Shown: positions 1-64,000 of the stretch, piece by piece
Layout: each line of letters begins with the position of its first letter
How positions within the stretch are numbered: position 1 is the stretch's first letter
Assembly (NCBI RefSeq): GCF_020567425.1
Contig: NZ_JAJCVJ010000003.1
Coordinates: forward strand, 496,001 to 560,000
Source: Salinirubrum litoreum
GTDB lineage: Archaea; Halobacteriota; Halobacteria; Halobacteriales; Haloferacaceae
Length of the DNA: 64,000 nucleotides
Reading direction: 5' to 3'
Made by a program: the position numbers and the translations under genes
The notes under the pieces: generated by a model
The model's input: the letters and a program-made list of their open reading frames with translations, nothing else
What the model was told of the DNA's origin: nothing
Databases searched by the model: none

Positions 1-830
1 CGCCGGACGACAGCACCGGGGCCGACCCGGCAGTCCTCCCCGAGGACGACCGGGGCTTCAACGACGGCCGTCTCGTGGACGCGGGCCGACTCGGCGATCA
101 CCGGTTCGCGGGTGTCGCCGATCATGTCGCCGTGTTCACGCAGGAGTTCTTCGGTCACGTCCAGCACCTCCCAGGGGTAGGAGGGGTCGAGCCACACGCC
201 GTCGGACTGCGCCCGGCGCACGCGCCCGGTGAGGTTCATCAGCGCGTCGGTCAGGTGGATGTCGCCGTTCCGCGAGTCGGTCTCCGCCAGCGCGTCGAAG
301 ATGGCGTGCGGGAGGACGTACACCCCGGCGTTGACGGCGTGGCTCGGCGCGTCGACGGGGTTCTCGATGACCGCCTCGATGTAGCCGTCGTCGGCGACGA
401 CCGCACCGTAGTCCTGCGGGTGTCGAGAGGTCGAGACGGCGGCCGTGGCGACGGCGTCACCCGCTTCGTGGGTCGCGATCGTGTCTCTGACCACGGTCGC
501 GTCGATCACGTTGTCGCCGTTGACGACGAGGAACGGATCGGACTCGACGATGTCACGGGTCTGGAGGAGCGCGTGGCCGCTTCCCAGTTGGTTCTCCTGC
601 GTGACGTAGGTCAGATCGACACCCCGGAAACTGCTCCCGAGGTGGGTCCGGATCCGGTCGCCACGGTAGCCGACGACGACCGTGATCCGGTCGATGCCGG
701 CACCGACGAGCGCGTCGAGCACGTACTCGAGGATCGGCCGGTTGGCGACGTGGAGTAACGGTTTGGGGCGGCGCTCGGTGAGCGGCCGGAGTCTGGAGCC
801 TTCACCGCCTGCGAGGACGACGGCTTCCAT
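1..830 (-). CDS. Sugar-1-phosphate nucleotidyltransferase (partial, C-terminus beyond the window)
   Basis: Activates a sugar-1-phosphate with an NTP to give an NDP-sugar for glycan synthesis in the cytoplasm. The minus strand from the ATG at 830 reads MEAVVLAGGEGSRLRPLTE, the G-G-x-G-x-R-L-x-P-L signature of the RmlA/GlmU nucleotidyltransferase family, followed by RPKPLL. A metal-binding VNGDN segment follows near residue 100. The last ~35 visible residues (VIAESARVHETAVVEAPVVL) look like left-handed beta-helix hexapeptide repeats, so this is probably the two-domain type. The reading frame is open to base 1, and 276 codons are visible. Known archaeal relatives include glucose-1-phosphate thymidylyltransferase and GlmU-like enzymes; the substrate cannot be decided from sequence. 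It lies beside a large glycan cluster, which fits the assignment. Confidence 0.9.
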   Translation of the reverse strand, partial: MEAVVLAGGEGSRLRPLTERRPKPLLHVANRPILEYVLDALVGAGIDRITVVVGYRGDRIRTHLGSSFRGVDLTYVTQENQLGSGHALLQTRDIVESDPFLVVNGDNVIDATVVRDTIATHEAGDAVATAAVSTSRHPQDYGAVVADDGYIEAVIENPVDAPSHAVNAGVYVLPHAIFDALAETDSRNGDIHLTDALMNLTGRVRRAQSDGVWLDPSYPWEVLDVTEELLREHGDMIGDTREPVIAESARVHETAVVEAPVVLGEDCRVGPGAVVR

Positions 831-918
831 GCTAGCTGTGGTGGCGCGAGAGGTTCTCGCGTCCACCGTGGTCGGTCGTGTAGGTGTGTCGTTTCATCGG
901 AAGTCACCGGACAGTGAT

Positions 919-934
919 GTCTACACATGTAGAC
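919..934. promoter_or_regulatory. Inverted repeat, possible operator
   Basis: GTCTACA-CA-TGTAGAC is a perfect 7-bp inverted repeat with a 2-base spacer. It lies about 90 bases upstream of the minus-strand nucleotidyltransferase start. The A/T-rich stretch at 944-958 (TCAATAACAAA on the minus strand) could be its TATA region, in which case the palindrome would sit at the transcription start, a usual place for a repressor site. This is inference from position and symmetry only. Confidence 0.4.
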
Positions 935-1432
935 CTCCTCTCGCGGGTTTGTTATTGAGAGACTACGTGAGGCGGTCGCACGGGTACGGAGTGCCGACTC
1001 GGCACGAGTGCCCGTGCCCGACCTCGCTCACGCCCGGTGCTCGCCGACGGTCCGTCCGCCCCGTCCCTGCGAACCACTCGCACATCGATCGATCGTTCGG
1101 CCGATCACCGTGTCGCGTGTCGTGGATCGACACCTACTTTAGCGACGTTTCCGACCCCTCGAACGACGACCGTTCGCTCGACGCTCGCTCTCGGCCGCCG
1201 GCGCTGTCTTCTGCGCCGTCGATCCGGCCACCCGCGCCGAGGCTCCGACCCGTCAGAGTAGTCAAACAGTCGACACTGTGTCCGTAAAGCACAGCTTAAA
1301 CTGTGTAAATACGCTTGTAACTCCGGAGAAGGCGGTCTACTCTGTCGTTCCAGCCTGTCGAAAGGTACTGTGGTAATGGTAGGCATACGGCAGGCATCAG
1401 ACAACCACTTTGCTACAAGCTGGCCAAATCTG

Positions 1433-1438
1433 TTTTAT
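1433..1438 (+). promoter_or_regulatory. TATA box of a leaderless promoter
   Basis: TTTTAT lies 23-28 bases before the ATG at 1461. That is the archaeal spacing between TATA box and transcription start, so the transcript is probably leaderless. This supports the 1461 start over the in-frame codon at 1410, which would place the TATA box inside the gene. Confidence 0.6.
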
Positions 1439-1460
1439 CCTTAATCGGCCATTAACGAGT

Positions 1461-3608
1461 ATGCCACACGACCATGAAGACAGTCCCGGAGGGATACCTT
1501 CCGGACTCGACAGACGCAGTTTCCTTCGCCTCGGCGGTGCCGCCGTCGGGACGGCGGCGCTGGCCTCCTCGTCGGCAGCAGCGGCGGTCACTCGGTACGA
1601 CATCACCTTCTCCCGGTCCGTGAACGTGGTTGAGGAGTACGGCGTCGATCCGACCGGGTCCGAGCGAGTCGACGACGTGTTACAGGAGCACATCGAAGAC
1701 GACACGCTCTTGATCTTCCCGGAGGGCGAGTACCGGTTCGAGGGCAAACTCGCCGAGTACGGCATGGACCGACTGGGCTTCTACGGCGACGGCGACGTGC
1801 GGTTCGTCGCGCCGGACGGCTTCAACGACATGCTGATCGACTACAACATGATCGGCGAGATCCTCGTCGAGGGGATCACGCTGGACATGACCGCGCCGAA
1901 CACCGTGACCGGGATCGACATCGACGCGAAGTACCGGGCGGTCGTCGAGGACGTGACCTACGAGGGTCGCGGCGTCCACGAGGACACCGGGACGACGAGC
2001 GCGTTCGGGATGTCGATGAAGAACGACGACGCGGTCGGAATCATCCGGAACGTCTCCGTTGAGGAAGGTGGTGCGCTGGGCCACTACGAGGGGGGCAACG
2101 GCCGGATCGGGGTCTACGTCGGCCCGAAGAACGAGGGGACCGTCCGTATCGAGAACACGACACTGGCCGACTTCCCGAACAACTGTGTCTACGCCAGTAA
2201 GACACCCGGTAACGTCGAGGTCGTCGACTGTACTTTCCGGAACAACAACGTCGCGTCCGTCAGGATCAGCGGCGAGGGCAGCTTCGTGAAGAACTCGACG
2301 TTCCTCATCGACCTCGACCAGTACGACGGACCGACCGACGGGATGGACTACTCGTTCAACACTCGCGGTATCTGGCTCGAACAGGGGAGTTTCGACTTCC
2401 CCGGCGGGGCCGTGATCGAAGGCTGTGACATCACCGTGGTCGACACGCGCTCCTGTTCGGGAGCCATCGCACTCGCGGGGTCGGCGAAAGAGACGACCAT
2501 TCGTGACACCGAGATCCGCGTCGACACCGACAGCACGAACGCGATCCGACGGAAACCGCCGAACGACTACGCCCCACTCACTGTCGACAACGTCACCATC
2601 ACCGGCAGTGCCGACGGTGGACAGGCGATCCTGCTGTGGGAGGCGGACGGCTCTGTCGTCAAGAACAGCTGTCTGTACGTCCCCGGCACGAACCGCGACG
2701 GCGTCCGTGCGCTGGAGGCCTCGAACTGTACCGTCGAGAACACGAACATCTCGGCCGGTGGTATCCGTGTCCGGGAGGACAACACGACCGTCTCGACTGC
2801 GGACCTCACCGAGATCGACGCCTGTCCGGTCTCCAGTGTCGACCGGAAGGAACTCCTGATCGAGAGCGTGGGCGACGAAGGCGCGGTCGACTTCGAGGCG
2901 ACCGTCTCCGGCGACGTCGAACGGGGACCGCTCGCGGAGGACTACGACCAGATCGACGGCAGCACGGTACTTGGCCACGTCGCTGGCGGCGGCAAGGACT
3001 CGTTCATGTTCACGGGCGATCTGACGGACTTCGACGTGACATTCGGCGACTACTCCGACGTGCGGGTTTCGGTCGACGGCGAGGAGCAGTTGTGGGCGAC
3101 CGGGAAGAAACTCGAGATCCGCAGCGTCGGCGACGAGAAGGCGGTCAACTTCGAGGCGACCGTCGACGGGAGCGTCGAACGCGGCGACCTCGCGGAGCCC
3201 TACGACGACATCTCGGGCGGGACGATCGAGGGCCACGTCGCCAATGGGGGCGTGGACACGTTTCGGTTCACGGGCGACTTGACGAACTTCGACGTGACGT
3301 ACGGCGACAGCGCCGACGTGGCGGTGCTGGTCGACGGCGAGCAGGTATCGTGGGGGACGTCCCACCGGCTGTTGGTCGAGAGCGTCGGCGACGAAGGGGC
3401 GGTCGACTTCACCGCGACCGTCTCCGGCGAGGCGTGGCGCGGTGACCTCGCGGAGGACTACGATTACGTCTCGGGCGACACGATCGAGGGCCACGTCGCC
3501 GCCGGGAAGGCCGACAGCTACCGCTTCACTGGCGAACTGACCGACTTCTCCGTGACGTTCGGCGACAAACGGGACGTACGAGCTTCGGTCGACGGCGACA
3601 CGATCTGA
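1461..3608 (+). CDS. Tat-exported right-handed beta-helix protein with three C-terminal repeats
   Basis: Predicted secreted protein of 715 residues. The N-terminus has a twin-arginine motif (DRRSFLRLGG, about residues 18-27) followed by an alanine-rich hydrophobic stretch. Residues ~45-450 carry the N-x-x-I/V-x-N-x-x-F spacing of parallel beta-helix proteins (pectate-lyase/NosD-like fold), with many Asn/Asp turns (for example VKNSTFLID, VENTNISAG). Residues ~464-715 are three tandem copies of an ~85-residue unit (DNA ~2848-3105, 3106-3363, 3364-3605). Each begins LLIESVGDEGAVDF-like, has a GHVA.G..D.(F/Y).FTG core and ends VSVDGE. The start was chosen from the TATA spacing. The gene stands alone between divergent and convergent neighbours in a glycan cluster, so polysaccharide binding, lysis or epimerisation is possible; no catalytic residues could be assigned. 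Confidence 0.75.
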   Translation: MPHDHEDSPGGIPSGLDRRSFLRLGGAAVGTAALASSSAAAAVTRYDITFSRSVNVVEEYGVDPTGSERVDDVLQEHIEDDTLLIFPEGEYRFEGKLAEYGMDRLGFYGDGDVRFVAPDGFNDMLIDYNMIGEILVEGITLDMTAPNTVTGIDIDAKYRAVVEDVTYEGRGVHEDTGTTSAFGMSMKNDDAVGIIRNVSVEEGGALGHYEGGNGRIGVYVGPKNEGTVRIENTTLADFPNNCVYASKTPGNVEVVDCTFRNNNVASVRISGEGSFVKNSTFLIDLDQYDGPTDGMDYSFNTRGIWLEQGSFDFPGGAVIEGCDITVVDTRSCSGAIALAGSAKETTIRDTEIRVDTDSTNAIRRKPPNDYAPLTVDNVTITGSADGGQAILLWEADGSVVKNSCLYVPGTNRDGVRALEASNCTVENTNISAGGIRVREDNTTVSTADLTEIDACPVSSVDRKELLIESVGDEGAVDFEATVSGDVERGPLAEDYDQIDGSTVLGHVAGGGKDSFMFTGDLTDFDVTFGDYSDVRVSVDGEEQLWATGKKLEIRSVGDEKAVNFEATVDGSVERGDLAEPYDDISGGTIEGHVANGGVDTFRFTGDLTNFDVTYGDSADVAVLVDGEQVSWGTSHRLLVESVGDEGAVDFTATVSGEAWRGDLAEDYDYVSGDTIEGHVAAGKADSYRFTGELTDFSVTFGDKRDVRASVDGDTI
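2848..3605 (+). repeat. Three tandem ~85-codon repeats inside the beta-helix gene
   Basis: Three in-frame copies share SVGDE.AV.F.ATV.G, R.(P/D)LAE.YD..(S/D)G.T..GHVA.G and FTG(D/E)LT.F.VT(F/Y)GD. Similarity remains high in the DNA as well. The units look like small beta-sandwich modules and recall C-terminal carbohydrate- or wall-associated domains of other secreted haloarchaeal beta-helix proteins. Their function is not known to me. Confidence 0.8.
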
Positions 3609-3722
3609 CGGCGACCCGATCTGCTTCGGTCACCGGCCGTCTCCGCTTCTCCCGCTTCACCTTCCCGGGGAGACCGTCGAACACACTCTCGTTCGGGTGG
3701 TGACGATCCGTTCCCGGAACGA

Positions 3723-4928
3723 TCAGTCGCTCTGCCGACCCGGCCTACCCACTACCTCGCGGTACAGCGCTTCGAGGCGGTCGGTCACGTGGTCCCACGC
3801 GTAGCGGTCTTCGATCAGGTTCCGGTTGCGTCTGCCCATCTCACGGGCGGTCTCGGGGTCGGCGAGCAGGTCACCCAGTGCCGCAGCGAGTGCGTCGGCG
3901 TCACCCGGTTCGACCAGTCGCCCGTTCTCGGGACCGACGACCTCCGGGACGCTCCCGACGCTGGTGGCGACGACGGCGTTCCCGCCGGCCATCCCCTCCA
4001 GCAGGGCGAAGGGCAGTCCCTCGGCGTGTGACGCGAGTACGGTGATCGTTCCCTCGGAGAGCAGGCGGCGCTTCTCGGCCTCCGAGACGTAGCCGTGGTA
4101 GGTGACGGTTCCGTGCCGTTCGGCCAGCGCCTCGGCTTCGGCCCGGAGCGGCCCGTCACCCGCCAGTACGAACTCGAACTCGACACCCTCGTCGGTGAGG
4201 CTGTCGACCGCGTCGAACAACTCGGCGATCCCCTTCCGGGGGACGAGATTCGAGACGACGACCACTCGCGGCGGATCGGCGTCGTCCCGTGGTTCGAAGT
4301 CGCCGGGCGTGACGGCGTTCGGGAGGACGACGAGCTTCTCCGGGGCGACGCGTCCGGCGAGGCTCTCTGCCCAGTACTCCGAGAGGACGATCACCGCGTC
4401 GCTCTGCTCGAAGACGAGCGACTGAAACCACGATAGCGGGGGGCGAGCGTCGGCGACGAACTCGTCGAAGGTCGGGCCGTGGACGTGGAGCACGACCGGG
4501 ACCCGCCAGAACAGAGCCGACACCAGGACGTACAACCCTGCCCGGAGAAACGAGAGGTCGTCGGAGGCGTGGACGTGGACGAGGTCGGGCCGCCGCCGGA
4601 ACGGAAACCGAGCGAGGGCTCTGAGGGTCCGGTAGCACTTGTGCCAGAAGACGGCCCGTTCCTCGCCGAGCAGTCCGGCGAGTGCGACCGTCCCCTCGGG
4701 TGCCGGTGTCGCAGTGTCGTGAATCCGCGACCGGACTGCGCCGTCGAACAGGTCGTGCTGGTGGTTGATGTAGTGGGCGATGCCACCGGTTCTGTGGCCT
4801 GCCGGACCGACCAAGAGTACGTCGAGTGGAGCCACCTCTTGTCGGCTGTGATGGTCCGACTGATCGTGCTCTCCTGCCCAACTGTGATCGTCAGACTGAC
4901 AGCGGTCTCTCGGTCGGTTGTAGCTCAC
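3723..4928 (-). CDS. Glycosyltransferase family 4
   Basis: Transfers an activated sugar to a growing glycan at the cytoplasmic face of the membrane. The 401-residue protein has a GT-B fold layout. The N-terminal domain begins LDVLLVGPAGHRTGGIAHY, with the glycine-rich loop of GT4 enzymes. The C-terminal nucleotide-binding domain holds VVVSNLVPRKGI, LAGDGPLR and the E-x7-E motif in EGLPFALLEGMAGG. The GTG at 4928 gives ~35 residues of hydrophilic, His/Asp-rich leader before the first strand, so the true start may be somewhat downstream. It converges on the beta-helix gene and diverges from the membrane protein at 5174. Acceptor and donor are unknown. Confidence 0.85.
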   Translation of the reverse strand: MSYNRPRDRCQSDDHSWAGEHDQSDHHSRQEVAPLDVLLVGPAGHRTGGIAHYINHQHDLFDGAVRSRIHDTATPAPEGTVALAGLLGEERAVFWHKCYRTLRALARFPFRRRPDLVHVHASDDLSFLRAGLYVLVSALFWRVPVVLHVHGPTFDEFVADARPPLSWFQSLVFEQSDAVIVLSEYWAESLAGRVAPEKLVVLPNAVTPGDFEPRDDADPPRVVVVSNLVPRKGIAELFDAVDSLTDEGVEFEFVLAGDGPLRAEAEALAERHGTVTYHGYVSEAEKRRLLSEGTITVLASHAEGLPFALLEGMAGGNAVVATSVGSVPEVVGPENGRLVEPGDADALAAALGDLLADPETAREMGRRNRNLIEDRYAWDHVTDRLEALYREVVGRPGRQSD

Positions 4929-5125
4929 GGGGTTGTCACCTCCCGCGTTGCTGTGGGTACTGGTGTGGGCGCACCCTGCACTGCCGTCGGTCGCGGGACT
5001 CTCACCGGTCCGCTCGGCAGTCCTCGTTCGCTCAACCGTCTCATACCCTCCCGTGCGCTGGACGCCCGGTTAGTTATCGCCGACCTACAGCCCACGACCG
5101 CTAGCGCCGACGGCCGCTCAGACCG

Positions 5126-5173
5126 TTATACGATACATAACCAAGCCGCTAGAGGCTGGATGAAGGAGTACAA
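5126..5173 (+). promoter_or_regulatory. Promoter and Shine-Dalgarno of the 5174 operon
   Basis: An A/T-rich element (TTATACGATACATAA, 5126-5140) sits in otherwise GC-rich DNA. The GGAG at 5165-5168 lies 5 bases before the ATG at 5174. Haloarchaeal first genes often lack such a site, so a leadered transcript is suggested here. Confidence 0.55.
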
Positions 5174-6985
5174 ATGTCCCGACTCTCGAAAGTGGGTCTC
5201 GTCTGTGGGTACGCGGCACTAGCTGTCGCCGCAGCCGTGGCTCATCTCTCTCCTACGTCAGGGTACGAGCTGTCAATCTACACGGCGACGCCTCCCCCCT
5301 ACTGGATCGCCGTCGGCGTCGCACTGTTCGTCTCCGTGCTCATCGCGTTCACGAGTACCGGCATCCTCCGAAGCGGCTCACTCGTTCTCGCCGTCGGGTC
5401 GATGTACTCCATCGGGAGCCTCCCGCTCGCTCGTGGCTACTATTTTTACGGCTCCGCAGACGCGATGACGCACCTCGGCTGGACAGCAGACCTCCTAACT
5501 GGCAGGCTCCCCGTTCTGGACCTGTACTACCCCGGTCTCCACTCGACGACGCTTCTCACGAGCACGCTCTCGTCGATCCCGACGAGACGAGCGATGCTTC
5601 TCTTCGTCTCACTGTTCCTCTTGGCGTTCGTCGCGTTTAGCTTCCTCGCCGTGCGGGCGATCACGACGCGACAGACCGACACGACGTTCGCGGTGTTCGC
5701 GGCGCTCCTGCTCCTCCCGATCACGCACCTGACGACCCACTACATCAACCCGCACCCGATCTCCGACGCGATCCTGTTGATCCCACTCGGACTCTATCTG
5801 CTTGCCCGGTACATCACCGACAGCGAGCGCGACAGACCCCTGACGAAGCTGGGTATACTGCTGGCGCTCTACTCAACGGCGACGCTTCTGTACCACTCGA
5901 TGCAGGCGCTCCACCTGCTGATCCTGCTCGGTGGGATCGTGTTGATCCAGTTCTACGTCCGGGTGCGGTCCAATTTCTTCGAGAGCGCGACCGCCTCGTT
6001 CAGCCGGATCACCGAACACCGCCCTGTCTACGTCCAGACGGCCTTCCTCGCGGGACTGTTCCTGCTCTGGAACCTGAACCGGGATCGGACCGTGAACGCC
6101 GCCGAGGGGTTCGTCTCCGAGTTCAGCAGCTTACTCGCTGGTACCGGGCAGTCCGCAACCTACGTCCAATCGCGGGGGTCGTCGCTGTCCGCCATCGGAG
6201 GTGACCTCGTCGAGGTGTTTGCCAAGATGTTCCTGCCGAGTGCGATCTTCTGTGCGATCACGGGCATCCTGATGATCGGGGTCTTCTTCGGCCGACTGAA
6301 GCAGGACTCCGACGCCGACGCATTCGTCGAGTACCTCTGTGCCGCACTGGTCGGGTTGCTGGTGTTCGACGTGCTCCTGTTGATCGCCGGTGACACCTCT
6401 GACCTGTTCTTCCGGACGCTCGGTGCAGTCATGGCGGTCGTCACCGTCCTCACGGTGTTTGCGGTCCCGAGACTGCTGGACTGGGCACCGATCTCGCTTC
6501 CTGAGAAACCCCGTCGGATCGGGGCGATGGTCGCCATCGGTCTCCTGTTGACCGCCTCCGTTCCGACCGTCTACGCCTCGCCGTACATCTTCCAGACGAA
6601 CGGACAAGTAACCGAACAGCAGATGACCGGTCACGAAATCCTCTTCGAGCACGAAATGGACGACACACAGATCGCAGCACTCCGAAACGGCCCATGGCGC
6701 TACTACCACGCCATCTACGGCGTCGAGACCTCCGAGGAACGCATCTCTCGGATGAAACAGAACGGTGTTCCCTTCGGGACTCTCGGCTCACTCCAAGCGA
6801 CGTACCAGACCGATCAGTACGTCGCGCTCCGTGAATCCGACGAAGAACGAGAAGCCGGCGTCTATCGTGGCTTACGCTACGACGGCGCGAGCTTCGATTC
6901 GCTCGACTGGCAACGGGACGTCCACCGGGTGACCAGCAACGGCGGGTTCCGTGCGTACCTCGTTGATAAGGGGGGGTCGGCATGA
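5174..6985 (+). CDS. Large polytopic membrane protein, possibly GT-C type or polymerase
   Basis: A 603-residue protein with about 11-13 hydrophobic segments across residues ~8-470 and a C-terminal soluble part of ~120 residues. After the second or third segment an extracytoplasmic loop contains YFYGSADAMTHLGW. An acidic/His loop at this place is typical of GT-C glycosyltransferases and related membrane enzymes that use polyprenyl-phosphate sugars. I do not recognise a specific family, so this is inference from topology and neighbours. Its stop overlaps the next start (ATGA at 6982-6985), so it is cotranscribed with the phosphatase-superfamily protein and the flippase. Plausible roles are glycan polymerase or polyprenyl-linked sugar transferase. 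Confidence 0.6.
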   Translation: MSRLSKVGLVCGYAALAVAAAVAHLSPTSGYELSIYTATPPPYWIAVGVALFVSVLIAFTSTGILRSGSLVLAVGSMYSIGSLPLARGYYFYGSADAMTHLGWTADLLTGRLPVLDLYYPGLHSTTLLTSTLSSIPTRRAMLLFVSLFLLAFVAFSFLAVRAITTRQTDTTFAVFAALLLLPITHLTTHYINPHPISDAILLIPLGLYLLARYITDSERDRPLTKLGILLALYSTATLLYHSMQALHLLILLGGIVLIQFYVRVRSNFFESATASFSRITEHRPVYVQTAFLAGLFLLWNLNRDRTVNAAEGFVSEFSSLLAGTGQSATYVQSRGSSLSAIGGDLVEVFAKMFLPSAIFCAITGILMIGVFFGRLKQDSDADAFVEYLCAALVGLLVFDVLLLIAGDTSDLFFRTLGAVMAVVTVLTVFAVPRLLDWAPISLPEKPRRIGAMVAIGLLLTASVPTVYASPYIFQTNGQVTEQQMTGHEILFEHEMDDTQIAALRNGPWRYYHAIYGVETSEERISRMKQNGVPFGTLGSLQATYQTDQYVALRESDEEREAGVYRGLRYDGASFDSLDWQRDVHRVTSNGGFRAYLVDKGGSA

Positions 6986-8553
6986 GCGGTCCGGCCGTGG
7001 TCATCGGTCTCGACGGTGTCCCCTGGGATTTCATCGAGCGATGGACCGACGACGGCCATCTCCCGAACTTCGCCCGCCTCCGCGAGGAGGGGGCCGCTGG
7101 GCCGTGTCAGAGTACGGTGCCGGCGCTGACGGCGCTCGCGTGGCCGTCGATCACTACCGGTGTCCGGCCGGACAAGCACGGGTTGTACGCGTTCAGCGGG
7201 TTGCAGCCGAACTACAGCCACTCGCTCAACACGAGTCGGCAGTCCCGTCACCCAGCGATGTGGGACGCACTTCGGTCGGTGGTAGTTAATGTCCCGATGA
7301 CCTACCCTGCCAGCGACATCGACGGCATCATGATTACCGGCATGATGACGCCGGACGGATCGCCACAGTTCACTCACCCGCCGGAGTTCCGGGATCGATT
7401 GGAAAGCGACTATCCCGACTACCGCATCGGTCTGGACTGGAAGGCGTATTACGGCCGGCCGACCGAACTCGCTGCGGACCTCGGTGAGGTGCTCTCGACC
7501 CGTCGTCGGTTGATGAACGACCTGCTGGACGAGGACTTCGAACTGTTCTTCTTCGTCTATACCGAACCGGATCGGCTCCAGCACCTCGTCTGGGACGAAG
7601 ACTTGCTCCGCAGCCACTACGAGCGACTCGACGACGTGATCGGCGACGCGCTCGCACACGTTGAGGCGAACGACGGGACGCTGTACGTCGTCTCCGACCA
7701 CGGCTTTGGGCCGGTGAAGCGACAGGTGAACCTCAACACGATCCTTCGCGACGCCGGGTTCCTCACTCCCGCGAGTGACGACGGCGTCCGAGGCTTGCTG
7801 TCACGAGCAGGTCTCACGAAGTCGCGCGTGCTCGATGGTCTCGAGAAGGTCGGGGTCAGCGAGAACCACCTCGTCAGATACCTGCCGCGACAGTTGGTCG
7901 ATTCTGCGGCCGCGACGGTCCCCGGTGATCACGGGATGTACGACGTAAACCACGGCGAGACGGACGTGTTCGCCCATGGCATGGGTAACATCTATATCAA
8001 CACGACCGATCGATTCGACGCCGGCACGGTGGCCCCCAGCGAACGTGATCGGGTCAAGACGGAGATCGTCGAATTGTTCCGGTCTGTCCAGGACCCTGAG
8101 ACCGGCGAACGCCCGCTCCGGGTCGCCGACGGCGACGACCTTTTCCCGACAGATCCGGACTCACCGGACCTCGTCGTCGAAGCTGGCGAGAACTACACGG
8201 TCAGCACCGGAAAGCTGACCACGGCGGCGTTTAGCTCCCCAACGAACCTCGCCGCCGACCACAAGCCCGAGGGTATCTTCCTCGCGTGGGGGCCAGACAT
8301 CGCGGCCGGCGTGACACCCGAAGACGCGACTGTCTACGACTTCGCACCCACCGTCCTCCACGGAATGGGAGAACCCGTGCCGGACGACGCTGACGGTCGC
8401 GTCCTCTCCGAAATCTTCACGCCGGGATCCAGCCCTGCCGAGACTCCGGTCGCGTCGGCCAACTACGGTGATCGAGTCTCCGACGGAGACGACGAGGAAG
8501 ATGACTTCAGCGGCGTCGAGGACCGACTCAAAGGCCTCGGCTATATGGAGTGA
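6982..8553 (+). CDS. Alkaline phosphatase superfamily protein (type I phosphodiesterase/nucleotide pyrophosphatase-like)
   Basis: A 523-residue predicted metal-dependent hydrolase or transferase. Family hallmarks are visible: the first metal ligand in VIGLDGVPWDF (~residue 10), a Thr/Ser nucleophile region in TVPALTALAWPSITTG (~residues 45-60), then PDRLQHLVWD and VVSDHGFGP (~residue 235), which supply the distal metal ligands. No signal peptide is seen, so the protein is probably cytoplasmic or membrane-associated. Members of this superfamily in archaeal glycan clusters are thought to act on phospho-sugar or lipid-linked groups; the substrate is unknown. It is translationally coupled to both neighbours, overlapping the upstream gene by 4 bases and ending 1 base before the flippase start. 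Confidence 0.8.
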   Translation: MSGPAVVIGLDGVPWDFIERWTDDGHLPNFARLREEGAAGPCQSTVPALTALAWPSITTGVRPDKHGLYAFSGLQPNYSHSLNTSRQSRHPAMWDALRSVVVNVPMTYPASDIDGIMITGMMTPDGSPQFTHPPEFRDRLESDYPDYRIGLDWKAYYGRPTELAADLGEVLSTRRRLMNDLLDEDFELFFFVYTEPDRLQHLVWDEDLLRSHYERLDDVIGDALAHVEANDGTLYVVSDHGFGPVKRQVNLNTILRDAGFLTPASDDGVRGLLSRAGLTKSRVLDGLEKVGVSENHLVRYLPRQLVDSAAATVPGDHGMYDVNHGETDVFAHGMGNIYINTTDRFDAGTVAPSERDRVKTEIVELFRSVQDPETGERPLRVADGDDLFPTDPDSPDLVVEAGENYTVSTGKLTTAAFSSPTNLAADHKPEGIFLAWGPDIAAGVTPEDATVYDFAPTVLHGMGEPVPDDADGRVLSEIFTPGSSPAETPVASANYGDRVSDGDDEEDDFSGVEDRLKGLGYME

Positions 8554-8554
8554 A

Positions 8555-10090
8555 ATGTTCGTCGACCAAGACGACGTATCGAAGTTACTCTCGAGCGCGT
8601 CCCTCGTCGTCGCCGGGTCGCTGATCTACTCGGTCGCACAACTGTTCGAGCGGATCATCATCGCCCGGGCGCTCGACCCCGGTGCGTACGGTGAGGTGTC
8701 GATCGGACTCACAGTCATGGGCATCAGCGCGACGTTCGCGTTGCTCGGGTTCAGCCAGGGGATCCCACGGTTCATGTCGAAGTTCGAGAACCCGACAGAC
8801 GTTCGGGGAACGCTGGCGACGGGCCTGCTCGTCGCGGTCATCACCACCACGCTGATCACTGCGATCCTCCTGTTGAACGCCGAGTTCCTCGCGCGGACGT
8901 TTCTCGACCCCGGCACACCGTCGAGTCTGATCACCCTCTTTGCGCTGGCGGTGCCGTTCGTCGTCCTCATGCGACTCGGGATCGGCGGTATCCGTGGCCA
9001 GGAGAACACCCGCTACAAGGTATACGCGGAGAATCTGCTGTACCCCGGACTCAGGCTCGGCTTGATCGCGGGGCTGCTCGGTCTCGGTTACGGCATCCAG
9101 GCGGCTGGTTACGCCTACCTCACGGCCGCTGCCGTCTCGGCGGTGTTTGCGGTCTATATGCTCCACCGGTTGTTCCCGCTCGTCGGTGACTTCTCCCTGC
9201 ACACCCGCGAGATGCTGACGTTTTCGGCCCCGCTCGTCGTCTCGTCGCTCCTCTCGGTGATCTTCTCACAGACGGACACGCTGATGATCGGCTACTTCCA
9301 CCCCAGCGAGGAGGTCGGCTTCTACAGCGCGGCCTACCCGCTGGCGACCGGGCTGAACCTCGTCCTGACCTCCTTCGGGTTCATGTACCTCCCGGTGGCA
9401 ACCCGGCTCGACACCGGGAACAAACGCGAGGAGGTCGACGCGGTGTACAAGCTGACGACGAAATGGATCTTCGTCCTCACGTTCCCACTGTTTCTCACGC
9501 TGGCGTTCTTCTCCAGTGACGTTCTTACTGTCGTCTTCGGGGCCGAGTACGCTGTCGCGGGCCTGACGCTGACGATCCTGACGATCGGCTACTTCACTCA
9601 CGCGGCCGCCGGTCGGAGCAAGGAGACCTTCTCCGCGCTCGGATTCACGAAGTACGTCCTACTGGTCAACGCCATCTCGTTCGGCCTGAACTTCGTCTTG
9701 AACCTCCTCCTGATCCCCGACCTGGCACGCGTCGGGGCAGCTATCGGCTCGGCGACGGCCTACATCCTCGGCAACGTGATCACGCTCCTGATCTTGAACC
9801 GGAACTTCGGTATCTCGCCGTTCTCGCGCTGGTCGATCCGGACGTTCGTCGCACTCCCGGTCGTGATGCTTCCGCTCGCGTACCTCGTCTCACAGAACGT
9901 CGAGGGAACGTTTCCGATCCTCGCTGTCTTCGGGATCACGAGTGCGGCTCTGACACTGGTCGTCCTGACGCTGTCCGGCGGTCTGCAACCGGAGGACATC
10001 ATCCCGGTCGAGTACGTCGAGACGGCACTCGGCGTCAGAATTCCCTACATCCGACGGTTCATCCCCGAAGACGACTCGATCCTCGAGTGA
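8555..10090 (+). CDS. Polysaccharide/oligosaccharide flippase (Wzx-like, MOP superfamily)
   Basis: A 511-residue integral membrane protein with about 14 hydrophobic segments. The N-terminal part (SLIYSVAQLFERIIIARALDP.AYG) matches the start of the Wzx/RfbX flippases, which move lipid-linked glycans across the membrane. The ATG at 8555 lies one base after the upstream stop (TGA-A-ATG), which fits translational coupling better than the in-frame codon at 8468 inside the previous gene. It is the last gene of the plus-strand trio and a strong marker for a glycan assembly locus. Confidence 0.88.
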   Translation: MFVDQDDVSKLLSSASLVVAGSLIYSVAQLFERIIIARALDPGAYGEVSIGLTVMGISATFALLGFSQGIPRFMSKFENPTDVRGTLATGLLVAVITTTLITAILLLNAEFLARTFLDPGTPSSLITLFALAVPFVVLMRLGIGGIRGQENTRYKVYAENLLYPGLRLGLIAGLLGLGYGIQAAGYAYLTAAAVSAVFAVYMLHRLFPLVGDFSLHTREMLTFSAPLVVSSLLSVIFSQTDTLMIGYFHPSEEVGFYSAAYPLATGLNLVLTSFGFMYLPVATRLDTGNKREEVDAVYKLTTKWIFVLTFPLFLTLAFFSSDVLTVVFGAEYAVAGLTLTILTIGYFTHAAAGRSKETFSALGFTKYVLLVNAISFGLNFVLNLLLIPDLARVGAAIGSATAYILGNVITLLILNRNFGISPFSRWSIRTFVALPVVMLPLAYLVSQNVEGTFPILAVFGITSAALTLVVLTLSGGLQPEDIIPVEYVETALGVRIPYIRRFIPEDDSILE

Positions 10091-10374
10091 GCGATCGAAC
10101 ACCTCGAACAGCGGTCTTCGAGTGGCCCTTCGGACGACTCGATCGGTCGGCGCTCGGGAGTCTATCTTCGGTCTCTCGGCGCTTGTTGCTATTGCTCTGA
10201 CACGACATTGGCGTCGACTCAGCTTCTCGGTGACGCGCCACTCCGAACTGTCACCAGGACTGTGATGGGGGACGCGGCTACAGGACGTTCCTCGGTCGAA
10301 AATTTCTTTCGGGTCTCCGATTCTCGGGTGGCCCTGTCCCCTGCCCTCCCGAGCCGGCTGCACATCCCGACGCT

Positions 10375-11616
10375 TCAGGCCACGGCATCGCCGTGATCGA
10401 CGGACAGTCCGCCGTACTCGCCGCCGGTCAGCACCGACTCGTACAGATCGAGCAGTTCCGCGACGACCTCCTGCCACGTGAACTGCTCGGCGTACGAGAG
10501 AATCAGTTCGCGGTCCCACTCGCGGGCTAATCCGTCTTCGATCACGTCTGCCAAGCCCGCCACGTCGCCCGCATCGGACAGCAAGCCGTACCGGTCGTCG
10601 GTGATGATCTCGCCGACCCCGCCCACGTCCGACCCGACGTAGGGTTTTCCACAGCCGAGCGCCTCGAACATCACGGTCGGATTGCCTTCGGCCGTGCTCG
10701 GGAGCGCGAACACGTCACAGGCGTTCATCCACGCCGAGAGGTCTTCTTCCGGGATGTAGCCGAGCAACCGCACCGTTCCCTCTAAGCCACGCTCTGCGAT
10801 CTGCTTCTCGATGGCGCGTTTCTGCCCACCGTGGCCGCCGATGGCACAGACGAGCGGTGTGTCGTCGCCGGCTCGCCCCCGGCGCTCCACGAGGTCCGCG
10901 ATGGCGTCGACGAGGTAGTTGTAGCCTTTCCGCTTCTTCAACGCACCGAGCGAGAAGACCACGTCCGCGTCGGGATCGAGGCCCAACCGCTCGCGGGCGA
11001 CGTAGGTGTCCATCAGGCTGAACCGCTCGCGGGAGTAGCCGTTCGGAACGAACACCGCGTTGTCGCTGTACTCCCGTAGCTTCGGCAGGTCCCGGCGGTT
11101 CACCCGGATCACGGCGTCCGCGTCGCGCCAGGTCTCGTAGACGCCCTCGGGGCCGTTCTCGTACTCGTCGAGGAACCGGCCGCGGTTCGCGTGGACCGTC
11201 AGGACGAACGGGATGTCGAACTCGCGGCTCACGGCTCTGGCGGCGTAGCCCGCCGTCCAGGTGAAGTGCGCGTGGAGCAGGTCGAAGTCCAGGGGGTGGT
11301 CACGAACCTGCTCACAGAGTCGCTCCGCGTGGCGGTCGCCGAGTCGACGGTAGCCGCCGTCGGTGGGGAGGTAGAAGAGCGACGTCGTGTGAACCTCGAC
11401 GTTGTCGGGGGACTCTTCGTCGATCTTCGAGGACTTCCGGTACGGTTCGAGCCACCGGATCGGAAGGTAGTCGGCGGCCTCGGCGACCGGGTTGTACCGG
11501 ACGAAGACGACCACGTTGGCGAACTGTTCTGCGAGAAGGTCGATCTGCTGTTTCGCGAACGTGGTGTACGAGTGGGAGACGACGAGGAGGTTCTTGTCGT
11601 CGAAGCGCATGGTCAC
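10375..11616 (-). CDS. Glycosyltransferase family 4 (last gene of the seven-gene operon)
   Basis: A 413-residue GT-B enzyme that transfers a sugar from an NDP donor. N-terminal strand NLLVVSHSYTTFAKQQ, a middle segment DLLHAHFTWTAGYAA, then VFSLGALKKRKGYNYL and the E-x7-E motif EGNPTVMFEALGCGKP, followed by a conserved GGVGEII. The GTG at 11616 makes a GTGA overlap with the deacetylase stop; an ATG two codons later (11610) is an alternative start. The adjacent PIG-L deacetylase and ATP-grasp genes suggest that its product may be an amino-sugar glycoside that is then deacetylated and ligated. That pathway reading is inference. Confidence 0.85.
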   Translation of the reverse strand: MTMRFDDKNLLVVSHSYTTFAKQQIDLLAEQFANVVVFVRYNPVAEAADYLPIRWLEPYRKSSKIDEESPDNVEVHTTSLFYLPTDGGYRRLGDRHAERLCEQVRDHPLDFDLLHAHFTWTAGYAARAVSREFDIPFVLTVHANRGRFLDEYENGPEGVYETWRDADAVIRVNRRDLPKLREYSDNAVFVPNGYSRERFSLMDTYVARERLGLDPDADVVFSLGALKKRKGYNYLVDAIADLVERRGRAGDDTPLVCAIGGHGGQKRAIEKQIAERGLEGTVRLLGYIPEEDLSAWMNACDVFALPSTAEGNPTVMFEALGCGKPYVGSDVGGVGEIITDDRYGLLSDAGDVAGLADVIEDGLAREWDRELILSYAEQFTWQEVVAELLDLYESVLTGGEYGGLSVDHGDAVA

Positions 11617-12230
11617 AGGTCCGCGTGCTGTTTGACGACCTCGAACGCCTCGGCGTAGTCACAGTTGGCCTCGTAGCCCCTGTACGCCGCCCGGCCCCGG
11701 ACAGCCTCCAGCCAGGTCTCGCCGTGCTTCTCGACCTGCGAGCCGTGAGCCCGCAGGCTGTCGATCTTCCGGTCGATCGAGTCGGTCACGTCCACGTAGT
11801 GTTGCGGCCGGAACTCGTGGGGCGTGATCCCCCCGGGGATCGTCGGTCCGTACATGTAGACGGACTCGTGGTTCTTCCGGGTCGCCGCGATCACCGCGCG
11901 GGCGAGGTGGCGGTGGTCCTGGTGGGAGTCGTAGTGCCACGGGACGTAGACGACCTCGGGGTCGTAGTACTCCAGCAGGTGGTCGACCTCGCCGACCAAC
12001 TGTCTGTCGTACCTGATGTCGTCGAGTGGCACGTCCAGGATGTCCAACTCACAGCCGAGAATCTCGACTGCGTCGCGGGCTTCACGCCAGCGTTCGTCCT
12101 GCTCGTTGTCGGGGAAGCTCGTGGCGACGACCATCGTCACCGTGTCGCCTCTGTCTGCGTGGCGGGCGACCGTGCCGCCCATGCCAACCTCTACGTCGTC
12201 CGGGTGTGCGCCGAATGCGAGTACCTTCAT
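11613..12230 (-). CDS. PIG-L/LmbE family N-acetyl-sugar deacetylase
   Basis: A 205-residue zinc-dependent deacetylase. It shows the AHPDD motif at residues ~8-12 (GAHPDDVEVGMGGT), giving two zinc ligands and the catalytic Asp, and the second ligand site in HQDHRHL (~residue 120). The family removes the acetyl group from GlcNAc-type sugars on lipids, glycosides or cofactor precursors (PIG-L, MshB, BshB). Length is typical of BshB-like enzymes. It overlaps both neighbours by 4 bases, so stoichiometric expression with the GT4 and the ATP-grasp ligase is expected. Confidence 0.88.
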   Translation of the reverse strand: MKVLAFGAHPDDVEVGMGGTVARHADRGDTVTMVVATSFPDNEQDERWREARDAVEILGCELDILDVPLDDIRYDRQLVGEVDHLLEYYDPEVVYVPWHYDSHQDHRHLARAVIAATRKNHESVYMYGPTIPGGITPHEFRPQHYVDVTDSIDRKIDSLRAHGSQVEKHGETWLEAVRGRAAYRGYEANCDYAEAFEVVKQHADL

Positions 12231-13195
12231 CGTTCTAGTTCCGTGAGTTCGTCGGGCTGTACCACCAGTTCGTCCCAGAAGCGGGAGACCACGATCTCTT
12301 CCGGTTCGGGCACCGTGACCGACTCGCCGGCCGCCAGTCTGAGGGTGAGATGCGGGAGGTTGACGCCGGCGTGGGTGGCGATGACCGTCCCGCCGCCGAG
12401 ACGGGGGTTCACCTCGACCAGTCGCGGCGTCCCCTCTGCGTCACGCTTCAGTTGCATACACGAGGGACCGACCAGCCCCAGATCGCGGGCGATGCCGCGA
12501 CAGATCGTCCGAATCTCGTCGTCCAAGACGGTCCGACCCTTGAAGCTGATCCCGCCTTTCGTCTCCATCCGGACGCGCGGCAGTGCCACGAGTGGCTCGC
12601 CGTCCAGGTCCGAGAGGACGTCGACGGTGTACTCCTCGCCGGGGAGGTACTCCTGGACCAGCATCGGTTCGCCGGTGTCCATCGCTCTGTGGGCTTCCTC
12701 GGGCGTCTCACACAGCGCGACGTGGCGGCTCCCCTTTCCGGCGACCGGCTTGACGAAACACGGGTACGTGTCCAGTTCGTCGGGATCGGTCGCGGTTCGG
12801 GGGAAGGGGTAGTCGTCGGCAAGCGCGTCGTGGAAGGCCAGTTTGTCCGTGCAGGTGTCGATCGTCTCGGGACTGCTGACGACCGCCGTGACGCCCTCGT
12901 CTGCCAACTCCTCGCGGATCTCTGCGTAGCGTGGTAGATCGTAGCCGGTGGTCGGCAGGATCACGTCCACGCCGGCCTGTTCGATCACCGCTCGCGCCGT
13001 CGGGAGGAAGTCTTCCTCGTTCGCGCGCGGGACGACGAACCCCTCGTCGGCGAGGTAGAGACCGGCGGCGGTCTCGTCGGCGTCGGTTGCGACGAGTCGG
13101 CCCTCGAAGCCGGCCCGCCGGAGCGACCGCATCGCCCCGACGCCGGCCGCGCCGCCCGCCCCCGGAATCAGTACTGTCTGTCGATCCATTTCCAT
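12227..13195 (-). CDS. ATP-grasp ligase (CarB/PylC-like)
   Basis: A 322-residue enzyme predicted to join a carboxylate to an amine or similar nucleophile with ATP. The N-terminal Rossmann-like part begins TVLIPGAGGAAGVGAMRSL. The ATP-grasp part contains CTDKLAFHDAL, FVKPVAGKGSRHV (ATP-binding lysine and glycine loop) and VEVNPRLGGGTVIATHAG, where the Glu and Asn bind magnesium. An alternative start two codons downstream (MDRQ) is possible. The 4-base overlap with the PIG-L deacetylase suggests that it may act on the freed amine; this is inference. Confidence 0.82.
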   Translation of the reverse strand: MEMDRQTVLIPGAGGAAGVGAMRSLRRAGFEGRLVATDADETAAGLYLADEGFVVPRANEEDFLPTARAVIEQAGVDVILPTTGYDLPRYAEIREELADEGVTAVVSSPETIDTCTDKLAFHDALADDYPFPRTATDPDELDTYPCFVKPVAGKGSRHVALCETPEEAHRAMDTGEPMLVQEYLPGEEYTVDVLSDLDGEPLVALPRVRMETKGGISFKGRTVLDDEIRTICRGIARDLGLVGPSCMQLKRDAEGTPRLVEVNPRLGGGTVIATHAGVNLPHLTLRLAAGESVTVPEPEEIVVSRFWDELVVQPDELTELER

Positions 13196-13902
13196 CGTTT
13201 CTGCAACTCCTGTGTACTTTGTAATTGAGAGGCTTCGTGGGCGTCACTGCCGACGACCACGCTCGCGTCGTGCGTTCTCGTGACCCCCACGAGGTCGGCT
13301 CGCGGCAGGTCGTATCGACTGTTCACCTCGATCGCCGTGTCGTGTTCGACCGCCGTAGCGACCACCTGCGACCAGTCGTCGGCCGTCAGGTCGAGTCCCC
13401 GCCGCGTCGGGAGCAGAGTAGGATGTCCATACACGTCCACGACAGGGTTCGCGACCAGCGCGCAGGCGGCGTCGACGTACTCCGCGACGCTCACCTCGGG
13501 GAAACTGTGGAAGACGCCGGTCACGACGTCCACCTGTCGCAGCACGTCGTCGGACACGTCCAGCGTCCCCTCGCTGTCCAGCACTTTCGCCTCACAGCCG
13601 AGGAGGATCGTGAGGGTCGGATACGCCTCGCGGGCCTGCGCTACGTCACGCCGGAGGGCGTCGAAGTCGTAGTCCAACTCCCGCCGGACGTGTTCGGAGA
13701 AACAGAGCAGGGCGGGACCCGCCTCCACTGCGCGTCGGCAGTAGTCCGCGACCGAACTCTGCCCGTCGGTGTAGTCGGTGTGCATGTGCCAGTCGCCCCC
13801 GCGCCGAACCTCGCTCGGGAGGTCCGCGACCGACTCGGTGGAGATCACACTGCTCACGGCCGACCACCGCCGACTGTCGTCGGACGAGTCACGGCCGACC
13901 AC
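13168..13902 (-). CDS. PHP-domain hydrolase (histidinol-phosphatase-like)
   Basis: A 244-residue metal-dependent hydrolase. Ligands are visible in WHMHTDYTDGQS (~residue 38), CFSEHVRREL (~residue 69), CEAKVLD, GVFHSF, YGHPT and GSDAHEAS near the C-terminus, in the order of the PHP superfamily. Relatives are phosphoesterases, so removal of a phosphate from a sugar intermediate is a reasonable guess. It starts with GTG at 13902, inside the end of the DUF354 gene, and overlaps the ATP-grasp start by 28 bases. The first ~25 residues are variable, so the exact start is uncertain. Confidence 0.8.
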   Translation of the reverse strand: MVGRDSSDDSRRWSAVSSVISTESVADLPSEVRRGGDWHMHTDYTDGQSSVADYCRRAVEAGPALLCFSEHVRRELDYDFDALRRDVAQAREAYPTLTILLGCEAKVLDSEGTLDVSDDVLRQVDVVTGVFHSFPEVSVAEYVDAACALVANPVVDVYGHPTLLPTRRGLDLTADDWSQVVATAVEHDTAIEVNSRYDLPRADLVGVTRTHDASVVVGSDAHEASQLQSTQELQKRWKWIDRQY

Positions 13903-15031
13903 CTCCGACCGTCCCCTCGCTCCGCACGTCTCTCGTCGGCTCGCCCGCCTGCTCGCCGACGCCCGCGAGGTCGGCTACCTGCTCGTGGATCACTTGGGTC
14001 GTGTCGACCTTCTCGGCGAGGAGTCTGGCCCGACGTTCGGCCCACGACTCCCCTGTCGAGGCCAACACGTCGTCGGTCGCCGGCACCGGCGGCTCTCCGC
14101 CGGTCAGAATCTCCCGCGCGACCGCCAGCCCTTCGCGCTGTCGCGTCTCGCGGTCCTCGTCCACGAAGCTGAACAGCAGGCCGTACCGTTCCAGATCACG
14201 CGTGTAGCCGAGTTCCCAGTTCGAGATGTAGACGGCCGGCGTGCCCAACACGGCGGACTCGGCGGCCATCGTCGCGCTCTCGCCCACGAACAACTCGGCG
14301 TGGGCCAGCAGGTGGTGCATGTGCTCGGGCGGCACGTCGTACCGCCGGTCGGCCAGCGACTCGGGCACGTCGGCCTCCGCCGAGACGACGACCCGCCCGC
14401 CCGAGGCTTCCAGTTCTTCGACTACCGCCTCGATCCCACCGAGTCCCGACTGGCCGAAGTCGTGGGCCGCCCCCCACGCGACCGTCCGCAGGACGATCAA
14501 TCGCTCGTCGGGGTCGACGCCGTGAGCGCGCAGTATCTCGGGGTCCGGCGTGAACCGGTTCGGGTGGAGATACGCGAGTTCGTGATACCCTGGGTACCGG
14601 ACCGCCGTCGCCGGCAGGTCGCCGAAGTAGCAGTCCGGCACGCAGATCCGGTCCGCGAAGGGGAACGCGAGCCGATTCTGCAGGGTTCCGTGTTCGGTGT
14701 CTACGAAGAGCAGGCTCTCGGCACCGACGAGTGGTGCGACGTGGGTCACGCCCGGTTCGGCGATGGCGACCAGCACGTCGGGGTCGAACCGCCGGGCTTC
14801 TCCGAGGAGTTTCGCCTCCCAGACCAGTTGTGTCACGGCCAGATCGAGGAAGCCGTCTGTCGCACCCGCGAGGACCGTGTGCTCGACGTCGTAGGCGTCC
14901 AGCAGGGCCGTGGCGACGCTCTTCTCGCGGACGCAGACGTGGACCGCGTGGCCCTCGGCGCGCCACTCGGCGATGGCGTTCCGGAAGAAGTGGACGTGGC
15001 CGGGATGCTGGATGGTGACGAGGACTCTCAC
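13889..15031 (-). CDS. DUF354 family protein (GT-B/UDP-GlcNAc 2-epimerase-like fold)
   Basis: A 380-residue protein starting VRVLVTIQHPGHVHFFRNAI, the conserved DUF354 opening with H-P-x-H-V-H-F. Later segments DRICVPDCYFG, GYHELAYLHP and VGESATMAAESAVLGTP match the sugar-nucleotide-binding half of the family. The GTG at 15031 forms a GTGA overlap with the GT2 stop. The longer frame that could start at 15310 would add ~90 Arg/Ala-rich residues overlapping the GT2 gene and is rejected. Members occur in archaeal and bacterial glycan clusters, but their reaction is not established. Confidence 0.82.
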   Translation of the reverse strand: MRVLVTIQHPGHVHFFRNAIAEWRAEGHAVHVCVREKSVATALLDAYDVEHTVLAGATDGFLDLAVTQLVWEAKLLGEARRFDPDVLVAIAEPGVTHVAPLVGAESLLFVDTEHGTLQNRLAFPFADRICVPDCYFGDLPATAVRYPGYHELAYLHPNRFTPDPEILRAHGVDPDERLIVLRTVAWGAAHDFGQSGLGGIEAVVEELEASGGRVVVSAEADVPESLADRRYDVPPEHMHHLLAHAELFVGESATMAAESAVLGTPAVYISNWELGYTRDLERYGLLFSFVDEDRETRQREGLAVAREILTGGEPPVPATDDVLASTGESWAERRARLLAEKVDTTQVIHEQVADLAGVGEQAGEPTRDVRSEGTVGGGRP

Positions 15032-16092
15032 GGGGAGGGTTGCACCTCCAGCGGCCGGTTCCGCGCGCGATCCAGCGTCATCGCGGCCACCAGCAGGCCG
15101 CCGCCGAGCAACACTGCGAGTACCGCCGACAGCAGCCCCGAGACCGGCGAGGGGGGCGCGGGCACCCCGACGCCCGCGAGGGGAAGCGCGGTCCACAGCA
15201 GGAGGGGCAGACTCGCCCCCGTCAGGCCCGCACCGAGGTAGTAGCCGGCGAGCGTCGGGAGCGTGCGACCGCTCCGAAACTCGGCGTTGATCCGCCAGAG
15301 GAAGTTCCACAGCAACATCAACGACACGCGCCGGATGTAGGTCCCGTACTTGATACTGCTCTGTTCCTCGCCGTATCGGGCCGGCATCGGCACGTCCGCG
15401 ATCCGGACGCCCGCGACGTTCAGCTTCACGAGGAGGTCGTTGCAGTAGCCGTAGTACTCGTAGAGGTCGTCGAGGTCGATGGCGACGAGTGCGTCACGCG
15501 AGATGGCCGTGTAGCCGTTCTGCGGGTCCATCATCCGCCAGTAGCCGCTGGCGATCTTCGTCAGGAACGTCAGGGTGAGGTTGCCGACGAACCGGAACCG
15601 GGGCATCTGCTCGCGGAACTCCCGGTAGAGCAGCCGGTTCCCCTTCGCGTAGCCGGCCCCGCCGTCGATCAGCGGGTCGAGGAAGCGCGTCATGATCGAG
15701 AGGTCCATCTGGCCGTCGCCGTCGACGGTGACGATCAGGTCGACCTGTCGTTCGACGGCGGCCATGTAGCCGGTCTTGATCGCACCACCCGCGCCCTGGT
15801 TCTCTCGGTGCTGGACCGGCAGGACGCGCCCGACCCGGTCGGACACGGTCGCCCGCTCTGTGAGCGGCGTCGCGGGCGCGTCGGGGTGACGAGCGACGGC
15901 GGTCGCCGTCTCGGCGGTCGGTTCGGTCTCGGCGGCCGTCGTCAGAATCTCCGCCCACGTGTCGTCGGTCGAGTCGTCGTCGACCGCGATCACCAGATCG
16001 ACGTAGTCGGGCATCCCTCGGAGGACGTCGCCGACGAACCCGCTCTCGTTGTACGCCGGCACGACGACGGCGACGCGGTGGTTCCGGTACAT
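15028..16092 (-). CDS. Glycosyltransferase family 2, polyprenyl-phosphate sugar synthase type, membrane-anchored
   Basis: A 354-residue GT-A enzyme. It opens VAVVVPAYNESGFVGDVL, has AVDDDSTDDTW and the DxD-type VTVDGDGQMD, then a NLTLTFLTKIASG segment and DPQNGYTAISRDAL, as in dolichyl-phosphate-mannose-type synthases. Two hydrophobic C-terminal segments (~residues 275-345) should anchor it. Between AVDDDSTDDTW and VQHRENQGAGGAIKTGY there is a ~45-residue Ala/Thr/Glu-rich insertion not usual for the family. It probably loads a sugar onto a polyprenyl phosphate. It is joined to the upstream dehydrogenase by a TGATG one-base overlap. Confidence 0.85.
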   Translation of the reverse strand: MYRNHRVAVVVPAYNESGFVGDVLRGMPDYVDLVIAVDDDSTDDTWAEILTTAAETEPTAETATAVARHPDAPATPLTERATVSDRVGRVLPVQHRENQGAGGAIKTGYMAAVERQVDLIVTVDGDGQMDLSIMTRFLDPLIDGGAGYAKGNRLLYREFREQMPRFRFVGNLTLTFLTKIASGYWRMMDPQNGYTAISRDALVAIDLDDLYEYYGYCNDLLVKLNVAGVRIADVPMPARYGEEQSSIKYGTYIRRVSLMLLWNFLWRINAEFRSGRTLPTLAGYYLGAGLTGASLPLLLWTALPLAGVGVPAPPSPVSGLLSAVLAVLLGGGLLVAAMTLDRARNRPLEVQPSP

Positions 16093-17501
16093 CAGAGATC
16101 GCGGTAGATCGCCGGCAGATCGGCGAAGCTCTCTCGGTCGAACGTCCAGTCCACGTCGACGATCACGGGGTACTCGCCGAGTCCCGACACCACGTCGGCC
16201 GGTCGGAGATCGGTGAACTCCGGGTGGGCCGTCGGGATCACCACGCCGTCGAAGCCGGTGAAGTCGAGGTCCTCGAGCAGGTCGATCTCGAAGACGCTCG
16301 CGAGCACCTGGTCGTCACCGTGCGGGTCGTAGCCCACCAACCGGTAGCCTCGGGTCTCCAACTCCCGGACGAGTCGTTTCAGTACCGCAGACCGCACGTC
16401 GGCCGTCCCCGGCTTGTACGTCAACCCGAGCACGAGGAGGCGCGGACTGTCGTCGCTCTCGTCGCGCTCTGCGGTGATCGTCGTCGCCTCGTCGCGTCCC
16501 TGGACCAGTGTCCCGTCGGGCGTCTCGTGTGTCTCGTGGGCGACCGCGTGGTCCACTGCGTGGCTGTCGCGGATCTCCGCGCGCGTCGTGAAGGCGTCGT
16601 CGACGAGGTCACAGACCCTGTTCGGCACGTCGTCGTTCACTCGCCGGGCGGTGCTCATCAGCTCCGGTTCGTAGTTCGCCTGCCGCGCCCGGTAGATCAG
16701 GTAGTAGGGATCGATGGGGATGCAGTGACCGCCGACGAGACCGGGTTCGTACTGCTGGAAGTTCCACTTCGTGCCGGCGGCCTCCAGTACCCCACGCGTG
16801 TCGATGTCGAGTGCGGACAGGGCGGCCGACAGTTCGTTCATCAACGCGATGTTCACGTCCCGCTGGATGTTCTCGACGCACTTCGCGGCCTCTGCCGACT
16901 CGATGCTCGGTGCGGTGTGGACGCCCGCGTCGATGATGTCGCCGTAGAGGTCGGCGAGTCGTTCCGTCACCGCGTCGGTGCGACCGCTGACGATCTTCAC
17001 CACCTCGTGGAGTTTCCGGCCGCCGATCCCCGGCGAGAGACGTTCCGGCGAGTAACCGACCTCGAACTCCTCGCCGACCGTGAAGCCGGACTCGGTCTCG
17101 ACTGCCGGACAGAGCACTTCGCAGGTCGCACCCGGGTACACCGTCGATTCCAACACGACCGTCGTCCCCGGCGAGATGTGCCGACCGAGGGTCTTGCCGG
17201 CCGACTCGACGTAGCCCAGATCGGGATTCCCGGTGTCGTCGACCGGCGTCGGGACGGTGACGATGACGTAGTCGGCCCCGGCGAGCGACGACGGATCGGT
17301 CGTGAACTCGATACTGGACTCGGCGATGGCGTCTGCGCCGGTGTCTCCGGTCGGATCACCGCCGGCACGCAGTGTTGCAACTTTCTCGGCGTCGATATCG
17401 AACGCGGTGACAGTATGGCCGGCTCCGTCGAACGCCACGGCGAGCGGCAAGCCGACGTAGCCGAGCCCGATCACCGCGATTCGAGAGGGGCCCTGCTCCA
17501 T
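16092..17501 (-). CDS. wecC: UDP-N-acetyl-D-mannosamine dehydrogenase-type nucleotide-sugar dehydrogenase
   Basis: A 469-residue NAD-dependent enzyme oxidising an NDP-hexose twice to the uronic acid, probably UDP-ManNAc to UDP-ManNAcA. It has the Rossmann motif VIGLGYVGLPLAVAF, VTVPTPVD, ESTVYPGAT, the central EAAKCVENIQRDVNIALMNE and the catalytic cysteine in GGHCIPIDPYYL. The C-terminal domain contains LGLTYKPGTADVR and YDPHG. A hydrophilic insertion of ~40 residues (~HAVDHAVAHETHETPDG onwards) separates the central and C-terminal domains and is unusual. The start at 17501 lies just after a TATA-like element, so it is the promoter-proximal gene of the operon. Confidence 0.88.
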   Translation of the reverse strand: MEQGPSRIAVIGLGYVGLPLAVAFDGAGHTVTAFDIDAEKVATLRAGGDPTGDTGADAIAESSIEFTTDPSSLAGADYVIVTVPTPVDDTGNPDLGYVESAGKTLGRHISPGTTVVLESTVYPGATCEVLCPAVETESGFTVGEEFEVGYSPERLSPGIGGRKLHEVVKIVSGRTDAVTERLADLYGDIIDAGVHTAPSIESAEAAKCVENIQRDVNIALMNELSAALSALDIDTRGVLEAAGTKWNFQQYEPGLVGGHCIPIDPYYLIYRARQANYEPELMSTARRVNDDVPNRVCDLVDDAFTTRAEIRDSHAVDHAVAHETHETPDGTLVQGRDEATTITAERDESDDSPRLLVLGLTYKPGTADVRSAVLKRLVRELETRGYRLVGYDPHGDDQVLASVFEIDLLEDLDFTGFDGVVIPTAHPEFTDLRPADVVSGLGEYPVIVDVDWTFDRESFADLPAIYRDL

Positions 17502-17919
17502 TACGACTCCCCGTTCGACACCAACGGTCTTGACTAAACACTGGCTAACTGTGATAGGGGGACCGAAACACCGACTCGACGCAGCCGACCGCCAGACAGC
17601 AGATCGTCGATCTCGCGGGCCGCCGACCGCCCACCCACGGCCTCGCCTCCGACCGTCGATCACTCGTTCGCCACACGTACGACCTGGCTCGGCTCCGGGT
17701 CGACGTCTCCCGGCGTTCACCGCTCGTCCCACAGTTCTGCGGGGTCGTCGGCCCGCAGACGCCCGATCCGGCGGCAGACCTGCTTGACCGCTGTGGGCGG
17801 TCGCGTCCGGCCACCCCGCCGCCTGAGGGTCGCATCGGCAGGGTCTGACGACTGCAGGGACTGCCCGGTTAAGCCACTCTTAACGCCCGACGAGTCGGCA
17901 ACAGAGCCCACCGCTGTCG
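17502..17919. other. Gene-free divergent region
   Basis: About 420 bases between the glycan operon (minus) and the MFS gene (plus). It holds the minus-strand TATA element near 17535, and TTAAGCC and CTCTTAACGC around 17868-17886, which could be the MFS promoter. The remaining GC-rich stretch has only arginine-rich out-of-frame reading. No repeats or RNA genes were recognised. Confidence 0.5.
17531..17538 (-). promoter_or_regulatory. TATA-like element of the seven-gene glycan operon
   Basis: TTTAGTCA on the minus strand lies about 30-37 bases before the ATG at 17501, which gives a leader of only a few bases. It is the only A/T-rich element close to the start and supports 17501 over the long in-frame extension to 17732. 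Confidence 0.45.
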
Positions 17920-19245
17920 GTGAGGGACGCTGACCGTCGATCGGTGCGTGACGCGCTCTCGTCGAAGGACGATGCCGATAAGCCGCTCCAGTCCCTTCTG
18001 CCGACAGTGACGACGCGACAGGATCGGACCGCGCTGGCGGGAATCGTCTTTCTCGTGCTGTTCGCGCAGGTCCTGCTCTACCCCGGCATCGACGCGCTCG
18101 TCGCGGCGCTCGGTGCGGAGACGCGACTCTCGGCGAGTATGTGGTTCCTCGCCGTCGAGTACGCCGCCTTCGTCGCCTTCGCCGTCGTCTGGGGGGCGCT
18201 CAGCGACGCGACCGGCCGCCGTGTTCCGTTCGTCGTGTGCGGTGCGCTGGGCGGTGCGGTCGGCTACGCCGTGCTCGCGTTCGTGCCCGTCGCCTCCTTC
18301 GAGACGATCCTCCTCTTACGACTGTTTCAGGGTGCGACTACCATCGGCGCGTTCTCGCTGGCGATCACGATGCTGATGGACCTGCCGGGCGGTCACGGCC
18401 GGAACATGGGCTCTGCCGGTATCGCGATCGGCGGGGGCACCGCCCTGGGCGCACCGATCGGCGGGCAACTGTACGAGGTCGGCCCGCTGGTGCCGGTGGC
18501 GGTCGCGGCCGGCCTGTTCGTACTGGTCGCACTGCTGGCGCTGACTGTGAACGACCGCGCGCCGGGCGAGCGTGGCACCTCGCACCCCTCGGCAGCCGCC
18601 GACACCGGCGGATCTCGCCTCGGTGCCGGCGCGGTCTCGTCTGCGCTGTCGGGACTCGCCCGCCGACCGATCCTGCTCGTCCCCTACGCCTTCGGCTTCG
18701 TGGACCGACTGACGGCCGGCTTCTTCGCGCTGGTCGGGACGCTCTACTTCCGGGAGACGTTCACGCTCTCGCCCGGCGAGACTGGTCTGCTCCTCGCGTG
18801 TTTCTTCGCACCGTTCGCACTCCTCCAGTACCCCTTCGGGAAACTGTCTGACCGAGTCGGTCGCGTCGCGCCCGTCCTCGCCGGATCGGCGGTGTACGGG
18901 CTGGTCGTGATCGTCGTCGGCCTCGCACCGACCGCGACGACCGCCGCGATCGCGATGGTCGGCGTCGGCGTCGTCGGGGCGTTGATGGCCCCCGCGACGA
19001 TGGCACTCGTCACCGACCTGGCGAGCGAGACCGAACGCGGGGCCGCGATGGCCGGCTTCAACGTCTTCGGCAGTCTCGGCTTCCTCGCCGGCGTGCTGGT
19101 CGGCGGGACGGTGGCGGGGCTGTTCGGCTACTTCTGGGCGTTCGTCGTTGCCGGCGGCATCGAACTTCTCGTCGTCGTCCTGTCGCTGCCGGCGCTCTCG
19201 CGGCTCTCGGTCGGGACCGACAGATCGCCGGTCCTCACCGACTGA
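17920..19245 (+). CDS. MFS transporter
   Basis: A 441-residue major facilitator with about 12 hydrophobic segments. The loop after the second segment has GALSDATGRRVPFVVCG, the G-x-L-x-D-x-x-G-R-R/K motif, and the matching loop in the second half has YPFGKLSDRVGRVAPV. The central loop (~residues 205-235) is hydrophilic. It starts with GTG at 17920, and the first ~30 residues are soluble and acidic. Drug or metabolite efflux is the common annotation of such relatives; the substrate is unknown. It stands alone. Confidence 0.8.
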   Translation: MRDADRRSVRDALSSKDDADKPLQSLLPTVTTRQDRTALAGIVFLVLFAQVLLYPGIDALVAALGAETRLSASMWFLAVEYAAFVAFAVVWGALSDATGRRVPFVVCGALGGAVGYAVLAFVPVASFETILLLRLFQGATTIGAFSLAITMLMDLPGGHGRNMGSAGIAIGGGTALGAPIGGQLYEVGPLVPVAVAAGLFVLVALLALTVNDRAPGERGTSHPSAAADTGGSRLGAGAVSSALSGLARRPILLVPYAFGFVDRLTAGFFALVGTLYFRETFTLSPGETGLLLACFFAPFALLQYPFGKLSDRVGRVAPVLAGSAVYGLVVIVVGLAPTATTAAIAMVGVGVVGALMAPATMALVTDLASETERGAAMAGFNVFGSLGFLAGVLVGGTVAGLFGYFWAFVVAGGIELLVVVLSLPALSRLSVGTDRSPVLTD

Positions 19246-19379
19246 GGCCGTTCCTCGGTCGCTCGTGTGTCGGTGGTCAGTCTCTCGGTGGCTCGTGTGG
19301 CCGTGGCTCGTCTCTCGCTCGTGTGCCGACAGCGTTCCGCGACCCCAAACCACATTCTCACTGCCTCCGACAGACCGGT

Positions 19380-19874
19380 ATGTCCACTCCGAGCGACCCA
19401 CCCTTCGCCGGCGAAGACCACGAGAGACACGTCGGGCGAGCGATCGAACTCGCCCGCGAGGCGGGCGACCGGGGCGACGGCCCCTTCGGGACCGTGCTGG
19501 TTCGAGACGACGAGGTCGTCCTCGAAGCGCGGAATCGCGAGGTGACCGACGACGACCTCGCAGAACACCCGGAACTCTCGCTGGCGCGACGGGCGACCCG
19601 CGAGTTCGACGCCGAGACCCGCGCCGAGATCACGATGTACACCAGCACCGAACCGTGTCCGATGTGTGCCGCAGGGACCGCCTACGCCGGACTCGGTGGG
19701 GTGGTCTACAGCGTCTCGGGTGCGCGACTCGGCGAACTGCGCGACGGACCCGAGGGTATCCCCTGTGGAGAGGTCTTCGAACGACTCGGCCGGGAGATTC
19801 CGGTCCACGGACCGGTGCTCGCCGAGGAGGGCGAGGCGGTCCACCGCGAGTACGGCGCGATCAGCGACGACTGA
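19380..19874 (+). CDS. Nucleoside/base deaminase (CMP/dCMP deaminase fold)
   Basis: A 164-residue zinc deaminase. The zinc site is visible as H-P-E within AEHPELSLARRA (His ligand and catalytic Glu) and PCPMC in STEPCPMCAAGTAYAG (two Cys ligands). DGPFGTVLVRDDEVV matches the N-terminal strands of guanine/cytosine deaminase-type enzymes. The Met at 19380 is preferred to the in-frame codon at 19323 because family similarity begins just after it. Guanine deaminase or tRNA/adenosine-type activity cannot be separated by eye. Confidence 0.82.
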   Translation: MSTPSDPPFAGEDHERHVGRAIELAREAGDRGDGPFGTVLVRDDEVVLEARNREVTDDDLAEHPELSLARRATREFDAETRAEITMYTSTEPCPMCAAGTAYAGLGGVVYSVSGARLGELRDGPEGIPCGEVFERLGREIPVHGPVLAEEGEAVHREYGAISDD

Positions 19875-20084
19875 GCCGGTTCCGAGACGACGGCGTCGAC
19901 CCGGCACCCCAAGTGACCCACGCGTCACCGGGTGACGTCGAGGTACGCGAACCGCTAAACCCCCGGCGTGCGTCTATCGAAGTGTGACTGTACGTATCGA
20001 CGGCCGCGACCGCGCGATTCGGCGCTCCGTCCGCCGAGAGACATCGATGACGCGAGCCGACAGCCGGCGACCCGGAGGACCCAG

Positions 20085-20726
20085 ATGAGCGGTCCCCACC
20101 AGAACCAGCCTGTCGCGACCGCCGGCACGGCACCGGAGGACGCGCAGGCCGGGGTCGTACTCGTCCACGGACGCGGCGCGACCGCACGCGGGATGGTCGG
20201 CATCGCCGAGGACATCGGCGTCGACGGTGTCGCCTATCGCGCGCCACAGGCCGCGCGCGGGTCGTGGTACCCCAACCGGTTCATCGCCCCCATCGAACAG
20301 AACGAGCCACACCTCGCGTCCGCGCTGCAAGCCGTCTCGGACTCGGTCGAGTCGTTCGTCGATGCGGGCATCCCCTACGACCGGATCGTCGTCCTCGGCT
20401 TCTCACAGGGCGCGTGTCTCGGGAGCGAGTTCGTCGCCCGGACGACCCGCCGCTACGGCGGTGTGGTCGCCTTCAGCGGCGGCCTGATCGGACCACTCGG
20501 CTCCGAGTTCGACCACGAGGGCGATCTGGAAGGGACGCCGGTCTTCCTCGGCTGTAGTGACAGCGACCCGCACATCCCGGTCGAGCGCGTCCACGAGACC
20601 CGCGACGTGTTCGAACGACTCGGCGGCGAGGTCGAAGAACGCATCTACGAGGGGATGGGCCACACGATCAACGCCGACGAGATCGGCTACGTGCGTGAGC
20701 TGTTGTCGGACCTGACGAGCGACTGA
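20085..20726 (+). CDS. Phospholipase/carboxylesterase family alpha/beta hydrolase
   Basis: A 213-residue serine esterase of the carboxylesterase/thioesterase group. The catalytic triad can be placed: Ser in LGFSQGACLG (~residue 108), Asp in CSDSDPHIPVERV (~residue 162) and His in YEGMGHTINADE (~residue 192). VLVHGRGATARGM forms the oxyanion region. The ATG at 20085 has GGAG at about 20075, and the upstream in-frame extension reads as Arg-rich noise. It converges on the aldolase gene 15 bases downstream. The physiological ester is unknown. Confidence 0.85.
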   Translation: MSGPHQNQPVATAGTAPEDAQAGVVLVHGRGATARGMVGIAEDIGVDGVAYRAPQAARGSWYPNRFIAPIEQNEPHLASALQAVSDSVESFVDAGIPYDRIVVLGFSQGACLGSEFVARTTRRYGGVVAFSGGLIGPLGSEFDHEGDLEGTPVFLGCSDSDPHIPVERVHETRDVFERLGGEVEERIYEGMGHTINADEIGYVRELLSDLTSD

Positions 20727-20741
20727 ACCGGCCGTCGATCC

Positions 20742-21389
20742 TCACTCCCGCGCGGATTCGATCGCCTCGCGGAACTGCTCTGCTCGCTCTGTCAGTGCGG
20801 CGTAGTCCTCGCGTTCGACCGCGTCGCCGTCGACCAGCGAACTCCCGACACCGACGCCGCCTGCTCCGGCGTCGAAGAAGTCCGCGACGTTGTCCAGCGA
20901 GACGCCGCCGGTCGGGAGCAGTGGGAGTTGCCCGAGTGGCCCGCCGATGGCTCCGACGTAATCCGGGCCGAGCGGCCCGGCGGGGAACACCTTCAGCAGG
21001 TCTGCGCCGGCCTCGCTGGCCTCGACGGCCTCGGTCGGGGTGGCGACACCGGGGGCGACCGCGACCCCGTGGCGGTTGCAGGTCTCGACGACGCCCCGGT
21101 CGAAACTTGGCGTGACGACGAAGTCCGCGCCGGCCCGGAGCGCGGCGCTCGCGGTCTCCGAGTCGAGGACGGTGCCGACCCCGATCAGGGCGTCCTCGCG
21201 GTCGAAGGCGTCGGTCAGGTGGTCGATGGTGTCGATCGCGCCGGGCGTGTCGGCGGTCACTTCCAGCGTCGTGACGCCGCCGGCGACGAGGGCGTCGACG
21301 ACGCGGTGGGTCTGTTCGGCGGGGACGCCCCGGAGGATGCCGACGATACCGGTGTCGAGGATACGACTGACTGCGACGTGTCGCTGCAT
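20742..21389 (-). CDS. 2-dehydro-3-deoxy-6-phosphogluconate/galactonate aldolase (KDPG/KDPGal aldolase, Eda/DgoA type)
   Basis: Class I aldolase of 215 residues that cleaves KDPG or KDPGal to pyruvate and glyceraldehyde-3-phosphate. The Schiff-base lysine is K133 in DLLKVFPAGPLG, with E43 in TTLEVTADTPG and the GVGTVLD and TPSFDRGV segments of the family. PTGGVSLDN binds phosphate. It lies 1.9 kb from the galactoside operon, separated by the hairpin-rich island and iclR, so a role in galactonate breakdown is likely but inferred. No kinase for KDG/KDGal is present in the window. Confidence 0.88.
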   Translation of the reverse strand: MQRHVAVSRILDTGIVGILRGVPAEQTHRVVDALVAGGVTTLEVTADTPGAIDTIDHLTDAFDREDALIGVGTVLDSETASAALRAGADFVVTPSFDRGVVETCNRHGVAVAPGVATPTEAVEASEAGADLLKVFPAGPLGPDYVGAIGGPLGQLPLLPTGGVSLDNVADFFDAGAGGVGVGSSLVDGDAVEREDYAALTERAEQFREAIESARE

Positions 21390-21523
21390 ACTCGGGTGTC
21401 TGTGGTGGTCGGGATAAATCGGTCGGGGGACGACGTGGATGGTGTCGAATGCACTCTAGACGACGCGAGTCGAGAGCCTCCTTCTGACGGGAGTGTCGTC
21501 GAGTTCGTCGCGGACGACGGGGG

Positions 21524-21619
21524 GTGAAAGCCCCCGGACGATAGGATCATCGTTGGGTGAGTCGCAGACAACGAGCGGTGAAAGCCCCCGGCCCCTTTCA
21601 GTCCCACCCGGGGGAATTT
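21524..21619 (-). repeat. Dispersed repeat element, copy 1
   Basis: On the minus strand it reads GTGGGACTGAAAGG, a short variable part, then GGGGGCTTTCACC. The GTGAAAGCCCCCGG arm (plus strand) is present twice, at 21524-21537 and 21578-21591. The TTTCAGTCCCAC arm is at 21596-21607. The same two words in the same order recur at 36793-36852. I believe similar elements are scattered in haloarchaeal genomes, but I know no function. Confidence 0.6.
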
Positions 21620-21690
21620 GCGAAAGCGCACGCAACTCGCGGTGGACCAGTCAGTTTCAGCGATAGCCTCCCTGCGACCGTCGGCTCACC

Positions 21691-21866
21691 TGAGGCGGCC
21701 CTACGCCGCCGAAGTGCGCGACACGAGACCCGCCCGAGGCGGCCCCACGCCGCCGAGGTGTGGTGGCCGAGGCGGCCTCACGCCGCCGAGGTGTGGTGCC
21801 CGAGGCGACCCTTCGTCGCCGAGGTGTGGCACCCGAACCGGGTGCATCCCGGTGAGGTGTCGCGCC
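21691..21866. repeat. Array of five stem-loop units, four of exactly 33 bp
   Basis: Units begin at 21691 (44 bp, with extra bases), 21735, 21768, 21801 and 21834. Each has a 6-bp stem and 5-base loop followed by GAGGTGTGG-like sequence. Stems are GGCGGC/GCCGCC in units 1-3, GGCGAC/GTCGCC in unit 4 and ACCGGG/CCCGGT in unit 5. The changes in units 4 and 5 keep full pairing, which points to selection on structure. Loops vary (CCTAC, CCCAC, CTCAC, CCTTC, TGCAT). A reading frame crosses the array as an 11-residue repeat, but it has no other sign of coding. Confidence 0.75.
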
Positions 21867-21983
21867 AGCCCGTTCGACTGGTCAGGAGCGCGTTCGCTTG
21901 GTCGTTCGTGACGATTAGCGAATCTAAGAATATTCCGTTCGTATATTTTTGATTTGGATTTCTGCGGTTGCGGTCGGCGCGCG

Positions 21984-22134
21984 CGAGGAGTCGTCCTCGT
22001 GAGCTTGCGAACAGGGCGAGACCGGAGGTCTCGCCAGCAACCGGCGCGAAGCGCCGGTGACGAGGGTCAGCGAGAGCGTCGCTCTCGCCAGACGTGCGAG
22101 GGAGTCGGATGCGGGCGGTGCGGAGAGCATCCGA
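21984..22134. repeat. Run of five perfect inverted repeats with short loops
   Basis: Hairpins: CGAGGA/TCCTCG at 21984-21999 (loop GTCG); GCGAGACC/GGTCTCGC at 22016-22034 (loop GGA); ACCGGCGC/GCGCCGGT at 22040-22058 (loop GAA); GCGAGAGC/GCTCTCGC at 22070-22088 (loop GTC); TCGGATGC/GCATCCGA at 22105-22134 (14-base loop). Three of them have an 8-bp stem and 3-base loop but unrelated stem sequences. Such hairpin runs occur between genes in haloarchaea. Their role may be in transcription termination, chromosome structure or RNA processing. Confidence 0.7.
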
Positions 22135-22445
22135 CGAGGTTGGGGAGTGTGAGGTGCGGTGCTGTCGCGGTTCCACTGGGAGGTGCGCTAGATTGAGTGA
22201 GGTTGCCGGTGCGGTGCTGTGTGGTCGCGTTCGCAGTGCTGTGCGGTCTGCGGTTGCTGTCGCGGATGCGTGCTTCTCGTCGGTGCGCTAGCAATCGTCG
22301 CGTTGCTGTCGCTGTTGTGGTCCCGGTAGCTGTCCGCGTGCTGATCACGCCCGAACTCGTCACAACCCGACTTCAGAGCCACGTCCCTACAGCACCATTG
22401 CGCGCAACACCACCGAACACACCAGTTTGAACCCACCCACTCCAC

Positions 22446-22506
22446 GCTTTCACCGATACAAAACGAAACTCACGGACGAAATCTCGTTCACCATTACAAA
22501 ACGAAT
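22446..22506. promoter_or_regulatory. Two IclR operator-like sites 3' of iclR
   Basis: Sites at 22446-22468 and 22484-22506 share TTCACC-(3)-TAC-AAAACGAA and match the 23-base site upstream of iclR at 23292-23314. The second keeps TCGTT/AACGA inverted ends. They lie 11-71 bases beyond the iclR stop codon, an unusual place for an operator. Binding by the IclR protein is inferred. Confidence 0.5.
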
Positions 22507-22516
22507 CCAACCAGAC

Positions 22517-23260
22517 TCACTCCGCGAGCGCCAACTCGACACTCTTCGCCGCACTCAACACCAGCCCCGGCAGGTCCTCCTCCAGTCGCTTCCCGGAGAG
22601 ACGCTCACCCGGTCCCACGACCGACACACTCGCCACGACACCCGTTTCGCCACGGATCGGTGCCGCCACGCCACGCATCCCCTCGAAGAACTCGCCACGG
22701 TCGTAGGCCAACCCCCGGTCTGCGACCGAGCGCAGTTCCGCCCGTAGGTCGGCCGACTCAGTCACCGTCCGACCGGTGTGTCGGGACAAGCCACCCTCAC
22801 AGTAGTCGTCCACCGCGTCCGGTGAGTCGTAGGCGAGCAACGCCTTCCCGCCGGCCGTCGCGTGCAGTGGCACTCGACTGCCAAGTCGAACCCGGCGGTC
22901 GTTCCGGTCGGCGTCCTGCACGTCGGCGTACACCGCCTCGCGGTCCTCTCGGAGCAGGACCGCCGCCGACTCCCCGCTGGACTCCGACAGCGCGGTCACC
23001 TCCGACCGAGCGACCGTCGGAATCTGCATCCCGTCGCGGACCGCCATCCCCAGATCGAGGAGCTTCAACCCCAACCGATACCGACCGTCCTCCCGCCGCA
23101 CGACGCCCAGTGCTTCCAGCGTGGCGAGGTGGTTGTGAGCCGTCGCCTTCGAGACGCCCACCTCGTCGGCGAGTTCCGTCACACCGGCGTCTTCCACCGG
23201 GACCAGCGCGTGGACGATGCGGGCTGTCGTGTGGGTCGCTCCGACCGGATAGTCGCTCAT
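22517..23260 (-). CDS. IclR family transcriptional regulator
   Basis: A 247-residue DNA-binding regulator. The N-terminal winged helix-turn-helix covers residues ~10-75 (VTELADEVGVSKATAHNHLATLEALGVV). The C-terminal effector domain starts near residue 85 and includes LHATAGGKALLAY and GMRGVAAPI, typical of IclR ligand-binding domains. The ATG at 23260 is 24-30 bases downstream of a minus-strand TATA element (23284-23290), so the message is probably leaderless and this start is preferred to the in-frame codon at 23284. It diverges from the galactoside operon and very likely controls it, with a sugar acid as possible effector. Confidence 0.88.
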   Translation of the reverse strand: MSDYPVGATHTTARIVHALVPVEDAGVTELADEVGVSKATAHNHLATLEALGVVRREDGRYRLGLKLLDLGMAVRDGMQIPTVARSEVTALSESSGESAAVLLREDREAVYADVQDADRNDRRVRLGSRVPLHATAGGKALLAYDSPDAVDDYCEGGLSRHTGRTVTESADLRAELRSVADRGLAYDRGEFFEGMRGVAAPIRGETGVVASVSVVGPGERLSGKRLEEDLPGLVLSAAKSVELALAE

Positions 23261-23568
23261 ACTCCCGTTCGCACGCGCAGTCACTTAAATATCGTTCACC
23301 GATACCGAACGAATCTGGTCGAACGTGAACGATCATGAGGAATATTCACTTCGGCACGATCGTCGTCGAGAGTCCGTGAATCTGCCGAAATCCCCGGAAT
23401 CTCCCCGGATGCGACCGGCAGTGTTGTTCGGTATCGCCGAACACCGAGAATATGAATAACCCCCTTGCGTTCACGAAAACGACTGTCTTAGCGTCTCTAA
23501 ACGTCGATCGCTGAAATCTACCCCAAGTTTTAAGTCGCAACTTTCCAAACCGTGATGATGGACACATC
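23261..23568. promoter_or_regulatory. Divergent control region of iclR and the galactoside operon
   Basis: About 308 bases. The minus-strand TATA element ATTTAAG lies at 23284-23290. The plus-strand element GTTTTAAGT at 23527-23535 gives an expected start near 23557, 12 bases before the ATG at 23569. Operator-like sequences: a 23-base site at 23292-23314 (TCGTTCACCGATACC then GAACGAAT), a related half-site at 23319-23332 (TCGAACGTGAACGA), and a perfect inverted repeat TGTTCGG-TATCG-CCGAACA at 23425-23443 that shares CGATACCGAAC with the first. The first site directly abuts the iclR TATA box, which suggests autoregulation. Confidence 0.65.
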
Positions 23569-24948
23569 ATGACAGATGATCACACGAACGCGGTCGGCAG
23601 ACGACGCATCCTCCAGGGTGCCGGTGCGGCCACGCTCGCGGGACTGGCGGGCTGTGTCGGAACCGGTGACCCGACCCCGACGCCCGGATCGAGCGGCGGC
23701 GGCGGTGGCGACGACAGCGGTGGCGGCGGTGGCGGCGACACGACGACGGAATCGCAGATGGCCCAGTCGATCGAGGTGTGGGGCTGGGACGTCGCGGCGA
23801 AGTCGCTCGACCTGATCGACGAACCGTACGAGGAGGCGAACGGCGGCGACGTGTCGATCACCCAGATCGGCCGCGCCGACATGAAAGACAAGTTCAAGTC
23901 CACGCTCCTCTCCGGATCCGGCGCACCTGCCGCCGCGATGATGGAGAGCGTCGACGCCGCCTCGTGGGTCGACACGGGCGGCCTGCGCGACATCTCGGCG
24001 TGGCTCGACGAGGCCGGGATCAAAGACCAGTTCGTCGAGGGCAAGTGGGGTCCGCTGGAGAAGGACGGCGGCACCTACGCGCTCCCGTGGGACATCGGCC
24101 CGGTCGGGACGTTCTACCGCCGCGACGTGATGGAGAACCACGACATCGACCCGACGAGCGTCGAGACGTGGGACCAGTACATCGAGGAGGGCCAGAAGCT
24201 CCCCGACGACCAGTACCTGCTCAACCTCCCGTCGAACGACTACGACGGTCTGTGGCGGATGATGTTCCGTCAACTCGGCGGTCAACCGTTCACCGCGAAC
24301 GGGGCGGTCAACATCCACTCCGACAAGAGTCTGCAGGTCGCGCGCATCCTCAAGCGCATCCGCGATTCGGGCATCGCCAACGACCTCGCCTCGTGGTCCT
24401 CCTCGTGGTTCACCGCCTTCGGCGAAGGCACCACTGCGAGTCTGACTGCGGGCGCGTGGATGGAGGGCACCCTGAAGGCCGAACTGGGCGACACGTCCGG
24501 CCAGTGGGGCGTCATCAAGCCGCCGGCGATCGAGTCCGGCGGCTCCCGTGCGACCAACTGGGGCGGCTCGAACGTCACCATCCCGGCGCAGGTCTCCGAC
24601 GACGTGGCCCGGCGCGCGTGGGACTACATGGCCTTCACCCTCGGCTCTGCGGAGCACCAGATCACGATGTACCAGGAGTACGGCATCTTCCCGGCGCTGG
24701 AGTCGGCCTACGAGTCCGACGCCTTCGACCAGCAGAACGAGTTCCTCGGCGGGCAGGAGGCCGGTCGGATGTACGCCGAGATCGCGCCGGAGATCGCGCC
24801 GTACCGCTACACGGTCGACACGCCCGAGGTGACGAAGGCGGTCAACACCCACTTCCGGGACATGATGACCGGCGACAAGACGCCGAAAGAAGCTGTCGAC
24901 GCGGCCGCACAGCAGGTCGCCGACCGCACCGACCGGGACCTCGCCTGA
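23569..24948 (+). CDS. Sugar ABC transporter substrate-binding lipoprotein
   Basis: A 459-residue binding protein that captures a sugar outside the cell for the ABC importer. It has a Tat-type signal (GRRRILQGAG) with a lipobox LAGC giving Cys29 as the lipid-modified residue. A Gly/Ser/Asp-rich spacer (residues ~38-60) follows, then an extracellular solute-binding domain of family 1 (YEEANGGDVSI, AAMMESVDAASWVD, YALPWDIGPVGTFYRRDVM). It is the first gene of a transporter-plus-catabolic operon. The downstream galactosidases and galactonate dehydratase suggest a galactoside or galactose ligand. Confidence 0.9.
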   Translation: MTDDHTNAVGRRRILQGAGAATLAGLAGCVGTGDPTPTPGSSGGGGGDDSGGGGGGDTTTESQMAQSIEVWGWDVAAKSLDLIDEPYEEANGGDVSITQIGRADMKDKFKSTLLSGSGAPAAAMMESVDAASWVDTGGLRDISAWLDEAGIKDQFVEGKWGPLEKDGGTYALPWDIGPVGTFYRRDVMENHDIDPTSVETWDQYIEEGQKLPDDQYLLNLPSNDYDGLWRMMFRQLGGQPFTANGAVNIHSDKSLQVARILKRIRDSGIANDLASWSSSWFTAFGEGTTASLTAGAWMEGTLKAELGDTSGQWGVIKPPAIESGGSRATNWGGSNVTIPAQVSDDVARRAWDYMAFTLGSAEHQITMYQEYGIFPALESAYESDAFDQQNEFLGGQEAGRMYAEIAPEIAPYRYTVDTPEVTKAVNTHFRDMMTGDKTPKEAVDAAAQQVADRTDRDLA

Positions 24949-24955
24949 GGCCACG

Positions 24956-25969
24956 ATGGCCACGCAGGACTCCACCGTTCCGGCCGGTCCGTCGCTGGCT
25001 GACCGCGTGCGGTTCGTCCGTCAGTCGCTGAGCCACCGGCTTCCGAACGCGGGCGAGGGCGTGGTCGGCTACCTCTTCTTGGTGCCGGCGTTTTTGCTGT
25101 TCGGCGTCTTTCTCGCGTTTCCGATCCTCTACACCTTCTACCTCTCCTTTTTCCGGTTCGAGGGCGTGAGCAACGAGACGATCCTCTGGATCGACACCGG
25201 CTTCTTCTCGTACCGACTCACCCGCATCGCCGACCTGGAGTTCGTCGGTCTCTCGAACTACACGGCGATGTTCGCCGACACGCTGTTCCACCAGGCGCTG
25301 TTCAACACGACGTTCATCCTCGTCGTGCAGGTGCCGCTGATGGTCCTCTTCGCGCTCCTCTTTGCGGTGGCGCTGAACGCCTCGTTCGTCAAGTTCCGGG
25401 GCGTCTTCCGGACCGTCCTCGCACTGCCGGTGTCGGCGAACCTCGTCGCGTACTCGACCGTCTTCCTGCTGATGATGCAGGACGCCGGCCTCGTCAACTA
25501 CGTCCTGACGAGTCTCGGGTTGCCCTCGATACCGTGGCTGACCAGTTCCTTCTGGTCCCGGATGACAATCGTCGGCGCGGTGACGTGGCGGTGGACCGGC
25601 TACAACATGATCATCCTCTTGGCGGGGCTCCAGAACGTCCCTCAGCAACTGTACGAGGCGGCCGAGATAGACGGCGCGGGCCGGTGGGAGAAGTTCCGGT
25701 ACGTGACCGTGCCACAGCTTCGACCGGTCCTGCTGTTCGTCTTCGTCACCTCGACGATCGGGACGTTCAAGCTGTTCTCGGAACCGGTGATCATCAACGG
25801 CGGCGGCGCGCCGCTGGACTCGACGATCACCATCGTCCAGTACATCTACCAGACCGCCTTCATCGACTTCCGGTTGGGCTACGCGAGCGCGCTGACCTAC
25901 GTGCTCATCGCGGTGGTCAGCGTCCTCTCTGCGGTCCAGTTGCGAGTCGGAGGTGAGAGCGATGCGTGA
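24956..25969 (+). CDS. Sugar ABC transporter permease (MalF/UgpA type)
   Basis: A 337-residue inner-membrane subunit with about six hydrophobic segments. The EAA loop is visible as YEAAEIDGAGRWEKFRYVTVPQLRPVLL (shown in part: EAAEIDGAG), which docks on the ATPase. The N-terminal ~30 residues are cytoplasmic. It starts 7 bases after the binding-protein stop and overlaps the second permease by 8 bases. Confidence 0.92.
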   Translation: MATQDSTVPAGPSLADRVRFVRQSLSHRLPNAGEGVVGYLFLVPAFLLFGVFLAFPILYTFYLSFFRFEGVSNETILWIDTGFFSYRLTRIADLEFVGLSNYTAMFADTLFHQALFNTTFILVVQVPLMVLFALLFAVALNASFVKFRGVFRTVLALPVSANLVAYSTVFLLMMQDAGLVNYVLTSLGLPSIPWLTSSFWSRMTIVGAVTWRWTGYNMIILLAGLQNVPQQLYEAAEIDGAGRWEKFRYVTVPQLRPVLLFVFVTSTIGTFKLFSEPVIINGGGAPLDSTITIVQYIYQTAFIDFRLGYASALTYVLIAVVSVLSAVQLRVGGESDA

Positions 25970-26885
25970 GGAGACCCGCCGTGAGGCCGTCTGGCAGTTC
26001 CTCACCTACGCGTTCGTCATCGTGGGGGCCATCCTGACGATGGTCCCGCTGTACTGGATCTTCGTCGCGTCGACTCTCCGGGAGTCGGAGTTCCTCTCGT
26101 CGACCGACCCGCGACTCCTGCCGGGCGACAGCTTCCTCGCCAACTTCCAGTCGCTACAGGCACGCGAGAACGTCCAGTTCGTCGGCGAACCCGGGCAGAT
26201 GACCCAGTTCGTCGATCTGGGACCGATCTACTTCGCGTACGACTTCTGGCACCTGTGGGACATGGGGGCCATCGAGAGCAGTATCTTCATCGCGGTGGTG
26301 TACACGCTGCTGTCGCTGGTGCTCTGTTCGATGGCGGGCTTCGCGTTCGCGAAGTACGAGTTCCGGTTCAAGAAGCCGATCTTCTACGCCATCCTCGCCA
26401 CGCTGATCCTGCCGATCCAGTTGCTCGTCATCCCGCTGTTTCTCCTGATGAGTCAGATCGGGCTGACGAACAGCTACTGGGCGATCATCCTGCCGTGGGC
26501 GGCGAACCCGCTGGGTATCTTCTTGATGCGCCAGAACATGCAGTCGATCCCCGACGCCTTACTCGAATCGGCCCGGATGGACGGCGCGACCGAGTTCCAA
26601 CTGTACTACAAGATCGCCCTGCCGACGATGAAGTCGTCGCTGGCGGCGCTGGCGATCATCCTGTTCTTGTTCCAGTGGAACCTGTTCTTGTTCCCGCTGG
26701 TCATCTTGGAGCAGGGCAAGTACACCATCCCGGTCGCCATCAACCAACTCGTCGGTGCACAGCGCGTCTACTACGACCAGATCATGGTCGCCGCGACGCT
26801 GTCGGTGATCCCGATCTTCGTGCTGTTCCTGTTCTTACAGAAACAGTTCGTCAGCGGGATCCTCGCGGGGTCCGTGAAGGAGTAA
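25962..26885 (+). CDS. Sugar ABC transporter permease (MalG/UgpE type)
   Basis: A 307-residue partner permease with six hydrophobic segments and the EAA loop LLESARMDGATEFQLYYKI. The ATG at 25962 has GGAGGTG at 25949-25955, well placed as a Shine-Dalgarno, and is preferred to the GTG at 25953 that overlaps it. An insertion of about 35 residues (~60-95: NVQFVGEPGQMTQFVDLGP) lies between the first two membrane segments and is longer than usual for MalG-type proteins. Confidence 0.92.
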   Translation: MREETRREAVWQFLTYAFVIVGAILTMVPLYWIFVASTLRESEFLSSTDPRLLPGDSFLANFQSLQARENVQFVGEPGQMTQFVDLGPIYFAYDFWHLWDMGAIESSIFIAVVYTLLSLVLCSMAGFAFAKYEFRFKKPIFYAILATLILPIQLLVIPLFLLMSQIGLTNSYWAIILPWAANPLGIFLMRQNMQSIPDALLESARMDGATEFQLYYKIALPTMKSSLAALAIILFLFQWNLFLFPLVILEQGKYTIPVAINQLVGAQRVYYDQIMVAATLSVIPIFVLFLFLQKQFVSGILAGSVKE

Positions 26886-26888
26886 CCT

Positions 26889-28076
<1,188 letters not shown>

Positions 28077-29225
28077 ATGCGCATCGTCGACTACGACCTC
28101 TACCAGGTGCCCCCGCGCTGGCTCTTCTTGCGACTGGAGACCAGCGACGGCCGTGTCGGCTGGGGCGAACCGGTCGTCGAAGGCCGCGCCCGCACCGTCA
28201 GAGCCGCCGTCGAGGAACTGCTCGACACCTACCTGCTCGGCGAGGACCCGACACCGATCGAGGACCACTGGCAGACCATGTACCGGGGCGGCTTCTACCG
28301 CGGCGGCCCCGTGCTCATGTCGGCCATCGCCGGCATCGACCAGGCACTGTGGGACCTGAAGGGCAAGCAGTTCGGCGCGCCCGTCTACGAACTGCTCGGC
28401 GGCAAGGCGAGAAACCGCGTCCGCGTCTACCAGTGGGTCGGCGGCGACCGGCCCGAAGGCGTCGCACAGGCCGCAGAAGAGAAAGTCTCGGAGGGGTTCA
28501 CCGCACTCAAGATGAACGCGACCGCCGAGATGCGCCGAGTCGACAACCCCGCCGCCATCGACGCGGCCCGCGAGCGACTGGCGACCGTCCGGGAGACGGT
28601 CGGCCCGGAGGTCGACATCGGCGTGGACTTCCACGGGCGCGTCTCGAAGTCGATGGCGAAGCGCCTCGCCAGCGCCCTCGAACCCTACGAGCCGATGTTC
28701 ATCGAGGAACCGGTCCTGCCGGAGCACAACGACGCGCTCCCCGAGATCGCCGCCTCGACCTCGATCCCGATCGCCACCGGGGAGCGGATGTACTCCCGGT
28801 GGGACTTCAAGGAGGTGTTCGAGTCGGGTGCGGTCGACGTGATCCAGCCGGACCTCTCGCACGCCGGCGGCATCACGGAAGTCAAGAAGATCGTCGGGAT
28901 GGCGGAGGCGTACGACGTGGCGATGGCACCCCACTGTCCGCTGGGGCCCATCGCGCTCTCTGCCTGCGTGCAGGTCGACGCCTGTTCGCCGAACGTCCTC
29001 ATCCAGGAGCAGAGCCTCGACATCCACTACAACGAGACCAGCGACGTGCTGGACTACCTCGCCGACCCCTCCGTGTTCGACTTCCGGGACGGCTACGTCG
29101 GCCTGCCCGACGACCCGGGCCTCGGCATCGAGATCGAGGAGGCACACGTCAGGGAACTGGCCGGCGACGTGGACTGGCACAACCCGGTCTGGCGACACGA
29201 GGACGGGAGCGTGGCGGAGTGGTGA
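28077..29225 (+). CDS. dgoD: D-galactonate dehydratase (mandelate racemase/enolase superfamily)
   Basis: Dehydrates D-galactonate to 2-dehydro-3-deoxygalactonate. The 382-residue protein resembles the bacterial DgoD sequence along its whole length (PPRWLFL, GWGEPVVEGRARTV, FYRGGP.LMSAIAGIDQALWD, GRVSKSMAKRL, ending WRHEDGSVAEW). Metal ligands D184, E210 and E236 and the catalytic H186 and H286 (APHCPLGPIAL) are present. It is immediately downstream of the transporter ATPase and two bases before the SDR gene. Gluconate could be an alternative substrate in haloarchaea, but the match to DgoD and the galactosidase neighbours favour galactonate. Confidence 0.93.
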   Translation: MRIVDYDLYQVPPRWLFLRLETSDGRVGWGEPVVEGRARTVRAAVEELLDTYLLGEDPTPIEDHWQTMYRGGFYRGGPVLMSAIAGIDQALWDLKGKQFGAPVYELLGGKARNRVRVYQWVGGDRPEGVAQAAEEKVSEGFTALKMNATAEMRRVDNPAAIDAARERLATVRETVGPEVDIGVDFHGRVSKSMAKRLASALEPYEPMFIEEPVLPEHNDALPEIAASTSIPIATGERMYSRWDFKEVFESGAVDVIQPDLSHAGGITEVKKIVGMAEAYDVAMAPHCPLGPIALSACVQVDACSPNVLIQEQSLDIHYNETSDVLDYLADPSVFDFRDGYVGLPDDPGLGIEIEEAHVRELAGDVDWHNPVWRHEDGSVAEW

Positions 29226-29227
29226 CG

Positions 29228-30091
29228 ATGGACCGCTTCGCCGGGAAGGTCGCGGTCGTCACCGGGTCCACGCGAGGGATCGGTGCCGGCGTCGCGAAAC
29301 GACTCGCCGCCGAGGGCGCACAGGTGGTCGTCACCGGGCGCACCCGCGAGGCGGGGGAGGCAACCGTCGCCGACATCGAAGACGCAGGCGGCGAGGCGGT
29401 CTTCGTCCGCGCCGACATGCGCGACCCCGACGACATCGAGGCGCTGTTCGACGCGACCGTCGAGCAGTACGGCCGATTGGACGTGCTGGTGAACAACGCC
29501 GGCGTGGAGACGAACACCGGTATCGAGGAGGCGACGATGGACGACTGGGCGTTCGTCGTGGAGACCGACTTCCGGTCGTTCTGGCTCTGCGGCAAGGCCG
29601 CCGCCGAGCGCATGGACACCGGTGCCATCGTCAACACCTCCTCGAACCACGCCTTCCTGACGATGCCGAAGCTGTTCCCCTACAACGCGGTGAAGGCGGG
29701 GATCAACGGGATGACGCGCGCGATGGCGCTCGATCTGGGTCCCAGAATCCGCGTCAACACGGTCAACCCCGGCTGGGTCGCCATCGAGCGGACGATGGGC
29801 GACATGGACCCCGACTACCGGGCACAGATCGAGTCCATCCACCCCGTGGGCCGCATCGGGAGACCCGCAGATGTGGCCGCCGCCGTGGCGTTTCTCGCGA
29901 GCGACGAGGCCGGCTTCGTCACCGGGACGAGTCTGCTGGTCGACGGCGGCCGGACCGCCGTGATGCAGGACGACATGCTCCCGGACTACCGGGCACGGCG
30001 CGGCCAGTTGGGCGACGCGGTGCCGGACGCGAACGCCTCGGGTGAGGCCAGTGGAGACGGCGGCTCGGCCCCGGCCGAGGACGGCGAATGA
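29228..30091 (+). CDS. SDR family dehydrogenase, probable sugar (galactose) 1-dehydrogenase
   Basis: A 287-residue short-chain dehydrogenase. The cofactor motif TGSTRGIGAGVA lies at residues ~12-23, NNAGVET at ~88, the catalytic Ser in NTSSNHA and YNAVKAG provides the Y-x-x-x-K pair. After VTGTSLLVDGG a 35-residue acidic/Gly/Ser tail extends beyond the usual family end. From its place between galactonate dehydratase and alpha-galactosidase it may oxidise galactose to galactonolactone, the first step before DgoD; this is inference. Upstream in-frame sequence back to 28349 is dgoD read out of frame. The stop overlaps the next ATG (ATGA). Confidence 0.85.
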   Translation: MDRFAGKVAVVTGSTRGIGAGVAKRLAAEGAQVVVTGRTREAGEATVADIEDAGGEAVFVRADMRDPDDIEALFDATVEQYGRLDVLVNNAGVETNTGIEEATMDDWAFVVETDFRSFWLCGKAAAERMDTGAIVNTSSNHAFLTMPKLFPYNAVKAGINGMTRAMALDLGPRIRVNTVNPGWVAIERTMGDMDPDYRAQIESIHPVGRIGRPADVAAAVAFLASDEAGFVTGTSLLVDGGRTAVMQDDMLPDYRARRGQLGDAVPDANASGEASGDGGSAPAEDGE

Positions 30092-32214
30092 CACGGGTCA
30101 CCGCCGGCGAGACGACGGTCGAGTACGACCCCGAAACGGGTGGCCTCGCCGTCTTCGGGGACGGGACTCGACTTCTCGACGGGCGCGTCGTCGCCACGGG
30201 CCACGGCCACACCGGAGCGGATACCGGTCTCCGGACGACCGTCGACTGCCGATCGGCAGCGGACGGAACGGTCGATCTGAGACTGGGCGTCGAGAACCGG
30301 GGCAGCGATCCGATCCAGCTCGACGAACTTCGGCTGGTCGACCGGGCGACGACGCCGTTCGGCTCCGACGACCGCGTCTACGAACACGGCTACCAGTCGT
30401 GGTCGCCGACTTCGACACTCCGCCTCGGCGAGAACTTCCCCGACGAGTCAGACCGCGCCAGACCACAGATGGTCGACCTCGCTGCACCCGCGGACGCACG
30501 TACCAGCCACGCCGTGATCGGCCTCGCGGGCGACGCCGGCACGCTGACACTGGGCTTTCTCGACCACGCGGAGTACCTCTCACGATTCGAACTGCACACC
30601 GACGCCGACACGGGCGAGACCAGCCTCACCGCGACCTGTCCAGCAGACGGCGTGACACTCGCACCGGGCGAGTCCCGCGAGAGTTCGGCGCTCCGCATCG
30701 ACGCGACGCACGATCTCACGGCAGCGCTCGTGGCCATCGCCGAGGCCGTCGCCGACCTGATGGACGCCCGCGTCCTCGACTCGGCACCGACCGGCTGGTG
30801 CTCGTGGTACCACTACTTCACCGACGTGACCGCCGACGACGTCGCGGAGAACGTCGCCGCTATCGACGACTGGGGCGTCCCGCTGGACCTCGTGCAACTC
30901 GACGACGGCTACGAGGCCGCGTTCGGCGACTGGCGGACGCTCGCCGCGGGGTTCGACGACATGCGCGCCCTCCGCGACTCGGTCGTCGACGCGGGCCACA
31001 CGCCCGGGCTCTGGCTCGCGCCCTTCTACGTACAGGCCGACTCGCTGCTCGCGCAGGAACACCCCGAGTGGCTGCTGACTCGCGACGGGGAACCGGTTGA
31101 CGCTGGTGCGCGCCACGGTCCGATGTACGCACTCGACACGACGCATCCCGAAGTCGAGGCGTGGCTGACCGAGACGTTCGAGACGGTGGTCGACGACTGG
31201 GGGTTCGACTACCTGAAACTCGACTTCCTCTACTGTGCGGCCCTGCCGGGCGACCGGCACGGCGACCTCACCCGCGCCGAGGCGTACCGTCACGGGATGG
31301 AGACCATCCGCGAGGCGGTCGGCGAAACCACCATCCTCGGCTGTGGCGCACCGCAGTTCGCCAGCGTCGGCCTCGTCGACGCGATGCGGATCGGGCCGGA
31401 CACCGCCCCCTACTGGCGGCGCGGGGGCGACTCGGCGAGCCAACCAGCTCACGAGAACGCAGTCCGGAACGTCCTCAATCGACAACTGTGGCACCGCCGC
31501 CTCTGGCTGAACGACCCCGACTGTCAACTCGTCCGGACGACGACGGACCTGACCGCCGCCGAACGCGAGTCGTTCGCCGCGCTCGTCGCGCTGCTCGGCG
31601 GGACGAACGTGCTGAGCGACGCGATCCGGGAGATCGACGCACCCGGCAGACGGCTGTTCGAGCGCACGCTCCCGCCGGTCGAGACCGGTCGCGTGGCAGA
31701 CTTCGGTGAGCGCGAGTTCCCGCAGACCGTCGTCGCCGAGCGCCCGGCAGACGGCGGCCGGGCGGTCGCGGTCTGTAACTGGCACGACGAGTCGCAACTG
31801 GTCGCAGTCGACCCGAGCGAGTACGTCGACGCTGAGGACGGCGTCGGCGTCGTCGCACTCGCCTCTGGCGACGAGGACGCTCCACCCGCCGGTCTCCACG
31901 CCGACCGTATCGAGCGTGACCTCCCGCCGCACGGCGTCCTCGTGGTCCACGTCGCGCCGGCGCGTGACCGACCGCACCTCGCTGGTGCCGACCACCTCGC
32001 GGGTGCCGTGTCGCAGGTGACGGCGACCGAGTGGGACGCCGACAGCGGGACGCTCTCGGTGACGCTCGACGCCGACCGACCGATGGACCTGCTCGTCGCT
32101 ACCCCGAGGGCGTGGCGACTCGTACCCAGCGGCGGCGACACCACGAGTGAACCGACGACGACCCGAGTCACGGCGACTCCGGGCGAGAACCACTTCGATT
32201 TCTTCGAGCCATGA
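30088..32214 (+). CDS. Alpha-galactosidase, glycoside hydrolase family 36
   Basis: A 708-residue retaining glycosidase releasing alpha-linked galactose. The N-terminal beta-sandwich (~residues 1-225) has the YEHGYQSWSP segment. The barrel starts TGWCSWYHYF (~residue 232) and includes LVQLDDGYE and GLWLAPF. The nucleophile is D379 in YLKLDFLY, and the acid/base is D438 in MRIGPD. A C-terminal domain (~residues 540-708) follows. No signal peptide, so it acts in the cytoplasm on imported oligosaccharides. It overlaps neighbours on both sides by 4 bases. Confidence 0.92.
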   Translation: MTRVTAGETTVEYDPETGGLAVFGDGTRLLDGRVVATGHGHTGADTGLRTTVDCRSAADGTVDLRLGVENRGSDPIQLDELRLVDRATTPFGSDDRVYEHGYQSWSPTSTLRLGENFPDESDRARPQMVDLAAPADARTSHAVIGLAGDAGTLTLGFLDHAEYLSRFELHTDADTGETSLTATCPADGVTLAPGESRESSALRIDATHDLTAALVAIAEAVADLMDARVLDSAPTGWCSWYHYFTDVTADDVAENVAAIDDWGVPLDLVQLDDGYEAAFGDWRTLAAGFDDMRALRDSVVDAGHTPGLWLAPFYVQADSLLAQEHPEWLLTRDGEPVDAGARHGPMYALDTTHPEVEAWLTETFETVVDDWGFDYLKLDFLYCAALPGDRHGDLTRAEAYRHGMETIREAVGETTILGCGAPQFASVGLVDAMRIGPDTAPYWRRGGDSASQPAHENAVRNVLNRQLWHRRLWLNDPDCQLVRTTTDLTAAERESFAALVALLGGTNVLSDAIREIDAPGRRLFERTLPPVETGRVADFGEREFPQTVVAERPADGGRAVAVCNWHDESQLVAVDPSEYVDAEDGVGVVALASGDEDAPPAGLHADRIERDLPPHGVLVVHVAPARDRPHLAGADHLAGAVSQVTATEWDADSGTLSVTLDADRPMDLLVATPRAWRLVPSGGDTTSEPTTTRVTATPGENHFDFFEP

Positions 32215-34331
32215 CCGACGACACGATGCAGGACGACGACAGCACAGCACCCGCCAGCGGCGTCCGCGGGGGACAGACTGGCGATGCAGGCCCGCAGATC
32301 GGCGTCTGCTACTTCCCGGAACACTGGCCGGACGACCGCCTCGAACCCGACGTCGAGATGATGGTCGACGCCGGCATCGAGGTGGTCCGCATGGCCGAGT
32401 TCTCGTGGGGGCGACTCGAACCAGAGCGGGGCGAGTTTGACTTCGAGTGGCTCGACCGGGCGGTCGGGACCCTCGGCGAGGCGGGCATCGACGTGGTGCT
32501 CTGCACCCCGACCGCGACGCCGCCGAAGTGGCTCGTGGACGACCACCCCGGGATTCTGCAGGCGGAAGCCGACGGCACGGTTCGGGAGTTCGGGAGTCGC
32601 CGCCACTACTGCTTCAACTCGGCTGTCTACCGCGAGGAGACCGAGCGAATCGTCTCCCGGATGGCCGAGCGGTACGCCGACTCCCCGCACGTCGTCGGCT
32701 GGCAGACCGACAACGAGTACGGCTGTCACGAGACGGTGCAGTGCTACTGTGACGACTGCGCCGCGGCGTTCCGCGAGTGGTGCAGCGAGCAGTACGAGGA
32801 CATCGCCGACCTGAACGAGACGTGGGGGACGACTTTCTGGAGCCAGCAGTACGGCTCCTTCGAGGCCATCGACCCGCCACGGCACAGCGCCGCCGAACAC
32901 CACCCCTCGCGCCTGCTGGACTACGCTCGCTTCGCCAGCGACAGCGTGGTCGACTACAACCGCCTGCAGACCGACCTCCTGCGCGAGGCGAACGACGACT
33001 GGTTCGTCACCCACAACTTCATGGGCAACTTCCCGACGCCGGACGCCTTCGCGGTCGGCGAAGACCTGGACTTCGCCTCCTGGGACTCCTACCCTACCGG
33101 GTTCGCGCAGGACCGCGCGCTCGGCGAGGTGACCGCCGACCGCCTCCGGGCGGGCGACCCGGATCAGGTCGGCCTGAACCACGACATCTATCGCGGGCCG
33201 GCGGGCTTCTGGGTGATGGAACAGCAACCCGGCGACGTGAACTGGCCACCGTACTCCCCGCAACCGGGTGAGGGCGCGATGCGCCTGTGGGCACACCACG
33301 CCGTGGCTCACGGTGCCGAGGCGGTCTGTTACTTCCGGTGGCGGCGCTGTCGAGAGGGGCAGGAACAGTACCACGCCGGCCTCCTGCGCCACGACGGCAC
33401 CCCGGACCGCGGCTACCACGACGCGAGTCAGTCGGCCCGGGAACTGGGCGCGGTGGCCGAGTTCACCGACTCCAGCGCCAGCGACGTCGCCGATACTGGG
33501 AGTCTCGCGGGCGTCGACGCACCGGTCGCGGTGTTGTTCGACTACGAGGACCTCTGGGCGCTCGACACACAGCCACACTCGCCGGAGTTCGACTACTGGA
33601 CACTCGTCGGGCAGTTCTACGGTGCGCTCCGGGCGCGGGGTGTGCAGGCCGACGTCGTGTCGCCGGAGTCGGACCTCACCGACTACGCGGCGGTCGTCGC
33701 GCCGACGCTCCACCTCGCGGACGAGACGCTCGCCGACCACCTCGCCGAGTTCGTCGACTCCGGCGGGCACCTCCTGCTGGGCCCGCGTTCGGGCGTCAAG
33801 ACACCGGGGAACCAGTTGCACGAGAATCTCGCACCCGGTCCGCTCGCGCCGTTGGTCGGCGGCCACGTCGATCAGCACGAGACACCGCCAGAGTCCTTGC
33901 CCACGACCGTCTCCTACCGGGGAGAGAGCTACGACTACGACACGTGGGCCGAGTGGCTGGTCGCCGAGGACGCGGACGCGACCGGCACTCACGAGTCGGG
34001 CGTCGGCGACGGGAATCCGGCACTCCTCGATCACGCGGTCGGCGACGGTTCGGTCGCCTACTGTGGCGTCCAGCCCGGTGAGGACCTCGCGGACGCACTC
34101 GTCACCGACCTGCTGGACCGGGCCGACGTGGCCCACACCGACCGGTTCCCCGAGACGGTCCGGGTCGCCGAACGCGACGGCCTGACGTGGGTGCTGAACT
34201 TCGGCGCGGAGTCGGTGACGGTCGAGGCTGCGGACGACGCCGAGTGGGTCGTCGGGAGCGAGACGGTGCCGGCCTACGGCGCGAGCGTGGTGTCGGCACC
34301 AGTCGCGTCGGTGTCGCTCGCGGATCGGTGA
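32211..34331 (+). CDS. bgaH: Beta-galactosidase, glycoside hydrolase family 42
   Basis: Hydrolyses beta-galactosides such as lactose inside the cell. The 706-residue protein has the haloarchaeal BgaH core: GVCYFPEHW, VRMAEFSWGRLEPERG, CTPTATPPKWLVD, acid/base E169 in QTDNEYGCHETV and nucleophile E337 in WVMEQQPGDVNW. The zinc-binding cysteine cluster (C in GCHETVQCYCDDC) is present. The trimerisation and C-terminal domains follow (~residues 400-706). The first ~30 residues (Asp/Thr/Ser/Gly-rich) precede the usual family start, so a start further downstream cannot be excluded. It is the last gene of the tightly overlapping operon. Confidence 0.94.
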   Translation: MTDDTMQDDDSTAPASGVRGGQTGDAGPQIGVCYFPEHWPDDRLEPDVEMMVDAGIEVVRMAEFSWGRLEPERGEFDFEWLDRAVGTLGEAGIDVVLCTPTATPPKWLVDDHPGILQAEADGTVREFGSRRHYCFNSAVYREETERIVSRMAERYADSPHVVGWQTDNEYGCHETVQCYCDDCAAAFREWCSEQYEDIADLNETWGTTFWSQQYGSFEAIDPPRHSAAEHHPSRLLDYARFASDSVVDYNRLQTDLLREANDDWFVTHNFMGNFPTPDAFAVGEDLDFASWDSYPTGFAQDRALGEVTADRLRAGDPDQVGLNHDIYRGPAGFWVMEQQPGDVNWPPYSPQPGEGAMRLWAHHAVAHGAEAVCYFRWRRCREGQEQYHAGLLRHDGTPDRGYHDASQSARELGAVAEFTDSSASDVADTGSLAGVDAPVAVLFDYEDLWALDTQPHSPEFDYWTLVGQFYGALRARGVQADVVSPESDLTDYAAVVAPTLHLADETLADHLAEFVDSGGHLLLGPRSGVKTPGNQLHENLAPGPLAPLVGGHVDQHETPPESLPTTVSYRGESYDYDTWAEWLVAEDADATGTHESGVGDGNPALLDHAVGDGSVAYCGVQPGEDLADALVTDLLDRADVAHTDRFPETVRVAERDGLTWVLNFGAESVTVEAADDAEWVVGSETVPAYGASVVSAPVASVSLADR

Positions 34332-34424
34332 ATCGGTGAGTCGGCGGGTCGACCACCCAGCGACTCGCCGGCAAACACCCACGCGGTCACAAGGCCGATA
34401 CGACGCCGGTCCCAACTCGGGTGC

Positions 34425-35246
34425 ATGGTAGACGAGACGCTGACTGTCGGTGACTTCTCGGTGCCGACGATGGGACTGGGCACGTGGGAACTCGAAGGCA
34501 AGCAGTGTTACGACGCGGTGAAGACCGCCCTCGAGTTGGGCTACCGGCACATCGACACCGCGCAATTGTACGAGAACGAGTGGGCGGTCGGCCGGGCTAT
34601 CGCCGACGCCGACGTGGATCGGGAGGACGTGTTTGTCACGACGAAGATCAACCCGATGCACCGCTCGGCCGAGGCCATGCGGGAGTCGGTCGATGCGAGT
34701 CTGGAGCAGTTGGGCGTCGACGCGGTCGATCTGCTCCTCATCCACTGGCCGAACCCGCTCGCCGATCTGGAGACGACGATGACGACGATGTCCGACCTCC
34801 AGGTCGAGGGCAAGACCCGACACATCGGCGTCAGCAACTTCGGTGCCGACCGCCTCGAGCAGGCACAGGAGTACGCCCACGTCCCCATCGCCACGGACCA
34901 GGTGCAGTTCCACCCCTTCTACCCCCAGCGCGAACTGCTCCAGTACTGCCAGCAGGAGGACGTGGCGCTGACGGCCTACAGCCCCCTCGCGCAGGGTGGC
35001 GTCCTCCGGGACGACCTGCTCGCGGAGATCGGTCGCCGGTACGACAAGAGTCCCGCGCAGGTCGCCATCCGGTGGGCGATCCAGCACCGGAACGTCCACG
35101 CCATCCCGAAGTCCACGAGTCGAGACCACCTCGCGGACAACCTCGACGTGTTCGACTTCTCGCTGTCCCGCGAGGAACACGACCGGATCACCCGGCCGTC
35201 GATGCTGAAGACCGGACTGGCGACGGTTCGTGGGCGATTCGGGTGA
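34425..35246 (+). CDS. Aldo/keto reductase (2,5-diketogluconate reductase-like)
   Basis: A 273-residue NAD(P)H-dependent reductase with a TIM barrel. The catalytic tetrad is D44 and Y49 (HIDTAQLYENE), K74 (VTTKI) and H107 (LLLIHWPN). The cofactor-binding end is AIPKSTSRDHLADNLDVFDF. It starts 93 bases after the beta-galactosidase and is probably part of, or read through from, the galactoside operon. Reduction or oxidation of galactose-derived aldehydes is possible; the substrate is unproven. Confidence 0.88.
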   Translation: MVDETLTVGDFSVPTMGLGTWELEGKQCYDAVKTALELGYRHIDTAQLYENEWAVGRAIADADVDREDVFVTTKINPMHRSAEAMRESVDASLEQLGVDAVDLLLIHWPNPLADLETTMTTMSDLQVEGKTRHIGVSNFGADRLEQAQEYAHVPIATDQVQFHPFYPQRELLQYCQQEDVALTAYSPLAQGGVLRDDLLAEIGRRYDKSPAQVAIRWAIQHRNVHAIPKSTSRDHLADNLDVFDFSLSREEHDRITRPSMLKTGLATVRGRFG

Positions 35247-35354
35247 GGCGACAGTCGGGCGTTTGTACGCCGATGCTCGTTCACCCCGCGCCGAGTGGCG
35301 GTGCCCCCGTCGGCTGTGGAACACACCTATATCGACAGCGGACGACACCCGGGC

Positions 35355-35576
35355 ATGACGACCGACTCGAACGGAACCATTGCACTGTGGTTAGGGCTCG
35401 GAAACGCACTCGGTGCCGGGACCGGGACGGCTATCGGCGCTGTCACCGGCGACCTCCCCTTCTGGTTGGGGGTCGGCATCGGACTCGGTGCTGGACTCGG
35501 GACGGCGATGGGTGTCGTGTTCTCCCGTGACGGGGACGCCAGTCCCGCCGACACCTCGGAACCCGACTCGGTCTGA
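35355..35576 (+). CDS. Small glycine-rich membrane protein
   Basis: A 73-residue protein with two hydrophobic, glycine-zipper-like segments (IALWLGLGNALGAGTGTAIGAVTG and a second similar one, each with repeated G-x-x-x-G). It ends in an acidic tail (ASPADTSEPDSV). The ATG at 35355 is preferred to 35295, which would add a hydrophilic extension with no support. Such small haloarchaeal proteins are common but uncharacterised. Confidence 0.6.
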   Translation: MTTDSNGTIALWLGLGNALGAGTGTAIGAVTGDLPFWLGVGIGLGAGLGTAMGVVFSRDGDASPADTSEPDSV

Positions 35577-35675
35577 CCGGCCCGCCCGGTCTCCGTCTCG
35601 GTCCGGTAGCCTCCAGCGACTCTGGCTCTCTACGCCGGGCGAAGGAATTTCACGCTCCCCTGCGCATCTCGGGTT

Positions 35676-36104
35676 ATGGACCTCACGAGCGTCGTCGCCG
35701 ATCTCGTTCACGAACCGATCCAGACCGAGAGTCGGGGTCTCGATCTCACGGTCGCCGAGGTGCGCAAAGTAGTCGACCCCGGTCGCATCGACTTCGGCGG
35801 CGGGGAACTGACCGATGCGACGACCGAACCGGTCGAGACCGACCTGCGGAACCCCGACGACGACTACGGCTGGTGGCACCTCTCGAACGACGTGTACCTG
35901 CTAGAGTACAACGAGTCGCTCGCCGGACCGGGGGACGTGAACCTCGTGCTCCAACCGCGCGACGAACTTCGGACGCGCGGGGCGTTCCACCCGACCCTTC
36001 ACCTCGCGGGCGACGACGATTTCGGGGCTGTTCCACTGAGCGTCTCGAACGGCGGCCTCATGCTGAAGGAGAACGCTCGGGTCTCGACACTGCTGGCGGA
36101 CTGA
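35676..36104 (+). CDS. dUTPase/dCTP deaminase-fold protein
   Basis: A 142-residue protein that looks like the trimeric dUTPase/dCTP deaminase family: SRGLDLTVAEV near the start, YLLEYNESLAGPG.VNLVLQPRDELRTRGAFHPT in the middle and VSNGGLMLKENARVSTLL at the end. Family members hydrolyse dUTP or deaminate dCTP to keep uracil out of DNA. I could not place every motif, so a regulatory or divergent member is possible. It stands alone. Confidence 0.55.
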   Translation: MDLTSVVADLVHEPIQTESRGLDLTVAEVRKVVDPGRIDFGGGELTDATTEPVETDLRNPDDDYGWWHLSNDVYLLEYNESLAGPGDVNLVLQPRDELRTRGAFHPTLHLAGDDDFGAVPLSVSNGGLMLKENARVSTLLAD

Positions 36105-36307
36105 CTGGTGCGGCGTGACCAGTGCGAACTCACCGGCGGACTGTTCCGGCGGTCGCGTGCGACTCGTTAGCACTCGATAGCGGTCCCGATCCCTGCCGAG
36201 TGGCACGTACCGAAATTACCGAAGAACTAAGCGAGCGAGCGTCTACCCGCCGGATAGACGCGGTTCCGACGTGGGTCAGCCGACTCCGGTGGACCGCCCC
36301 AGACGCC

Positions 36308-36757
36308 ATGTCACGAGCAGACTCTCACCCCCCGGACAGCACCGCAGAGTCGATCCACCGCGAGTACCCACTCGACGTGCGGATCGTCGAAGTAGACGAA
36401 AGCGAGCAGCACGGGGACGACGTCGGACCGCGCTACCGGTTCGAGGCCCCCCAGCACGTCGAGATAGAGTTCGAAGCGGCGGAGACGGCGGAGTTGTACG
36501 CCGACGTCTACTTCGACACGAACGGGTTTCAGGAGGCCGGCACCGGCGACCGGGGTATCCCGCCGGAGGTCGTACAGGCTGGCCGGGACACCTTGGCGGC
36601 GTATATGTTGACTCAGCCGATGGCCGACGAGTACTTCGTCGCGTCCTTCTTCGGCAAGAAGCCGAGTCGGATTCAGCGGTACGTCTCGTGGGTGCAGGAT
36701 CGCGCCGAGGAAATCCGCGCCGGTGTCGAAGCGGAGGGAATCGAGTCGGCCGACTGA
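36308..36757 (+). CDS. Conserved-looking hypothetical protein
   Basis: A 149-residue acidic protein I do not recognise. It contains FEAPQHVEIEFEAAETAELYADVYFDTNGF and a C-terminal half rich in helix-forming residues (VSWVQDRAEEIRAGVEAEG). No signal peptide or membrane segment. The ATG at 36308 (MSRADSHPPD) is chosen because the in-frame extension back to 36122 overlaps what appears to be promoter sequence (ATTACCGAAGAACTAAG, ~36214-36230). Neighbours give no clue to its job. Confidence 0.5.
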   Translation: MSRADSHPPDSTAESIHREYPLDVRIVEVDESEQHGDDVGPRYRFEAPQHVEIEFEAAETAELYADVYFDTNGFQEAGTGDRGIPPEVVQAGRDTLAAYMLTQPMADEYFVASFFGKKPSRIQRYVSWVQDRAEEIRAGVEAEGIESAD

Positions 36758-36792
36758 ATAGTGGGTGGATAGCGGGTCGTGGACGCCGAGGA

Positions 36793-36852
36793 GTGAAAGC
36801 CCGCGACTGCCCGACCTGCCGACCCGTTTCAGTCCCACGCCGGAGAATCTGT
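36793..36852 (-). repeat. Dispersed repeat element, copy 2
   Basis: Carries GTGAAAGCCC at 36793-36802 and GTTTCAGTCCCAC at 36826-36838, then CGGAGAATCT. The order and the flanking AAT(T/C)TG/CTG-like end match copy 1 (21578-21619). The variable middle is longer here (~23 bases against ~4). On the minus strand both read GTGGGACTGAAA...GGGCTTTCAC. Confidence 0.6.
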
Positions 36853-37310
36853 AACGCATCACGCGGTCACCGATCGTCACCCGGAAACCGGTGATCTAGT
36901 CGAGCACCCGACAGTCGCGGTCTGCGCTCGTGGTCGTCTCGTCGATTCGCCCGCCCTCGTCGCCTCACTGTCGCGGATTTCACAGCCAACACCACCTCGA
37001 CTCACGACCGGTCGTCGTGATTTCCGGACCGCCACCGGACCGACACTCGGACCACGTTCCTTCAGAGAAACGTGTTCGCTGTTTATACGACACCTCAACC
37101 CTCAGTACTCTTGTCCAGCGGAACCCGACTCACGCTACACGTTCCACTCGACACACTCGATTCGGCGTATCCCGAGACCGACAGTTTCAAACCCGTAAAC
37201 CACGAATCGAGAGACACGTCAGCACCGTTATCTAAGCGATTTACGGACCAGAAATTATCGCTATATACCGCGCTGGAGTGATCCAGTCGAGTAAACCTAC
37301 GTCAGATTCA

Positions 37311-37320
37311 TATTATAAAC
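37311..37320 (+). promoter_or_regulatory. TATA element of the PhoX-like gene
   Basis: TATTATAAAC lies about 35-43 bases before the ATG at 37354, predicting a start near 37342 and a leader of roughly 12 bases. It is the clearest A/T-rich box in this region. Confidence 0.55.
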
Positions 37321-37353
37321 TGATTTACAACGGTTTCGCAGTTCTCCACCTGC

Positions 37354-39996
37354 ATGGTCGAATTCACTCGACGTACCCTGATGGCCACCTCGGTCGCCGC
37401 TTCGCTCGGAGCCAGCGTTGGCGGCGCCGGCGTGGTGACTGCCGACGACACCGACACCCCCGGCGCACCGAGCGTCAACGGGTCGCTCACGCGCCTCTCC
37501 TCGACCGCCTTCGGTGCCGAGGTCACCGGCCCGTTCGTCTTCCAGGACGGCTCGCTCCTCTACAGCGTCCAGCACCCGAGTCGTGACAACCCCGCGCCCT
37601 TCGACAAAGCCGGCGTCGGCTACTTCGAGGGGTTCCAGTTCACGATGAACGGCCGCAACGACGAGTTCGAGGAACTCTCGACCCCGCAGACCAACGAGGA
37701 ACAGGGCGTGGTCAGAGGTGCCGGCGAGTTCGTCTACCTCGCACAGGAGGGCGAGGAGATCAACGGCGGCACCGAACGACTCGGCGTCTGCCAGACACCC
37801 GATGGGACCGACCTCACGCTCGACAACTTCGCCGGCCCGCTCTACTCCGGCAACGCCGCGTACAACCCCGACTGCAACCAGTTCGTCCCGACGAACGACG
37901 ACGGCACCGAGGGCTACCTGTTCACCAACTGGGAGAACAGCCCCGGCAACGTCTCGCGCATCCCGCTCTCGCAGGCCGAAGACGGCTCGTGGGAGGCAGA
38001 CCTCGAGAACGCGATCAACCTCGCCAACACCGACGCGCTCCGCGAACTGGGCGGGACACGCATCAACTGCTACGGCAACCGGTCGCCGTGGAACACGATG
38101 CTCTCGGCCGAGGAGAACTACGCTCACCCGCGCGTCGCCCTCTCAGCGACGGTCAGCGACATCGTGGAAGCCGGCTCCGGCGTCGGCCTGCGCGGCGGCC
38201 ACGAGTTCTGGAACCGACCGAACCCGACCGAGATCCAGTCCGCAGTGGACGAGTACTACGGCGACGACTCGTGGTACGTGCAGGCGACGTGGGCACTCGG
38301 CGGGACCGAGATGCTCGCCTACTACCTCGGCGCGACTCCGGTAGACGAGGCCGAGGGCGGCGAGACGAACACCCGGAACCCCATCGGCGACACGTACCCG
38401 AATCCATACGACTACGGCTACATCGTGGACTTCCGCGACCCGGGCGCCGAGGAACCGTCGCCCGTCAAGTACTACGTCATGGGCCGCGCCGCGTGGGAGG
38501 CTCCGGACGTGCAGACCGACGAGCAGACCGTCTACCTCTGTTCCGACGGCGACAGCAAGGGTATCTACAAGTTCGTCGCCGACGGACCGATCCCGAGCTA
38601 CGACGACCCGATGGACGTGGCCGGGACGCTCTACGCGCCGAAGGTCACCAACGCCGCGGCCGCACAGGGTGGCTCACCCGCCGAGGTCCCCCTCGAACTC
38701 GACTGGCTCGAACTCGGCCACGCGACGAACGCCGAGGTCGCCGAGTGGATCGCGGCGTACGACGACGTGACACAGGAAGACTACCTCGACGCCCACGCCG
38801 AGACCGACTGGACCGACGACCTCGCGACTGCGCTCGAAGAAGCCGACCGGGAAGTCGTCGAGAACGGGAGTCAGAACTACATCACGGATCAGGAGATCGT
38901 CGCGTGGGCCGCACAGTACGACCAGCACGGCCCCGACGGCGTCGACGACGACCTGCGCAAGATTCCGTTCCTCGAGACGCGCGCCGCCGCGAAGGAGATC
39001 GGTGCGAGCATCGAGTTCAACAAAGCCGAAGGTGTCGACAGCGTCGAGGGCGCGGGTCCCGGTGACTTCGTCTACTTCGGCATCTCGGAGTTCAACGACG
39101 ACCTGAGCGACGAGTCCGGCTACGAGGGTGTCGGCGACGTCGAACTCGACCGCGTGGACGGCGGCGTCGTCTACCGAGCCGAACTCGACGCGAACTACAA
39201 CGTCTCGACGCTGGAACCGGTCATCACCGGCCCGGACGCGACCGACCCGGCGGACGTGGCTGACGACGCGCTGATCAACGTCGATAACGTCTACGCCTTA
39301 GACGACGGCCGTCTCCTCTGCTGTGAGGACGCCGACCAACTCGGGCGCTCGTACCCGAACGACTGCCTCTACGTCTACCAGCCGAACGTGATGCTCGACG
39401 TCGCCTCGGTCGCCATCGCCAACGGCCAGACGGCGCGCACGCCGCTCGTCATGTCCTCGGCTCCCGAGGGACTGGCCGGTGGAAAGGTCACGGTCACTAT
39501 CGAGGAGCAGAACGTCGCGGCGTTCACCGACGTCGAGTTCGCGGACGCGGTCGGCCTCACGGAGTCGTCGGTCAGCAACGACGGTTCGACGGCGACGCTC
39601 CGGTTCACGGACACCGAGAAGGCGATCCAGCAGGGCGCACTCGACGTCACCCTCGCGACGCTCGGTCTCCGGGCGCGCGGGACTGGCACGACAGACGTGA
39701 CCATCGAGGTCGAACGCGTGGACGACGAGGGTGGCGATCCCATCGCGGTCGAGATCCGAACCGGGATGGTCGTCACCGGCCCGCCCTCGGTCGGCGGCGG
39801 CACCCCGACCGATCCGGACGGCGACGGGAAGTTCGAGGACCTGAACGGCAACGGTCGGATCGACTACGACGACATCGTCCTGCTGTTCGAGCAGTTCGAG
39901 TCCGATGCGGTCCGACTGAACCCGGCGGCGTTCGACTTCAACGAGAACGGCGAACTCGACTACGACGACATCGTGACGCTGTACGAAGAGGCCTGA
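37354..39996 (+). CDS. Tat-exported PhoX-like (DUF839) phosphatase with cohesin-like and dockerin-like modules
   Basis: An 880-residue secreted protein. Twin-arginine signal FTRRTLMATSVAAS at residues ~4-17. Residues ~40-680 resemble the PhoX/DUF839 beta-propeller of calcium/iron alkaline phosphatases (SPWNTMLSAEENYAHPRV, YGYIVDF, VYLCSDGDSKGIYKFVADG, DNVYALDDGRLLCCED). Residues ~685-800 (VMSSAPEGLAGGKVTVTI onwards) look like a cohesin-type beta-sandwich. The last ~55 residues hold two EF-hand-like loops, DLNGNGRIDYDDIVLLF and DFNENGELDYDDIVTLY, the dockerin type I pattern. It is followed 71 bases later by a membrane-anchored protein with the same cohesin-like opening. Phosphatase activity is inferred from the family. 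Confidence 0.78.
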   Translation: MVEFTRRTLMATSVAASLGASVGGAGVVTADDTDTPGAPSVNGSLTRLSSTAFGAEVTGPFVFQDGSLLYSVQHPSRDNPAPFDKAGVGYFEGFQFTMNGRNDEFEELSTPQTNEEQGVVRGAGEFVYLAQEGEEINGGTERLGVCQTPDGTDLTLDNFAGPLYSGNAAYNPDCNQFVPTNDDGTEGYLFTNWENSPGNVSRIPLSQAEDGSWEADLENAINLANTDALRELGGTRINCYGNRSPWNTMLSAEENYAHPRVALSATVSDIVEAGSGVGLRGGHEFWNRPNPTEIQSAVDEYYGDDSWYVQATWALGGTEMLAYYLGATPVDEAEGGETNTRNPIGDTYPNPYDYGYIVDFRDPGAEEPSPVKYYVMGRAAWEAPDVQTDEQTVYLCSDGDSKGIYKFVADGPIPSYDDPMDVAGTLYAPKVTNAAAAQGGSPAEVPLELDWLELGHATNAEVAEWIAAYDDVTQEDYLDAHAETDWTDDLATALEEADREVVENGSQNYITDQEIVAWAAQYDQHGPDGVDDDLRKIPFLETRAAAKEIGASIEFNKAEGVDSVEGAGPGDFVYFGISEFNDDLSDESGYEGVGDVELDRVDGGVVYRAELDANYNVSTLEPVITGPDATDPADVADDALINVDNVYALDDGRLLCCEDADQLGRSYPNDCLYVYQPNVMLDVASVAIANGQTARTPLVMSSAPEGLAGGKVTVTIEEQNVAAFTDVEFADAVGLTESSVSNDGSTATLRFTDTEKAIQQGALDVTLATLGLRARGTGTTDVTIEVERVDDEGGDPIAVEIRTGMVVTGPPSVGGGTPTDPDGDGKFEDLNGNGRIDYDDIVLLFEQFESDAVRLNPAAFDFNENGELDYDDIVTLYEEA

Positions 39997-40067
39997 GACC
40001 GCCACTCACGGCGACAGCGTCACACGCCACTCGCGTATCGCTCTCGACTACCCGGACCACACCTGCC

Positions 40068-40883
40068 ATGCACACCGACTCACCGCCAGATCCGCCGACC
40101 CATGTTCGCCCCGCTGTCGCCAGCCGACCCCCGGTGACCGACAGCCCCGGCGCGAGGGCGCTCCTGACAGCAGCCCTCGTCGTCTGTCTCGCACTCGCCG
40201 GCTCGGTCGGTGCCGTCACCGCCAGCGCGCCCCCGGCTTTCGACACGAACCCGCCCCTCACGAACGCCACTGCCACACAGCCGGACGCGCCGACGCCGAC
40301 GACGAGCCAGTCTGACGCGCCGACGCTGACGACGACGACTGCCTCGGTCGATCCGGGCGAGACGACGACGGTCACGGTCCTGTTGACCAGCGCGCCGGAG
40401 GGTCTCGCGGGCTACGAACTCGTCGTCTCGCTGTCGGACGACGCCGCGACGATCACCGACGCGACCTACCCCGAGGGCTTCGGGTTGACGACCGACCCAC
40501 AGATCGTCGGGGACGTATCGAGCGTCACGCTCGAAGCGGCCGACACCGCCAGCACGGTCGAACCGGGCGCGACGAACGCGACGCTGGCGACGCTCACCAT
40601 CCGGGGAGAGTCGGTCGGGACGGTCGCGGTCGAACTCGACGCTCGCCAACTGGACGCCGACGGCGGCGGCGAGTTCACGCCAGCGACCGTTCCGGGGACG
40701 GTGACAGTCGGTGATCCAACGACCGCGACACCGACTGCGGGCGACGACGCGACCGACCGGCATCCGGGGTCGGCCGACACCGGCGAGGAGACGAGCGTGA
40801 CGACCGCGCTCCCGCTCGCCGGCGTCGGCGTCAGTCTGCTCGCGGTGGTTCTGGTTGCCGGACTGCTCGGGCGGCGAGGCTGA
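40068..40883 (+). CDS. Membrane-anchored cohesin-like surface protein
   Basis: A 271-residue protein. An N-terminal hydrophobic segment (ALLTAALVVCLALAGSVGAV, residues ~31-50) is a likely signal peptide. A Thr/Pro/Asp-rich linker follows, then a cohesin-type domain (~residues 85-215) beginning ASVDPGETTTVTVLLTSAPEGLAGYEL; the phrase SAPEGLAG is shared with the upstream PhoX-like protein. A second Thr/Asp-rich linker leads to a C-terminal hydrophobic segment (ALPLAGVGVSLLAVVLVAGLLG) and a short RRG end, so the domain faces outward. It could be a receptor for dockerin-bearing proteins such as its neighbour; not proven. Confidence 0.72.
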   Translation: MHTDSPPDPPTHVRPAVASRPPVTDSPGARALLTAALVVCLALAGSVGAVTASAPPAFDTNPPLTNATATQPDAPTPTTSQSDAPTLTTTTASVDPGETTTVTVLLTSAPEGLAGYELVVSLSDDAATITDATYPEGFGLTTDPQIVGDVSSVTLEAADTASTVEPGATNATLATLTIRGESVGTVAVELDARQLDADGGGEFTPATVPGTVTVGDPTTATPTAGDDATDRHPGSADTGEETSVTTALPLAGVGVSLLAVVLVAGLLGRRG

Positions 40884-41036
40884 GACAGTCGGCGACCGAG
40901 CAGTCCCTCGCTTCCTCACCACTTCTTCGCCCGATTCGTGTCAGACACAACTGTCATGCGACCCTGATTCCAGTGAAACGACAGCGTAGTTAAGCCAGTC
41001 TCCAGCGATCTCCCACCTGCCACAGCGTGGCACACC

Positions 41037-41735
41037 ATGCCGACACTGACGAGCTGTATTTTCGAGAACAGCAACTTCACAGGCGGTGCGAACTGCTTCA
41101 GCCAACCGTACGGCACCGGGGGGTGGGCGTGGGTCACGTGGACCTTCGGCAACCGACGCGCCTCGCTCGCTCGCGTCCGCCGGGACGACGAGATCGAGGT
41201 CGCGCTGGTACCGATCATGGACACGCCGGCCAACCGCAACCTGATCGACGGCTTCCTCTCCGGGGACGCCGACCGGATCACCGGCATCCGAGCCGGGATG
41301 GTGCCGTACAGCGCGGTCCCGTACTCGTCGAGTCACCCGACGCGACACCCACCCGGGCGCGTCCTCGTGGACATCTCGTTCCGCGTCCGGATCGACCTGC
41401 CGTGGTACTGTTTCGTCGGCGACACGCGCGCGACGATCCACTACTACGTCCACGTCTTCCTCGACGGGTCGGGCCGCGTCCGGGCGAACGTGGACGGCTG
41501 GAGTTGGAACCGCACCGAGAGCGCGGGCGTCTGCGGCGGCGGTGTCGCGGACGAACTGAACGACAACGTGCCGGACGGGATGGCACCCCTCCAGCGCGCA
41601 CTCGACACGCAACTGGGGTTGCTGTCCGGCTTCCGGTTCAGCGACCTCTACTTCCTGCCGGGTGACGGCCGGACCTCCGGCCGCGACGACGTGAGCGAGG
41701 TCCGAAACGAGGCGGCACTGATACTGATCCCATGA
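41037..41735 (+). CDS. Hypothetical protein with a possible betagamma-crystallin start
   Basis: A 232-residue protein not recognised overall. Residues ~8-15 (FENSNFTG) fit the Greek-key pattern aromatic-x4-aromatic-x-Gly, and FGNRRASLARV about 30 residues later resembles the second part of a betagamma-crystallin unit, although its calcium-clamp residues are degenerate. The middle (PGRVLVDISFRVRIDLPWYCFVGDTRATIHYYVHVFLDGSGRV in part) is beta-rich. No signal peptide. A downstream gene starts 25 bases later, so the two may form an operon. Confidence 0.5.
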   Translation: MPTLTSCIFENSNFTGGANCFSQPYGTGGWAWVTWTFGNRRASLARVRRDDEIEVALVPIMDTPANRNLIDGFLSGDADRITGIRAGMVPYSAVPYSSSHPTRHPPGRVLVDISFRVRIDLPWYCFVGDTRATIHYYVHVFLDGSGRVRANVDGWSWNRTESAGVCGGGVADELNDNVPDGMAPLQRALDTQLGLLSGFRFSDLYFLPGDGRTSGRDDVSEVRNEAALILIP

Positions 41736-41760
41736 CGACCGAGACACACCGGAGCCGACG

Positions 41761-42243
41761 ATGACAGACGAGAGACGCGAGGAGTTCACGGAGGCACTGT
41801 TCGACGCCATCCGCGAGGTGGCGGCGGAGTACGGACTACCGGAGAAGGCAGTCGCGATCGAACGCGCCGACCCGACCGTCTTGGCGCTCCGCGGCGATCT
41901 GACGGCAGACGACGAAGACGAGCAACCGACGCCGGTCGAACTGGTCGTCCAACTCTCGGGCGACATGGCTCGCGCCCGGCGAGTGAACCTCGACGCGCGA
42001 GCAGTGCGGGAGGATCTCGCGATCGACCCCGAGGAGGTCGCCCGGAGTTTCGACATCACCTCGGCCGACCTCGGCCGACTCGTCGCCGAGGAGTCGGGAC
42101 AGCGCGTCTCGACCGACAGCGCAGGCCGGGAGCAGGACGCAGACGAGCGACGCGACGACTTCGACCGCGACGACGTTCGGGCGCGAATCGACCATCTCAC
42201 TCGGCTGAAGTCGCTGGACGACGTGAAACAGTACGGGAAGTGA
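41761..42243 (+). CDS. Hypothetical acidic protein
   Basis: A 160-residue protein I do not recognise. The N-terminal half is alpha/beta-like (FTEALFDAIREVAAEYGLP, TPVELVVQLSGDMARARRV). The C-terminal half is highly charged (DADERRDDFDRDDVRARID). No signal peptide, membrane segment or metal motif. It starts 25 bases after the preceding hypothetical gene and converges on the HMG-CoA-synthase-like gene. Confidence 0.45.
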   Translation: MTDERREEFTEALFDAIREVAAEYGLPEKAVAIERADPTVLALRGDLTADDEDEQPTPVELVVQLSGDMARARRVNLDARAVREDLAIDPEEVARSFDITSADLGRLVAEESGQRVSTDSAGREQDADERRDDFDRDDVRARIDHLTRLKSLDDVKQYGK

Positions 42244-42302
42244 CGCTCGCGATCACCGACGCGAACGACGGAGGCGTCGAGTAGACCGGCTCTGCCGGCC
42301 AC

Positions 42303-43880
42303 TCACTCGTCTCGCTCGGCCTCGGCCGGCACGGCCTTCAACCCGTACCGGATCACGCCCTCCTGCTCGTAGATGCGCCGAATCGTCGTCCGCACCTCGG
42401 TTCCCACGGCGGGCGTCTCGTCGCATTCGACCACCTGCATCGGGACGCTGACGCTCCGGTCGGCGTCACCACCGCCCGCTTCCGCGTCGGCCACGCCGAA
42501 CGCGACGACCGCACTGACGTAGCTCCCGCCACGAGCCTGCTGTTCGACGAACTCCGGCGGCGCACCGCCCTGTCCGATGGTCGTCGCGGTCTCGACCGCT
42601 CCTCGGCGGGCCAACCGGACCGACTCGTACTCGACCAGTTCGTGGCAGTCGCGGCAGGCACCTTCCGGCGGGAACGCGAGCGCACCACAGTCGGGACACT
42701 CCCCCGCGACCAGTCGGTGTCGCTGTGGGAGCGTCCGCCGCCAACTCGGGACGCTGACGTACGCGCCGCCGCCGGCCGGTTCGCCGGGCGTGATCTCCCC
42801 CCGGAGTCGCAGATACTCGGCGTAGCTCACCTCGTCGGTGCCGGCGGTTCGGCGGGTGACCGGAACCGACTCGTCCGCCTCGAGCATCAACGCGGTCGCC
42901 TCGCTTCCCGCGCCGTAGCCGACGACCAGCACCGACTCGCTTCCGGTGTCGAGTGCGCGGGCGAGACCGAGCAGTGGTGTCGCGGTCCCGCAGTCGCCGA
43001 GGTCGTGGACCACCGACCCGGGTCGGATCGCCTCCGAGCCGACACCGAGGGCGTCGCTCGCTCGGTACGGGAGGCTGCCGTCGGGTGCGCCGATCGCCGC
43101 CGCGTCGACGCCGGCGATCCAACTGTCTGCATCGTCGTCGCCGACCGCCGCACCGAGCGACTCGACCGCGCCCGCGACCGTCTCTCGGTACGCCTGTCGC
43201 TCGTAGGCCGTGATCCCCAGTTCCTCGCTCTCGCGTTCGCCGGCCCGCCGGAACCGCGTCCCGGGGTAGCTTTCGGTGTGCTCTGCGACGCCCAGCACCC
43301 GGCCGGGACCGTCGGGCGTCAGCACGACCGCCGCCGCACCCGCCCCGCCAGCCTGGTCGACCGCACTGTCCGGGTCTCCTCGCACATCGTCGCTGGCGAC
43401 GACCAGCACTGCCTCCTCCCCGGTGTCGTCGTCGGCGAGTTCGGCGTCGTCTGCGCCCTCGGCGTCGAGACTCCCCGACAGCGCGGAGACGCCGCCGGTC
43501 GCGCTCCCTCCGACCTGCCGGGTCGTCGTCGCCGCGTCGAGCCCCAGCATCGAGACGAGTCGCGCCGGCATTCCCGGTTCCTCGGTCGGTGGGGTGGTGG
43601 TGCCGACCGCGAGACGGGCGACTCGCTCGGCATCGACCTCGGCCGCGTCGAGCGCGAGTCGGGCCGCCTCGGCCGCCATCGTCAGGGTGTCCTCGTCGCC
43701 TGCCGGGACCGACGTCTGCTGGACGCCACTCCCGGCGAACTGCCCCCACGCTTCCTCCACCGCCTCGCTGGTGACGTACCGCCGAGGGGCGTAGGCTCCG
43801 ACGCCGGCGATTCCCAGTTTCGCCTCGGTCGCCTCACTCGCCTCGTTGTTCTCGTCGCCCCCGTCGCTCGCGTCGGTCAT
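42303..43880 (-). CDS. HMG-CoA-synthase/KAS-III-like domain fused to a DUF35 zinc-ribbon/OB domain
   Basis: A 525-residue fusion. Residues ~20-350 resemble archaeal HMG-CoA synthase/ketoacyl synthase III (GIAGVGAYAPRRYVTSEAVEEAW, EDTLTMAAEAARLAL, a His-Asp region in VVHDLGDCGTATP). Where the family has the nucleophilic Cys (archaeal ACKAG-type motif) this protein reads VGGSATGGVSAL near residue 126, with no Cys. The C-terminal ~150 residues are DUF35: the zinc ribbon CPDCGALAFPPEGACRDC, then an OB-fold. In archaea, DUF35 proteins bridge thiolase and HMG-CoA synthase. The gene overlaps the upstream thiolase by 4 bases, so the two products probably form a complex whose synthase half may be non-catalytic. 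Confidence 0.75.
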   Translation of the reverse strand: MTDASDGGDENNEASEATEAKLGIAGVGAYAPRRYVTSEAVEEAWGQFAGSGVQQTSVPAGDEDTLTMAAEAARLALDAAEVDAERVARLAVGTTTPPTEEPGMPARLVSMLGLDAATTTRQVGGSATGGVSALSGSLDAEGADDAELADDDTGEEAVLVVASDDVRGDPDSAVDQAGGAGAAAVVLTPDGPGRVLGVAEHTESYPGTRFRRAGERESEELGITAYERQAYRETVAGAVESLGAAVGDDDADSWIAGVDAAAIGAPDGSLPYRASDALGVGSEAIRPGSVVHDLGDCGTATPLLGLARALDTGSESVLVVGYGAGSEATALMLEADESVPVTRRTAGTDEVSYAEYLRLRGEITPGEPAGGGAYVSVPSWRRTLPQRHRLVAGECPDCGALAFPPEGACRDCHELVEYESVRLARRGAVETATTIGQGGAPPEFVEQQARGGSYVSAVVAFGVADAEAGGGDADRSVSVPMQVVECDETPAVGTEVRTTIRRIYEQEGVIRYGLKAVPAEAERDE

Positions 43881-45049
43881 CGCCCCGCCTCCCGTTCGAG
43901 GACGTGGACGACCGCGCCTCCGCCGGAGCCGCCGACGTTGTGCGTGAGTCCGCAGGTCGGGTCGTCCAGTTGCCGGCTCCCGGCCTGCCCGGTCAACTGG
44001 TCGAACGCCTCCACGATCTGGCCGGTCCCGGTCGCGCCGATCGGGTGCCCCTTCGACTTCAGGCCGCCCGAAGTGTTCACCGGCAGGTCGCCGTCCCGGT
44101 CTGTCAGGCCCTCGCGTAGCAGTCGATTAGCGTCGCCGGGATCACAGAAACCGAGGTCCTCGTAGGCCAGTAGTTCCGCGATGGCGAAGCAGTCGTGGAC
44201 CTCGGCGAAGTCGAGGTCGTCGGACCCGATTCCGGCCATCTCGTAGGCCTGCTGACCTGCCTCGCGGGACGCCGAGATGCTGGTGTAGCTGTCGCGGTCG
44301 GCTAGCCCGACGCGGTCGCTTCCGGCACCGACGCCTGCGACTCGCACCCGGTCGTCGGTGTACTCGCCGACCACGTCACCGCCCGCGAGGAGGACGACCG
44401 CCGCACCGTCGGAGGTCGGACAGCAGTGGTAGAGGTTGAGTGGATCGGCGACCGGCGGCGCGTCGGTCGCGTCCGCGAGCGAGCAGGCGAAGTCGAGGTG
44501 TGCTTTCGGGTTCTGCGCGCCGTTCGCGTGGTTCTTCACGGCCACGCGTGCGAGGTCTTCGGTCGTCGCGTCGTACTGGTCCAGGTAGGCGCGGGCCATC
44601 TGCGCGTAGACGCCCGAGAAGGTCGTCCCGGTCAGTCGCTCCCACTCGGTCTCGCCGGAGACGCCGAGCCAGTACTTCGTCGTGTCGGCGCTCGCGTCGG
44701 TCATCACCTCGACGCCGCCCGCGAGTACCACGTCGGCCATCCCCGACTCGATGGCCTGCACGCCCTGCCGGACTGCGAAGCCCCCGGCGGCACAGGCGTT
44801 CTCGACCCGACTGGCCGGTACCCCGTGCAGACCGACGTGTTCGGTGACGGCCGGCGCGGAGAGACCCAACTGGCGACCGCCGACACCGAGGGTGCCGACG
44901 ACCGCCTCGTCGATAGCGTCGGGAGGAAGGTCACCCGCCACGCTGTCCAGCGCCTCGCGGTAGGCGTCGGCGAACAGACTCCGGTAGCTCTCGTCGGGAA
45001 ACGCGCCGAAGGCGGTCTGTCCGGCCCCGACGACGTAGACGTTCGACAT
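43877..45049 (-). CDS. Thiolase family acetyl-CoA acetyltransferase (SCP-x-like)
   Basis: A 390-residue thiolase. The nucleophile Cys86 lies in RVENACAAGGFA, the base region is EVHDCFAIAELLAYEDLG, and the C-terminal loop is SKGHPIGATGTGQIVE. The length and Cys position match archaeal acetoacetyl-CoA thiolases that work with DUF35 and HMG-CoA synthase. It could make acetoacetyl-CoA, or cleave or condense other 3-ketoacyl-CoAs. It is the first gene of a two-gene unit. A palindrome and A/T-rich promoter lie 78-110 bases upstream and are shared with a divergent transporter operon. Confidence 0.85.
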   Translation of the reverse strand: MSNVYVVGAGQTAFGAFPDESYRSLFADAYREALDSVAGDLPPDAIDEAVVGTLGVGGRQLGLSAPAVTEHVGLHGVPASRVENACAAGGFAVRQGVQAIESGMADVVLAGGVEVMTDASADTTKYWLGVSGETEWERLTGTTFSGVYAQMARAYLDQYDATTEDLARVAVKNHANGAQNPKAHLDFACSLADATDAPPVADPLNLYHCCPTSDGAAVVLLAGGDVVGEYTDDRVRVAGVGAGSDRVGLADRDSYTSISASREAGQQAYEMAGIGSDDLDFAEVHDCFAIAELLAYEDLGFCDPGDANRLLREGLTDRDGDLPVNTSGGLKSKGHPIGATGTGQIVEAFDQLTGQAGSRQLDDPTCGLTHNVGGSGGGAVVHVLEREAGR

Positions 45050-45126
45050 GGGCGGGCGGTTCGCCCGTAGTCGTGAAATACGTTCTCACGTACCGACCCA
45101 GTCGAGACTCGGCGACGCCAGCACGA

Positions 45127-45142
45127 TTTAGACACGTCTAAA
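45127..45142. promoter_or_regulatory. Palindromic operator between thiolase and metal exporter operons
   Basis: TTTAGAC-AC-GTCTAAA is a perfect 7-bp inverted repeat with 2-base spacer, followed at once by A/T-rich TTAGATACAAACCCTTTTC (45150-45168), which could serve as TATA region in either direction. The arms recall metalloregulator (DtxR/MntR-type) boxes, which would suit the downstream probable metal exporter; the regulator is not in the window. Confidence 0.5.
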
Positions 45143-45204
45143 CTAGAGGTTAGATACAAACCCTTTTCAACTTCGGCATCACACAGTCACGTGTTCACAG
45201 ACTC

Positions 45205-45333
45205 ATGTCGCTCTCGCTTCTCTCGACGGACACGGCCGACTCGCTGTCCAGCCGTGAGCAGACGCCCTCGCTGATCGAATCGACTCCGGAACGGCCGGCC
45301 GACACGACCGACGGGACTGGTGATCGGCCGTGA
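45205..45333 (+). CDS. Small ORF (42 residues) overlapping the exporter start
   Basis: ATG at 45205 opens MSLSLLSTDTADSLSS and runs 42 codons to a TGA at 45331-45333. That stop overlaps the GTG start of the exporter as GTGA. The translation is Ser/Thr/Asp/Pro-rich, without a hydrophobic segment. Such an overlap is the usual coupling signal in this genome, so the ORF is likely translated and may set the rate of exporter translation. It could also simply be the true 5' part of the leader with chance coding. Confidence 0.4.
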   Translation: MSLSLLSTDTADSLSSREQTPSLIESTPERPADTTDGTGDRP

Positions 45334-46586
45334 TCCCGCTCCAGTCGCTCGCCGACACGCTCGGCATCTCGGCACAGGAGGCACTCGACATCCTGATCTT
45401 CTCCGTGCGGGACGGCTTCGTGCAGGTCAGCGCCTTCGTCGCGGTCACGGTTCTCATCTTCAGCTACATCCAGTACCGCACCGGCGGCCGACTCGTCACC
45501 TATCTGGAGGAGAACGAACGCCTCCAGCCACTCGCGGGCGCACTGCTCGGCCTGACGCCGGGGTGTGGCGGCGCGATCATCGCGATGCCGCTGTACATCC
45601 GGGGATCGGTCAGCTTCGGGACCGTCGTCGCCGCACTCGCCGCGACCGCCGGTGACGCGGCGTTCGTCATCCTCGCGTTGGCTCCCGAGGCGGCACTGTA
45701 CGCCTACGGTCTCGCGTTCGTCTCGGCCGTGCTGTTCGGCTACGCCATCGACATGTACGGACTCGGTGTCGGCCGGGTCGACGACGCGGTCGCTCGACTC
45801 GGTCGGCCGATGACCGACGGCGGCCTCGCGACCACGAACGTCGCCAGCGGCGGCCCGAGTATCCCCGACTACGAGGGCGACGACGCGCACTGTCGCGTCG
45901 ACGACGACTCACCGGTCGAGAGCGGTCCCATGACGACGATCAGTCACGCGGTCCACGTCGTCTGGTGGGTCGTCGCCGCCGGTGGATTAGTCGCCGGCGT
46001 GCTGTACCTCGCGCGCGGTGCCCCGGAGGTCCCGCTGGCGTTCGGCCTGTCCTTCTTCGGCCTGTTCACCGTGGCCGGTCTCGTCGGCACGGTCGCCTCG
46101 TTCTACCTCCACTTCGTCGGCCGCCGGTTCATCGGCGAGGGTGCGGCCGGTCGCATCCGCGACGACTTCGCCAGCGCCTACGACACCTTCCAGCACGCGG
46201 CGATGGAGACCAGCATGGTCACGGTCTGGGTCATCGGCGCGTATCTGGTCTACGAGTACAGCATCGTCGTCTTCGCGCTCGACATCGGCGCACTCACGGC
46301 GGCCGCGGGCGTCCTCGCACCGATCGGCGGCGCACTGCTGGGTCTCATCCCCGGCTGTGCCCCCCAGATCGTCTTCGCCGGCCTCTACGCCGAGGGGGCG
46401 ATCCCCTTCTCTGCGCTCACCGCGAACGCGATCAGTCAGGACGGGGACGCGCTGTTCCCCCTGATGGCGATCGACATGAAGGCCGCCATCGTCGCCACCA
46501 TCTACACGACGATCCCGGCGCTGATCGTCGGCATCGCGCTGTACTACGTCTGGCCATTCGCCGACTTCGGCTTCGGGGTGCTGTAG
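45330..46586 (+). CDS. Probable heavy-metal/manganese exporter (ArsP_2/DUF2899 family)
   Basis: A 418-residue membrane protein with about ten hydrophobic segments in two related halves. Each half carries a Pro-Gly-Cys signature: GLTPGCGGAIIAMPLY (~residue 75) and GLIPGCAPQIVFAGLYAEG (~residue 340), with QDGDALFPLMA after the second. This fits the putative 10-TM metal exporter family often annotated as manganese or arsenic efflux. The central cytoplasmic loop (~residues 165-205) contains DDAHCRVDDDSP. It starts with GTG in a GTGA overlap and is followed directly by a UspA gene. Confidence 0.72.
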   Translation: MIPLQSLADTLGISAQEALDILIFSVRDGFVQVSAFVAVTVLIFSYIQYRTGGRLVTYLEENERLQPLAGALLGLTPGCGGAIIAMPLYIRGSVSFGTVVAALAATAGDAAFVILALAPEAALYAYGLAFVSAVLFGYAIDMYGLGVGRVDDAVARLGRPMTDGGLATTNVASGGPSIPDYEGDDAHCRVDDDSPVESGPMTTISHAVHVVWWVVAAGGLVAGVLYLARGAPEVPLAFGLSFFGLFTVAGLVGTVASFYLHFVGRRFIGEGAAGRIRDDFASAYDTFQHAAMETSMVTVWVIGAYLVYEYSIVVFALDIGALTAAAGVLAPIGGALLGLIPGCAPQIVFAGLYAEGAIPFSALTANAISQDGDALFPLMAIDMKAAIVATIYTTIPALIVGIALYYVWPFADFGFGVL

Positions 46587-47033
46587 ATGTACGACACGAT
46601 CCTCGTCCCGACCGACGGGAGCGACCGCTCGCTGACGGCGTTGCGCCACGCGCTCGAACTCGCCGAAGCGGTCGACGCGAGCGTCCACGCGCTGTACGTC
46701 GTCGACACCGAGACGAGTTGGCTGACGGTCTCCAAGTCGGAGGTACGAGACACGCTCAGGAACGTCGGTGAAGACGCCGCCCGGCAGGCGCTGTCGAGTG
46801 CCGAGCGACTGGCCGCCGACTTCGACGTGTCGCTCGTCACCGCGACCCGCGAGGGGAGTCCCGACGAGGCGATCATCGACTACGTGACGAGCGAGGACAT
46901 CGACCTCGTGGTGATGGCTACCCACGGGCGACAGGGTATCGGACGGCGGCTCCTCGGAAGCGTGACCGAGCGAGTCGTTCGGGACGCGCCGGTGCCGGTG
47001 ACCACGATCAGCGAGTCCGCCGGCGACGGCTGA
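46587..47033 (+). CDS. Universal stress protein (UspA family)
   Basis: A 148-residue nucleotide-binding protein. It begins MYDTILVPTDGSDRSLTALRHAL and has the ATP-binding G-x2-G-x9-G-S/T-type motif in THGRQGIGRRLLGSVTERV. The ATG follows the exporter stop without a gap (TAG-ATG), so the two are cotranscribed. Its role may be stress signalling linked to metal stress. Confidence 0.9.
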   Translation: MYDTILVPTDGSDRSLTALRHALELAEAVDASVHALYVVDTETSWLTVSKSEVRDTLRNVGEDAARQALSSAERLAADFDVSLVTATREGSPDEAIIDYVTSEDIDLVVMATHGRQGIGRRLLGSVTERVVRDAPVPVTTISESAGDG

Positions 47034-47034
47034 G

Positions 47035-47088
47035 TCGGTCGACGCGAGAGTGCGTGCGAGTCCAGTCCAGTCCAGTTCGGTCGACGCG
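47035..47088. repeat. 12-bp direct repeats around a tandem AGTCC run
   Basis: TCGGTCGACGCG occurs at 47035-47046 and 47077-47088, with three AGTCC copies at about 47068-47082 region between them. It lies in the short convergent gap between uspA and the HTH regulator. It may be part of a bidirectional terminator; no function is known. Confidence 0.4.
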
Positions 47089-47105
47089 CGAGTGGTCCTG
47101 CCCGG

Positions 47106-47873
47106 TTAGTCCAGTGGCTCTCCGCGCGCCTTGTGGTCGGCGACGATCCCTTTTCCCCACTCGACGGCCGCGTCGTCGTCGGTCGTCGCCACCGCCGCCA
47201 CGATGCCGCTCTCGTCGTCGAACCCGGCGACCACGAGCGTCCCGTCGTAGATACCGATGTCCAGCGGCGACTGGTCGACGATGTAGGTCGTGGTCGTGTC
47301 GAACCTCATCAGTTCGTCGTGGCCCTCGTTGTGTTGCCGGCGTACCCCGTCGAAGGCTGACTGGGTGAGCACCCACTCGACGTCCACGCCGGAGCGGATC
47401 ACCTCGTAACTCGCCGCCATCACCGACGGCGACGCGAAACTGCTGGTGAGGCCGGTCATCGACTCCTCCGTCGACTCGATGATCGCCGCGATGTGCTGGT
47501 CGACGGAGTAGGGCGCAGCCGGTGTACTCTGCACGACGGTCGCGTCGGTGAACAGGTCGGCGTTCGCGGCCAGTTCCGGCGCGTCGACGTGTGCCAACAC
47601 CGGTTCGAGCGTGGTCGTCCCGTCGAGCCCGGACCGGAACGACTCGATCTGTCGGAGCACGGTCCGCCCGACCCCCGTCAGCCGATAGCCGTTGCCGACC
47701 TTCTCCAGGAGTCCCCGTTCTTCGAGACTCCCCGTCGCCCGGTACGCCGTCGCTCGTGAACAGTCCGCGCGCTCGGCGATCGTCGGCCGACCGACCGGAC
47801 CGTCACGACAGGCCTCGAGGACCGGGGCACGCTGGACGAGCGACCCGATCTCGTCGAGTGGCGTCCGACTCAT
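47106..47873 (-). CDS. HTH transcriptional regulator with FilR1/DUF1724-like C-terminal domain
   Basis: A 255-residue regulator. A winged HTH covers residues ~1-75 (GRPTIAERADCSRATAYRATGSLEERGLLEKVGNGYRLT). The C-terminal part (~residues 110-250) fits the archaeal FilR1/DUF1724 domain (VVQSTPAAPYSVDQHIAAI, VEWVLTQSAFDGV, IVDQSPLDIGIYDGTLVVAGFD). The ATG at 47873 is chosen over the codon at 47894. It diverges from the giant surface-protein gene and may control it. Confidence 0.8.
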   Translation of the reverse strand: MSRTPLDEIGSLVQRAPVLEACRDGPVGRPTIAERADCSRATAYRATGSLEERGLLEKVGNGYRLTGVGRTVLRQIESFRSGLDGTTTLEPVLAHVDAPELAANADLFTDATVVQSTPAAPYSVDQHIAAIIESTEESMTGLTSSFASPSVMAASYEVIRSGVDVEWVLTQSAFDGVRRQHNEGHDELMRFDTTTTYIVDQSPLDIGIYDGTLVVAGFDDESGIVAAVATTDDDAAVEWGKGIVADHKARGEPLD

Positions 47874-47993
47874 ACGATACTCTCTCTGTCGCACACCTTA
47901 ACGTTTCATCTCCCGTACCCATCTCACAACTGTTGTGACGGCCGCACGGTCGCGTTCGGTCGTCTCAGCCGTGAACCACCGTCTCACCGGTGC

Positions 47994-48000
47994 TTATTAA
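47994..48000 (+). promoter_or_regulatory. TATA box placing transcription start at the 48025 uORF
   Basis: TTATTAA at 47994-48000 lies 25-31 bases before the ATG at 48025. That predicts transcription starting at, or within a few bases of, this ATG. The message would be leaderless for the short ORF, leaving the giant gene start (48120) internal. Confidence 0.6.
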
Positions 48001-48024
48001 CGGAATTGGACATTTCCCGAACTA

Positions 48025-48123
48025 ATGGCAGTCAGGAGACGGGCGACGGCGGGACGACGTATCGACAGATCACGAACCTGGGAGACGGTCGAGGTGGGTG
48101 CGACTGCGGAGCACCCCGAATGA
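48025..48123 (+). CDS. Leaderless 32-residue upstream ORF coupled to the giant surface protein
   Basis: ATG at 48025 opens MAVRRRATAGRRIDRSRTWE and the frame ends at a TGA (48121-48123) that overlaps the ATG of the giant gene as ATGA. The N-terminal half is very basic (six Arg in the first 12 residues), unlike the acidic proteome. With the TATA box at 47994 this would be the first ORF on a leaderless transcript. It is probably a translational control element; a functional peptide cannot be excluded. Confidence 0.5.
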   Translation: MAVRRRATAGRRIDRSRTWETVEVGATAEHPE

Positions 48124-51100
48124 GTCTTCCGAGTGACACATCATATCGTCGACTGATCACTCGCGGCCGACTCCAGACACTGGTCGTGGTGCTCGTCACC
48201 CTGCTGGTCGTCACCGCCGGCGTCGGCCCGGCGGTCGCCGTGTCGACCGCGTCCGGCGACGCGACGCTCTCCGATTCGACCGACCCGCCCGCCGACCGAA
48301 CCGAACTCGCGGTCGTCGACACCAGCGTCGCCGGCCACGAGACGCTCGCACGAACCGCCTCGGCCGAGGGGATCGAAGTCGTCCGCGTCGACGGCGCTCG
48401 CGACCTGCGCTCGGCACTCGCCGACCGGTCGGGCCTCGACGCGATCCACCTCCTCTCACACGGGAATCGCGGCCGCCTCCACCTCGGTGACGACGACTTC
48501 TCCGCAGACGGCCCGACTGCCGCTGACGCCACCCTGCGCGCACTCGGCGACAGTCTCGCAGTCGACGGCGACCTGCTCCTCTACGGCTGTCGGATCGGCA
48601 CCGACGCGGGCGACGACTCCTTCGTGACGCGACTCGCGGCCGTCACCGGTGCGGACGTGGCCGCCTCGACCGACCTCACCGGCACCGAGCGTCTCGGCGG
48701 CGACTGGGACCTCGAACGCGAGGTCGGACGCGTCGACACCGCGAGTCTGACAGCCGACGACTACTCGGGTCTCCTCCTCGGTGGCTACACCACCATCCCG
48801 GCCGGCAGTTCGCCACTCTCCGGCTTCTCCGACTCGCGGCTCCGCATCTCGGGCGCGACCGAGATGCTCCCAATCGACTACGACGGCGACGGCGACACGG
48901 ACTTCATCGTGGCCGACTCCGGGAGCAACTTCAACCTCCTCGAGAACGACGGGAGTGGCGGCTTCACGGAGCGAACCGGCGTCACGGTCGATCTGACGCT
49001 GACGACGGTGGACAACTTCGTGGTCGTGGACTACGACGACGACGGCGACCCGGACATCGTGGACGCGAACGCCGGTGCCGAGAGCGAGGCGCGAATCCTC
49101 CGGAACGACGGCGGCGGAACCTTCACCACACTCTCGGCTGGTAGTTCACCCCTCTCGGGGTTCGGCAACTCCCGACTGGCGATCGGTGGCACGAACGAAC
49201 TGATCCCCATCGACTGGGACGGCGACGGCGACACCGACTTCGTCACGGCCGACACCGGCGCGGGCTGGAACCTCCTCGAGAACGACGGCAGTGGCGGGTT
49301 CACGGAGCGAACCGGCGTCTCCATCGACATCTCGGAGACGAACGCGATCAACATTCTGGTGGTGGACTACGACGGCGACGGCGACCCCGACATCGTCGAT
49401 CCGATGGTCGACAGCGCGAACGACGCGACCGTCCTCCGGAACGACGGCGGTGGCTCGTTCACGACGCTCGCGCCCGGGAGCGGCTCTCCGCTGGCTGGCT
49501 TCACGAACTCACAGTTCAACGTCTCCGGCAACCGGGAGCTACTCCCCATCGACTACGACGTGGACGGCGACACCGACTTCCTCGTCGCGGACTCCGGCAG
49601 TGGCTGGAACCTCCTCGAAAACGACGGCACCGGTGGGTTCACCGAGCAGACCGGGGTCGCGGGCGACCTCTCGCTCGACACGGCAAACGAGTTCCCGGTC
49701 GTGGACTACGACGACGACGGCGACCCGGACATCGTCGACGCCACGGCGGGGACCGATCAGAACGCGGCGATTCTGGAAAACGGTGCGTCTCCCCCCGCGC
49801 TGATCGCCAATACACCGGCAGACGGCACGACGGATTTCCCGGCGAACGCCGACATCGTGCTGGAGTTCGACGAGACCGTCTCGCTCGGCACCGGCGACGT
49901 GGTGATCCGGCGCGTCTCGGACGACTCGCCGGTGGCGACCGCAGACGTGACGACCAGCGCAGTCACGCTCGGTAGCGGGACGCAGGTGACGGTCGATCCG
50001 TCCAGCGACCTGCCGACCGGCGTCGATCTGTACGTCCACGTCGAACCCGGCGCGATCACCGACGGAGACGGGGAGATTCCGACCTCGCTGACGGACGACC
50101 CCTCGACGCTGAACTTCGTCGCAATCGTGCCGAACGACCCGCCGACCTTCGTCGACGCCAGTCCCTCGGTCTCGGTGCCGGAAGACGGCGGGCCGGTCTC
50201 GGTCGACGCGGGCCTGACAGCCAGCGATCCCGACGGTGACGCCCTGACGTGGGAGGTCGCCAGCGCACCCGACCACGGTACACTCGCCGGCTTCCCGACG
50301 ACGGTCTCCTCGGGGACCACCACCGACACCGATCCCTCGGGACTGAGCTACGAACCCGACGCCGACTTCGCCGGCTCGGACAGCTTCGAGGTACGCGTCG
50401 TGGACGCAGTCGGCGACAGCGACACGATCACCGTCTCGGCGACGGTCGCCGACGCGCCCGAAGTCGCGTCGATCACCCGCGCCGGCGCGGGCGACGAGAC
50501 GAACGCCGACAGCCTCGACTTCGACGTGGCGTTCTCGACAGCAGTCCAGAACGTCGACACCGGCGACTTCACCCTCACGACGACCGGCGACGCGACCGGC
50601 ACCGTCTCGGCGGTCGACGCCTCGGCCGGCAGTTCGATCACCGTCACTGTCGGTTCGCTCGCCGGCGACGGCACGGTCCGACTCGACCTCGCGGACGACG
50701 ACTCGATCACGGGCGACGACGTGGGCGCGGTCCCTCTCGGCGGCGTCGGGACGACCGGCGCGGGCGACGGGAGCGCGACCGGCGACGAGACGTACACGCT
50801 CGACAACACCGGGCCGACCTTCGACTCGGCTCCCAGCGCGTCGATTCTCGAAGGTCGGACCGGCACCCTGCTCGACGTACAGGCCGACGACGACGCCGGC
50901 ACCGCGTACGACACCGATGTCTCCTACGCGCTCTCGGGGACCGACGCCGGACCCTTCTCGCTCGACTCGGGCACTGGGTCGCTGTCGATCGGGACGCCAC
51001 TGGACTACAGTTCCCCGACCGACGCGAACGCGGACAACGACTACGAACTGACCGTGACCGCGACCGACGACGCCGGCAACACGGCGACCCAGTCGGTCGT

Positions 51101-54100
51101 CGTCTCGGTCACCGAGGACACCAGCATCCCGACCGTCCTGCCGGCCGACTCCGACCCGGCAAACGGCGACTACTACGTCTCGGGCGATCCGATCACGGTT
51201 CGGTTCTCCGAGCCGATTCTCCTCGGCTCGGCGGGCACCGTGACGATCACCGACGAGACGAGCGGGACCGTCGCCGAGACGTTCGACGTGCAGGCCGACG
51301 CCGGGAGCGGTCCCGGCACCGTCTCGGTCTCGGACGCGAACCTGACGATCAGGCCGTCGTCCGCGCTCGCCGACCGGACCGACTACGCGGTCGATCTGTC
51401 GGCCGGTGCGGTCGTGGATCGCGGCCAGAACCCGATTCCTGCGTTCGACGGCACCGACACGCTCCAGTTCACCGCACTCGCGGGCGACTCGGCACTGATC
51501 ACGACCGCACCCGACTTCGACACGACGACCGGCGCGGGCATCCGCGACGGGGTCACGGCGAGTGCGAGCGACCAACTCCTGATCGTCTCCGACCCTGCCC
51601 ACCTCACGTCGGGGTCGGTTCTCGACGGGGCTGGGGGCGACGACACCGTCTCGCTCTCGCAGGCGGGCACCTACGACCTCACCGCCACCTCGCAGGTGAC
51701 CGGCTTCGAGGACGTACAGAGCCGCGCGGACGGCGACACGACACTCGTCGTCGGGAGCGGGAGCGACGACTTCGACGGCTACACCGGCACCACGGCCCAC
51801 ACCGAGACGCTGACGACGACCGCGAGTAGCACCTCGCTGACCTTCGTCCCCTTCACCGACTGGGAGCGCGTCAGCGTGACAGGCACCGACGCGACGCTCA
51901 CCGTCACGACCGGCGTCCTCACCGACCTCGACAGCCTCGACGCGCCGGGCGCGGCCAGCGGGGACACCCTGCGGTTCGCCACCGGATCGGCGGACGCCAC
52001 CGGTGCCGACCTGACCGGCTTCGAGACGGTCGCGGTCGGCACCGGCGGCGACACGCGCCTCGTGATCGACCGCGACGCGACGCGCGACGTGACCGCGTTC
52101 GACACCGGCGACACGGCCGGAAACGACTCACTGGTGACGACCGACGCCGAACTGAACGTCTCCGGGCGCTCGCTCGGCGGCTTCGACACGCTCCAGACGA
52201 CGAATGCCAGCGGGACGACCTTCGTCGTGGACGACGCCGGCACGAGGACGCTGACTGAGATCACCGGCGAGTTCGCCGCGAGCGACACGCTCTCGCTGAC
52301 CGGCACTGCGCCGAACCTGACCGGCACCGATCTCACGTCTCTCGACACGATCCGACTCTCTCGGGACGCGACGCTGACGACCGACCAGCAGACGGTCGAC
52401 TCGGTGACGACCCTCGCGGGCAGTGACGGGACCGAGGGACTCACGACCGCAGACGAGACCCTCGACCTCTCGGGGACGCAGGTCACGAGCGTCGAGTCGC
52501 TGGCGAGTACCTCGGTGAACGCCTCCTCGTTCACCGTGACCGACGCGCAACTCGGCTCGCTCACGACAGTCACCGCGACCGAGAGCGGGAGCGAACTGGT
52601 CACGACCGGCCCGACGCTCGACGCCTCGACGCTGACCGTGACGAGAGTGGACACCTTCCGGACCACGGACGCGTCCGGCACGGTGATCATCGGGACCGCG
52701 ACGCCGGACACCCTCGTCGGCTTCGACGGCGACGACAGCCTCGTCGGCGGCACGGGTGCGGACACGCTCACCGGGAACGCGGGCGTCGACGAGTTCGGCG
52801 GGACTCCCGCCGGTCTCGACCGCGACACGATCACCGACTTTGGCGACGCTGGCACGACCGTGGACGCCGAGTCCATCGTCGTCACCGGCGACGCGACCGC
52901 CGCGACCGAGGGCGAGTACGCTCGTGTCACACAGAGCGGTGGCGACAGCGTCGTCACCCTCGACACCGACGTCCCCTCGGCCGACACCTTCGACTCGGCG
53001 GACACTCGGCTCACGCTGACGGGGATCACTATCGACAGTCTCCGGGTGGAGACCGACGCCGGCGACGCGGTGCTGACGGTCAACAGTCCGCCGACGACCG
53101 CCGACTTCGGCGTCACGACCGACGAGGACACCCGGTACGTCTTCGCGGTCGGAGACGTCCCGTTCGACGATCCGAACCCCGGCGACACGCTCCAGCAGGT
53201 GACGTTCACCGGCGTCGCTGGCGACGGCTCCTTGTTCCTCGACGCGAACGCCGACGACCGGAACGACGGGGAGGAACTCACTACCGGCGACACCGTGCCG
53301 GTCGGCAACATCTCTGCGGGCGACCTCCAGTACGCACCGCCCGCAAACGCCTCGGGCGACGCGCTGGCGACCGCGACCTTCACGGTCGGCGACGGCGTGA
53401 CGACTGCGGCGACAGACGCGACGCTGACGGTAGACGTGACCGCCGTCAACGACGCCCCGCGCATCTCGGGGTCGCCGACCGCCTCGGTCGCACAGGACCA
53501 GCAGTATCGCTTCACGCCGACCGCGACCGACGTGGACACCGGCGACACGCTGACGTTCTCGGGCACCGGCGTCCCGGACTGGGCCAGCGTCGATCCGGCG
53601 ACCGGCGAACTCGCCGGCACGCCCGGGCCGACCGACGTGGCGACCTACGACGGGATCGAACTCGTCGTCACCGACTCCGCGGGCGCGACAGACACGCTCG
53701 GGCCGTTCTCGATCACGGTGACGAACGTCAACGACGCGCCGACGATCACGAACAGTCCGGCGACCACCGCACCCGAGGATGCGGCGTACAGTTTCGTCCC
53801 GTCGGTCACGGACCCGGACGCGGGCGACACGACGACCTTCGCCGTGACCGCGCTCCCGAGCTGGGCGAGCTTCGACACGGCGACCGGCGAACTGTCGGGG
53901 ACGCCGACGAACGCGGACGTGGGTAGCTACGACGACATCGAGATCACCGTGACCGACGCGGCGGGCGCGACCGACACGGTCGGGCCGGTCTCGATCACGG
54001 TGACGAACACGAACGACGCACCGACCGCGACCGACGAGCAGTACGCCGTCGGTGCGAACTCGACGCTGTCGGTCTCCGCGCCCGGACTCCTCACGAACGC

Positions 54101-55535
54101 GACCGACCCGGACGCAGGCGACAGTCTCTCGGTCGAGCAGACGCCGGTCACCGCCCCGACGAACGGGAGTGTCACGCTCTCGGCCGGCGGGTCGTTCGAC
54201 TACGACCCCGACGGGACGACCGGACCGGACACGTTCACCTACCGCGTCCGCGACGGCAACGGCGGCACTGACACCGCGACCGTGACGATAGACGTGCGTC
54301 AGCCGACCTTCGCGGTGAACGTCACCGACACGAACGACCCGGTGACGGAGGGCGACACGCTGGTCGTCAACGCGACGGTCGCGAACACCGGTTCGCTCAC
54401 CGACACCCAGCGCGTCGACCTCCGGTCGGAGGTCGACGGTGTCGTGAACACCACGGCGGTCACACTCGCGCCGAACGCCTCGACGCGGGTGTCGCTCGTC
54501 TGGCCGACGAGTCGCGGCGACTCGGAGACGGGTAACGTGACGGTCGCCAGTCCGACCGACGCCGACAGGCGCGCCGTCGAGATTCGCGTCCGGAGTAGCG
54601 GCGGCGGTGGCGGTGGCGGCGGCGGGGGCGACCCCGGCGATGGCGAGGCGGACAACTGGCCGCGTATCATCGAAGCCGAGTCGGACATCCGCGCCGAGAT
54701 GGCGGTCCCGACCGGGGTCCGCCCGCACTTCGCGGTACAGGACAGACTCCCGGTGAACCGACTCGAACCGGCCGTCGCCGAGTTCGCCGACAACTCCTCG
54801 GTCGCCTCGGTCCGGTACGAGACCGGCACGACCGGGACGGTCACGGTCGCGGAGTTCGACCGGCCGACCAGCCTCACCGACGCGACGCCGGGACGCGTAC
54901 TGACCGCGTTCCTCGTCGGTGCGGCGGGCGACGCAGAGCGGACGACGGCGACGATGCGCCTGCGGATTCCGACCGACCGACTGACCGACGGTGGACTCAC
55001 GTCCGACGACCTGCGAGTCGCCCACTACGAGGACGACGAGTGGACGCTGCTCGACCCGACCGTGGTCCGACAGCGGAACGGTGTTCTCCTCGTCGAGATC
55101 GAGACGGACGGCTTCTCCCCGTTCGCGGTGACGGCGGTCGGCGACCCGACTGCCGACTTCGTCACGCCGTCATCGGCGACGGTCGGCGAGGAACTGACGC
55201 TCGACGCGGGCGACACGACGACCCGGTTCGGCGAGATCGTCGCCTACCAGTGGTCGGTCGACGGCCGGACGCTGACGGGCGAGACGGGTACGCTGACGTT
55301 CGACGCGCCCGGCGAGTACGGCGTCACGCTGACGGTCACCGACGACACCGGCCGGACGGCGACCGCGACTCGGACGCTGGTCGTCCGCGAGCAGGGGGAG
55401 ACCCCGACCGCGACTGCGACGCCGACGGCGACGAGTGAGCCGACCACGACGACGACGCCCGGATTCGGCGTCCTCGTCGCACTGCTGGCGCTGCTGTCGC
55501 TGGTGGCGGTCGCGCTGGTGGCTCGGCGGGACTGA
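48120..55535 (+). CDS. Giant multidomain surface adhesin (DUF4347, FG-GAP, Ig-like, RTX-like, PKD, PGF-CTERM)
   Basis: A 2,471-residue exported cell-surface protein. A signal segment (LQTLVVVLVTLLVVTAGVGPAVA, ~48171-48243) precedes DUF4347 (~48300-48770: IHLLSHGNRGRLHLG, LLLYGCRIG, GADVAASTDLTG, LGGDWDLE). Three ~117-residue FG-GAP/VCBS-like repeats with D-x-D-x-D-G loops follow (~48786-49785). Next come SbsA/SwmB-like Ig domains (~49793, ~51120), cadherin/Ig-like domains (~50134-51115), a long Thr/Asp-rich repetitive region with an RTX-like nonapeptide patch (DGDDSLVGGTGADTLTGNAG, ~52723-52790), two putative-Ig repeats (~53440-54020), a cadherin-like and a CARDB-like domain, a Gly linker (~54600), PGF-pre-PGF (~54655-55150), PKD (~55160-55400) and a PGF-CTERM tail (PGFGVLVALLALLSLVAVAL, then ARRD). 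The ATG at 48120 is in a coupling overlap; the TTG at 48006 is rejected. Confidence 0.85.
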   Translation: MSLPSDTSYRRLITRGRLQTLVVVLVTLLVVTAGVGPAVAVSTASGDATLSDSTDPPADRTELAVVDTSVAGHETLARTASAEGIEVVRVDGARDLRSALADRSGLDAIHLLSHGNRGRLHLGDDDFSADGPTAADATLRALGDSLAVDGDLLLYGCRIGTDAGDDSFVTRLAAVTGADVAASTDLTGTERLGGDWDLEREVGRVDTASLTADDYSGLLLGGYTTIPAGSSPLSGFSDSRLRISGATEMLPIDYDGDGDTDFIVADSGSNFNLLENDGSGGFTERTGVTVDLTLTTVDNFVVVDYDDDGDPDIVDANAGAESEARILRNDGGGTFTTLSAGSSPLSGFGNSRLAIGGTNELIPIDWDGDGDTDFVTADTGAGWNLLENDGSGGFTERTGVSIDISETNAINILVVDYDGDGDPDIVDPMVDSANDATVLRNDGGGSFTTLAPGSGSPLAGFTNSQFNVSGNRELLPIDYDVDGDTDFLVADSGSGWNLLENDGTGGFTEQTGVAGDLSLDTANEFPVVDYDDDGDPDIVDATAGTDQNAAILENGASPPALIANTPADGTTDFPANADIVLEFDETVSLGTGDVVIRRVSDDSPVATADVTTSAVTLGSGTQVTVDPSSDLPTGVDLYVHVEPGAITDGDGEIPTSLTDDPSTLNFVAIVPNDPPTFVDASPSVSVPEDGGPVSVDAGLTASDPDGDALTWEVASAPDHGTLAGFPTTVSSGTTTDTDPSGLSYEPDADFAGSDSFEVRVVDAVGDSDTITVSATVADAPEVASITRAGAGDETNADSLDFDVAFSTAVQNVDTGDFTLTTTGDATGTVSAVDASAGSSITVTVGSLAGDGTVRLDLADDDSITGDDVGAVPLGGVGTTGAGDGSATGDETYTLDNTGPTFDSAPSASILEGRTGTLLDVQADDDAGTAYDTDVSYALSGTDAGPFSLDSGTGSLSIGTPLDYSSPTDANADNDYELTVTATDDAGNTATQSVVVSVTEDTSIPTVLPADSDPANGDYYVSGDPITVRFSEPILLGSAGTVTITDETSGTVAETFDVQADAGSGPGTVSVSDANLTIRPSSALADRTDYAVDLSAGAVVDRGQNPIPAFDGTDTLQFTALAGDSALITTAPDFDTTTGAGIRDGVTASASDQLLIVSDPAHLTSGSVLDGAGGDDTVSLSQAGTYDLTATSQVTGFEDVQSRADGDTTLVVGSGSDDFDGYTGTTAHTETLTTTASSTSLTFVPFTDWERVSVTGTDATLTVTTGVLTDLDSLDAPGAASGDTLRFATGSADATGADLTGFETVAVGTGGDTRLVIDRDATRDVTAFDTGDTAGNDSLVTTDAELNVSGRSLGGFDTLQTTNASGTTFVVDDAGTRTLTEITGEFAASDTLSLTGTAPNLTGTDLTSLDTIRLSRDATLTTDQQTVDSVTTLAGSDGTEGLTTADETLDLSGTQVTSVESLASTSVNASSFTVTDAQLGSLTTVTATESGSELVTTGPTLDASTLTVTRVDTFRTTDASGTVIIGTATPDTLVGFDGDDSLVGGTGADTLTGNAGVDEFGGTPAGLDRDTITDFGDAGTTVDAESIVVTGDATAATEGEYARVTQSGGDSVVTLDTDVPSADTFDSADTRLTLTGITIDSLRVETDAGDAVLTVNSPPTTADFGVTTDEDTRYVFAVGDVPFDDPNPGDTLQQVTFTGVAGDGSLFLDANADDRNDGEELTTGDTVPVGNISAGDLQYAPPANASGDALATATFTVGDGVTTAATDATLTVDVTAVNDAPRISGSPTASVAQDQQYRFTPTATDVDTGDTLTFSGTGVPDWASVDPATGELAGTPGPTDVATYDGIELVVTDSAGATDTLGPFSITVTNVNDAPTITNSPATTAPEDAAYSFVPSVTDPDAGDTTTFAVTALPSWASFDTATGELSGTPTNADVGSYDDIEITVTDAAGATDTVGPVSITVTNTNDAPTATDEQYAVGANSTLSVSAPGLLTNATDPDAGDSLSVEQTPVTAPTNGSVTLSAGGSFDYDPDGTTGPDTFTYRVRDGNGGTDTATVTIDVRQPTFAVNVTDTNDPVTEGDTLVVNATVANTGSLTDTQRVDLRSEVDGVVNTTAVTLAPNASTRVSLVWPTSRGDSETGNVTVASPTDADRRAVEIRVRSSGGGGGGGGGGDPGDGEADNWPRIIEAESDIRAEMAVPTGVRPHFAVQDRLPVNRLEPAVAEFADNSSVASVRYETGTTGTVTVAEFDRPTSLTDATPGRVLTAFLVGAAGDAERTTATMRLRIPTDRLTDGGLTSDDLRVAHYEDDEWTLLDPTVVRQRNGVLLVEIETDGFSPFAVTAVGDPTADFVTPSSATVGEELTLDAGDTTTRFGEIVAYQWSVDGRTLTGETGTLTFDAPGEYGVTLTVTDDTGRTATATRTLVVREQGETPTATATPTATSEPTTTTTPGFGVLVALLALLSLVAVALVARRD

Positions 55536-55582
55536 GCGCCCGCCGAGGTGGACACCCCTCGCCGACACCGATCACACAGAAT

Positions 55583-55620
55583 CGAGGAGGAAGCCCACGA
55601 CTTCAGTCGTGGGTTACTGA
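55583..55620. mobile_element. Solo right-end hairpin of an IS200/IS605 (IS1341-type TnpB) element
   Basis: GAAGCCCACGAC-TTCA-GTCGTGGG lies at 55590-55613, an 8-bp perfect stem with a 4-base loop, followed by TTACTGAC. This is the typical 3' end of haloarchaeal TnpB elements. No tnpB coding sequence or left end is nearby, so it is a remnant or a minimal non-autonomous (PATE/MITE-like) element. It sits in the 209-base gap after the giant gene and may also act as its terminator. Confidence 0.6.
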
Positions 55621-55744
55621 CACGGCGATCTCTTCTGTCGACACCGAACACGGACCGACTCATTCTACCGACACCGAACCACGCCGGAGCGGCGGCCCCC
55701 GGCGACGTACAAAGGTAAAGTGTCTCTGCCGCGCATAGTGCTGC

Positions 55745-56218
55745 ATGGCCGACCAGGAGATCGACGACGTGGACAGGGCGATCCTCTACGCACTGCAGGA
55801 GGACGCCCGAAACATGTCCTCGGGCGACATCGCACAGCGAACCGGCACCTCGGACAGCACGGTCCGGAAACGCATCCAGCGGCTCGAATCCGACGGCATC
55901 ATCAAAGGCTACAGCGCCAACGTCGACTACCAGCGGTCGGGCTATCCGCTCCGGATGCTCCTCTTCTGTACCGCGTCGATCCCCGAACGCGGCGAGTTGG
56001 TCCCCGAGATCCTGCAGATCGACGGGGTCGTCTCGGTCCAGGAACTCGTGACCGGCGAACAGAACCTCCTCGTCACCGCCGTCGGCGAGTCCGACAGCGA
56101 CATCACGCCGGTCGCACAGGCACTGCTCGACATGGGACTGACCGTCGCCGACGAGGTGCTCGTCCGGAGCCACGAGACGACCCCCTTCGGCACCTTCGAC
56201 GCCGGCCGCGAGGAGTAG
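55745..56218 (+). CDS. Lrp/AsnC family transcriptional regulator
   Basis: A 157-residue regulator. Residues ~6-65 form the AsnC winged HTH (DDVDRAILYALQEDARNMSSGDIAQRTGTS, then VRKRIQRLESDGIIKGY). The C-terminal ~85 residues form a RAM-like ligand-binding alpha/beta domain (LVPEILQIDGVVSVQELVTGEQNLLVTAVG). It converges on the amidohydrolase gene, with 21 bases between stops. Its target is unknown. Confidence 0.88.
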   Translation: MADQEIDDVDRAILYALQEDARNMSSGDIAQRTGTSDSTVRKRIQRLESDGIIKGYSANVDYQRSGYPLRMLLFCTASIPERGELVPEILQIDGVVSVQELVTGEQNLLVTAVGESDSDITPVAQALLDMGLTVADEVLVRSHETTPFGTFDAGREE

Positions 56219-56239
56219 CCCGGCCTCCTCGGCCACCGG

Positions 56240-57256
56240 TCAGACGAGCACGCGCTTCACGTCGAGTTCGGTCGCGCGCCGGACGACCGCCTCCACCACG
56301 TCCGTCGTTCCAGCCAGATTGTCCGAGTCGCCGTCGAGGACGAGCAGTGCCGCACGCCGGCCCGGTTCGACGACCCCGCAGTCGAGGCCCGCTATCTCCG
56401 CGCCGGCGGTCGTCGCCATCCGCAACACCTCGCGTGCGCTCACCTCGAACTCTCGGGCGGTGTACGCCATCTCGCGAAACATCGACGGGACGTTCAGCAT
56501 CACGTTGTCCGTCCCGAGTGCGACCGTCGTGTGGTCGAGTAACTCGCGGATCGGAGCTCTCCCGACCTTCAGGACGCTGTTCGCGCGCGGACACGCGACG
56601 ATCGGGACCGACTGCTCGGCGACGCGGTCGAGATGCTCCCGTTCGGCGTGGACCATGTGGACGAGCAGATCCGGGTCGAGATCGAGCGCCGGATGGATGT
56701 CGGTGGCGTCCGGTTCGCCGGCGTGGATCGCGAAGGGGACGCCACGCTCCCGGCAGGCGGCCCGTTCTGCGGTGAAGTCGGCGTCGTTCGCACCGGAGGC
56801 ACCGTAGCCGTCGGCGACGTCTAGCACCGAGAGGTCGTCGCTCCCGAAGATGAACGGGTCGACGGCGACCGGTTCTGCGGCCTCCCGGAGAGCGCGTGCT
56901 CCGGCGAGCCCCGACTCGCGGAAGTCGAGACAGGAGACGGTCCCGGTGCGTGCCACGAAGCGGAGCGTCCGACGCATCGCCGACACGAGGTCGTCGTGGC
57001 CGGCGGCCGCCAACCGACGGTGTTTCAGACTGTCCGGCGGGACGACCGCCTCCTCGAGCGACAGACCGACGGCCGCGTCCTTCGCCACGGAGTCGCCCAG
57101 GTGCGTGTGGGCGTTGACGAACGCCGGCAGGACGATGTCCGTCGACGCCGTCTCCGTCTCCTCGACCGCCTCGATCTGTCCGTCTTCGACGACGACCCGG
57201 CCCCGGATCGGGTCGAACGACTTCCCGGCGAGTACGGTCCCGGCGAGTGTTTCCAT
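56240..57256 (-). CDS. Amidohydrolase family protein (SsnA/TrzN/MtaD-like deaminase)
   Basis: A 338-residue metal-dependent hydrolase. The HxH metal site is in LPAFVNAHTHLGDS (~residue 55), further ligands in FAIHAGEPD (His, Glu) and LLVHMVHAE, and the catalytic Asp in VALGTDNVMLNVPSM. The C-terminal beta domain ends GVVEPGRRAALLVLDG. Length is shorter than the usual 400-450 residues of guanine or MTA/SAH deaminases. The ATG at 57256 is chosen because sequence up to 57463 reads as Arg/Pro-rich noise. The substrate may be a purine, pyrimidine or triazine-like base; not decidable here. Confidence 0.82.
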   Translation of the reverse strand: METLAGTVLAGKSFDPIRGRVVVEDGQIEAVEETETASTDIVLPAFVNAHTHLGDSVAKDAAVGLSLEEAVVPPDSLKHRRLAAAGHDDLVSAMRRTLRFVARTGTVSCLDFRESGLAGARALREAAEPVAVDPFIFGSDDLSVLDVADGYGASGANDADFTAERAACRERGVPFAIHAGEPDATDIHPALDLDPDLLVHMVHAEREHLDRVAEQSVPIVACPRANSVLKVGRAPIRELLDHTTVALGTDNVMLNVPSMFREMAYTAREFEVSAREVLRMATTAGAEIAGLDCGVVEPGRRAALLVLDGDSDNLAGTTDVVEAVVRRATELDVKRVLV

Positions 57257-57605
57257 ACTCGTACCGGTCGGTCGATACCGACATGATACTTTCTCCCCGT
57301 CCGGACGACCGATCCGGTAGCGGATCGTCCGATCTGCGGTCGTGGTCTCGGTCCGACCGGTCCGGATCTCCCCGGTCCGCCCCGGGGACAGCGTCCGGAC
57401 TCGTCCCGGTCGTCGACGGGCGACTCGGGGCTGGACTCCCGCCGGCGAGCACCCCGAAAACATAACGTTCTATAATGCGAGTTTTGCGAACGAATTGTGA
57501 ATTTAGGCAGATTTAATAGGCAGTCTGTTCTCGATAGCGGGTAGAGACGATCAGAACCGGTCGTGTGAAGGTGTCACAGTCGCCGGGGCGGTCGTCACGC
57601 CAACC
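57257..57605. other. Divergent region between the amidohydrolase and dabB
   Basis: About 349 bases without a gene. The right part is A/T-rich: CATAACGTTCTATAATGCGAG (in part, ~57461) and ATTTAATAGG (57511-57520). TTTAATA at 57512-57518 is a plausible dabB TATA box, predicting a leader of about 65 bases, long for this genome. ACGTTCTATAATG could serve the minus-strand gene. No clear symmetrical operator was found. Confidence 0.5.
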
Positions 57606-59087
57606 ATGTCAGGACGTACCTCGAACCAGTCGGTCGGAGCGCTCCCGGACAGGACGGCCGAGTCGCCGCTCCTGCCCCTCGTATCGACGTGGCTCGTGTG
57701 GGCACTGTTCGCCGCGAGCACCGCCGCACTCGCGGCCCGAGTGCTGGTCGGCGGGACGTGGGAACTCGCCGGCGTCGTCGCCGTCGACGGTCTGACCGTC
57801 CTGTTGTGGGTGGTCGTCACCTTCTTCAGCGGTATCGTCCACAGCTACTCGCGCCGTTACATGGCGGGGAGTCGCCACGAGACGCGCTTCTTCGCGACCG
57901 TCTTCGGCTTCACGGTGCTCGTGATGGGCCTCGTCGCGGCCGACCACCTCGCACTGTTCGGCCTGCTGTGGCTGGCGATGGGACTGGTGATGGCAGAACT
58001 CGTCGGGACGCTCGACGACTGGCAACAGGCACGGGCGGCCGCGTCGGTCGCTCGCCGGTACTTCCTCGCCAGTAGCGTCCTCCTGGGCGTCGCGCTGACG
58101 GCGCTGTGGTGGACGACCGGCGCGACCAGCGTCTCCGGTGTCGCCGGGGCGACCGCGAGTCTCGGCGGCCCGGTCTGGCTTGTCGCCGTCGCCTGTCTCG
58201 TCCTCGCGGCGATGATCCAGTCGGCGCTCGTCCCCTTCCACACCTGGCTCCTCTCCTCGATGACCGCGCCGACCCCCGCCTCGGCGCTGATGCACGCCGG
58301 CTTCGTCAACGCGGGTGGCATCCTCCTGCTCCGGTTCGCGCCGGTCGTCACCGTCGACGCGTCGCTGATGCTCGCCGTCGTCGTCGTCGGCGCGACCAGT
58401 GCCCTCCTCGGGAAACTCCTCAAGTCCGTCCAGTCTGACGTGAAGGGCGAACTCGGCTGTTCGACCGTGGGGCAGATGGGCTTCATGATCATGCAGGCCG
58501 GTCTCGGCTTCTTCGGGGCGGCGATCACCCACCTCGTCCTCCACGGCTTCTACAAGGCGTACCACTTCCTCGGCTCCGGCGGGCAGGTCGAACGCACCAG
58601 CCCCACCGCCCCCGACAGCACTCGGACGACCGTGGCCGGCGTCGCCGTCACGCTCCTGACCGCTCTCGCCGGCGGTGGGCTGTTCGCGCTCCTGACCGGC
58701 AAAGGGACGAGCCTCGACAGCGGACTCCTGCTCGCGGTGTTCGTCGTCCTCACCACGCTCCACGCGGCCCGCAGTCTCGTCACCCGGACCTCGCTTCCGG
58801 CGACGGTCCGCTTCGGCGCGGTTCCGCTCGTCTTCCTCCCGGCTATCGCCGTCTACGCGCTCGTGTACGAGGCCGTCCTCACACTTCTCGCCGGCCTCCC
58901 GGTCGTCTCGGCACCGGTCGACCTGAGTCCCGTCCACGTCCTCGTCGCCGTCGCCTTCCTCGTCGTCTACGTCGCCATCGAGACCGGTCTCCACGAACGC
59001 AGTACGCGTCTCTACGTGGCGCTGGTCAACGCGAGTCGTCCGTCGCCCCGTACCCTGCTGACCTCCCCGGAGGAGTACAATGAGTAA
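57606..59087 (+). CDS. dabB: DabB: NuoL/MrpA-like proton-conducting subunit of a dissolved inorganic carbon pump
   Basis: A 493-residue membrane protein with about 13-14 hydrophobic segments, of the complex-I antiporter-like family. Characteristic segments: VPFHTWLLSSMTAPTPASALMHAG (shown in part), KSVQSDVKGELGCSTVGQMGFM and HLVLHGFYKAYHFLGSGG, carrying the conserved Lys/His of the proton path. In DabAB systems this subunit couples the cation gradient to CO2 hydration by DabA. The 8-base overlap with dabA, and DabA's complete zinc site, support the assignment over a respiratory subunit. No other complex I or Mrp genes are near. Confidence 0.87.
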   Translation: MSGRTSNQSVGALPDRTAESPLLPLVSTWLVWALFAASTAALAARVLVGGTWELAGVVAVDGLTVLLWVVVTFFSGIVHSYSRRYMAGSRHETRFFATVFGFTVLVMGLVAADHLALFGLLWLAMGLVMAELVGTLDDWQQARAAASVARRYFLASSVLLGVALTALWWTTGATSVSGVAGATASLGGPVWLVAVACLVLAAMIQSALVPFHTWLLSSMTAPTPASALMHAGFVNAGGILLLRFAPVVTVDASLMLAVVVVGATSALLGKLLKSVQSDVKGELGCSTVGQMGFMIMQAGLGFFGAAITHLVLHGFYKAYHFLGSGGQVERTSPTAPDSTRTTVAGVAVTLLTALAGGGLFALLTGKGTSLDSGLLLAVFVVLTTLHAARSLVTRTSLPATVRFGAVPLVFLPAIAVYALVYEAVLTLLAGLPVVSAPVDLSPVHVLVAVAFLVVYVAIETGLHERSTRLYVALVNASRPSPRTLLTSPEEYNE

Positions 59088-61545
59088 CGAGTCCACCATC
59101 CACGACAGCATCGACAAAGCCGCGAACACGGTCGGTTCGGTCTGGCCGATCCACTCGTTCGTGACGGCCAACCCCCTCTCGGGGTTCGAGGATCTCCCGT
59201 TCGGCGAGGCGGTGACCCAGGCGGCCGACTTACTCGGCGGTCGCGGCTACCCGAGTGCCGACGCCTTCCGGGCCGCACTCGACGACGGCCAGATCGACCC
59301 CGAGCGACTCGCGGCCGAACTCGACGCCCGCGGCTTCGCGGACGACCCGGAGACGCTCCTCGACCGCATGGACTCCGAGGCCGACGCGTCGGCCTCGGAC
59401 TCCAGTCTCCCGTCGCCAGCGGCCGACACCGCAGTCGAATCCGGCACGGCAGACACCGCCGGCGAGCGCACCGACCGCGTCCTGACGAAGTGGCTGGCCG
59501 CGTTCCTCGACGAGGGGCGTGCGTCGTGGTCGATGCCGAACCGCGACGACGGCTTCTACGACGCGTTCCGCGCGGTCGCCCGGTACGACGGTGCCGTCCC
59601 CGACGAGGGCATCGTCGCCGACCTGCCGGCGACGCCGACCGAGACCATCGAGACCGTGTTGGCCGACTACCCGGAGAGTCAGTGGGTCCCCATCTTCGAG
59701 AAACAACTGGCCGCGCTTCCCGGCTGGACCGGCTTCCTCAAACACCGTGCCGACGCCGACGGGCCGTGGCAGTCGGCCTCGCCGATCACGCTCGCGGGGT
59801 ATCTCGCGGTTCGGTTGGCCCTGCTCGACGCCTTCGGTGGCGACTTCACGCCCACGACCGGCCCCGACAGTACCGAGGACGACCCGGCCGACGACCTCGC
59901 CGAGGCGTTCCTGAGCGCCTGGGAGGCGACGTACCGCGCCGACCTCGTCGACCGTGTCGCAGCCGAGAGTCGCTCGCGTGCCGACCGCGAGTCGCCGGGT
60001 CGCCCGGACGCACAACTCGTCTTCTGTATCGACACCCGCTCGGAGATCGTCCGCCGGCACGTCGAGACGGCGGGTGACTACGAGACCTTCGGCTACGCCG
60101 GCTTCTTCGGGGTCCCGATGGAGTGGCAGGGGTACGACGACGCCGTGCCGGTCGCCGCCTGCCCGCCGATCCTCGACCCACAGCACCGGATCAGCGAGGT
60201 GCCGACCGAGCGTGACACGCAGGCGACCCACGACCGGTGGGCGCACCTGCGCGAGACCGTCCACGAGACCGTGGAGACGCTGAAGACGAACCCGGCCAGC
60301 GCCTTCGGCTTCGTCGAGAACGCCGGCACCGGCTACGGCGTGGGACTCGCGGCCCGCACGCTCCTCCCGCGTCGCGTCCGCGACCTGTTCGACACCGCCG
60401 ACGACGCGGTTCCGGACAGCCACGAGTTCTGCGAGCAGACCGTCCACCACCAGCACACCTACGCCGGCGACCTCCCGGTGGGACTGACACACGACCAGCA
60501 AGTCGAGTACGCGGCGACCGCCTTCGAGTTGATGGGCTGGGAGTCGTTCGGTCGCCTCGTCGTCTTCACCGGCCACGCCAGCGAGACGACGAACAACCCG
60601 TTCGCGTCGAGTCTGGACTGCGGTGCCTGCGCCGGCAACCCCGGCGGGCCGAACGCCCGCGTCCTCGCGGCGATCTGTGCCGATCCCGACGTGCAGGCCG
60701 CCCTCCGCGACCGTGGCTTCGACCTCCCCGCTGACACCGTCTTCCTCGCCGGGCAACACAACACGACGACCGACGAGATCGAGATCTACGGCGACGTGCC
60801 CGAGAGCCACGCCGAGGATCTCACACAACTCCGCCGTGACCTCGACACCGCCCGCGAACGTGCGACCGCCGAACGTGCCGAAGCGATGGGCGGAGACACG
60901 ACGAACGGCCTCTCCGAGACGGGCCGCCGCGCCGGCGACTGGGCCGAGACGCGCCCCGAGTGGGGGCTGGCCGGCAACGCCGGGTTCGTCGTCGGCCCCC
61001 GCGACCTGACGAGCGATCTCGACCTCGACGGACGCTGCTTCCTCCACTCGTACGACTGGGCGACCGACACCGAGGGCGACGCGCTGGAGACCATCCTCAC
61101 CGGCCCGATGATCGTCACGCAGTGGATCAACAGCCAGTACTACTTCTCGACGGTCGACAACGCGGTCTACGGCAGTGGCTCGAAGGTGACGCAGAACCCG
61201 GTCGGCAACGTCGGCGTCTACCAGGGCAACGGCGGCGACCTGATGGCCGGACTCCCCCTGCAGTCGCTCATGGCCGCCGACGAGACGCCGTACCACCAGC
61301 CACTCCGCCTCTCCACCGTGGTCCACGCGCCGGTCGACCGCGTGACGGCGGTGCTGTCCGCCCACGAGAACCTCGTCCAACTGCTGGACAACGACTGGCT
61401 CTCGCTGACGGTCGTCGACCCGACGCAGGACCACCGCGCGTTCGAGTACGACGAGGCGCTGGCGTGGACGCCGGTCGCGGACTCGCCCGAGGTGACGCCC
61501 CAGTCTCCCGAGACGGCGAACGCGCCCACGGTCGCCGACGACTGA
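59080..61545 (+). CDS. dabA: DabA (DUF2309): carbonic-anhydrase-like subunit of the inorganic carbon pump
   Basis: An 821-residue cytoplasmic, membrane-associated protein that hydrates CO2 to bicarbonate vectorially with DabB. The four zinc ligands known for the family can be placed: C316 and D318 in LVFCIDTRSE, H499 in VVFTGHASET and C514 in SSLDCGACAG; the H-to-C spacing of 15 is the family spacing. The N-terminus WPIHSFVTANPLSGFEDL is the conserved DUF2309 opening. An acidic, Ala/Ser-rich insertion (~residues 95-130) is a halophilic addition. The gene overlaps dabB by 8 bases and converges on the APC permease. Confidence 0.92.
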   Translation: MSNESTIHDSIDKAANTVGSVWPIHSFVTANPLSGFEDLPFGEAVTQAADLLGGRGYPSADAFRAALDDGQIDPERLAAELDARGFADDPETLLDRMDSEADASASDSSLPSPAADTAVESGTADTAGERTDRVLTKWLAAFLDEGRASWSMPNRDDGFYDAFRAVARYDGAVPDEGIVADLPATPTETIETVLADYPESQWVPIFEKQLAALPGWTGFLKHRADADGPWQSASPITLAGYLAVRLALLDAFGGDFTPTTGPDSTEDDPADDLAEAFLSAWEATYRADLVDRVAAESRSRADRESPGRPDAQLVFCIDTRSEIVRRHVETAGDYETFGYAGFFGVPMEWQGYDDAVPVAACPPILDPQHRISEVPTERDTQATHDRWAHLRETVHETVETLKTNPASAFGFVENAGTGYGVGLAARTLLPRRVRDLFDTADDAVPDSHEFCEQTVHHQHTYAGDLPVGLTHDQQVEYAATAFELMGWESFGRLVVFTGHASETTNNPFASSLDCGACAGNPGGPNARVLAAICADPDVQAALRDRGFDLPADTVFLAGQHNTTTDEIEIYGDVPESHAEDLTQLRRDLDTARERATAERAEAMGGDTTNGLSETGRRAGDWAETRPEWGLAGNAGFVVGPRDLTSDLDLDGRCFLHSYDWATDTEGDALETILTGPMIVTQWINSQYYFSTVDNAVYGSGSKVTQNPVGNVGVYQGNGGDLMAGLPLQSLMAADETPYHQPLRLSTVVHAPVDRVTAVLSAHENLVQLLDNDWLSLTVVDPTQDHRAFEYDEALAWTPVADSPEVTPQSPETANAPTVADD

Positions 61546-61557
61546 GAGCCGACGGGC

Positions 61558-62913
61558 TCAGTCGCCCTCGACGGCGGCCCGGACGTCCGACTCGAACTCC
61601 GTGACTTCTGCCTCCAAGGTGTCGCGTTCGAAGTAGAGGAGTTCGACCGCGACTACGACCACGGCGACGCCGAGCACCGTGTAGAACGTGTTCGGCTCGC
61701 GGGTGTAGAGGTTGTACAGCATCAGCGGGAAGAACGCTGCGGCGCCGACGGCCCCGACTGCCGGGACGACGCCGTTCACGTCGTCGTGGTCGCGCCGACG
61801 GAACGCGAGGTAGCTCATCGACCCGAAGACGAGGATGAACGCCAGCGAGGCGAACGACGTGATGGCTCCGAGGCTCCCGTACCACGTGAACGCGGCGGTG
61901 ATCGCCCCGAGGACGAGCACGGTACGCTCCGGGACACCGTCGGCGGACGCGTCCCCGATCTGGTCGGGGAGGAGGTCCTCACTGAGCAACCCCTTGGCGA
62001 AGTGCGCAGACGAGAAGAGGGTGGCGTTGATGGCACTCCCCGTGGAGAACAGTGCCGACAGCGCGAGGACGACCGCCCCGACGCGCGCCAGTCCGTACGG
62101 CTCCATCATCATCGAGGCGGCGTCCTTGAGCGCGACGTGCGGGTGGGATTCGAGCGCCTGCGGCACCAGGTTCACCGTCACCATCCCCACGAGGACGTAG
62201 AGCGCGACGGCGACCGGGATCGAGATGTACACCGCCTTTCGGATGGTCTCGACGGGGTCCTCGATGCTCTCCTGGTCGTAGTACAGCAGTTGCCAGCCCT
62301 GGAAGGCGACGAACGAGATGGCCGCCGCCACGACGGGTCCGACCCCTTCGAGTCGGTCGACGCCGTACTCCAGCGGCACTCCGCTGAAGCCCACGGCGTA
62401 CACCGCCCCGAGGATCCCGAACAGGACGAGAATCCCGATCTTCAGGGCGACGAGGACGTTCTCCGCGGCACCGGTAGTTCGTGCGCCGAGCAGGTTCAGG
62501 CCGACGAAGCCGGCTACTGCCACGACGGAGATCAGTGGTCGGACCGGAACGCCGGCGACGCTCGTCGGCACGACCCCGAACGCGGCCGTGAACTCACCGA
62601 AGGCGAACGCGTACATCGCCATCGAGCCGACGTACCCGAACAGCAACGTCCAGCCGACCATCCCCGCCAGGGTGGAGTTCCCGACGTAACACTGGACGAA
62701 CGTCACGGAGCCACCTCGGTTGTCCGTGAGTCTGTTGAGGACGTTGAACGAGTAGCCCGCACTCGTGGCGACGACACCGGCGACTAGAAACGCGACCCAG
62801 ATGGCAGACGTCGCTATCCCCGCCACGACCCCGAGAACGGCGTAGATGCCGCCGCCGATCATGCCGCCGAGTGCGATCGAGACCGCTTCCGTCAATCCGA
62901 GGCTGTCACTCAT
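61558..62913 (-). CDS. APC family amino acid/polyamine permease
   Basis: A 451-residue transporter with about 12 hydrophobic segments. The first segment has ALGGMIGGGIYAVLG, the substrate-binding G-x-x-I/G-G-G motif of APC proteins. The sixth has ISFVAFQGWQLLYYDQESIEDP, matching the loop after TM6 in the family. A C-terminal soluble tail of ~20 acidic residues follows. The substrate (amino acid or other cation) is unknown. It converges on dabA with 12 bases between stops. Confidence 0.85.
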   Translation of the reverse strand: MSDSLGLTEAVSIALGGMIGGGIYAVLGVVAGIATSAIWVAFLVAGVVATSAGYSFNVLNRLTDNRGGSVTFVQCYVGNSTLAGMVGWTLLFGYVGSMAMYAFAFGEFTAAFGVVPTSVAGVPVRPLISVVAVAGFVGLNLLGARTTGAAENVLVALKIGILVLFGILGAVYAVGFSGVPLEYGVDRLEGVGPVVAAAISFVAFQGWQLLYYDQESIEDPVETIRKAVYISIPVAVALYVLVGMVTVNLVPQALESHPHVALKDAASMMMEPYGLARVGAVVLALSALFSTGSAINATLFSSAHFAKGLLSEDLLPDQIGDASADGVPERTVLVLGAITAAFTWYGSLGAITSFASLAFILVFGSMSYLAFRRRDHDDVNGVVPAVGAVGAAAFFPLMLYNLYTREPNTFYTVLGVAVVVVAVELLYFERDTLEAEVTEFESDVRAAVEGD

Positions 62914-63281
62914 GACTGTCGATCACCATCAGGTCTCACCGTGGTGGTCTACGTCCGCTGAACCTTCTGCTTGCTGACGCAAGGTCGGCGCGCTCACACG
63001 CCGGTCGCGCCGGAGTCCGTCGTCCCAGCGCCCTCTCCCAGTCTCGAGCGGCGAGGGCGACTTCGCGCGTCTCGACACGCTCGATCCGTTCGTCCGCCCG
63101 GCGAATTTCGTATAGCGGCATATGATTTATGCACTATCGAGGCGATATCGCCGAGAATCTGTGTTGTATCGTTGTCCAACCCAGACAACTGCACACCACG
63201 AACTGAAAGAATACTGATTGCTTTTCGCTCTCGCCCGAAATCAGCACACACAGCGCCGGTGTCCGGCGCGGTGTGCCGGCT
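62914..63281. other. Gene-poor gap with palindromes
   Basis: About 368 bases. It contains GGCGATATCGCC, a perfect 12-bp palindrome, at 63141-63152, GTTGTC/GACAAC at 63172-63190 and a hairpin at 63253-63269. An A/T-rich stretch (CATATGATTTATGC, ~63118-63131) could be the promoter of the minus-strand permease. A 61-codon minus-strand frame (62936-63121) is not accepted as a gene. Confidence 0.5.
63253..63269 (-). terminator. Stem-loop 3' of the DUF4397 gene
   Basis: GCGCCG-GTGTC-CGGCGC is a 6-bp GC stem with 5-base loop, 12 bases beyond the stop codon of the minus-strand DUF4397 gene. Its place suggests a 3' end or terminator role; no long T-tract follows. Confidence 0.4.
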
Positions 63282-63899
63282 TCAGTCGTCTGCTTCGAGC
63301 ATCATCCGGCTATCTTCGATCAGTTCCGCGCCGAGCGTTCCCTCACTCACGAGGCCGACCGCGATAGCGGAGTAGGCCGTCGCGCCCTCGAACTCGATTC
63401 CGGACAGCGACAGCGCGACCTCGTCGCTCCCGCTCGGCAGCACCTCGATGTCGTACGTCCCGGCATCGACCGGCGTGTAGTCGGTCCCCCGGCGGAAGCG
63501 GACGTTCTCGAACAGCGTCGGGCCGTCGTCTGCGACACGAACCGTCACTCGCGGTGCGTCCGGCGAGCAGTGGATAAACCGGACGTGTGCCTTCCCGGAC
63601 GGCACTTCGCCGACCTCGTCGGTCAGCACGGTCAGCTTCAGGTTCTCGTCGGCGACCGTTCCGGTCGCCAGCGCGGTGTACTGCTCACCGGCGTCTACGT
63701 CGATCGACGTCTCGATGACGGACTCCTCGCTCCCGGTCGGCAGCACGTGGACCTCGTGGCTGCCGGCAGGGACCTGCTGGTAGTCGCCGATGGTACGGAA
63801 CGGAACGTCTTCGATCACGGTCTCCCCGTCCAGTCGTACGTCGACGTTCGGTGCGTCGGGACTGCAGTGCCCGATACGGACGAATGCGTCGTCTGGCAT
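63282..63899 (-). CDS. DUF4397 domain protein (two repeats)
   Basis: A 205-residue protein made of two DUF4397-like beta units: residues ~5-100 (VRIGHCSPDAPNVDVRLDGETVI, SHEVHVLPTGS) and ~105-200 (VRFIHCSPDAPRVTVRVADDG, TYDIEVLPSGS). Each shows the H-x-S-P-D-A-P signature. No signal peptide was found after the chosen ATG (63899), although most family members are exported, so a longer start or non-classical location is possible. Function unknown; often cell-surface. Confidence 0.8.
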   Translation of the reverse strand: MPDDAFVRIGHCSPDAPNVDVRLDGETVIEDVPFRTIGDYQQVPAGSHEVHVLPTGSEESVIETSIDVDAGEQYTALATGTVADENLKLTVLTDEVGEVPSGKAHVRFIHCSPDAPRVTVRVADDGPTLFENVRFRRGTDYTPVDAGTYDIEVLPSGSDEVALSLSGIEFEGATAYSAIAVGLVSEGTLGAELIEDSRMMLEADD

Positions 63900-64000
63900 G
63901 GTAGTTCCCCCCAGCAAGATCTACGACGAACGCTCCAATGACCGTTGTCGTCGGATCGGTGCCAGGAACGAGTTCCTTCACTTTCCGCTGGCCACGACTC

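Follow-up and report, generated by a model that had tools for sequence, protein, structure and literature searches.

A hairpin array of Salinirubrum litoreum is one module of a dispersed palindromic repeat with a core found across Halobacteria

Two kinds of short, transposase-free, palindromic multi-copy elements, SMR-A (about 110 bp, with inverted ends) and PATE, have been described from the haloarchaeon Haloquadratum walsbyi (PMC3119063). The SMRs are inserted in palindromes of other repeats, reportedly without target duplication, and the PATEs resemble the ends of IS605, sharing near-terminal palindromes with transposons of the IS605 type (PMC3119063). Palindromes of the REP and BIME kind are connected with RAYT enzymes (PMC2817692, PMC3733652, PMC6006769); the only Y1 enzymes found in archaea are of the IS200 type (subclass 1.1), and archaea reportedly have no enzymes of the RAYT type (PMC6006769). 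The Rickettsia palindromic elements (RPE) occur both in intergenic regions and within conserved genes, where they lie in frame (PMC10969869).

Here we describe an array of five hairpins of S. litoreum, located in a stretch of 64,000 nucleotides which was analysed as a whole and is called the window below. An earlier note on this DNA had taken the array for an undescribed structure under selection at the level of RNA or of a cruciform, not of protein. This interpretation is only partly supported: the array is one module of a dispersed repeat and not a single oddity, and instead of a new RNA it looks like part of a REP-like family of palindromes that is undescribed and probably mobile. No description of the element was found in the literature searched for the letters of its tags and for terms describing it, so it is apparently undescribed, as had been supposed.

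Layout of the window locus

The closest credible genes flanking the array are both on the minus strand, namely a KDPG-aldolase-like ORF (20742-21389) and the gene for an IclR-like regulator (22517-23284). No credible ORF occurs between them, and the array thus lies in a gene-free island, as the earlier note had stated. The five hairpins, each consisting of a 6-bp stem and a 5-nt loop, are present as described there: unit 1 (CCTGA GGCGGC CCTAC GCCGCC GAAGTG) at 21689-21716, units 2 and 3 (both GGCGGC/GCCGCC) at 21733-21760 and 21766-21793, unit 4 (GGCGAC/GTCGCC) at 21799-21826 and unit 5 (ACCGGG/CCCGGT) at 21832-21859, all read on the plus strand like the other features of the locus. Their starts (21689, 21733, 21766, 21799 and 21832) are spaced by 44, 33, 33 and 33 bp; units 2-5 therefore stand on an exact 33-bp period, which was also recovered by TRF, and the start of unit 1 precedes that of unit 2 by 44 bp. 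Each period is composed of a 26-bp unit and a 7-bp spacer. The 33-bp units had been called exact, which is correct for their period but not for their sequences, as these are not identical; the alteration of units 4 and 5 on both sides of the stem was confirmed.

Two helices surround the units, as deduced from the pairing of paralogues. P1, the closing helix of the type A domain described below, is formed by ACCAGTC (21646-21652) and GACTGGT (21876-21882), and P3, which encloses units 2-5, by GCGCGACAC (21716-21724) and GTGTCGCGC (21857-21865). Upstream of P1 we recognised the 3' core tag GGCCCCTTTCAGTCCCACCCG (21590-21610), which is class-wide according to tag counts in the own genome and in other haloarchaea. 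It is abutted by the 5' core tag GGTGAAAGCCCCCGG (21577-21591), and the variable-arm hairpin between the two tags is absent, representing a collapsed ("short") form of the element. An additional 5' core tag, GGGGTGAAAGCCCCCGG (21521-21537), was read by eye and recurs upstream of most copies. The array is followed by a downstream module, GCGGTTGCGGTCGGCGCGCG...GAGGTTGGGGAG...GGTGCTGTCGCGG (21964-22170), which recurs after other copies and contains nested hairpins at about 22015-22035, 22040-22058 and 22070-22088; after cores of another genome (G014; L319, L335), the same module (CTCCCCAGCC..CTCCCTCGCGCG) is oriented opposite to the copy in the window. Between array and module, the otherwise GC-rich island contains an AT-rich stretch at 21908-21960 (GAATATTCCGTTCGTATATTTTTG), and comparable stretches of the form ACGAA..TTCGTATAT adjoin other copies (L033, L035, L043). 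At a distance from the island, positions 2840-3600 of the window hold about 2.6 diverged copies of a tandem repeat of 258 bp, a length that would fit a repeated protein domain.

The 33-bp period is divisible by three and an ORF of 131 aa (21557-21952) spans the array, as would be expected if it encoded a protein with 11-residue repeats. However, no frame is open across all 50 paralogues of the domain, the core lengths of these paralogues modulo three are distributed 12/18/20, and the first spacing amounts to 44 bp. These observations refute the repeat protein at the window locus, and we attribute practically no probability to it.

Copies in the own genome and across Halobacteria

Across the 4.06 Mb of the own genome, the 191-bp array gave 34 matches; the best one is 95% identical and has unrelated flanks. 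The hairpin unit matched 46 places, compared to none for a reversed control. Every strong copy of either was part of a longer element. Its core has the form GAAAGCCCC-[variable stem]-CCCCTTTCAGTCCCACCC and occurs about 90 times in the own genome; the 3' core tag was found at 92 places when up to three mismatches were allowed, versus none for the reversed pattern. About 93% of the elements are intergenic, i.e., outside of ORFs, and no consistent orientation of the elements relative to the neighbouring genes was seen. Collapsed copies without the upstream hairpin are common (the window copy L021, as well as L051, L100 and L110).

Parsing of 87 core loci of the own genome yielded 50 of type A, 33 of type B and four of neither type. 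The type B 3' domain (GTCGTCACTGGTCGTCACCCGG..CCTCCCCGACTGCTGACG), which follows 33 cores (L083, L096 and 31 others), is unrelated to that of type A. Hairpin units are optional in the type A domain, ranging from none (22 of the 50 copies) to a maximum of five in the window copy and in L022, and each added unit lengthens the domain by about 33 nt. Helix P1 is formed by pairing of ACCAGTCG with CGACTGGT and helix P3 by pairing of GCGCGAC(AC) with (GT)GTCGCGC; among 21 zero-unit paralogues, P1 is 98% and P3 100% paired, the latter with two covarying pairs. The mean column identity of type A is 88%, and the sequence is thus kept as well as the structure, which could indicate a function or merely a recent spread. 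A covariance model of the domain, applied to 147 genomes, found it only in the own genome, in at least 50 copies, and in none of the 146 others. Units of the form CCTGA-GCCGGC..GCCGGC-GAAGTG make up another, separate small array at L044 (G000:C2:921443-921540); it starts at the very end of an ORF, and the TGA of the unit may therefore supply the stop codon.

The core is distributed much more widely. Its tag was detected in 48 of 99 haloarchaeal genomes with 0-92 copies each and no hits for the control, and in more than 120 places of named Halobacteria, including Haloarcula, Natrinema, Halorussus, Halobaculum and other genera. High copy numbers are shared by the own genome with G014, G016 and G081, whereas G001, G005 and G013 have no copies. 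Viral contigs of IMG/VR contained no core tag, and a plasmid search returned a single partial match of 49 bases. The core hairpins span about 80-110 nt, and the modules nest in one another. Nearly all cores of one genome (G068) occur as strict inverted pairs at distances of 43-44 bp (e.g., L318), resembling BIMEs. Three congeners were compared at two intergenic sites that are orthologous between them. These sites hold none, one or two cores of differing orientation in collapsed or expanded form, and the nested hairpin modules differ while the flanks are 79-89% identical. No clean pair of an empty and a filled site was obtained between close strains; at a Haloarcula-like locus, the flanks themselves belong to a multi-copy replicon segment, which makes the empty-site comparison uninformative. 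In the window array, a small palindromic unit has undergone a lineage-specific expansion within a mosaic of dispersed palindromes whose core spans Halobacteria.

Some further arrangements were noted in individual genomes. A tandem form at L199 (2960-3110) consists of the 27-nt string CCCCTTTCAGTCCCACCCGAAAGCCCC alternating with palindromes of roughly 32-34 bp, and the reverse complement of the tag bears a faint likeness to the end of a CRISPR repeat (GTGGGACTGAAAG). Within the genus of G054 (L258, L259-L270, L285-L287), the core lies in a 2.4-kb segment present on several contigs of one genome; this segment is conserved between species and adjoins the gene for an OB-fold-looking protein. At about 14060-14680 of L348, the synteny of G016 with its two congeners is broken at an element, which suggests recombination between copies.

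Through partial hits with the array, the hairpin unit itself was found in other genera in the form CGA-stem-loop-stem-GAGGTG. It makes up a 41-bp tandem array in G009, and in G018 an array whose stems differ from one another. A scan for units near cores of other genera gave matches only in loci that had been pre-chosen for their similarity to the array. When a degenerate pattern of the unit was run against 147 genomes, most hits were codon-like false positives, and the real palindromes were concentrated in a few genera. One genus (g17; G016 and G081) carries units inside the genes for MutS, argininosuccinate lyase (argH), topoisomerase I, an FAD (DAO) oxidoreductase, an S9 peptidase and an AMP-binding ligase, in frame with these conserved genes, on both strands and in different frames. 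Comparisons with solved chains showed that the unit in MutS lies in a segment of about 30 residues matched by about two in the homologue, and that the one in the S9 peptidase falls in a gap of the homologue. Because of these in-frame copies, the statement that selection is not on protein fails for the unit in general, while it holds for the window locus, which is noncoding as judged from the 50 paralogues. Two units (L394, L402) lie between 7-bp direct repeats that match exactly, CGATGCC and CGTCGCC. Such repeats were exact at only two of 12 non-tandem sites, and their excess over the 12 sites has a set-wide p of 0.014 for the best of four offsets.

Complementary arms and the case for an RNA

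Among 32 distinct units, 96.4% of the stem cells pair, and in 20 cells both partners have changed, compared to 4.6 after shuffling and 0-1 when the partner was slid. Pairing is thus retained despite sequence change, in agreement with the earlier claim. The helix of the unit runs on across a conserved GA/GA to two further pairs, resulting in a structure of two outer pairs, the tandem GA/GA, a variable 6-bp stem and a short loop; one of the outer pairs is switched from C-G to U-A in 11 units. The outer hairpin arms of the core likewise vary from copy to copy with their complementarity retained. After removal of duplicates, 139 distinct arm pairs showed 93-95% Watson-Crick pairing versus 52-77% with exchanged or shuffled arms, a value inflated by the admission of arm pairs at a minimum of 8 out of 12 pairs, which introduces no bias on G.U versus A.C. 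The core tags are nearly invariant in a set that was chosen by that tag, and both stems contain fixed non-Watson-Crick motifs, GA/GA in the unit and C-rich/C-rich in the core. Orthologous cores on related replicons display stepwise compensation from ACGCCG..CGGCGT to ACGGCG..CGCCGT with an A.C intermediate.

Such a pattern would be produced by a large structured non-coding RNA or cis-acting RNA element, transcribed from either strand, in which P1, P3, the units and the upstream stem form one multibranched fold. The nearly complete pairing of P1 and P3 around the units, the conserved tags and the compensation at orthologous sites are all consistent with it, as are folding z-scores of about -2 on either strand (-2.0 for a plus-strand and -2.2 for a minus-strand RNA, -0.9 for DNA), although the folding stability by itself is unremarkable. 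For a selected RNA, we expected G.U pairs to clearly exceed A.C mismatches on the transcribed strand. The core arms contain 21 G.U and 39 A.C among 1668 cells of the plus strand, and the unit stems two and five, respectively; with G.U the rarer of the two, these counts lend no support to selection acting on an RNA of the plus strand. The surplus of A.C equals wobble pairs on the minus strand and leaves a minus-strand RNA weakly possible, but G.U makes up only about 1% of the cells and shows no plus-strand excess, in contrast to the wobble tolerance on one strand that an RNA would display. Moreover, many copies, including that of the window, are devoid of the upstream hairpin, the orientation to genes is not fixed, and units are located inside protein genes elsewhere. 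No Rfam family matched the window copy, and 20 loci of relatives yielded nothing except a tRNA and a leuA leader. We therefore consider a functional RNA unlikely and do not follow the earlier note in reading the signature as RNA.

The rarity of both G.U and A.C and the many double switches from C-G to G-C without an intermediate would fit a mutational by-product, in which correction of quasi-palindromes and copying between paralogues keep the arms complementary without selection or mobility, and the array, with its exact 33-bp period, is a slippage repeat. Taken alone, this process leaves the 0-92 copies per genome, the class-wide non-palindromic tags and the units inside genes unexplained. 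As the sole cause it is very improbable; it probably contributes to the explanation favoured below and does not compete with it.

Possible mode of spread and comparison with known systems

Because the hairpins are repeated within an element of about 90 copies and the core is class-wide, we favour a REP-like family of palindromes over a new RNA. The array has likely arisen by the multiplication in tandem of a small palindromic DNA unit, in a mosaic of dispersed hairpin modules similar in kind to REP, BIME or RPE sequences and to the SMR and PATE elements of Haloquadratum. Searching for a mobiliser, we found none of three Y1 transposase hits and none of 15 TnpB hits of the own genome near core copies, and an association with RAYT or IS605 was therefore rejected for this genome. 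Together with the restriction of archaeal Y1 enzymes to the IS200 type, this leaves the element with no known cognate enzyme.

The fixed non-Watson-Crick motif within each stem suggests that unit and core may be recognised as folded single strands. New copies would then be pasted in by an enzyme acting in trans, probably a hypothetical ssDNA transposase of the HUH or a similar type. After insertion, gene conversion and correction templated by the hairpin, not selection on a transcript, would maintain the complementarity of the arms. The 33-bp array may grow via repeated insertion or slippage, and the 7-bp spacer adjoining the 26-bp unit in each period may be a decayed target repeat. A more far-reaching and tentative proposal, which we regard as possible but rather doubtful, is that Halobacteria possess a class-wide set of palindromes recognised as folded single strands by the fixed motif in an otherwise free stem, and that a dedicated, so far unrecognised enzyme other than RAYT or IS605 inserts them into intergenic regions, into each other and, in frame, into housekeeping genes. 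The family described here would constitute an archaeal counterpart of the REP and RPE repeats, although archaea reportedly lack RAYT enzymes, and a source of intergenic turnover and in-frame protein insertions. A REP-like family at about 90 copies per genome, whose tag is conserved across Halobacteria while its arms change freely as matched pairs, also cautions against taking covariation in dispersed palindromes as proof of a functional RNA.

Large structured RNAs such as GOLLD, ROOL, HEARO and similar ones possess a multibranched fold with expandable hairpins. The present element differs from them by the missing Rfam match and wobble excess, by its tens of copies and by the lack of a fixed gene context. 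With SMR and PATE, compared by their descriptions, it shares the character of transposase-free haloarchaeal multi-copy palindromes nesting in the palindromes of other repeats. Those are families of one species as described, whereas the core found here occurs throughout the class and has arms that vary freely in sequence. SMRs reportedly cause no target duplication, while some of the units are flanked by 7-bp repeats, with mixed results across sites; PATEs, again by description, have IS605-like ends, while none of the 15 TnpB genes of the own genome is close to a core copy. The units in frame within protein genes of genus g17 resemble RPEs, but RPEs are bacterial and about 150 bp long, compared to an archaeal unit of 26-33 bp whose copy in the window is not in a gene. 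In REP and BIME sequences, the palindrome has GTAG or CGTC as a tag at its foot, in place of which we find GAAAGCCCC/CCCCTTTCAGTCCCACCC and CGA/GAGGTG, and their Y1 gene is flanked by copies, unlike any of the three Y1 hits of the own genome. The element nevertheless resembles them as a set of high-copy intergenic palindromes with a fixed tag, an imperfect stem and a patchy occurrence between species; its 92 core tags, about 93% outside of ORFs, fall within the tens to hundreds of mainly intergenic copies typical of REP sequences, and the paired cores of G068, 43-44 bp apart, correspond to their inverted pairs.

Follow-up and report, generated by a model that had tools for sequence, protein, structure and literature searches.

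A probable cohesin–dockerin pair for surface display of a PhoX-like phosphatase in haloarchaea

Known docking systems and the Salinirubrum locus

The closest described relative of the locus discussed here is the gene pair ORF2375 and ORF2376 of Archaeoglobus fulgidus. In the accessible part of PMC9705933, the dockerin of ORF2375 is reported to bind the cohesin of its neighbor, ORF2376, strongly and specifically. That pair resembles ours (P1 and P2, below) in being archaeal and non-cellulosomal, and in the placing of a dockerin-ended gene next to a cohesin gene; the docking principle and this gene layout are already known from Archaeoglobus. The two pairs differ in that no phosphatase is named for Archaeoglobus in that part of the source, and in that P2 ends in a C-terminal membrane helix and the arrangement recurs, with phosphate-releasing enzymes, in dozens of haloarchaea. 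ANME archaea also possess dockerin–cohesin sets and scaffoldin-like proteins, but these are other lineages, the cargo consists of substrate-binding and S-layer proteins, and the accessible text of PMC9012536 names no phosphatase pair. The type I pairs of bacterial cellulosomes (e.g. 1ohz and 6kgc) share the cohesin fold with Coh1, the cohesin module of P1 (Z 16.3–16.7), as well as the dockerin loop pattern and, presumably, the tethering of an enzyme through its dockerin to a cell-bound cohesin. Unlike a cellulosome, P2 offers one cohesin per anchor, the window holds no scaffoldin, and the cargo is a phosphatase rather than a cellulase; by the usual definition (a multi-cohesin scaffoldin with cellulose-active cargo), P1 and P2 do not form a cellulosome. 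Bacterial PhoX enzymes are exported by the Tat pathway. P1 belongs to the same catalytic family as the PhoX alkaline phosphatases (PF05787; 3zwu) and has a Tat-type signal, but differs from 3zwu in its fused C-terminal cohesin–dockerin unit (Coh-Doc) and its dedicated neighbor gene.

The window is a stretch of 64,000 nucleotides from Salinirubrum litoreum. The coordinates given for the two genes in a preliminary description were right on re-checking, and the features are as follows.

37354..39996, + strand: P1 (880 aa), PhoX-like phosphatase with Tat signal, ending in a cohesin and a dockerin module
37354..37443, + strand: Tat-type signal RRTLM of P1, from the sequence (across 109 PhoX domains, R6 and R7 are conserved to 99% or more)
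37471..39387, + strand: PhoX catalytic region of P1 (PF05787 match, residues 220–662, E=1.3e-16)
39388..39789, + strand: Coh1, cohesin module of P1, residues 679–812 (fold match to type I cohesins)
39796..39993, + strand: C-terminal dockerin (Doc) of P1, residues 815–880 (PF00404 match; helices in the model)
39838..39873, + strand: dockerin repeat 1 loop DLNGNGRIDYDD, residues 829–840 (Tyr838 at recognition position 10)
39934..39969, + strand: dockerin repeat 2 loop DFNENGELDYDD, residues 861–872 (Tyr870 at recognition position 10)
40068..40883, + strand: P2, signal peptide, cohesin and membrane helix (271 aa; candidate true start GTG 40134)
40320..40721, + strand: CohM, cohesin module of P2, residues 85–218 (homology to Coh1; PF00963 alignment; homologous module in the model of locus L107)
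40803..40880, + strand: C-terminal membrane helix of P2, followed by RR (from the sequence; hydrophobicity 2.6; proposed anchor)

P1 scores 61.3 bits with the Pfam PhoX model (cut-off 24) and, with its Tat-type signal, belongs to that family. By alignment of 109 PhoX domains, N238, C239, E253 and E254 are at least 99% conserved, and C239 stands opposite residue 179 of 3zwu, which we take to be a metal ligand. For P2, translation from the ATG at 40068 makes the N-terminus unusually long, and the GTG at 40134 yields an ordinary Sec signal; the latter may be the true start. The C-terminal membrane segment described earlier for P2 is present, and C-terminal hydrophobicity exceeds 1.5 in 52 of 55 partner cohesin proteins. 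The three without a clear helix are L072, in which the cohesin gene is split between two reading frames, L239 and L253. The PGF-CTERM model (TIGR04126) finds no match in P2 and exceeds its cut-off in one of ten partners scanned (L117, 39.5 bits); we read the P2 anchor as a putative plain helix rather than PGF-CTERM. PhoX proteins without Coh-Doc end in soluble tails or, in four cases judged by eye (L080, L288, L291 and L298), in a PGF-CTERM-like tail, and these tails may serve as other means of release or anchoring.

The cohesin and dockerin modules

Structure prediction had been named as a check on the pair, with neither fold appearing as the outcome that would count against it; it returned a cohesin fold, and a dockerin half with a duplicated loop–helix pattern. 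The Coh-Doc model of the window protein (pLDDT 89.2) has 6kgc_A as its top fold match (Z 16.7, 1.9 Å, 128 residues aligned), and Coh1 matches the Archaeoglobus cohesin 2xdh with Z 16.0 and 3.0 Å over 129 residues. Among 50 listed VIA rows for the Coh-Doc model, the titles of 47 name a cohesin, a dockerin complex or a scaffoldin; 3kcp and 2o4e, also listed, presumably likewise contain cohesins, and 9ifr, at rank 41 of the 50, is a different adhesin domain. On this modeling, Coh1 is a type I cohesin jelly-roll. CohM is also a predicted cohesin fold, from its homology to Coh1 (phmmer E=1e-14 between the two) and from the predicted strands of its L107 homologue. A cohesin-like module in both proteins, as first described, is thus borne out. 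Both also contain the shared motif SAPEGLAG that had been pointed out, but this is the conserved core of the whole cohesin group, and so reflects homology rather than a special tag.

Profile scores are lower. Coh1 reaches 13.6 bits with the Pfam Cohesin model, against a cut-off of 24.1 that is a detection threshold and not a biological definition. P2 as a whole protein has no Pfam match; the CohM segment alone aligns with positions 2–139 of the 139 in PF00963 at 14.1 bits (cut-off 24.1), and the best PF00963 E-value within Coh-Doc family members is 5.3e-6. When the Coh-Doc alignment was run as a profile against solved structures, 38 matches came back at E≤1: the dockerin part matched dockerins and EF-hand proteins, and the cohesin part matched DNA clamps only and no solved cohesin, so that the identification as cohesin is based on the fold and on relatives. 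The sub-threshold Pfam scores, and weak Big or fn3 matches in a few members, are what one might expect if the beta modules were generic Ig-like spacers with a superficial likeness to cohesins. Given how uniformly the fold search names cohesin systems, such a reading was already disfavored and is highly improbable.

The two dockerin-type loops reported for the end of the PhoX protein are present, and both follow the pattern D-x-N-x-N-G-x-x-D-Y-D-D. With these loops and the predicted helices, the P1 tail has the two calcium-loop–helix repeats of a type I dockerin. The Dockerin_1 model (PF00404) gives it 18.0 bits in whole P1 and 19.3 in the family comparison, against a detection threshold of 22.9; the threshold is exceeded by a relative (L135, 23.4 bits), and 34 of the 35 members of the family show a PF00404 match at E≤1. 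At positions 10 and 11, where P1 has Y-D, S-T is typical of clostridial dockerins.

Pairing of the genes across haloarchaea

P2 lies directly 3' of the dockerin-ended P1, on the same strand and after a gap of 71 bases, which is the Archaeoglobus type of gene pair. Among the matches listed, a cohesin gene comes next after 55 of 62 PhoX-Coh-Doc genes, compared with 0 of 44 PhoX genes that lack a dockerin. Three of the seven exceptions are upstream members of tandem pairs, in which the cohesin gene comes after the downstream member. Counted by genome, again among the matches listed, the two-gene layout occurs in 55 of the 59 that have a PhoX-Coh-Doc gene, and in a second set it occurs at 24 of 28 PhoX-Coh-Doc loci; the loci and genome sets overlap (e.g. 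L134 and G085), so neither tally is independent of the other. Left out before counting were PhoX matches in G190 and G104, with an internal stop, and more distant PhoX-like matches (~35–50% identity). The recurrence of the layout in genomes and loci makes it a feature more than chance. On the PhoX tree, from which L134 was omitted, the Coh-Doc label changes nine times, eight of them forced by well-supported branches. In eight independent contrasts the cohesin gene follows the label in 7–8 and never runs opposite (sign test, p 0.008–0.016). Coh-Doc on PhoX and the neighboring cohesin gene change together on the tree.

The dockerin-like tail could instead be only a calcium-binding stabilizer, or a binder of substrate or of cell-surface sugar. 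Coh-Doc family members do show weak matches to EF-hand profiles, and, for type I dockerins of haloarchaeal enzymes, a role in substrate binding is stated or suggested in the accessible parts of PMC13260240 and PMC10963439, where cohesin goes unmentioned. A pure calcium stabilizer, however, gives no reason to expect a neighboring cohesin gene in 55 of 62 cases with a dockerin and 0 of 44 without one, and we consider this explanation very unlikely.

Position 10 of repeat 1 also varies with the partner. It is Tyr in 55 of 55 paired dockerins (54 by pattern, and L237 by eye) and in all three tandem-upstream dockerins; across four unpaired genomes, in which the membrane-cohesin profile matches only Coh1 of PhoX itself, it is D, D, D and R. 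Position 10 of repeat 2 stays Tyr or Phe even without a membrane cohesin. PhoX-Coh-Doc is retained in the four unpaired genomes, and the module is thus able to survive by itself; since the unpaired state amounts to one or two changes on the tree, the tyrosine link rests on one or two events. Taken together, the conserved pairing, the lack of a cohesin gene beside dockerin-free PhoX and the loss of the recognition residue point to a pair that works together.

Another arrangement to be weighed is that the dockerin closes on a Coh1, either within the same chain or in a second P1 molecule, as a clamp or PhoX oligomer, with P2 separate and merely co-inherited. Coh1 and Doc adjoin in 62 of 62 PhoX-Coh-Doc genes among the matches listed, and the aromatic residue of repeat 2 persists where the membrane cohesin is absent, both of which would suit this arrangement. 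So would one result of a mirror-tree test (53 pairs passed a filter on length, and 36 were left once near-copies had been removed): Coh1–CohM distances were still correlated beyond PhoX and Doc (r=0.46). In that test Doc–CohM distances showed no correlation after control for PhoX and Coh1 (r=0.02, p=0.40), which counts against docking of Doc on CohM. Against the clamp or oligomer, the cohesin gene tracks the dockerin in the independent contrasts, and a self-contained clamp would not need the repeat-1 tyrosine to disappear along with P2. Coh1 and CohM also differ consistently, with an aromatic at P2 residue 116 in 26/26 and Gly or Ala at the Coh1 position in 32/35. On balance we think the clamp or oligomer unlikely.

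Docking at the cell surface and other phosphate enzymes

The reading that we favor, and regard as quite likely, is that P1 and P2 are the two parts of a surface display unit for phosphate scavenging, in which the dockerin sits on the membrane cohesin. Tat would export P1 as a folded PhoX, and P2 would be exported and, anchored in the membrane through its C-terminal helix, would present its cohesin to the outside. The calcium-loaded dockerin would then dock on CohM, mainly through the repeat-1 face with Tyr838; we infer this face because the Tyr838 position is lost where the membrane cohesin is absent. PhoX would thereby be retained at the cell while freeing phosphate from organic phosphates. 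Coh1 might buttress the dockerin, or accept the dockerin of another enzyme, in which case one anchor could hold more than one enzyme. When homologue L107 was modeled as a joined chain, with the stop between its genes read through, the three domains were predicted with high confidence, but pTM is 0.46 and the model does not show docking. Many haloarchaea probably hold a secreted phosphatase at the cell surface by a joint of the cellulosome kind.

Searches of the literature, with most subscription papers outside their reach, found none joining dockerin, alkaline phosphatase and PhoX, and none joining cohesin, dockerin and haloarchaeal, which is weak evidence of absence. Neither the phosphate use of docking nor a cohesin partner for haloarchaeal dockerins turned up in what was searched. 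P2 supplies a specific candidate for modules so far treated, in the accessible parts of PMC13260240 and PMC10963439, as substrate-binding. The Natronoglomus cellulase cluster of PMC10963439 contains a 258-aa 'S-layer glycoprotein' with two helices that might likewise be a membrane cohesin. The preliminary description had thought a paired phosphatase unit novel; the unit is less isolated than supposed, given its dozens of haloarchaeal carriers and the Archaeoglobus gene order. If the display unit is real, docking-based enzyme display reaches from polysaccharides to phosphate, and a single-membrane archaeon has a means to stop phosphatases from diffusing away. The pair would also be a natural high-salt cohesin–dockerin couple for engineering, its binding being predicted.

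Coh-Doc units like that of P1 occur also on PhoD, GDPD and 5'-nucleotidase, which suggests, together with PhoX, a surface dock for phosphate-scavenging enzymes. Orphan PhoD-Coh-Doc genes, at least six in a search of 243 genomes, are too few and too closely related to weigh on a shared dock. Five of six such genomes have the PhoX pair (G255, G201, G108, G167 and G193); in the sixth, G202, there is no membrane-cohesin match, and the PhoD contig ends 388 bases past the gene. PhoD identity was confirmed in G255, G201, G108, G193 and G202, and assumed for G167 from size and match. One membrane cohesin might even be the common dock for exported PhoX, PhoD, 5'-nucleotidase and GDPD with Y-D dockerins; since each enzyme also bears a cohesin, docked enzymes might link up, dockerin to cohesin, in a filament starting at the membrane protein, with repeat 1 toward the anchor and repeat 2 toward the neighboring enzyme. 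We hold this extension to be doubtful; if true, it would be a cellulosome-like phosphate assembly without a multi-cohesin scaffoldin. Carriers of the P1/P2 type of pair include Haloarcula species, for which genetic tools exist.

The gene pair and its modules

The Salinirubrum litoreum genome (4.06 Mb; its named relatives are haloarchaea) carries two consecutive genes on the same strand, separated by 71 bases. The preliminary description had given the first, P1, two C-terminal dockerin loops and a cohesin-like module, and the second, P2, a cohesin-like module with a C-terminal membrane segment; all of these are seen.

Features of the pair (window coordinates)
37354-39996, + strand: P1, 880 aa; Tat-type signal, PhoX domain, cohesin-like module (Coh1, residues 679-812) and dockerin-like tail (residues 815-880) with two loops, DLNGNGRIDYDD and DFNENGELDYDD
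40068-40883, + strand: P2, 271 aa; signal peptide, single cohesin-like module (CohM, residues 85-218) and C-terminal hydrophobic helix followed by RR

The PhoX domain of P1 scores 61.3 bits against a Pfam cut-off of 24. Its Dockerin_1 and Cohesin scores fall below theirs (18.0 against 22.9 bits and 13.6 against 24.1, respectively) and the Pfam search gives no match for P2, so the pair would escape Pfam alone. Within the family, Dockerin_1 matches at E<=1 in 34 of 35 members (best 4.8e-7), and the P2 module is related in sequence to Coh1 (E=1e-14).

Structure prediction, proposed earlier as a check of the modules, agrees with them. The model of the window's own cohesin-dockerin (Coh-Doc) unit, built with 34 relatives as input, has a mean pLDDT of 89.2. 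Its top matches among solved structures are type I cohesins: 6kgc_A (Z 16.7, 1.9 A, 128 residues), 1ohz (Z 16.3, 2.1 A, 125 residues) and 2xdh, a non-cellulosomal cohesin from Archaeoglobus (Z 16.0, 3.0 A, 129 residues). A helix is predicted after each dockerin loop. The VIA matches listed for this model cover Coh1 only, and the dockerin fold thus rests on sequence and predicted helices. A homologue of the P2 module (L107) is predicted with high confidence to have a similar strand order.

Elsewhere in the window, a small gene 5' of P1 (36122-36757), with no Pfam match, has, by eye, a look-alike 3' of the unpaired PhoX gene in genome G018 (L067:6660-7085). An open reading frame of 2509 aa occupies 48006-55535.

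Conservation of the pair and of a dockerin tyrosine

P1 was searched in 60 relatives and 243 genomes of the order, and neighbourhoods were scored with profiles built here. Among the matches listed there are 62 PhoX-Coh-Doc genes, in 59 genomes, and in 55 the next gene on the same strand encodes a cohesin. Three of the remaining seven (G195, G250, G238) are upstream copies in tandem PhoX-Coh-Doc pairs, where the cohesin gene accompanies the downstream copy. The other four lack it (G018, G251, G070, G085); there, the sole match to the membrane-cohesin profile is Coh1 of PhoX itself. Among the matches listed, none of the 44 PhoX genes without a dockerin (one has just the cohesin; the other 43 have neither module) has an adjacent cohesin gene. 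In the named genomes, a set that overlaps the 62 genes, the pair occurs at 24 of 28 PhoX-Coh-Doc loci, including Haloarcula, Natrinema, Halorubrum, Halorientalis and Halomicrobium. The PhoX tree (109 rows) has nine changes of Coh-Doc label, eight of them forced by well-supported branches; in eight independent contrasts the cohesin gene changes along with the label in seven or eight, and against it in none (p 0.008-0.016). At one locus, L072 (G026), the membrane-cohesin gene after PhoX-Coh-Doc is broken into two reading frames (6536-7443); another PhoX gene at this locus has the cohesin and no dockerin.

In clostridial dockerins, recognition is set at positions 10 and 11 in both loops; the titles of our structure matches include mutants at such pairs, and a dual binding mode. 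Every one of the 55 paired dockerins has tyrosine at position 10 of repeat 1 (a pattern search gave 54 and reading by eye the last), as do all three tandem-upstream ones. The four unpaired genomes have D, D, D or R there, and the four named unpaired loci have H, R, G or D; one of these loci (L134) is probably of the same species as one of those genomes. Position 10 of repeat 2 remains Tyr or Phe in all, paired and unpaired. Since one or two changes on the PhoX tree account for the unpaired rows, the tyrosine was lost in one or two events and position 10 then drifted to several residues. The direction of change fits a lost binding constraint on the repeat-1 face.

A proposed anchor and its precedents

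The working principle here is that of cohesin and dockerin. Most likely, PhoX leaves the cell already folded, its dockerin would catch on the membrane cohesin P2, and the enzyme, so held, would stay at the cell. Other results count against this: a distance test could not single out any coupling of Doc with CohM; the joined model, a single predicted chain of the L107 homologue read through the stop between its two genes, is no proof of docking; and four genomes keep Coh-Doc without an anchor cohesin. Among PhoX proteins without a dockerin, four have, by eye, a PGF-CTERM-like end and the others soluble tails, which fits Coh-Doc being one among several anchoring solutions; L117, a P2 relative, has a PGF-CTERM above cut-off.

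In Archaeoglobus, ORF2375 and ORF2376, whose gene order is that of P1 and P2, are described as binding strongly in the portion of the report available (PMC9705933), and ANME archaea are likewise credited with extensive cohesin/dockerin sets (available portion of PMC9012536). The available portions of two other reports describe haloarchaeal dockerins as substrate binders and leave cohesin unmentioned (PMC10963439, PMC13260240); that of a third, on how haloarchaea use cellulose, mentions cellulosomes only among the models suggested in bacteria (PMC10267330). A literature search of limited coverage found no published PhoX cohesin-dockerin pair. In the available text of PMC10963439, a cluster of dockerin-bearing cellulases includes gene 2719, for a 258-aa two-helix 'S-layer glycoprotein', a size that fits a membrane cohesin.

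Other cargo and other classes

Dockerins with Y-D at the recognition positions, each beside its own cohesin, also occur on PhoD (L133, L300, L301, L302, L304, L308), 5'-nucleotidase (L135, L303), GDPD (L083, the same as locus L119, where there is a separate membrane cohesin for it) and choice-of-anchor I proteins (L086, L131). Most of the PhoD genes and one 5'-nucleotidase gene lack an adjacent cohesin gene, but their genomes have the PhoX pair; a reasonable guess is that PhoX and these enzymes share one anchor. Proteins with nuclease-like domains (L305-L307, L136 and relatives) form a separate class with F-D, to which L305 and L306 are assigned by assumption from L136 and L307, and PKD-type proteins form a third. 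None of the other dockerins in the S. litoreum genome (L087, L088, L089) has Y-D, and cross-talk with P2 is therefore not expected. L088 and L089, at the ends of contig C3, hold a second cohesin-dockerin set, which includes PKD, CARDB and malectin domains and differs in its recognition residues. Should the contig be circular, the two loci may be neighbours.

In G260, L309:7708-10806 encodes a haloarchaeal scaffoldin-like protein of 1032 aa, in which five cohesin modules are combined with a dockerin; its gene adjoins that of a GH5 cellulase carrying Coh-Doc. G038, another genome of the order (2.7 Mb), has at least 11 Coh-Doc profile matches and encodes proteins with two or three cohesins (L098, L101, L102), two of these also with a dockerin. 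Finally, runs of three genes (L177:118-7365 and L096:5080-9170) encode a dockerin protein, an adaptor with two or three cohesins plus a dockerin, and a cohesin, which in L177 has a C-terminal helix; these runs resemble enzyme, adaptor and anchor.
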